From assembly GCA_031127185.1 (NCBI GenBank), contig JARIET010000003.1:1-23373 (forward strand): DNA of 23,373 bases. The letters are read 5' to 3'. The DNA comes from Gemmatimonadota bacterium (GTDB lineage Bacteria; Gemmatimonadota; Gemmatimonadetes; Gemmatimonadales; Gemmatimonadaceae). Both the position numbers and the translations under genes were made by a program. The notes under the pieces were generated by a model, which was not told the origin of the DNA, searched no databases, and saw nothing but the letters and a program-made list of their open reading frames with translations. Of the stretch, positions 1 to 23,373 are shown in pieces (positions within the stretch are counted from its first letter, which is position 1; every line of letters begins with the position of its first letter).

Positions 1-1
1 G

Positions 2-289
2 GTCGCTGTCGATGCGCTGGTTGGTGCGGCGGCCAATACTCAGGTCTCCGGGGTGGTGCCGGCAGCCGCACTCACCGGCCTGTCGGTCGGCGCTGCGGCC
101 ATTGTTTGGGCCGAGCTGGCGGGCCGCGCCGGTATCGCGCTCGACCGGCGGGGGGTTGAACGCCTGGCCGCGCAAGCCGCGACTCTCAAACCTGGCAGTG
201 AGATCCCGCTCTCGGGCAGGGTCCGAGTCCGGCGAACGGTGTCGAGCTATTTGATAGGGGACGGGACTGGGGCCTCAACACTATATTAG
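2..289 (+). CDS. tilS: tRNA(Ile)-lysidine synthase, C-terminal fragment (5' end outside window)
   Basis: The reading frame is open from the left edge and ends at TAG 287-289, giving about 95 residues. The stretch AGIALDRRGVERLAA followed by KPGSEIPLSGRVRVRRT resembles the C-terminal substrate-binding part of TilS, where a helix is followed by a short beta-rich segment. TilS uses ATP to attach lysine to C34 of the AUA-reading tRNA-Ile. The catalytic PP-loop domain would lie upstream and is not visible. The main support is context: hpt starts 7 bp downstream and ftsH follows, as in the widespread tilS-hpt-ftsH order. The fragment alone is weakly diagnostic, so the assignment is moderate. Confidence 0.6.
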   Translation, partial: VAVDALVGAAANTQVSGVVPAAALTGLSVGAAAIVWAELAGRAGIALDRRGVERLAAQAATLKPGSEIPLSGRVRVRRTVSSYLIGDGTGASTLY

Positions 290-296
290 GAAGATC

Positions 297-872
297 ATGA
301 GTGCCGCCCCGGTTTCGGTGGCGTTTACGGCGCCCGCCGACCCGCGTCTTCTGGGTCGCGACGTGCGCCGGATCGCCTTTGACGCAGCGACGCTGAACGC
401 GCGGGTTCGCGAGCTTGGCGCCGAGATCACGAGCGCATACCCGGACGGCGACCTGCTGGTGCTTGGGCTGCTCAAGGGGAGCTTTGTTTTCCTTGCCGAC
501 CTGGTGCGCGAGATCCGGCGGCCGCTGCACGTCGATTTTCTGGTGGCGTCGAGCTACGGCGAGGCCACCGTGTCGTCCGGGAACGTGAAGCTCGTCTACG
601 ATCCCGAGACCGTGCTGGAAGGGAAGCACATCCTCCTCGTGGAAGACATCGTCGACTCGGGAAAGACGCTGAACACGTTGATGGGGCTCCTCGGACAGCG
701 TTCGCCCAAGTCGATCGAGATCTGCGCGCTTCTGCACAAGCGAATCGCCCGCGACCTTCCGCATCCCGTCCGGTTTGTGGGGTTTGACGCGCCGAACGAG
801 TTTCTGGTCGGTTACGGGTTGGATCACGCAGAGAACTTCAGGCATCTCCCGTACGTGGCAAGCTTGGAGTAG
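297..872 (+). CDS. hpt: Hypoxanthine phosphoribosyltransferase
   Basis: This 191-residue protein has the usual length for bacterial Hpt. It converts hypoxanthine or guanine plus PRPP to IMP or GMP in cytoplasmic purine salvage. The PRPP-binding loop is clear at residues 113-125 (LLVEDIVDSGKTL, with the acidic pair E116-D117). An upstream segment LGLLKGSFVFLADL (about 56-69) matches the family's pyrophosphate-binding region. The C-terminal FVGFDAPNEFLVGYGLD is also typical of Hpt. The ATG is preceded by an AGGAAG-like ribosome site at 288-293. The gene follows tilS by 7 bp and precedes ftsH. A purine nucleoside phosphorylase at about 4.4 kb could supply its base substrates. Confidence 0.94.
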   Translation: MSAAPVSVAFTAPADPRLLGRDVRRIAFDAATLNARVRELGAEITSAYPDGDLLVLGLLKGSFVFLADLVREIRRPLHVDFLVASSYGEATVSSGNVKLVYDPETVLEGKHILLVEDIVDSGKTLNTLMGLLGQRSPKSIEICALLHKRIARDLPHPVRFVGFDAPNEFLVGYGLDHAENFRHLPYVASLE

Positions 873-991
873 GCACGAAAGTTGCTTCGATAGGCCTGGG
901 TGGGCGATGTACCGCTAAAGTGGCGGAAGGTGTCCAAATAGGTACGCGGGTGTCGTCGGCGTCGTAGGGTAGTGGAGTGATCGTCCAAGCT

Positions 992-1011
992 GGAACCCAT
1001 AGGAACCCATG
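992..1011 (+). repeat. 10-bp tandem repeat overlapping the ftsH start
   Basis: The units GGAACCCATA and GGAACCCATG lie side by side, and the second contains the ftsH ATG (1009-1011). Each unit brings a GGA that could act as a weak ribosome site, so the start region looks locally duplicated. The rest of the 136-bp gap between hpt and ftsH (873-1008) holds no promoter or terminator that I can defend. Confidence 0.5.
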
Positions 1012-2991
1012 AGCAACAACACGCAGGACAACAAACCCACCGGCTTTGGCCGCTGGTCAAAGCCCCTCGCCTTCTGGCTGCTGGTGTTTCTCGTGCCAGT
1101 GGCCTTTCTCCAGTTTTCCAAGGCAGGGAGCGACGCACTCGTCACGCTGACGTACTCGGATTACGACGAACAGATAAAGGCCAAGAACATCCAGCAGGTC
1201 GTTGTGACGTCGGGCAAGTACGAGTTGAAGGGTGAGTTCAACAATCCGTATGCGCCGACGGGCCAGAGCGCGGCGAAGAAATTCAAGATGACGCTGCCTG
1301 CGCCGATGTCGGATGCGCAGTTGCAGCGCCTGTCCGAGGCCGGGGTAAAGGTGCGTGCGGAAGAAGCGAAGCTTGGCTTCGGGAGCTTCCTGCTCGCCGC
1401 GCTCCCCTGGCTGGTGATCATCGGCTTCTGGTTCTTCTTCATGCGCCAGATGCAGGCGAATGGCGCCAAGGCGTTCTCGTTCGGCAAGTCGAAAGCCAAG
1501 CTCCTCACGGGCGACACACCGAAAGTCACGTTCGCCGATGTCGCCGGCTGCGACGAAGCGAAATACGACCTGCGCGAGATCATCGAGTTCCTCAAGGAGC
1601 CACAAAAGTTCACCAAGCTCGGCGGTCGCCTGCCCAAGGGCGCGCTGCTTGTCGGACCTCCTGGCACGGGCAAGACGCTGCTCGCCAAGGCTGTGGCGGG
1701 GGAAGCGGGGCGCCCGTTCTTCTCGATGTCCGGCTCGGACTTCGTCGAGATGTTCGTGGGTGTCGGCGCGAGCCGAGTCCGCGACTTGTTCGAGCAGGGC
1801 AAGGCGCATGCGCCGTGCATCATCTTCATTGATGAGATCGACGCCGTCGGTCGGCATCGCGGCGCGGGACTCGGTGGCGGTCACGACGAGCGCGAGCAGA
1901 CGCTCAATCAGCTCCTCGTCGAGATGGACGGCTTCGAGTCCAACGATGGCGTGATCCTGATTGCGGCCACGAATCGCCCGGACGTGCTTGATCCCGCGCT
2001 GCTTCGCCCGGGCCGTTTCGACCGGCAGATCGTCGTGGATTCGCCGGATTATCGCGGCCGTGAAGGCATTCTCCGTGTGCACATGAAGAACAAGCCGATC
2101 GCTGACGATGTGAACATCGAAGCGATCGCCAAGAGCACGCCGGGCATGGCGGGTGCTGACCTCGCGAACCTTGTGAACGAAGGCGCGCTACTCGCTGCGC
2201 GTCGTGATCACGACAAGATCTTCATGAACGATTTCGAGGATGCCAAGGACAAGGTGATGCTTGGCGCCGAGCGAAAGTCGCTGGTGATGAAAGACGAAGA
2301 ACGCCGTCTCACGGCCTATCACGAGGGCGGCCACGCCGTCTGCGCGATGATGGTGAAGGGGAATGATCCGCTGCATAAAGTCACCATCGTGCCGCGTGGG
2401 CGTACGCTGGGTGTGGCATACACGCTCCCCGAGGACGATCGCGTCAGCGTGACGCGTGAACAGCTCGAGGCGCGCCTGACGATGGCCTACGGTGGGCGTG
2501 TGGCCGAAGAGCTCGTGTTTGGCCACGACAAGGTCACCGCGGGCGCAGCCAGCGACATTCAGTTCGCGACGGGCCTCGCGCGGCGGTACGTCTCGCAGTG
2601 GGGGCTCTCCGACGTGATCGGCCCGATCCTGGTCGGCGAAAACGAGACTGAAGTATTCCTGGGTCGCGATTTCGGCAGCCGCCGCAGTGTGTCGGAGCGC
2701 ACCGCGGAACTCGTGGATTCGGAAGTGAAGGCGGTCATTGGCCGCGCGTACGACCGGGCAACCAAGGTGTTGACCGAGCATCGCGCGCTGCTGGATGCCA
2801 TTGCCGCGGCGCTGCTCGATCGCGAGACACTGTCGCGCGAGGACTTTGATCTGCTGCGCGGCGGCAAGGAGCTTCCTCCGCGCCCACCCTCGCAACTGCT
2901 CAAGGCCGATGCTCCGCCGCCGGCGGTGACGCTCACAGAGCCAAAGCGCACGCCGCCGCTGCTTGGTGGGCCGGAGCCGAGTCCAGCCTAA
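1009..2991 (+). CDS. ftsH: ATP-dependent zinc metalloprotease FtsH
   Basis: This 660-residue membrane AAA+ protease degrades unfolded membrane proteins and short-lived regulators. There is a membrane segment at about 20-38, a periplasmic domain, a second membrane segment at about 127-145, then the AAA+ module. Walker A is GPPGTGKT (216-223), Walker B is IIFIDEID (271-278), and the pore segment FVGVG and the SRH segment RPGRFDRQ are present. The zinc site is H438-E439-x-x-H442 with the third ligand D516 in AGAASDIQ. The C-terminal tail is proline-rich. Length and motifs are standard for an intact enzyme. The start has an AGGA site at 1001-1004. A terminator follows the stop, so this probably ends the tilS-hpt-ftsH unit. 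Confidence 0.98.
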
Positions 2992-3010
2992 CGCCACGTG
3001 GCGATTCTCC

Positions 3011-3042
3011 AAACGCCTCGTCGGGAATCCGACGGGGCGTTT
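3011..3042 (+). terminator. Intrinsic terminator after ftsH
   Basis: A near-perfect 14-bp stem runs from AAACGCCTCGTCGG to its complement CCGACGGGGCGTTT, with one G-T pair and a GAAT loop. The 3' arm ends in TTT. The following bases (GGCTTG) are only moderately T-rich, so termination may be incomplete. It separates the ftsH unit from the yggS unit. Confidence 0.8.
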
Positions 3043-3073
3043 GGCTTGTAAGCGGGCCTAACCCTCAGTATTT

Positions 3074-3079
3074 TATAGT
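3074..3079 (+). promoter_or_regulatory. Candidate -10 element for the yggS unit
   Basis: TATAGT lies in a short AT-rich patch (TATTTTATAGTG) just after the ftsH terminator, an exception in this GC-rich DNA. It ends only 3 bp before the yggS ATG. No convincing -35 element is seen at the usual spacing. If it is used, the transcript would be leaderless or nearly so. Confidence 0.35.
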
Positions 3080-3082
3080 GTT

Positions 3083-3835
3083 ATGCCATTTCAGGACCTG
3101 CCGGACCGAGTCGCCGAAATTCGACAACGCATCCAGGCGGCGAAGGTTCGTGGCGGGCACGGTCAGGATGTCCGCATCGTGGCGGTCACCAAGACCCACG
3201 GTCCGGATGCAGTGCTCGCCGCGATGGCCGCCGGTGTTCGCGACATCGGCGAGAACAAGGTGCAGGAAGCGCTGGAGAAGCAGGAAGCATTGGCGGCGCG
3301 GGCGGCGATGACGGGCGGAATTCCCGCCATCACGGCTCGGGCAACGCCGCCGAACGTGATGGCCGCAGGGCTCCAGTGGCACCTGATTGGGCATCTGCAG
3401 CGCAACAAGGTGAAACATTTAGGTCGGTTTGCCCTCTTCCACGCAGTGGACAGTGGGCGGCTCGCCGATGCGATCGATCAGTTTGCGGTCGCGCAGGGAC
3501 GGGTCGTGGACGCCCTGCTCGAGGTGAATATCTCCGGCGAGGAATCGAAAGGCGGCTTTTCACTCGCCGATTTGCCGGGCGAAGCAGCGAGACTTGCGGG
3601 GCGCAGCGGGTTGCGTGTGGTCGGCGTGATGACGATGGCGCCCTTCGGCGCCGACGAAGTGACGCTGAGGTCGGTTTTTTCTGGCGCGCGCAATGCGCGG
3701 CAGGTGGTGGCCGCGGCGGGCCATCCGGCCGGTGAGCTGTCGATGGGCATGAGCGGCGACTACGAAATCGCCGTTGAGGAAGGCGCAACCATGGTGCGCC
3801 TGGGCACGGTGCTGTTCGGTGAACGGGGCGGTTGA
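3083..3835 (+). CDS. yggS: YggS/PROSC family pyridoxal-phosphate homeostasis protein
   Basis: This 250-residue protein belongs to the alanine-racemase-fold family that binds pyridoxal 5'-phosphate and buffers its level; no enzymatic activity is established for the family. The cofactor lysine is K37 in IVAVTKTHG. Other signatures are DIGENKVQE, WHLIGHLQRNKVK and the C-terminal MGMSGDYEIAVEEGATMVR with LGTVLFGERG. An alanine-rich stretch before WHLIGHLQ (about residues 71-92) is longer than usual. The ATG is supported by alignment to the family's N-terminus, but there is no Shine-Dalgarno sequence upstream. In Bacillus the orthologue (ylmE) also lies upstream of divIVA and ileS, which agrees with this layout. 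Confidence 0.93.
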   Translation: MPFQDLPDRVAEIRQRIQAAKVRGGHGQDVRIVAVTKTHGPDAVLAAMAAGVRDIGENKVQEALEKQEALAARAAMTGGIPAITARATPPNVMAAGLQWHLIGHLQRNKVKHLGRFALFHAVDSGRLADAIDQFAVAQGRVVDALLEVNISGEESKGGFSLADLPGEAARLAGRSGLRVVGVMTMAPFGADEVTLRSVFSGARNARQVVAAAGHPAGELSMGMSGDYEIAVEEGATMVRLGTVLFGERGG

Positions 3836-3862
3836 GCGAACGCTGGGCCACGGGAGGACGCG

Positions 3863-4411
3863 ATGAACGATGAGATCTTTCACCTGACGCCGGTTGATGT
3901 GCGACGGTTCGAGTTCGGCACCGCGCTGCGCGGCTACGACAAGTCGCGCGTGGACCAGTTTCGCGAACAGGTCGCGGACGAACTTGAACGCCAGGCGCGC
4001 GTGAACCAGGAGCTCGAAGCCAAGGCCCGCGGATTTCACGAGCAGCTTCGGGCGTTTCGTGAGCGCGACAAGGCGCTGAACGACGCGCTCATCTCGGCGC
4101 AGCAGATGCGCCAGGACACCAAGGAGCAGGCCGATCGCGAGGCGCAGCTCATCGTTCGCGAAGCACAGGCCGACGCGGACAAGCTCGTCGCCGAAGCGCG
4201 CACGGCGTCGGACGAATTGCTGGAAGCGGCGAAAGTCGGCGTGCGAAAGCTGGAGCGGCAGGTCGACGCGCTGGAGCGGCTCCGGCGCAGCTACCTCGTG
4301 CAGATGCGGAAGATGGCCGAGCAGCAACTCGCCGAGATGCAGGCTGCCGAGCAGGCGCCGGCCCCACCGCGCCCGACGCCGGTGGATCCGGCTGAAGAGG
4401 TACAGGGCTGA
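3863..4411 (+). CDS. divIVA: DivIVA-family polar/septal coiled-coil protein
   Basis: This 182-residue protein opens with the DivIVA N-terminal signature: LTPVDVRRFEFGTALRGYDK (residues 8-27) then SRVDQF. In the family this short segment binds negatively curved membrane. A long, highly charged coiled coil (about 34-165) follows, then a proline-rich tail. DivIVA-type proteins mark poles and septa and recruit cell-division or growth factors. GGGAGGA at 3852-3858 is a good ribosome site. Placement between yggS and ileS matches the Firmicutes cluster, although SepF, YlmG and YlmH are absent here. Because the region downstream encodes an MglA/roadblock polarity system, a polar landmark role is possible, but that is inference. 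Confidence 0.88.
   Translation: MNDEIFHLTPVDVRRFEFGTALRGYDKSRVDQFREQVADELERQARVNQELEAKARGFHEQLRAFRERDKALNDALISAQQMRQDTKEQADREAQLIVREAQADADKLVAEARTASDELLEAAKVGVRKLERQVDALERLRRSYLVQMRKMAEQQLAEMQAAEQAPAPPRPTPVDPAEEVQG
4394..4410 (+). promoter_or_regulatory. Ribosome-binding site and likely CTG start of the nucleoside phosphorylase
   Basis: GAAGAGG (4394-4400) lies 7 bases before CTG at 4408. That CTG overlaps the divIVA stop as CTGA. The only standard start in the frame is GTG at 4474, which has no ribosome site at proper distance and would remove most of the first conserved helix. No ATG or TTG exists between the in-frame stop at 4393 and 4474. Confidence 0.5.
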
Positions 4412-5253
4412 ACCGCATTCCAGGGTCCGAACACGCTCACCGCGGCGCGGAGGTTCGCGCGGCGGCTGACGTCGTGCGCGCGCGCATCGGTACCGGTGCC
4501 GAGATCGCGATCATTCTTGGCACGGGGTTGGGGGCGCTGGGGCGCGCCATCACCGCCGAGCATACGGTTGCCTACGAAGACATCCCCGGGTTCCCGCTCT
4601 CCACCGTGGAGTCGCATGCCGGTCGCCTGATCGTCGGCACGCTCGGCGGCAAGCGCGTGATGGCGATGCAGGGCCGCTTTCATCGGTACGAAGGGTATTC
4701 GCTGCAGCAGGTGACGTTCCCGATCCGCGTGCTACGGGCGCTCGGCACGCGTACGCTGATCGTGAGCAACGCCTGCGGCGGCATGCGCGAGGAGTGGAGC
4801 GCAGGCGACCTGATGTTGATCGCTGATCACATCAATCTTCTTGGGGACAATCCCCTCGTCGGGCCAAACGACGACACGCTTGGCCCCCGCTTTCCTGACC
4901 TGAGTGAGGCTTACGACCGCTCTCTCATGGCGTTGGCGCAGGATGTTGCCCGCGCCGAAGGGGTCACAGTACGTGAAGGGGTGTATGCCGCGGTCGCCGG
5001 GCCCAACCTGGAGACTCCCGCCGAGTACCGCATGCTGCGTCGGATTGGCGCGGACGTGGTCGGCATGAGTACGGTCCCCGAGGTGATCGTGGCCCGGCAC
5101 GGGGGCATGCGGGTGCTGGGCATCTCAATCATCACGGATATGTGCATTCCCGAAACACTCGAACCGGCCTCGCTCGCGAAGATTCTCGCTGTGGCTGCGG
5201 CCGCTGAGCCAAAGTTGACTGCGCTGGTGCGCGCTGTGGTGGAGCGTCTGTGA
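4408..5253 (+). CDS. punA: Purine nucleoside phosphorylase (trimeric, PNP/MTAP family)
   Basis: The enzyme splits purine nucleosides with phosphate to give the free base and ribose-1-phosphate. Family signatures are IILGTGLGALG (phosphate loop), SHAGRLIVG, MQGRFHRYEGY, VSNACGGM, DHINLLGDNPL, GPNLETPAEYR with the catalytic-type glutamate, and VGMSTVPEVIVARH. From CTG 4408 it has 281 residues, within the usual range. From GTG 4474 it has 259 and loses the helix EVRAAADVVRARI that family members have. I prefer the CTG start, at about 65 percent. The base-specificity position, Asn in human PNP (N243), is aspartate here (ITDM, gat at 5137-5139). The gene ends overlapping ileS by GTGA. It sits inside an otherwise Firmicutes-like divIVA-ileS order, so it may be an insertion. 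Confidence 0.92.
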   Translation: MNRIPGSEHAHRGAEVRAAADVVRARIGTGAEIAIILGTGLGALGRAITAEHTVAYEDIPGFPLSTVESHAGRLIVGTLGGKRVMAMQGRFHRYEGYSLQQVTFPIRVLRALGTRTLIVSNACGGMREEWSAGDLMLIADHINLLGDNPLVGPNDDTLGPRFPDLSEAYDRSLMALAQDVARAEGVTVREGVYAAVAGPNLETPAEYRMLRRIGADVVGMSTVPEVIVARHGGMRVLGISIITDMCIPETLEPASLAKILAVAAAAEPKLTALVRAVVERL

Positions 5254-8200
5254 CCGCACCCAATGACTCGCCGATGACTGCGCCCCGGTTTGCTCCGCTC
5301 GCCGCCGATATGTCGGCGAACACGCTCGAAGAGGAACTGCTCGCGCTCTGGCGCGCAGAGCGCATCGTCGAGCGCGCGCTGGCGCTGGGCGCCGACGGAT
5401 CGCGGCCGAGTTTTGTGTTCTACGACGGTCCGCCAACGGCGAATGGGCGTCCCGGCATCCACCATGTGCTGGCGCGCACCGTCAAGGACTTGATCTGCCG
5501 GCATCGGATGATGCAGGGCTTCCACGTGCCGCGCAAAGCGGGATGGGACACGCACGGCCTGCCCGTGGAGATCGAGGTGGAGAAGGCGCTGGGCATCAGC
5601 GGGAAACAGGATATTGAGCGCGTGGGTGTTGAGGCGTTCAATGCGAAATGCCGCGAGAGCGTCTGGAAGTACCGTGAGGAATGGGAACGCATTGTCGAGC
5701 GTGTGGCACACTGGCTCGACTATGAGCACCCGTATGTCACGTACACCAATGAGTACATCGAGAGCGAATGGTGGGCGCTCAAGACACTGTTCGACAAGGG
5801 CTTGCTGTACCGCGGGCACAAGATTCTGCCCTATTGTGCGCGCTGCGGCACGTCGCTCTCGAGTCATGAAGTGGCGCAGGGGTATGACGACGTAGACGAT
5901 CCATCGGTTTATGTAGCGCTGGATTTAGAACGGGATACGACGGGACGTGGGGGGACGCGGGAGGACGTGCAGCTCCGGCGGCGGATCCTGGTGTGGACTA
6001 CCACGCCGTGGACGCTCGTGTCCAATGCGGCGCTCGCCGTGCATCCGGACCTCACGTACGTGGAAGTGGCGAAGAAGGCGGGTCGTGACTGGACGCTGAT
6101 TCTTGCCGAGTCGCGCGTGGCCGCGGTGCTCGGCGGCGACTGGGCGGACCGGTGGGATATGGTGGGTTCGATGCGCGGATCGGAGCTTGCGGGCGTGCGG
6201 TACAAGCGGCCGCTCGATTGGGCGGAGTATCCCGCGGACACAACACACGAAATCATTGTGGCCGAGGAGTTCGTCAGCGCGGACGACGGCTCGGGCGTGG
6301 TGCACATGTCGCCGGCGTTCGGGGCGGACGACTACGGCGCCGGGGTTCGGCATAACCTCTCGTTCCTGCAGCCGGTGAATGCCCGCGGCGAGTTTCCCGC
6401 GGACTTCCCGGTGGTTGGCGGCAAATTCTTCAAGGACGCCGATCCACTTATCATCGAAGAACTCAAGAAGCGCGACGTCCTCTGGAAAGCGACGACGGTC
6501 ACGCACTCGTATCCGCACTGTTGGCGCTGCGACACGCCGCTGCTTTACTACGCGCGGACGTCCTGGTTCGTGCGGACGACGGCGTTCCGGGACGAGATGC
6601 TGGCGCGCAACGCGGCGGTCACCTGGGTGCCGCCGGAGACGGGCAGCGGGCGATTCGGCGAGTGGCTCGAGAACAACATCGACTGGGCGATTTCGCGCGA
6701 CCGCTACTGGGGCACGCCGTTGCCGGTGTGGGAATGCGATGCGGACCCGGAACACCGGATGGCGATTGGCTCCTACGCCGAACTGGCGACGGTGGCCGCG
6801 CGCGAGCTGCCCGGAGATTTCGATCCGCACAAGCCGTTCATCGACGCCTGGCACTGGAAATGTGTGCAGTGTGCGGTCAGCGGTTCGCAGGTGGCGGACG
6901 TCCGCGGCACAATGCGCCGCGTACCTGAGGTCATCGACGCGTGGTTCGACTCGGGCTCGATGCCGTTTGCCCAGTGGCACTATCCGTTCGAGAACCGCCA
7001 CAAGGTGCAGGCCGAGTTTCCTGCCGACTACATCGCCGAAGGTGTGGACCAGACACGCGGGTGGTTCTACTCGCTGCTGGCGATTTCCACCGGGCTGGGC
7101 GATGCGCTGCCGAACAACGGAGCGGGCGTCGCCTCGCCGTACCGCGCTGTGGTGGTGCACGACCTGGTGCGCGACGCAAACGGGCAGAAGATGTCCAAGT
7201 CGCGCGGCAATACGGTGAATCCGTGGGAGGTGATGGAACGCCACGGCGCAGACGCCACCCGCCTGTTCCTGGTGTCGTCGAGCCAGATGTGGGTGCCGAA
7301 GAATTTTGACGAGCAGGTACTTCGAGATGGCGCGGGGCGCTTTCTCATCACGCTGCGGAACCTCTATCAGGGTGCATTTGCGCAGTACGCAAACTTCGGG
7401 TGGGAGCCGTCGGCGCGGGATCCGCGCCCGGCTGATCGCCCCCTTCTCGACCGCTGGGTGCTGTCGCGTCTGGCGGCGGTGGAGACCGAAGCCGACACAC
7501 TGCTCACGCGGTTCGACGCCACCGGTGCCCTGCGACTGGTGATGCAGTTCATCGACGACGACGTTTCCAAGTGGTACGTGCGGCTCGCGAAGCGGCGGTT
7601 CTACGATGTGGACGGTGACGACAACCGCGCTGCATTTGCGACGTTGCACGAGGTGTTGACGGTCTCGTGTCGCCTTCTCGCGCCCTTTGCCCCATTTGTC
7701 ACCGATTGGATGCACCGGCAACTCACGGGACGGTCGGTGCATTTCGAGCAATATGTCCGCACTGGGGAACAGCGGGACGTGGGGGGACGTGGGGGGACTA
7801 GCGGGGCAGGGCACGAGCCCGATCTCGAGGCGGCGATGGTCGCCATTCGTGCGCTCGCGTCGGCCGGACGGGCCGCGCGTGAGATGGCGAAGGTCAACGT
7901 GCGGCAGCCGCTCGCGCGACTGGTCTGCGTGCCGGGGGCACTCGGCGCCGCCGCGCGAGCGCACCTTGATGCGCTGGTTCCGATCCTTGCGGCCGAGCTC
8001 AACGTGAAGAACGTCGAGTTTGCCACCAGTGCCGACGCGCTCGTCTCGCTGGAGGCAAAGGCGAATTTCCGCGCACTCGGCAAGGTGTTCGGCAAGGACA
8101 CGCCAAAGGCCGCCGCGGCCGTGGCGGCACTGGGGAACGATGCGCTCATGACGTTCGAGCGGGGCGAGCCGGTGCTTGTGAACGTCGAGGGCCGGGAACA

Positions 8201-8588
8201 CCAACTCACGGCCGACGACCTGACCATCCTGCGAAAGGCGAGCGGCTCGCTGGTGGTGCAGCAGGAAGGTGCCCTGTTTGCCGCGATCGACCCGACGGTA
8301 ACGCCGCTGTTGCGCGCTGAGGGGATTGCGAGAGAGTTGGTGAGCCGTACGCAACGACTGCGTAAAGAAACCGGACTCGAGGTGAGCGACCGTATTATCC
8401 TGCATGTCGCCGGACCGGCATCCGTAACCGATGCCGCGAAGTCGCACCGCGAGTGGATCGCGGGGGAAGTGTTGGCGCGGGACATCGTGATTGGCGACGC
8501 GATGTCGGACGAAACTCTTGCCGCGCGCGCTGTGTCCGTCGAACTCGACGGAGCCACGGCACATCTCGCCCTTACCAGGGACAGCTGA
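5250..8588 (+). CDS. ileS: Isoleucyl-tRNA synthetase, type 2 with GIHH signature
   Basis: This 1112-residue class I synthetase charges tRNA-Ile. The ATP-site motif normally written HIGH reads G69-I70-H71-H72 here. KMSKS is intact at 647-651. The Rossmann fold is interrupted by the CP1 editing domain, which includes [13 protein letters not shown], the threonine-rich segment of that domain. [16 protein letters not shown] and [22 protein letters not shown] are classical IleRS blocks. The C-terminal region after the anticodon domain ([14 protein letters not shown]) is of the eukaryote-like type-2 form, which is generally tolerant of mupirocin. Start GTG 5250 overlaps the previous stop; ATG 5274 is an alternative. 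Two G-rich decamer repeats are inserted in frame in linkers. Genes downstream follow the ileS-ylyA-lspA-ylyB order of Bacillus. Confidence 0.97.
   Translation: [1112 protein letters not shown]
5932..5969 (+). repeat. G-rich decamer repeat inside ileS (copy 1)
   Basis: About 3.8 imperfect units of a 10-mer, best unit GGGACGTGGG, are read in frame as a loop around [13 protein letters not shown] in the editing-domain region. Four G-runs of three or more with spacers of 4 to 7 bases fit a G-quadruplex pattern on the coding strand. Confidence 0.6.
7774..7806 (+). repeat. G-rich decamer repeat inside ileS (copy 2)
   Basis: Two exact GGGACGTGGG units and a degenerate third (GGGACTAGCGGGG) encode the loop [13 protein letters not shown]. 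The loop lies between the anticodon-binding domain and the C-terminal part. The unit is the same as at 5932-5969. The pattern G3-N4-G6-N4-G6-N6-G4 fits a G-quadruplex. Confidence 0.65.
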
Positions 8589-8590
8589 CG

Positions 8591-9019
8591 ATGGCTCCAA
8601 CGAGCGCTGGCGAAAAGGACAAGTCCTTCAAGCCGATGAACAAGAAGAACCTCAATCATTTCGAGAAGCGCTTGCTTGAGGAGCGCCGGCGCGTGCTGAA
8701 GGAACTCGGTCACTACGACGAGACCTTCGGCAACACGCCGCAGGGCGCGGACGGCGACCTGTCGTCGTATTCGTTCCACATGGCCGATCAGGGTACGGAC
8801 GCGATGGAGCGCGAAAAGGCATTTCTCTTTGCCAGCCAGGAAGGGCGTTTCCTCTGGCATATCGACGAAGCATTGCGCCGACTCTACAAGAAACCCGAAT
8901 CGTTCGGCAAGTGCCACAGCTGTGGCGGCGAGATTGCCTTCGAGCGCCTCGACGCCCTGCCGCATGCCCGCTTCTGCATCAACTGCAAGCAGAAAGAGGA
9001 AGATGGGAAACGCGGATAA
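8591..9019 (+). CDS. TraR/DksA-type zinc-finger protein (YlyA/YocK-like)
   Basis: This 142-residue protein has a helical hairpin region (about 20-105) and a C-terminal four-cysteine zinc finger: C108-x2-C111 and C129-x2-C132, in KCHSCGGEI and RFCINCKQK. This fold is shared by DksA-like proteins that enter the RNA polymerase secondary channel. MADQGTDAMEREKAF at the presumed hairpin tip has the acidic D-x3-D spacing. Start ATG 8591 lies 2 bp after the ileS stop and has AGGG about 10 bases upstream; M16 at 8636 is an alternative. The open frame extends further upstream into ileS, but that part reads as shadow sequence. Its position between ileS and lspA equals that of ylyA in Bacillus. I cannot tell whether it affects transcription. 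Confidence 0.88.
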   Translation: MAPTSAGEKDKSFKPMNKKNLNHFEKRLLEERRRVLKELGHYDETFGNTPQGADGDLSSYSFHMADQGTDAMEREKAFLFASQEGRFLWHIDEALRRLYKKPESFGKCHSCGGEIAFERLDALPHARFCINCKQKEEDGKRG

Positions 9020-9650
9020 CGGGGATCAGCAGCCCGGATTTCGCGGATACGACGGCGTGACGGCGAAGCCCCTCGTGCGGCCGCGGCTCGTCGCGGCGAT
9101 CGTCGCGGGGATTGTCGTCGCCGACCAGATCACCAAACTGGTCGCCGTCGACTTTCTTGGCGCGCCCTATTTGCCGCATAGCGTCATTGGGAACACGGTC
9201 CGTTTGACACTCGTCTACAACCCGGGCGCGGCGTTTGGCCTGCACCTCGGTCCGTATTCGCGCTGGATATTCACCGCACTCACCATGGGCGCGCTGGCGC
9301 TCCTCTGGCAACTCTACCGGGACACGCGGGCCAACGAGCGCTGGCGGGTCCTGGCCATCGCCTGTGTCACCGGCGGTGCTATCGGCAACTTGATTGACCG
9401 GCTCCGTTCGAGCCGCGGTGTCGTCGACTTCCTCGACGTCGGCATCGGAACTACGCGCTGGCCGACGTTCAACGTCGCCGATATCGCCGTCAGTTGCGGC
9501 GCCGTCCTGCTCGCCATCGTGCTCTGGCGCGAGGACGCGACGCGCCATGCCGCTTCCGGCTCACCTGATGTCGCAGATCCGACGAACGCCGCCCCCGCCA
9601 CCGACCCCGCCCACTCCGCTCCCGCCGCCGACGCACCGATTCGCGGTTGA
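9003..9650 (+). CDS. lspA: Lipoprotein signal peptidase (signal peptidase II)
   Basis: LspA is an inner-membrane aspartic protease that removes the signal peptide from prolipoproteins after lipidation. Hydrophobic segments lie at about 28-45, 84-98, 117-128 and 158-175. The catalytic aspartates are D132 in GNLIDRL (with N129) and D160 in FNVADIAV. VYNPGAAFGL is the conserved loop that follows the first periplasmic part. Start ATG 9003 overlaps the zinc-finger gene by 17 bp and has AGAGG just upstream. The protein has 215 residues, longer than typical because of an N-terminal extension of about 25 residues and an Ala/Pro-rich tail after residue 180. The DNA of that tail also encodes the N-terminus of the next gene in another frame. 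Confidence 0.95.
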   Translation: MGNADNGDQQPGFRGYDGVTAKPLVRPRLVAAIVAGIVVADQITKLVAVDFLGAPYLPHSVIGNTVRLTLVYNPGAAFGLHLGPYSRWIFTALTMGALALLWQLYRDTRANERWRVLAIACVTGGAIGNLIDRLRSSRGVVDFLDVGIGTTRWPTFNVADIAVSCGAVLLAIVLWREDATRHAASGSPDVADPTNAAPATDPAHSAPAADAPIRG

Positions 9651-10605
9651 GGATGGAGAAGCGGGAACGCGGCTCGACGTCCTCGTCGGGCAGCGCTTGT
9701 CGTTGTCGCGCACGCAAGCCGCTACGCTGATTGCCGATGGGCGAGTGCAAGTGGCCGGTCGCGCGGAACGGGCCAGCTTCAAGGCCGAGAGCGGCGTCGA
9801 GGTGACGGTGCACGTGCCGGAACCGGTCGGCCGTGAGGTGCTCGCGGAGCAGATCCCGATCAGCGTGGTCTTTGAGGACGAAGACATTCTGGTGGTGGAC
9901 AAGGCAGCCGGAATGGTTGTGCACCCGGCGCCAGGGAACTGGACCGGAACCCTCGTCAATGCCCTCAAGGGCCGTGGTCAGGCGTTGGCCAATGCAGGAA
10001 ACGAGGATCGTGCAGGGCTCGTGCATCGGCTCGACAAGGAAACGTCGGGCCTGATGATTGTGGCCAAGTCGGAACGCGCCCACCGCGTGCTCGCCAAGGC
10101 CATTTCGGAACGGCGGGTCGCGCGCCGCTACGCCGCCCTCTGCTGGGGCCACGTGAAGGGCGACGACATCACCGTCGATGCGCCCATCGCGCGCGACCCG
10201 AACGATCGCAAGCGGATGGCAATCGTGGCCGCCGGCCGGGCTGCGAAGACGGACTTCCACCGGTTGGCCCGGTTCACGAGTACCGACCTGCTGCGCGCCC
10301 ACCTGCACTCGGGGCGGACGCACCAGATTCGCGTGCATCTCGCCTCCATCGGACACCCCGTGGTGGGCGACGACACGTACGGTGGCGGAGGGGCCCGCCG
10401 GCTCGTGGCGCTGCCCCCGAAACGGCAGTTTTTACACGCCGCCTGGCTGCGGTTTCGGCACCCGGGGTCGAACGAGGAACTCGACTTCCGTGCGCCGCTG
10501 CCGCCTGAGCTTCGAACGTCGCTTGGCGCGGTGTCGGAGACCCCCGAAATAATTGCCCACCCGGATCCCTTGGAGTACCTTGGCTTCTATAGAGTCGACG
10601 ACTGA
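9547..10605 (+). CDS. rluD: RluD-type 23S rRNA pseudouridine synthase
   Basis: The enzyme isomerises uridines to pseudouridine in RNA. An N-terminal S4 RNA-binding domain (RLDVLVGQRLSLSRTQAATL) precedes the RluA-family catalytic domain. The catalytic aspartate is D163 in GLVHRLDKETSGL. HSGRTHQIRVHLA and HPVVGDDTYGG are further family blocks. Homology begins only at about 9637 (HRFAVEDGEAGTRLD), and no start codon lies between 9570 and there. The gene must therefore start at ATG 9568 or 9547, 83 to 104 bp inside lspA. I chose 9547 because GAGGA lies 11 bases upstream; 9568 is possible. The extra N-terminus is a proline run. The position after lspA matches ylyB of Bacillus. Exact target uridines cannot be told from sequence. 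Confidence 0.93.
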   Translation: MPLPAHLMSQIRRTPPPPPTPPTPLPPPTHRFAVEDGEAGTRLDVLVGQRLSLSRTQAATLIADGRVQVAGRAERASFKAESGVEVTVHVPEPVGREVLAEQIPISVVFEDEDILVVDKAAGMVVHPAPGNWTGTLVNALKGRGQALANAGNEDRAGLVHRLDKETSGLMIVAKSERAHRVLAKAISERRVARRYAALCWGHVKGDDITVDAPIARDPNDRKRMAIVAAGRAAKTDFHRLARFTSTDLLRAHLHSGRTHQIRVHLASIGHPVVGDDTYGGGGARRLVALPPKRQFLHAAWLRFRHPGSNEELDFRAPLPPELRTSLGAVSETPEIIAHPDPLEYLGFYRVDD

Positions 10606-11029
10606 TTTTCAGGGTCGCCGGCTGCTCCGATTTCGGGCCGCCGGCACGGCGTGTGCCTGCGACCTGGGCGCGGTACGGGAGATCGTGCGCGGGCGCCCGC
10701 TGGCCCGATTGCCTGGGGCGCCTGCCTGGGTGCCGGGGATCATGAACCTCCGCGGCACGCTGGTCACGGTCGTGGACCTGTCCGTACGCCTTGGCGCGGC
10801 GCCGGTCGGCCCACCGCGGGTCGTGATGGTGGTGGAGGGGGCCGGAAAGCGCTTCGGGTTGGGTGTGGAATCGGTGCAGGGTGTGGCCGATATCACAGAA
10901 GAACTGATGGAACCGCTCGATGCTCAACGCAACTCGGGCGGCGTTGTCGGGGCGCTGGCACACCTTCCCGATGGTGTAACGCAGTGGTGCGAGATCGATG
11001 TGATCGCCAGGGAGAGTCTGGCGGGGTGA
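10580..11029 (+). CDS. cheW: CheW-like chemotaxis coupling protein
   Basis: This protein of about 149 residues is a single CheW domain, an SH3-like adaptor that links CheA to receptors. Signatures are LLRFRAAGTACACDLGAVRE, RLPGAPAWVPGIMNLRGT and LVTVVDLSVRLG. Its start is TTG 10580 with GGAG at 10572-10575. An earlier TTG at 10553 lacks a ribosome site. It begins 26 bp inside rluD, so the chemosensory genes are joined without a gap to the housekeeping genes. The C-terminal part is less conserved but ends with the CheW-type segment GVTQWCEIDVIARE. Confidence 0.92.
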   Translation: MASIESTTDFQGRRLLRFRAAGTACACDLGAVREIVRGRPLARLPGAPAWVPGIMNLRGTLVTVVDLSVRLGAAPVGPPRVVMVVEGAGKRFGLGVESVQGVADITEELMEPLDAQRNSGGVVGALAHLPDGVTQWCEIDVIARESLAG

Positions 11030-11065
11030 GGGCGAGGGCGAACGACACCTACCGACGAGGATGAT

Positions 11066-11428
11066 GTGGCGCACACAGTCTTGATCTGCGATGACGCGAT
11101 CTTCATGCGAACGATGGTCGGCGACATCCTTCAACAGGCCGGGTTCGATGTGGTGGGCGAGGCAGAGACCGGCCGGGACGCCGTTGAGAAATACAAACAG
11201 TTGCGCCCGGACCTCGTCACGATGGACATCGTGATGCCGGACATGGGCGGTATCGATGCCGTTCGGGAGATCACCTCGTTCGATCCGGGCGCCAAGGTGC
11301 TGATGTGCAGCGCGATGGGGCAGCAGGCGCTCGTGGTGGAGGCGATCCAGGCCGGGGCCAAGGACTTCGTTGTGAAGCCGTTCCAACCGAGCCGCGTGCT
11401 GGAGGCGGTGCAGCGCGTCCTGGGGTAG
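11066..11428 (+). CDS. cheY: CheY-type single-domain response regulator
   Basis: This 120-residue receiver domain has no output domain. The acidic pair is D9-D10 (LICDDAIFMR), the phospho-acceptor is D54 (VTMDIVMPDM), the switch Ser is S82 (MCSAMGQQ), and the lysine is K104 (FVVKPF). All residues needed for phosphorylation are present. Its start is GTG 11066 with GAGG at 11057-11060. It lies directly before cheA, its probable kinase, and a CheC phosphatase gene follows. Its partner may be a motor or one of the TPR, PATAN or roadblock proteins downstream; the sequence does not decide this. Confidence 0.96.
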   Translation: MAHTVLICDDAIFMRTMVGDILQQAGFDVVGEAETGRDAVEKYKQLRPDLVTMDIVMPDMGGIDAVREITSFDPGAKVLMCSAMGQQALVVEAIQAGAKDFVVKPFQPSRVLEAVQRVLG

Positions 11429-11438
11429 TCCGCTCTCC

Positions 11439-13466
11439 ATGGCGCTCGACGCATCCCGCTACGCTGAACTCTTCCGGAGCGAAAGTCAGGACCAGCTCCA
11501 GACGATAAACCGTGCGCTGCTGACCATCGAGTCGGCGCGTGGCGACGCCTCATCGGCCGCCACGGCCGCCGCCGTGGCGGAAGTCTTCCGCGCTGTGCAC
11601 ACGGTCAAGGGCATGAGCGCGACAATGGGATACCAGGCCGTGGCAGAGTATGCCCACGAGCTGGAGTCGCTGCTCGACCGCATGCGCGGCGAGGGTGCGG
11701 CGGTCACAATGCCGGTGATGGATGCGCTCTTCGCGGCTGCTGATGCGCTCGAGCATGGGATTGGCGAGGCGTCCGAGGCCGCGCCGCGCACGGAAGCGAT
11801 GACCAACGCGTTGCACCGGTTGTCCGGCGCATTTCGCGCCGCTGGGGGCGAGAACGCGGTGAGCGATGCGGCGCGAACCGGCGTAACGCCCGGCGCCGCC
11901 CATCGCGCATCGGGAGCGCTGCACCGAGTGTCCGGCGCCGTGGCCGCCGAGCCCCTCGTGGAAGCGGACTCGGGCCCCACTGTTGTCGATCCCTTTGATG
12001 GGCCGGGCGTGATCATTCGCATCCGGCAGTCGGCGACGACGACCCTTCCCGGCGTCCGGGCATTCATCGTCACGCAGAAGCTGGCGGCGATTGGCGAGGT
12101 CGCCGCCGTCAGTCCCCCGCTTGAGCAGCTGCAGGCCGCTGAGGCGCCCCAGGGATTTGCCGTGCGCCTGGTGACTGGGGCCGACGCCGCGGCCATCGAA
12201 GCCGCCGTTCGCAGCGCTGGCGACGTCGACACGGTGCATGTGGACATGCTTGGCCGCGCCCGGAAACGTGCTGCCGGACCAGCCGATGAGCCGATCGCCG
12301 AGACGACATCGGCCCGGGTGCGGCAGGTGAAGATCGACCTTTCGCGGCTCGACACGATGATGAACCTCGTTGGCGAACTCGTCATCGCGCGCGGCCGGTT
12401 GGTCCAACTCACGGCAGGTAGCCCGGACCCTGCGCTCGACGAATCCGTGACCCAGATGGCGCACCTCGTTGGCGAGTTGCAACGCGAGATCACCGCCAGT
12501 CGCATGGTGCCGGTTGGTCAGGTGTTCGATCGCTTTCCGCGCATGGTGCGCGACGCCGCGCGCGGGCTCGGCAAGGACGTGCGCTTCGAAGTGGAGGGTC
12601 GCGACATTGAGCTGGATCGGTCGCTGCTCGACGAAATGGCTGAGCCGCTCGTGCACTTGCTGCGCAACGCGATCGACCACGGGCTCGAGGGACCAGCGGA
12701 GCGGACGGCAGAGGGCAAACCTGCGGCCGGAACACTCTTCCTGTCGGCCACCCGCGAGCGCTCGGCCGTGGTGATTCGCGTGCAGGATGATGGCCGGGGT
12801 ATCAATCGGGCTCGCGTGCTCGAGCGGGCGCGCGTCAGCGGGCTGGTGGACGCGGGGGTACGCGATCTCGACGACGCGGACCTGTTGCGCTGCCTCGCCC
12901 ACCCCGGTTTCTCCACGAAAGACTCGGTCACAGGACTGTCTGGCCGTGGCGTGGGCGTCGACGCCGTCGTGAACAAAGTCCGCAGCCTTGGCGGCTCCGT
13001 GGAACTCCACACCGCGCTGGGAGCAGGGTCGAGTTTCACGCTTCGGCTGCCGCTCACCGTTGCGATCGTGCGTGCGCTCCTCGCCCGCGCAGGCGGGGAA
13101 CACTACGCACTTCCGCTGACGCACGTGCGCGAGACCCTGGAATGGGGCCCGGACAGTGTGCGCCAGGTGAACGGCACGGATGTGCTGGTACTCCGCGACG
13201 AGGTGCTGCCGCTCGTCGACCTGCGCGATGTCGTGCAGCTCCGGGGTGTGCGGGCCGCAAACGCCACGCGGGAGATCGTCGTGGTTGAGCGCGGCGAGCG
13301 GCGGACCGGGCTGGTGGTGGACGAGTTGCTCGGGCAGGACGAAATCGTGGTGAAGCAGTTCGACGCGGCGCGTGGTGAAGCCACCGCTGCGGGGCTGTTC
13401 ACCGGCGCGACGATCCTCGCGGATGGCGCTCCGGCATTGATCATGGACCTCGCAAGCCTCCTCTAG
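11439..13466 (+). CDS. cheA: Chemotaxis histidine kinase CheA
   Basis: This 675-residue kinase has the full CheA order. The N-terminal HPt domain carries phospho-acceptor H54 in FRAVHTVKGMSA. A response-regulator-binding P2-like domain lies at about 190-272, followed by the dimerisation helices (about 290-355, LSRLDTMMNLVGELVIARGRL). The kinase domain has N410 and H414 (LRNAIDHGLEG), DDGRGIN (450-456) and GRGVG (502-506). A C-terminal CheW-like domain starts at about 540. An Ala/Gly-rich linker (about 115-185) separates HPt from P2. All catalytic residues are present, so it should be active. It starts 10 bp after cheY. No receptor gene is in the window. Confidence 0.97.
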   Translation: MALDASRYAELFRSESQDQLQTINRALLTIESARGDASSAATAAAVAEVFRAVHTVKGMSATMGYQAVAEYAHELESLLDRMRGEGAAVTMPVMDALFAAADALEHGIGEASEAAPRTEAMTNALHRLSGAFRAAGGENAVSDAARTGVTPGAAHRASGALHRVSGAVAAEPLVEADSGPTVVDPFDGPGVIIRIRQSATTTLPGVRAFIVTQKLAAIGEVAAVSPPLEQLQAAEAPQGFAVRLVTGADAAAIEAAVRSAGDVDTVHVDMLGRARKRAAGPADEPIAETTSARVRQVKIDLSRLDTMMNLVGELVIARGRLVQLTAGSPDPALDESVTQMAHLVGELQREITASRMVPVGQVFDRFPRMVRDAARGLGKDVRFEVEGRDIELDRSLLDEMAEPLVHLLRNAIDHGLEGPAERTAEGKPAAGTLFLSATRERSAVVIRVQDDGRGINRARVLERARVSGLVDAGVRDLDDADLLRCLAHPGFSTKDSVTGLSGRGVGVDAVVNKVRSLGGSVELHTALGAGSSFTLRLPLTVAIVRALLARAGGEHYALPLTHVRETLEWGPDSVRQVNGTDVLVLRDEVLPLVDLRDVVQLRGVRAANATREIVVVERGERRTGLVVDELLGQDEIVVKQFDAARGEATAAGLFTGATILADGAPALIMDLASLL

Positions 13467-13486
13467 CCGCACGCGCGCGGACCCCG

Positions 13487-14095
13487 ATGAACGATCTCAA
13501 GAACCTCTCTCCCGGCCAGCTTGACGCGCTTCGCGAAGTCGCGAACATCGGCGCGGGCCACGCGGCCACGGCGCTTTCGCAGATGACGGGCCAGCGCATC
13601 ATGATCAGTGTGCCCACGGTCAACGTGGCGCCGCTCGAGGATGTGCCAAACCAGATCAGCGACGGTGAGGAGCCGGTGGCGGCCGTGTTGATGCGGATGA
13701 TGGGTGACCTCACGGGCATGACGCTGCTCGTTTTCCCGAAAGCGACGGCGCTGGAGGTGGCCGGGCTGATGATGCGCCGGCCCGCCGTGGAATTCGGGAT
13801 GATAGAGCAATCGGCCATCAAGGAGGCCGGGAATATCCTCAGTTCGGCGTACATGAACGCGCTTTCGGAGTTCATGGGGATGATCCTCATGCCGTCGCCG
13901 CCGTCCCTGGCGGTGGATCACTCGCAGGCGGTGCTCAGCTCCACCTATGTCGAAGTGTCGCCGACGGCCGGGGTCGTCCTGTGCGTGGAGAGCGAGTTCA
14001 TCCTCACCGACGCCAAGACCCGTGTGCGCGGCCTGTTTCTCCTGCTCCCGGATCCGCCGAGTCTCGCGGCCATCCTGAGGTCGCTCCGGGTCTGA
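13487..14095 (+). CDS. cheC: CheC-type CheY-phosphate phosphatase
   Basis: This 202-residue protein carries the two E-x2-N phosphatase motifs of the CheC/CheX/FliY family: E17/N20 in LREVANIGAGHAATAL and E113/N116 in AIKEAGNILSSAY. In this family these residues hydrolyse the phosphoryl group of CheY. Both sites are intact. It follows cheA by 20 bp and overlaps the next start as TGATG. In many bacteria CheC works with the deamidase CheD, which is absent from the window. It most likely resets the CheY encoded upstream. Confidence 0.93.
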   Translation: MNDLKNLSPGQLDALREVANIGAGHAATALSQMTGQRIMISVPTVNVAPLEDVPNQISDGEEPVAAVLMRMMGDLTGMTLLVFPKATALEVAGLMMRRPAVEFGMIEQSAIKEAGNILSSAYMNALSEFMGMILMPSPPSLAVDHSQAVLSSTYVEVSPTAGVVLCVESEFILTDAKTRVRGLFLLLPDPPSLAAILRSLRV

Positions 14096-16932
14096 TGTCC
14101 GCAGCGATGGGCTCGGACCGCGACCGCGAAGCGCTGCGGTCGTTCGCCAGGCGGATCGATCCGTCGGACGCAGGTGCGCACAACAACCTGGGTGTGCTCT
14201 ACTACAACAAGGGGCTGTTCGAGGAAGCCGCGGCGGCATTCACCAAGGCGCTCGAACTCGATCCGCGGATGCAGGTCGCGCAACGCAATCTTGAAGTCGC
14301 CTACCTCAACACGGGCTACTACGAAAAGCGCGTGGCGCAGCTCCGCGACCGGCTGCGCCTGCGGGTGGACGATCGCGACGCGCGCTGGGAGCTGGGCCGT
14401 GCCTATGCGCTGCTCGGGCAGCACGAGGAGGCGGTCGCGGAATTCTCGGCACTCCTGCGCCATCACCCAGGCGACCTTGGCGCGCTGACGCAACTGGGCC
14501 TTGCCGAGAAGGCGCGCGGCAACCTGGTCGAGGCGCAGCAGTGGTTTGAGGAGTCGCTTACCCTCGACCCGGGCAGTTCAGTCACCTACTTCAACCTCGG
14601 CGAGATCCTGTACAATCAGGGCCGGCACGAGGAGTCGCTGACGGCGCTCCAACGGGCCATTGCGCTCAACCCCGATAACCCCGACGCGCATTTCCTCCTT
14701 GGCTTCGTGTACGGCGACATGGGGCGGCACGATGAGGCGCGCGCATCGAGCAAGCGCGCGATTCAGCTCAACCCCGCGCTTTCGCGAGCGCAGACGAATC
14801 TCTCGATCGACCAGTACAACGCCCAGAAGTACGAGCAGCTGGTGAGTGAGCGGGCGGACTCCGTCACGCCGCGACGCTCAGTTCGCCAGTTGCAGGTCAC
14901 CGAGAGCGGGCAACTTGCCCACTACAACCTCGGTGTGGCCTTTCGCCAGAAGGGCTACTTCGCCGAGGCGCTCCGGGAATACGGCTTGGCACTGGAACGG
15001 GGAGAGGATGCCTTCATCGCCCGCCAGGCGATGGCGGAGGTGCACCTCCTCAAAAAGGAGCCTGCCGCCGCGTTGGCGCTCTACGATCGGCTGGTCCTCG
15101 AACAACCCGCGAGTCCGAAACTGTGGAACGAGCGCGGCCTGGCCCTGCAGCAGGAGAGCCGACAGGGCGATGCGGCGGAGAGTTATCGCAAGGCGATTGC
15201 CGCCGACCCCGCCTACGCCATCGCCCACAACAACCTCGGTGTGGCCCTGTATCACGTCGGCCAGCGCGACGAAGCCATCGACGCGTTTCGGCAGGCGCTG
15301 GAAGTCAACGGGGCGTTTGTGAAGGCGCGGCTCAACCTGGCGTTACTGCTCACGAAGAGTCGCCGGTACCAGCTTGCGCTCGAGGCGTACCGCAAGGTGC
15401 TGGTGGCCGAGGGCGAGAATCCGGTGGCGTGGAACGGCATTGGCCTCGTGCTGGGCGAGTTGCGCAAGTTCGAGGACGCCCGCAACGCGTATGCGCGCGC
15501 GATCCAGGCGCGTCCGAACTACGCCGAGGCGCATTACAACTTGAGCTTTACGCTCTCCAACCTTGGTGATTTCGAGGGGGCGCTGCGCGAGACGAAGCGC
15601 GCGCTGGAACTCGATCCCTACTATGTGCCGCAGAAGTTCGAGCTCGCGATCGACCTGGAATTTGAAGATCCCGATTTCAGCGTACAGCCGGAGTTGGGCT
15701 CCGAGAAGCGTGTGTCCAGCGAGGTCGAATCATTTTCGTTCGACCCCAAGCTGCTTGACACGCTGTTCACGGAATTGGCGCCCACACCGCAGGCCACGCC
15801 CGTTGTGGAGCCGGCGCACGAGTCCAATCCGTACGCAATGGCGGCCGACTACCTCACCAAGGGGCTGCTCGACCGCGCGACGGCCGAGACGAGCCGGGCG
15901 CTGAACCGCGGAGCGGATTCCGCCGAAGGCCACGCGCTGCTGGGTGACATTCTCTGCCGGCAGGGCGCGTACGGCGACGCACTGGAGAAGTACCGCATCG
16001 CCGCGGAGGTGAACCCGCTGCACCTCCGCGCCCGGCGCGGTCAGGCGCAAACGCTGGTCATGCTTGGCCGCGGTGCCGAGGCTCGCGATGTCGCGGAGCA
16101 GTTGCTCGTCGGCGCCGAGCGCGATGCCGATGCACTGATGCTGGTGGCGAGTTGCCGTTTCGAAGCGGGAGACCCTGCGGCCGCACTCGAGGCGCTCGAC
16201 GCCGCCCGCACTGCGGCGCCGGCACGTGCCGATGTGCTCCGCTGGATTGGCAATATCACGCGATCGCTGGGAGACACCGAAGGTGCGATCGCCGCGTATC
16301 GGCACGCCCTGGCCCTCGACGCGGATTTCGCCGTGGTGCGGTTCGATCTCGCGCGCCTGTTGACGCAGCGCGAGGCCTGGGCCGAGGCAGAGAAGGAGTT
16401 GCTCGCCGCGTTGGATGCGGTGCCGACGTACACCGAGGCCACGCTTGAGCTGTCGCGGGTGCGACGCCTTACGGGCAGGCACGGCGATGCCATACGCACA
16501 TTGGCCGAGCTGCTCCAACGTGATTCGTACAACTTCGAGGCATTGATCGCCTTGGGCGAGACGTTGATCGAGGTGGGGCGCCGGACCGACGCCGGGATGG
16601 CGTTCAAGCGGGTCCTGGCGTTCGACCCGGACAACGTCGGCGCGATGTTCTACGAAGGCGAGCTTCTCGCCGAACAGAAGCGTTTCGAAGAAGCGATTGC
16701 GCGCTGGGACCGCGTTGTAGACCTGGAACCAGCCGGGGAGTTCGCCCGCCGTGCGCGTCGCGAAGCCCGGAGCGCGGCCGACCTGCTGAAGGTGTTCGGC
16801 CAGCGGTCGCAACCGGTCGAGGTGGTGACCGACCCCACAGCGGCGGCGCTCGCCGCCGCGCGCGCCGCACGGAAGCCGGCCGGCGCCCTCACTCCGGTCG
16901 GCGCGGCCGGTGTGACCAGCGGGGAGGGCTGA
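14095..16932 (+). CDS. Giant TPR-repeat scaffold protein
   Basis: This 945-residue protein is almost entirely tetratricopeptide repeats. I count about 23 units in two blocks. Residues about 20-515 hold units such as AHNNLGVLYYNKGLFEEAAA and AHYNLSFTLSNLGDFEGALR. A non-repeat acidic linker follows at about 516-580 (FEDPDFSVQPELGSEKRVSS). The second block ends near residue 890, with an Ala-rich tail. No signal peptide, enzyme motif or membrane segment is seen, so it should act in the cytoplasm as a protein-binding scaffold. Start ATG 14095 overlaps the cheC stop (TGATG); ATG 14107 is an alternative. Its position between the Che and PATAN/MglA genes suggests that it connects them. That is inference. 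Confidence 0.9.
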   Translation: MSAAMGSDRDREALRSFARRIDPSDAGAHNNLGVLYYNKGLFEEAAAAFTKALELDPRMQVAQRNLEVAYLNTGYYEKRVAQLRDRLRLRVDDRDARWELGRAYALLGQHEEAVAEFSALLRHHPGDLGALTQLGLAEKARGNLVEAQQWFEESLTLDPGSSVTYFNLGEILYNQGRHEESLTALQRAIALNPDNPDAHFLLGFVYGDMGRHDEARASSKRAIQLNPALSRAQTNLSIDQYNAQKYEQLVSERADSVTPRRSVRQLQVTESGQLAHYNLGVAFRQKGYFAEALREYGLALERGEDAFIARQAMAEVHLLKKEPAAALALYDRLVLEQPASPKLWNERGLALQQESRQGDAAESYRKAIAADPAYAIAHNNLGVALYHVGQRDEAIDAFRQALEVNGAFVKARLNLALLLTKSRRYQLALEAYRKVLVAEGENPVAWNGIGLVLGELRKFEDARNAYARAIQARPNYAEAHYNLSFTLSNLGDFEGALRETKRALELDPYYVPQKFELAIDLEFEDPDFSVQPELGSEKRVSSEVESFSFDPKLLDTLFTELAPTPQATPVVEPAHESNPYAMAADYLTKGLLDRATAETSRALNRGADSAEGHALLGDILCRQGAYGDALEKYRIAAEVNPLHLRARRGQAQTLVMLGRGAEARDVAEQLLVGAERDADALMLVASCRFEAGDPAAALEALDAARTAAPARADVLRWIGNITRSLGDTEGAIAAYRHALALDADFAVVRFDLARLLTQREAWAEAEKELLAALDAVPTYTEATLELSRVRRLTGRHGDAIRTLAELLQRDSYNFEALIALGETLIEVGRRTDAGMAFKRVLAFDPDNVGAMFYEGELLAEQKRFEEAIARWDRVVDLEPAGEFARRARREARSAADLLKVFGQRSQPVEVVTDPTAAALAAARAARKPAGALTPVGAAGVTSGEG

Positions 16933-16933
16933 G

Positions 16934-17932
16934 ATGGCGATCGAAGGCCCGCTTCGGGAACTCGGCATTCACGACGTCTTCCAGATCCTCGACCTGAGTC
17001 GGAAGACGGGAACGTTGCACGTCACTTCTGAGTTGCGCGACAACTCCGGCCGCGTCCTCTTCCGGCAGGGCCGGGTGGTGGGCGCCAACATCAAGAGCCA
17101 CCCGCTGCGCATCGGCGACCTCCTGCTCAAGAAGGGGCGCGCGACCGAGGCCGACATCACGCGTGCACTGGCAGCGCAGCGTGAGGGCGGCGGGCAGAAA
17201 CGGCTTGGCGACTTCCTCATCGACTTCGGCGTGATCAGCGCCAAGGAGCTCGAGCGCGAGGTGCGCTCGCAGATCGAGAATGTGATCTTCGACCTGCTCT
17301 CATGGAGCGAGGGCTTCTTTCGCTTCGAGGATGGCGGCACGCCAGAGCACGAGGGGAGCATCGTCAACATTTCCACGGAATCGCTGCTGATGGAGGGCGC
17401 GCGACGGATTGACGAGTGGTCGCGCATCGCCGATCGCGTGCCCAGCCTGGCCTGCGTACCGTCAATCGCCGACGTCGACGAAGGTGAGGCACCGCGCATG
17501 GACCTGCTCCCGAACGAATGGGAAGTGCTGACCATGATTGACGGGGCGCGGGACCTCCGGCAAATCTCGGATGCGCTCGTGCGATCGGACTTCGATGTTG
17601 CACGCATCGTCTATGGGCTGGTGAGCACGGGGGTGGTCAGCCTGAAGGTTCCGGGAGGGCGGGGTTCGCGCCGCAGCACGGCGCGCGTGCTGACCCCTGG
17701 CACGCAGCAGGCTGTGTCGGCCACCCCCGATCCGACGCCGGCCGACGGCGTACCGGTGGACGACCTTGCCCGGGGATTTGCCGCGCTGCGCGTGGCCGAT
17801 TTTGACACCGTCGTGAAGGCGTGGGCGCAGTTTCTGCAGACCCATCCCTACGACGACCGGTCGCCGCAGGTGCGTCAGGGACTCGACGCCGCGCTGAAGT
17901 TGCGCGCCATGCTTGAGGCGCCCCAGTCGTGA
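16934..17932 (+). CDS. PATAN (DUF4388) domain protein with MshEN-like insertion
   Basis: This protein of 332 residues begins with a PATAN/DUF4388 domain: a short N-terminal part (EGPLRELGIHDVFQILDLSR), a helical insertion, and the segment ESLLMEGARRIDEWSRI at about 150-165. The insertion carries two 24-residue repeats, R59-Q82 and R90-Q113, of the form RLGxxLxxxGxIxxxxLxxxLxxQ, separated by 7 residues. A winged-helix-like part with a short loop lies at about 190-240. The rest is a small helical region (AWAQFLQTHPYDDRSPQVRQG) resembling one TPR-like helix pair. GGGGAGGG at 16921-16928 is a very strong ribosome site. It is a paralogue of the gene at 22148. PATAN domains occur in cyanobacterial PatA and in social-motility regulators; the molecular role of this one is unknown. 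Confidence 0.9.
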   Translation: MAIEGPLRELGIHDVFQILDLSRKTGTLHVTSELRDNSGRVLFRQGRVVGANIKSHPLRIGDLLLKKGRATEADITRALAAQREGGGQKRLGDFLIDFGVISAKELEREVRSQIENVIFDLLSWSEGFFRFEDGGTPEHEGSIVNISTESLLMEGARRIDEWSRIADRVPSLACVPSIADVDEGEAPRMDLLPNEWEVLTMIDGARDLRQISDALVRSDFDVARIVYGLVSTGVVSLKVPGGRGSRRSTARVLTPGTQQAVSATPDPTPADGVPVDDLARGFAALRVADFDTVVKAWAQFLQTHPYDDRSPQVRQGLDAALKLRAMLEAPQS

Positions 17933-18825
17933 TGGAAGCCGACGACATTCGCCTGATGAGCGAGATGCTCGCCGCAGATCCGACGAGCCTCGTGTTTCTG
18001 CAACTCGGCGAGGCGCTGCGCCGCAAGGCGCAGCTCGACCTCGCGTGGCGGGTGGCCACGCGGGGTGTGGAGCGTCATCCGGGGCGTGCCGATGCGCGTG
18101 ATCTTCTGGCGCGCATCGCCGCGGATCGGTCCGACTTTTTGCGCGCCCGCGCGGAATGGGAGCAGGCGCTCGCACTCTCCCCCGGGCACCCGGCTGCACA
18201 GAAGGGACTCGGGTTCCTGCTGTTTGCCCAGGGGGAGACGGGCGAGGCAGAGCGGTTCCTCGCTGCCGCGGCAGCCACGGACCCGTCCGATGCGTCGATC
18301 ACTGCCGCGCTCGAGAAGATTCGGGCGGCGCGTGCGTCCGCCGAGGCAAGCGTGCAGGATCGGCCGACGCTCGCGATGCACGCCCGCAACTCGGGTGGAG
18401 GTCGCGTCCCCCGCACCACGCAGGCGCTGGGCATGCCGGTGCCGTTTGCGCCGCTTGCGGTGGATCCACGCGACCTCTTCGTGGAGGTGCTGCCAGACAG
18501 GTCGCACGCCGCCTTGCTGCTCGACTCGGACGGCCTGGTGGTCGCCGGGCGCTACCTCGGCGACGACGGCCTCGACCTCGGCGAGGCGGTGGGCGCACAG
18601 CTCTCAGGCGTCAGCGACGAAGCCGCGCGCGCCATGCGGCATTTGGGGCTGGGTGCCTGGCGCCAGATTTCATTTGAGGCGCAGGCCGCGAGCGTTGCGA
18701 TGGCGCCACACGCGAATGGCCTACTGCTGGTGGCGGCGCCGCGTTCCGTGCCACTCGGTTTCCTGCGACGAATCCTGGATCGCGCTCGTGAGCGCGCGCG
18801 CAAGTGGATGGAGAGCGGAACGTGA
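17932..18825 (+). CDS. TPR protein with C-terminal roadblock/LC7-like domain
   Basis: Of 297 residues, the N-terminal half (about 1-130) has three to four TPR units (SLVFLQLGEALRRKAQLDLA, ARAEWEQALALSPGHPAAQK). After a linker, the C-terminal part (about 180-297) resembles a roadblock/LC7 fold: HAALLLDSDGLVVAG, a helix, then NGLLLVAAPRSVPLGFLRR. Roadblock domains bind and regulate small GTPases, so a link to MglA encoded 1.7 kb downstream is likely. The start overlaps the previous stop; GTG 17929 and ATG 17932 are both in frame and I use ATG. Roadblock assignment is by pattern only and has moderate certainty. Confidence 0.8.
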   Translation: MEADDIRLMSEMLAADPTSLVFLQLGEALRRKAQLDLAWRVATRGVERHPGRADARDLLARIAADRSDFLRARAEWEQALALSPGHPAAQKGLGFLLFAQGETGEAERFLAAAAATDPSDASITAALEKIRAARASAEASVQDRPTLAMHARNSGGGRVPRTTQALGMPVPFAPLAVDPRDLFVEVLPDRSHAALLLDSDGLVVAGRYLGDDGLDLGEAVGAQLSGVSDEAARAMRHLGLGAWRQISFEAQAASVAMAPHANGLLLVAAPRSVPLGFLRRILDRARERARKWMESGT

Positions 18826-19172
18826 CCGCGTCGCCATTCTCCGCCATGCTCAGCGCCCTCATTCGCCATCGCGGCGTGAAGGGATGCCTTGTGGTGGGCG
18901 AGGGTGACGGGCTCATCGTCGACTCGAACCTGCAGATCGGGGTCAACGGCGCGACCTTTGCCGCGTTGACGGCGTCGCTCTATCGCAAGGCGCGGCGCGC
19001 GGCCCAGGCTGCCGGATTTGGTGACGCTACGTTTCTGGAACTCGATGCCGAGGGCGGCCGCGTCTGCGCCGTGGGCCGCAATGACCTCGTGCTCGTGGTC
19101 GTCGCCGAGCCGCGACTCAACGTTGGACTCGTGCGCGTCGAGATGCTGAAGGCCGCGGAGTCGCTCGGATGA
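18822..19172 (+). CDS. Stand-alone roadblock/LC7 domain protein
   Basis: This 116-residue single-domain protein shows the roadblock pattern: an N-terminal helix (SAMLSALIRHRGVKGCLVVG), a strand-rich core with DGLIVDSNLQ, a long alpha-2 helix (FAALTASLYRKARRAAQAAG), and strands ending in DLVLVVVAEPRLNVGLVRVE. The start is GTG 18822, overlapping the previous stop by GTGA. It lies beside a second, MglB-like roadblock gene. In Myxococcus a separate roadblock protein, MglC, works with MglB; a similar role is possible here but not shown by sequence alone. Confidence 0.85.
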   Translation: MTASPFSAMLSALIRHRGVKGCLVVGEGDGLIVDSNLQIGVNGATFAALTASLYRKARRAAQAAGFGDATFLELDAEGGRVCAVGRNDLVLVVVAEPRLNVGLVRVEMLKAAESLG

Positions 19173-19639
19173 AGCTCCAGGTCGCTGCCGACTGGGTTGA
19201 GGCGCCCCTCAAGGCGTTCGTGGGCGAGGCTCGTGCCGAAATCGCCGTGCTGCTGCACCCCACTGGCCAGGTGCTGGGCCAGTTCGGGTTCGCGCGGTCG
19301 GTGGACGTCGTCACCGCCTGCGCACTGGGCGCGGCCATTCACGCGTCGTCCGGCGAACTGGGCAAGCAACTCGACGGCAAGCCGTTCACGGTGATGCACT
19401 ATGCCGGCCCGCACAAGCAGATGTTTCTTGCTCCCGTACCGATTGACGGTGGGACGTTGCTGCTGCTCACCGTGTTCGATGATGAGAGTTCGCTTGGGCT
19501 CGTGCAGATCTTCTTCAAGGAGTTCTGCGCCGCACTGGCAAAGGTTGCGCCGCAATGGAAGGGGGCCGAAGCTGCGCTGGCGACCGATTTCGAGAACGAA
19601 CTCAACAAGAACCTGGCCGTGATGTTCGGCCGGGGCTGA
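19169..19639 (+). CDS. MglB-like roadblock protein, probable MglA GTPase-activating partner
   Basis: This 156-residue protein carries one roadblock/LC7 domain. EIAVLLHPTGQVLGQFGFAR, AALGAAIHASSGELGK-like helix residues and LLLLTVFDDESSLGLVQIFF match the MglB pattern. MglB dimers activate GTP hydrolysis by MglA. The gene overlaps the previous one by ATGA and ends 11 bp before mglA, the same gene order as mglB-mglA in Myxococcus and Thermus. I judge this the likely MglB of the three roadblock proteins in the cluster because of its closer sequence pattern and its position. Confidence 0.85.
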   Translation: MKLQVAADWVEAPLKAFVGEARAEIAVLLHPTGQVLGQFGFARSVDVVTACALGAAIHASSGELGKQLDGKPFTVMHYAGPHKQMFLAPVPIDGGTLLLLTVFDDESSLGLVQIFFKEFCAALAKVAPQWKGAEAALATDFENELNKNLAVMFGRG

Positions 19640-19650
19640 CCAGAACCATC

Positions 19651-20247
19651 ATGTCACTCGTCAACTACGCCACGCGCGAGATCACGTGCAAGATCGTCTA
19701 CTACGGGCCGGGACGGTCGGGCAAGACGACAAACCTGCACTACATCTACGGGCAGGTACCGGGTGACCGCAAAGGCCAGATGGTCTCGCTGGCGACGCAG
19801 ACCGATCGGACGCTCTTCTTTGATTTCCTGCCGATTGATCTCGGCTCCATCTCCGGCTTCTCCACGAAGTTCCAGCTCTACACGGTGCCCGGCCAGGTGT
19901 ACTATGCCACGACGCGAAAACTGGTGTTGCAGGGCGCAGACGGCGTGGTGTTCGTGGCCGACAGTCAGGCGCGGCAACTGGCCGAGAACATCGAGAGTTT
20001 TCAGGACCTGCATGCGAATCTGGCGGAGAACGAGGTCGATGTGCGGCAGGTGCCGTTGGTGATTCAATACAACAAACAGGACTTACCGCGTGACATGGTG
20101 ATGAGCGTCGACGAGCTCGACGACCAGTTGAACTTCCGCGGCGTGCCAAGTTTCGCGGCGGACGCCCTACACGGTCCTGGCGTATTTGAGACGCTGCGCG
20201 CGATCTCCGAGCAAGTGCTGCGCCGCCTTTCGGCGGGGGGGCGTTAG
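19651..20247 (+). CDS. mglA: MglA-type small Ras-like GTPase
   Basis: This 198-residue GTPase is the prokaryotic Ras-like switch that sets front-rear polarity in gliding and twitching bacteria. The P-loop is GPGRSGKTT (19-27). The intrinsic arginine finger R53 (TDRTLFFDFLP) and Q82 (TVPGQVYY) fall at the same residue numbers as in characterised MglA proteins. The usual Ras DxxGQ is TVPGQ, the MglA signature. NKQD is at 141-144 for guanine recognition. The C-terminus is short with no lipidation site. The ATG follows the MglB-like gene by 11 bp. A longer frame upstream is shadow sequence. Its presence argues for a surface-motility or polarity role of the cluster. Confidence 0.97.
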   Translation: MSLVNYATREITCKIVYYGPGRSGKTTNLHYIYGQVPGDRKGQMVSLATQTDRTLFFDFLPIDLGSISGFSTKFQLYTVPGQVYYATTRKLVLQGADGVVFVADSQARQLAENIESFQDLHANLAENEVDVRQVPLVIQYNKQDLPRDMVMSVDELDDQLNFRGVPSFAADALHGPGVFETLRAISEQVLRRLSAGGR

Positions 20248-20248
20248 G

Positions 20249-22147
20249 ATGCGCCTCGACGCACGCTTCAGCTTCGACAGCCTGGTCGTCGGCGGCGGGA
20301 ACCGGCTCGCCGTGGCCGCGGCGCGCGCGGTCGCCGAGTCGCCCGGTTCCGTCTACAATCCGCTGTTCATCTATGGCACGACGGGACTGGGCAAGACGCA
20401 CCTCATGGGGGCCATCGCGACGCTGGCCAGGGCGCTGCAGCCCGAGATTGAAGTCGAGTATCTCTCGCTCGACGAGTTCATGGAGCAGATGCACGCGGCC
20501 ATTGCCGCCGGCCAGCTCGATGCATTCGCGCGCAAGTACGAGCGGATTGGGTTGCTCCTGATCGACGACGTGCAGTTCCTCGCAGGTCGCCGCGAGACTC
20601 AGGGCGAACTGCTCCGCCTGTTTGAGCGGATGCAGACCCAGGGGCGGCAGATCGTGCTCACCAGCGACCGCCCGCCGGCCGAGATACAGGACATTGACGA
20701 CCGCCTGGTCAGCCGGCTCTCGGGCGGGCTGATCGTGGATGTGACTGCTCCCGACTTTGAGACCCGCGTCGCGATCCTGCGTACCATCTGCCAGGCCCGA
20801 AAGATTCAGTTCAAGGACGGGATGCTTGAGGAACTGGCACGGTTCGAATTCTCGAATGTCCGCGAGCTGCAAGGCGCGCTCAATCGCCTGGTGGCGCACC
20901 AGTCGATCGGCCCGGACGCGGCGCCGGCTCCGCGCACCAGCGCGGCCGTGGAGCGTAGCGTGAACGAGTTTGACTCGTTCCTCACCGACGTGGCCAGCGC
21001 GGTGCAACAGCACGTGGAGTCGTGGCAGAACCGCGTACGGGAGCGGGTGGCCTTTTGGCAGGGCGAGGGATATCGCACAGGCGTCCTCTCGCGCGCGCTC
21101 GACCTGCCGAAGGAGCCGGATGTGGAGGGCCTCCTCGCGACCTTCACGGCAGCGGTGGAGCACCTCAAGCGCCTCGAGAAGGCGGCAAGCACCGCCGACG
21201 AGCGTCTTGGGGCTGATCCGGTGTTTCGCGACCCGGAGCGGCTCGCCGAGGCCGAGGACCTCGTGGAAAAGGCGCTCGCGGGGCGCACCCCGCCGCCGGC
21301 ACCGGCGCTCAATTTTCAACGTGACGCCTTCGATGTGGGGCAGTCGAACCAGCTCGCAGCCCACGCCGCCGACGAGATCGTGGCGAACCCCGGCGGGAAA
21401 TACAATCCGCTGCTCGTTCATGGGCCATCGGGAGTGGGAAAGACGCACCTCCTCAATGCCATCGGAAACGCAATTGCCGACCTGCCGATGCCCGACGGCC
21501 GTACCCGCATCGTGGGCTGCGTCCACGCGCAGAAGTTCATCGATGAACTCATCGCGGCCATCCAGAACGCGACGGTGGAGCGCTGGCGCACGCGGTATGC
21601 CCATGTCGACGCATTGCTGATCGATGACGTGCAGTTCGTCGCCGGCAAGGAGCGCACGCAGGAGGAGTTCTTCGTGCTCTTCAACACGCTCGTAGCCGAA
21701 GGAAAACAGATCGTGCTCACCAGCGACCGCACACCGGCCGAGATTCCTGACCTCGAGGCGCGCCTGCGTTCGCGGTTTGAGGGTGGACTGGTTGTCGCCA
21801 TTCAGCCGCCCGACCGGCCGCTCCGGGAGCGGCTGTTTGCCCGCTATCTCGAACACGCGGGCCGCGCAGCTCCGCCTGACCTGCTCCAGACCCTCGCCGA
21901 GCCCGTGGTGCAGAGTGTCCGGGAAATCATCGGCGTCGTGAACCGGCTGGGCGCCGTCGCCGACGCGGGCGGTGTCGCCATTACGTCGCAGATGGTGCGC
22001 GGCGAGCTCGGGATGCCCACACCGCTCTCCGGTGTGCCGGCCGTGCAACGCTCACGCGGCACCCGCGATGCGTCATTCCTCGACGCCGAGAAGATCGTCT
22101 GGGAATGGCCCGACGTCACCGCGCGCATCATCGAGGAGTTCCGCTAA
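20249..22147 (+). CDS. Tandem DnaA-type AAA+ ATPase without DNA-binding domain IV
   Basis: This 632-residue protein has two complete DnaA-class AAA+ domains. Domain 1 has Walker A GTTGLGKTH (43-51), Walker B LLLIDDVQF (around D106-D107), sensor I LTSDR (137-141), box VII arginines R152/R156, and sensor II R205 (NVRELQGALNR). A charged helical linker runs at about 225-360. Domain 2 has GPSGVGKTH (392-400), LLIDDVQF (456-463), LTSDR (490-494), R505/R509 and R558 (VREIIGVVNR). There is no DnaA N-terminal domain and no C-terminal helix-turn-helix. Start ATG 20249 lies one base after the mglA stop; GGGGGG is upstream. The family relation is to DnaA/Hda, but the role here is unknown. The setting suggests a part of the signalling or polarity system rather than replication initiation. 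Confidence 0.92.
   Translation: MRLDARFSFDSLVVGGGNRLAVAAARAVAESPGSVYNPLFIYGTTGLGKTHLMGAIATLARALQPEIEVEYLSLDEFMEQMHAAIAAGQLDAFARKYERIGLLLIDDVQFLAGRRETQGELLRLFERMQTQGRQIVLTSDRPPAEIQDIDDRLVSRLSGGLIVDVTAPDFETRVAILRTICQARKIQFKDGMLEELARFEFSNVRELQGALNRLVAHQSIGPDAAPAPRTSAAVERSVNEFDSFLTDVASAVQQHVESWQNRVRERVAFWQGEGYRTGVLSRALDLPKEPDVEGLLATFTAAVEHLKRLEKAASTADERLGADPVFRDPERLAEAEDLVEKALAGRTPPPAPALNFQRDAFDVGQSNQLAAHAADEIVANPGGKYNPLLVHGPSGVGKTHLLNAIGNAIADLPMPDGRTRIVGCVHAQKFIDELIAAIQNATVERWRTRYAHVDALLIDDVQFVAGKERTQEEFFVLFNTLVAEGKQIVLTSDRTPAEIPDLEARLRSRFEGGLVVAIQPPDRPLRERLFARYLEHAGRAAPPDLLQTLAEPVVQSVREIIGVVNRLGAVADAGGVAITSQMVRGELGMPTPLSGVPAVQRSRGTRDASFLDAEKIVWEWPDVTARIIEEFR
20648..20671 (+). repeat. 24-bp direct repeat, copy 1 (sensor I, first AAA+ domain)
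   Basis: The 24 bases encoding QIVLTSDR are identical to 21707-21730 in the second AAA+ domain. Identity also at synonymous positions points to internal gene duplication or conversion, since neighbouring codons differ. Confidence 0.75.
21707..21730 (+). repeat. 24-bp direct repeat, copy 2 (sensor I, second AAA+ domain)
   Basis: Identical to 20648-20671, encoding QIVLTSDR in the second DnaA-type domain. Sequence after it (PPAEI versus TPAEI) remains similar but no longer identical. Confidence 0.75.
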
Positions 22148-23373
22148 ATGGCGATCAAGGGCTCACTCGCCGAAGCGTCGCTCCCGGACGTCCTGCAGCT
22201 GCTGTCCATGGGCAAGAAGACGGGATGTCTCTCCGTCACGCATCGCAACAACTTCGGATCGATCTTCTTTGACAAGGGGAAGATTTCCTACGCTGCCATC
22301 GTCAACCGGCGCGACCGACTGGGCGACATCCTCGTCAAGTCGGGAACGATTTCTGGGGCGCAGCTCGACCAGGCCATTGCCGCGCAGGGAAAGAACCGCG
22401 ACAAGCGGCTCGGCGAGATCCTGGTGGACCTTGGCATCATCACGAAGGAGCAGCTCAACGCGCAGATCCGCATCCAGATCGAGGAGGCGGTGTACTTCCT
22501 CTTCACCTGGGCCGAAGGGAGCTTCAACTTCGAAGCCGACATCCTGCCGGAACAGCAGGACCTGCTGGTGTCGATCAATCCCGAATCGCTGCTGCTCGAA
22601 GGTGCGCGACGGGTCGACGAGTGGAGCCAGATCGAAAAGAAGATCCCGAGCTTTGATATCGTCTTCGAGGCGGACCGACGGCACATCGAGGCAAGCGGCG
22701 CCAAGTTGAGCCATGAGCAGACCGTGATCCTTCCCCTCGTCGACGGCTCACGCGACGTCACCCGCATCATCGAAGATTCGGGCCTCGTGGAGTTCGAAGT
22801 GGGGAAGGCCCTCTACGCCCTCGCTACGGCCGGCTTCCTCCATCGGGTGGGGCGTTCCAAGACGCCCGATACGACGATGGCCACGGACGCGCGGGTTGAA
22901 GAGCACCGGAACCTCGGCATCGCGTTCTACAAGACGGGAATGCTCGACGAGGCCTCGCGCGAGTTCAAGCGGGTGACCGAGCTGCGGCCGTCGGATCTCA
23001 AGGCGCGTTTCATGCTGGGACTCTCGCATCTGCGCATGGGCAGGTACGACGCGGCAGTCGCCGACTTCGAGCAGGCGTCGCACGCTCGGTCCGCCACGGC
23101 GCCGGTGTTCCACAATCTCGCCTTCTCGCTGGAAAAAATGGGGGAGACGGCCAAGGCCCGCGAAGCACTGGCCGAGGCGCTGCGCCGCGGTGGGGAACGC
23201 GACGCGCGGGTGCATACGTCCATGGGTGTCCTCGCGCTGCGCGATGGCGCGCTGAGCGCGGCAGAGGCGGCGTTTGCCACGGCGCGCTCGCTGACCGGGA
23301 ACCAGCCGCCGGCTGCGGCCTGGTTCCATTTTGCCGCACTCACATCGGCGCTGGGCGGCGGTCTCGATCGCGC
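22148..23373 (+). CDS. PATAN (DUF4388) plus TPR protein, 3' end outside window
   Basis: At least 408 residues are visible and no stop occurs before the right edge. An N-terminal PATAN domain (SLPDVLQLLSMGKKTGCLSV, then ESLLLEGARRVDEWSQIEKK at about 147-166) contains two 24-residue MshEN-like motifs, R57-Q80 and R87-Q110, with a 6-residue spacer. A winged-helix-like section (about 185-240) follows, then TPRs (EHRNLGIAFYKTGMLDEASR, ARFMLGLSHLRMGRYDAAVA). It is a paralogue of the protein at 16934, sharing the MAI-x-G start and the EGARR-x-DEWS block. The ATG is directly after the stop of the tandem AAA+ gene. Function is unknown; a signal-reading scaffold is plausible. Confidence 0.9.
   Translation, partial: MAIKGSLAEASLPDVLQLLSMGKKTGCLSVTHRNNFGSIFFDKGKISYAAIVNRRDRLGDILVKSGTISGAQLDQAIAAQGKNRDKRLGEILVDLGIITKEQLNAQIRIQIEEAVYFLFTWAEGSFNFEADILPEQQDLLVSINPESLLLEGARRVDEWSQIEKKIPSFDIVFEADRRHIEASGAKLSHEQTVILPLVDGSRDVTRIIEDSGLVEFEVGKALYALATAGFLHRVGRSKTPDTTMATDARVEEHRNLGIAFYKTGMLDEASREFKRVTELRPSDLKARFMLGLSHLRMGRYDAAVADFEQASHARSATAPVFHNLAFSLEKMGETAKAREALAEALRRGGERDARVHTSMGVLALRDGALSAAEAAFATARSLTGNQPPAAAWFHFAALTSALGGGLDR

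Follow-up and report, generated by a model that had tools for sequence, protein, structure and literature searches.

A DnaA-derived AAA+ protein in an MglA-chemosensory locus of Gemmatimonadota and its constant neighbor, a PATAN/TPR gene

Introduction

The roles known for DnaA-type AAA+ ATPases lie in starting replication and in controlling that start, and the question raised by the locus described here is what a protein with two such domains does amid chemosensory and MglA-type genes. The locus lies in a stretch of 23,373 nucleotides (contig JARIET010000003.1; hereafter the window) from a partial Gemmatimonadota MAG of 61% completeness. An earlier note on this DNA had proposed a DnaA-derived switch recruited into a signaling or polarity system. 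We found no description of a tandem DnaA-AAA protein in an MglA/PATAN-chemosensory locus in the open-licence PMC literature, and the word 'DnaA' is absent from the main text of a 2014 survey of prokaryotic Ras GTPases, parts of which place PATAN genes near some MglA groups (PMC4316618).

Results

In the window, Pfam matches bring mglA, roadblock, che and PATAN genes together in one locus, all on the forward strand. The block starts with cheW, a cheY-like gene, cheA and cheC (10553..14095; the CheY-like ORF, 11066-11428, was named from its sequence alone), followed by genes for a large TPR protein (14095..16932, start uncertain), a DUF4388 protein here called PATANa (16934..17932), a TPR plus roadblock protein (17929..18825) and an MglB-like roadblock/LC7 protein (18804..19172), each recognized by Pfam. 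A third roadblock-type protein (19169..19639) had no Pfam match here, and its orthologue in another locus (L057) matches Robl_LC7. Next to it lies the gene of a 198-residue Ras-like GTPase (19651..20247) with Arf/Ras-type Pfam matches, which we take to be MglA from the type of locus and from its similarity. The AAA+ gene (20249..22147) begins one base past mglA, exactly as first reported, and directly downstream of it follows PATANb, a PATAN(DUF4388) plus TPR gene (22148..23371) that is truncated by the end of the window.

The 632-residue product of the AAA+ gene contains two DnaA domain-III AAA+ modules whose catalytic motifs are complete according to Pfam, alignment and structure model, so that the initial description of two such domains in one chain, joined by a helical linker, proved correct. 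AAA1 (residues 1-220; 20249..20908) carries P-loop K49, Walker B D106-D107, sensor I D140, box VII R152, arginine finger R156 and sensor II R205. AAA2 (residues 353-592; 21305..22024) has K398, D459-D460, D493, R505, R509 and R558 in the same order and retains GKERTQ, which corresponds to the K243/R245 region of DnaA. The linker domain between them (residues 236-350; 20954..21298), whose first helix spans approximately residues 241-262, belongs to no Pfam family (sole weak match at E 0.079) and has no sequence match in the PDB (best E 0.29). AAA2 is followed by a conserved C-terminal tail (residues 607-632; 22067..22144; DASFLDAEKIVWEWPDVTARIIEEFR), which is modeled with low confidence for the most part and includes a short helix at 623-631. 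The helix-turn-helix of domain IV is missing, as had been claimed, since the Pfam scan gave no match and the structure model shows no such fold after AAA2.

The source genome also has a separate dnaA-type gene (G000:C145), and the tandem gene is not the dnaA orthologue. In trees with 17 DnaA sequences of the phylum, and in a second set with 7 Planctomycetota DnaA sequences and that of E. coli, AAA1, AAA2 and DnaA formed three separate clades, and together with the separate dnaA-type gene this upholds the view that the protein is distinct from the replication initiator. At the root of the AAA tree, AAA1 and AAA2 were sisters with support of 95/74, and the grouping of AAA2 with DnaA had an AU p of 0.0485; the pattern is suggestive of one duplication that gave rise to both domains. 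The tandem protein thus shares with DnaA an AAA+ domain III with intact motifs, but differs from it in having two AAA+ copies and clades of its own, in lacking domain IV and in a linker that belongs to no Pfam family. Hda is a single DnaA-type AAA+ domain without domain IV that carries a clamp-binding N-terminal motif. The tandem protein likewise lacks domain IV, and the Hda fold was among its structure matches; however, it has two AAA+ domains, a long tail and a che/mgl operon, and its sequence match to Hda (E 1.6e-7) compares with 9.7e-57 to DnaA.

Genome searches covered two phyla, Gemmatimonadota and Planctomycetota. The gene is spread across Gemmatimonadota: in the search of 395 genomes of this phylum many of the matches listed span both AAA domains, single matches near E 1e-55 being taken as ordinary dnaA, and some genomes of the window's genus had, among the matches listed, a dnaA match only. 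All named homologues of the tandem protein come from Gemmatimonadota, except one in a Planctomycetota bin (G395; 1 of 149 genomes, among the matches listed). A cultured species, Pseudogemmatithrix spongiicola, has a homologue with 59% identity (P0094). The Planctomycetota copy lies on a 3.2 kb contig (JADLHO010000107.1, locus L006) and groups within family f1, which makes the contig a likely binning contaminant, and we treated it as contamination. A search with the linker and tail of an f9 protein gave 105 homologues, with Gemmatimonadota as the only lineage named; among these, P0321 bears a PF00365 label and P0257 has no Pfam match.

Across loci, each inspected over up to 22 kb, families f1-f4, f6 and f9 commonly share the gene order cheW-cheY-cheA-cheC-TPR-PATANa-TPR/robl-robl-robl-mglA-[AAA gene]-PATANb. 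In family f5 the order is ileS-(lspA)-rluD-[AAA gene]-PATANb, and the che/mgl block is missing locally; a lone mglA was found elsewhere in all five f5 genomes checked, with no other block gene recognized within approximately 8 kb of it. Among 98 loci, one per genome, chosen for having PATANb and a few of them ending at contig ends, mglA lay directly upstream of the AAA gene in 73 by a distance rule that missed at least one (L084), and in none of the 13 f5 loci. Five f1 loci (L099, L107-L109 and L114) likewise hold the AAA gene or a remnant of it in a locus without mglA. The earlier placement of the gene in a signaling or polarity block hence stands for f1-f4, f6 and f9, but not with MglA as an obligate partner. 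Smaller departures were the arrival at rluD without a cheA match (L062, L071, L085, L089) and the presence of mglA without a roadblock match (L050, L053, L074, L095, L096). In the two loci with the che/mgl block that were scanned downstream, L039 and L057, we found cheR, cheB, cheW, a TPR gene and a peptidase-MA-like gene (its match in L039 below the curated cut-off), and additionally cheD in L057; in the f5 locus L068 a peptidase-MA gene and a sigma-54 regulator follow PATANb. A link to replication genes, which would have counted against the earlier proposal, was not seen: none was among the identified neighbors (che/mgl/PATAN, ileS/lspA/rluD), the other loci having been probed mostly with the window's own genes.

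The constant neighbor of the AAA gene is PATANb rather than MglA. Since possession of PATANb was the criterion for choosing the 98 loci, only a set of 71 loci holding the AAA gene bears on this comparison, and all 71 have a PATANb match in the same locus (the dnaA control L100 was left out, L101 is weak at 66 bits with a broken frame, and a few genomes are counted twice). Of 80 hand-chosen genomes, 55 have PATANb, and 53 of these carry a full or reduced AAA gene; the 25 PATANb-negative genomes each gave one DnaA-type match, taken as dnaA, in a search for forms with an AAA domain. In raw counts that ignore phylogeny, mglA occurs somewhere in 55/55 genomes with PATANb vs 12/25 without, and GGDEF proteins in 55/55 vs 19/25. 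PilT-family genes are present in 78 of the 80 genomes, and their distribution therefore gives no signal on a type IV pilus link.

Some further features of these loci were noted in passing. At 3863-4411 of the window, upstream of ileS, lies a gene that we call DivIVA-like on the basis of its sequence and position, and homologues occupy the same position in several f5 loci. In locus L116 of G295, which belongs to the same genus as the window and is 99% complete, cheA (approximately residue 601) is joined to PATANb (from residue 106) by deletion or misassembly, and the intervening block is gone from that spot. In another member of the genus (L099 of G057), AAA1 plus tail (a 283 aa frame) and PATANb follow rluD, and the che/mgl block is missing there.

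The tandem architecture, correctly described for the window protein, does not hold as a general rule, as the protein is modular and comes with two, one or no AAA domains. Two were found in 66 of the 98 loci, one in 18 and none, with linker and/or tail remaining, in nine; three loci had no recognizable separate ORF beside PATANb and two were cut short or ambiguous. Those single-AAA forms that were included in the tree fell in the AAA1 clade. What mostly survives the disappearance of the AAA domains is the C-terminal tail together with the first helix of the linker. In f5, tail HMM matches are weak or absent. In seven genomes of three genera (G010, G016, G021, G023, G047, G095 and G113), all that remains is a mini-ORF of 60-86 aa, measured from the first plausible start, which comprises the first linker helix and the tail and lies directly before PATANb; in four of these seven loci the tail stands beside mglA. 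In G133 and G295, where PATANb is kept with its N-terminus missing in the locus, no tail protein was found. Conversely, one of the three loci without a separate ORF (G217) has a single 1051-aa ORF that reads AAA1-linker-AAA2-tail-PATAN(MshEN)-TPR with no stop between; a supposed second fusion in G134 (L101) was dropped, as it reflected a shifted frame. Elsewhere the AAA gene and PATANb commonly meet in a stop-start overlap (TGATG, TAATG) or abut directly, which fits coupled translation.

The two AAA domains differ in what they retain. In f5, AAA1 keeps the P-loop lysine, the Walker B aspartates and the R285 equivalent in 12 of 12 sequences, whereas in AAA2 the P-loop lysine is found in 0/12 and each Walker B aspartate in 1/12, and yet the R281 and R285 equivalents are kept in 12/12, being among 32 invariant columns of 147. 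The sensor II position of f4 and f5 AAA2 falls in an alignment gap. In f2 and f3 the domain's own arginine finger is kept by AAA1 in 6/10 and by AAA2 in 10/12. In DnaA the arginine finger is described as touching the ATP of the neighboring protomer (PMC8287927). Retention of the arginines in f5 AAA2 despite loss of the P-loop and Walker B favors AAA2 as the finger donor for AAA1. The same source also describes AAA+ arginine fingers as stabilizing the fold in cis (PMC8287927), so that retention does not prove action in trans and a structural role in cis is the alternative. We infer from these patterns that AAA1 would be the ATPase and AAA2 the arginine-finger donor. In the f6 single AAA1 (L079-L085) the sensor I aspartate remains in 2/7 and the box VII and sensor II arginines in 0/7, while the P-loop lysine is kept in 7/7; this decay implies that hydrolysis may be dispensable in f6, where the domain is possibly a form that only binds ATP.

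The PATAN domain of PATANb contains an insert (approximately residues 54-109; 22310..22474) that matches the MshE-c-di-GMP structure 5HTL at E 1.6e-8. MshEN c-di-GMP receptors are described as having two 24-residue motifs, RLGxx(L/V/I)2xxG..LxxxLxxQ (PMC5013675), and both RLGxxLVxxG-type motifs are present in the window PATANb, with single-position departures by eye; the likeness to those receptors extends to both motifs, but the insert sits within a PATAN domain and is not fused to a T2SSE-type ATPase. The open-licence PMC papers listed gave no account of PATAN/DUF4388 with a MshEN insert; where PATAN and MshEN occur together, MshEN is ascribed to PilB or stands only in the reference list. 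The N-terminus of PATANb was readable in 96 loci, of which 89 have an insert of 56-57 residues, and both motif starts are intact in 85 of these 89 (broken in L050, L053, L059 and L114; L050 and L053 adjoin forms that have two AAA domains and intact P-loops). At this place the other seven, which are the mini-ORF loci, have three residues. They group as a single clade (support 100/100, tree of 76 rows), so that co-loss of the MshEN insert with the AAA domains and most of the linker was one event, suggestive and unreplicated. Nor does the insert depend solely on the AAA domains, given that linker and insert are kept without AAA in G159 and G245, and AAA, tail and insert without the linker in G057. 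Judged from its motifs, the insert probably reads c-di-GMP. PATANa likewise shows two RLG..G..L..Q motifs by eye, and the operon may thus hold two MshEN-type PATAN proteins. Separately, in one MAFFT alignment the tail was matched to the last part of the PATAN domain in the window's PATANb (approximately residues 150-165, LLLEGARRVDEWSQI), with a common V-x-E-W pattern, a likeness that may be mimicry or chance.

Discussion

We hold with moderate confidence that the AAA gene encodes a DnaA-derived ATP switch or adaptor that docks on the PATANb scaffold of an MglA-chemosensory operon of the type-IV-pilus kind. The protein would be specific to Gemmatimonadota and would descend from domain III of DnaA without retaining a role in replication, its first linker helix and C-terminal tail anchoring it to the product of the presumably translationally coupled PATANb gene. 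AAA1 would bind and hydrolyze ATP, and AAA2 would close on it and donate an arginine finger, the two forming a built-in pair like that of a DnaA filament and possibly building longer filaments. The nucleotide state would then alter the way in which a client is engaged by the PATAN/TPR scaffold, with c-di-GMP probably read by the MshEN insert and chemosensory and polarity inputs coming from CheA/CheY and from MglA with roadblock proteins. The probable output would be the motor of type IV pili or the polarity of surface motility. Docking on PATANb is the best-supported element, because PATANb is in every locus examined, is once naturally fused to the AAA protein and stands beside a helix and tail that persist after the AAA domains are lost; the c-di-GMP input and the pilus output are weaker. 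An AF2 model in which tail and PATAN formed a single chain was of low quality (mean pLDDT 52.5; 25-32 over the first 40 residues) and lends docking no support. A mixed alignment of AAA-protein and PATANb homologues, and another with short tail rows, were misaligned and left out of folding.

Could the protein instead act primarily on MglA, as a GEF- or GAP-like regulator or an MglA-recruited polar oligomer, with PATANb a mere bystander in the operon? Such a role would account for the 73 loci with mglA immediately upstream, for some mglA in every PATANb genome of the 80 and for the tail next to mglA in four mini-ORF loci, but 13 f5 loci and five f1 loci hold the gene or a remnant without a local mglA, whereas PATANb was found in every locus examined and is once fused to the AAA protein; we consider this rather unlikely. 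What stood of the initial proposal is a DnaA-type protein without domain IV, distinct from dnaA and lying, in f1-f4, f6 and f9, in a che/robl/mglA block; MglA is not its obligate partner. A retained nucleic-acid role, as a paralogue linked to ssDNA or replication that regulates DnaA like Hda or couples replication and the cell cycle to polarity, seems improbable to us. While f1 AAA2 keeps the K243/R245 region of DnaA and may bind ssDNA, the pair is mostly R/E in f1 AAA1, AAA2 is missing or catalytically dead throughout families f5, f6 and f9, Pfam and structure model show no helix-turn-helix, and the identified neighbors include no replication gene. The tandem AAA+ architecture might also recall p97-type double AAA+ rings, that is, a general chaperone or remodeler of the chemosensory or pilus complex, and p97/Rix7-type chains were among the Foldseek matches. 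These align at rmsd >14 A over two domains, and we rejected kinship on that ground; moreover, DnaA-clade motifs favor open filaments (PMC8287927), and the AAA number varies from 0 to 2 with AAA-less forms persisting, all of which makes such a chaperone very improbable.

The preferred reading, an adaptor docked on PATANb, leans on two known systems. In Synechocystis, PATAN proteins are reported to bind the pilus motor ATPase PilB1 (PMC7690835, PMC9090330), and in Myxococcus MglA acts together with SgmX, a TPR protein, to drive the formation of pili (PMC11580455); by analogy with these, we read the locus as a motility or polarity system of MglA-chemosensory and PATAN/TPR type. As far as the consulted parts of these papers go, cyanobacterial PATAN-REC regulators share with it a PATAN domain in chemotaxis-like pilus control, but here it is a PATAN-MshEN-TPR protein without a receiver-domain match and with an AAA+ partner (PMC7690835, PMC9090330). 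The Myxococcus MglA-SgmX-FrzS-SopA system has MglA, TPR and chemosensory parts in common with the locus and PATAN proteins among its candidates, but that part of its account describes no DnaA-type AAA+ protein, and in the present locus a PATAN/TPR gene is central (PMC11580455). The locus combines two known kinds, namely a DnaA-clade AAA+ protein and an MglA/PATAN chemosensory locus. Only tentatively do we go further and picture DnaA domain III as captured and duplicated into an ATP-gated pseudo-dimer, with an active AAA1 and a finger AAA2, which together with a c-di-GMP-reading PATAN/TPR scaffold would set the pilus or polarity state, lineage-wide and outside replication, side branches having been whittled down to one AAA domain, to none, or to a docking helix and tail.

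If true, a DnaA-derived ATPase without a DNA-binding domain in an MglA-chemosensory operon would mean that the DnaA switch is re-usable for signaling. The natural series of forms with two, one or no AAA domains, down to a docking mini-protein, together with the one fusion, makes the role of each part directly testable, and PATAN domains with MshEN inserts are candidate c-di-GMP receptors.
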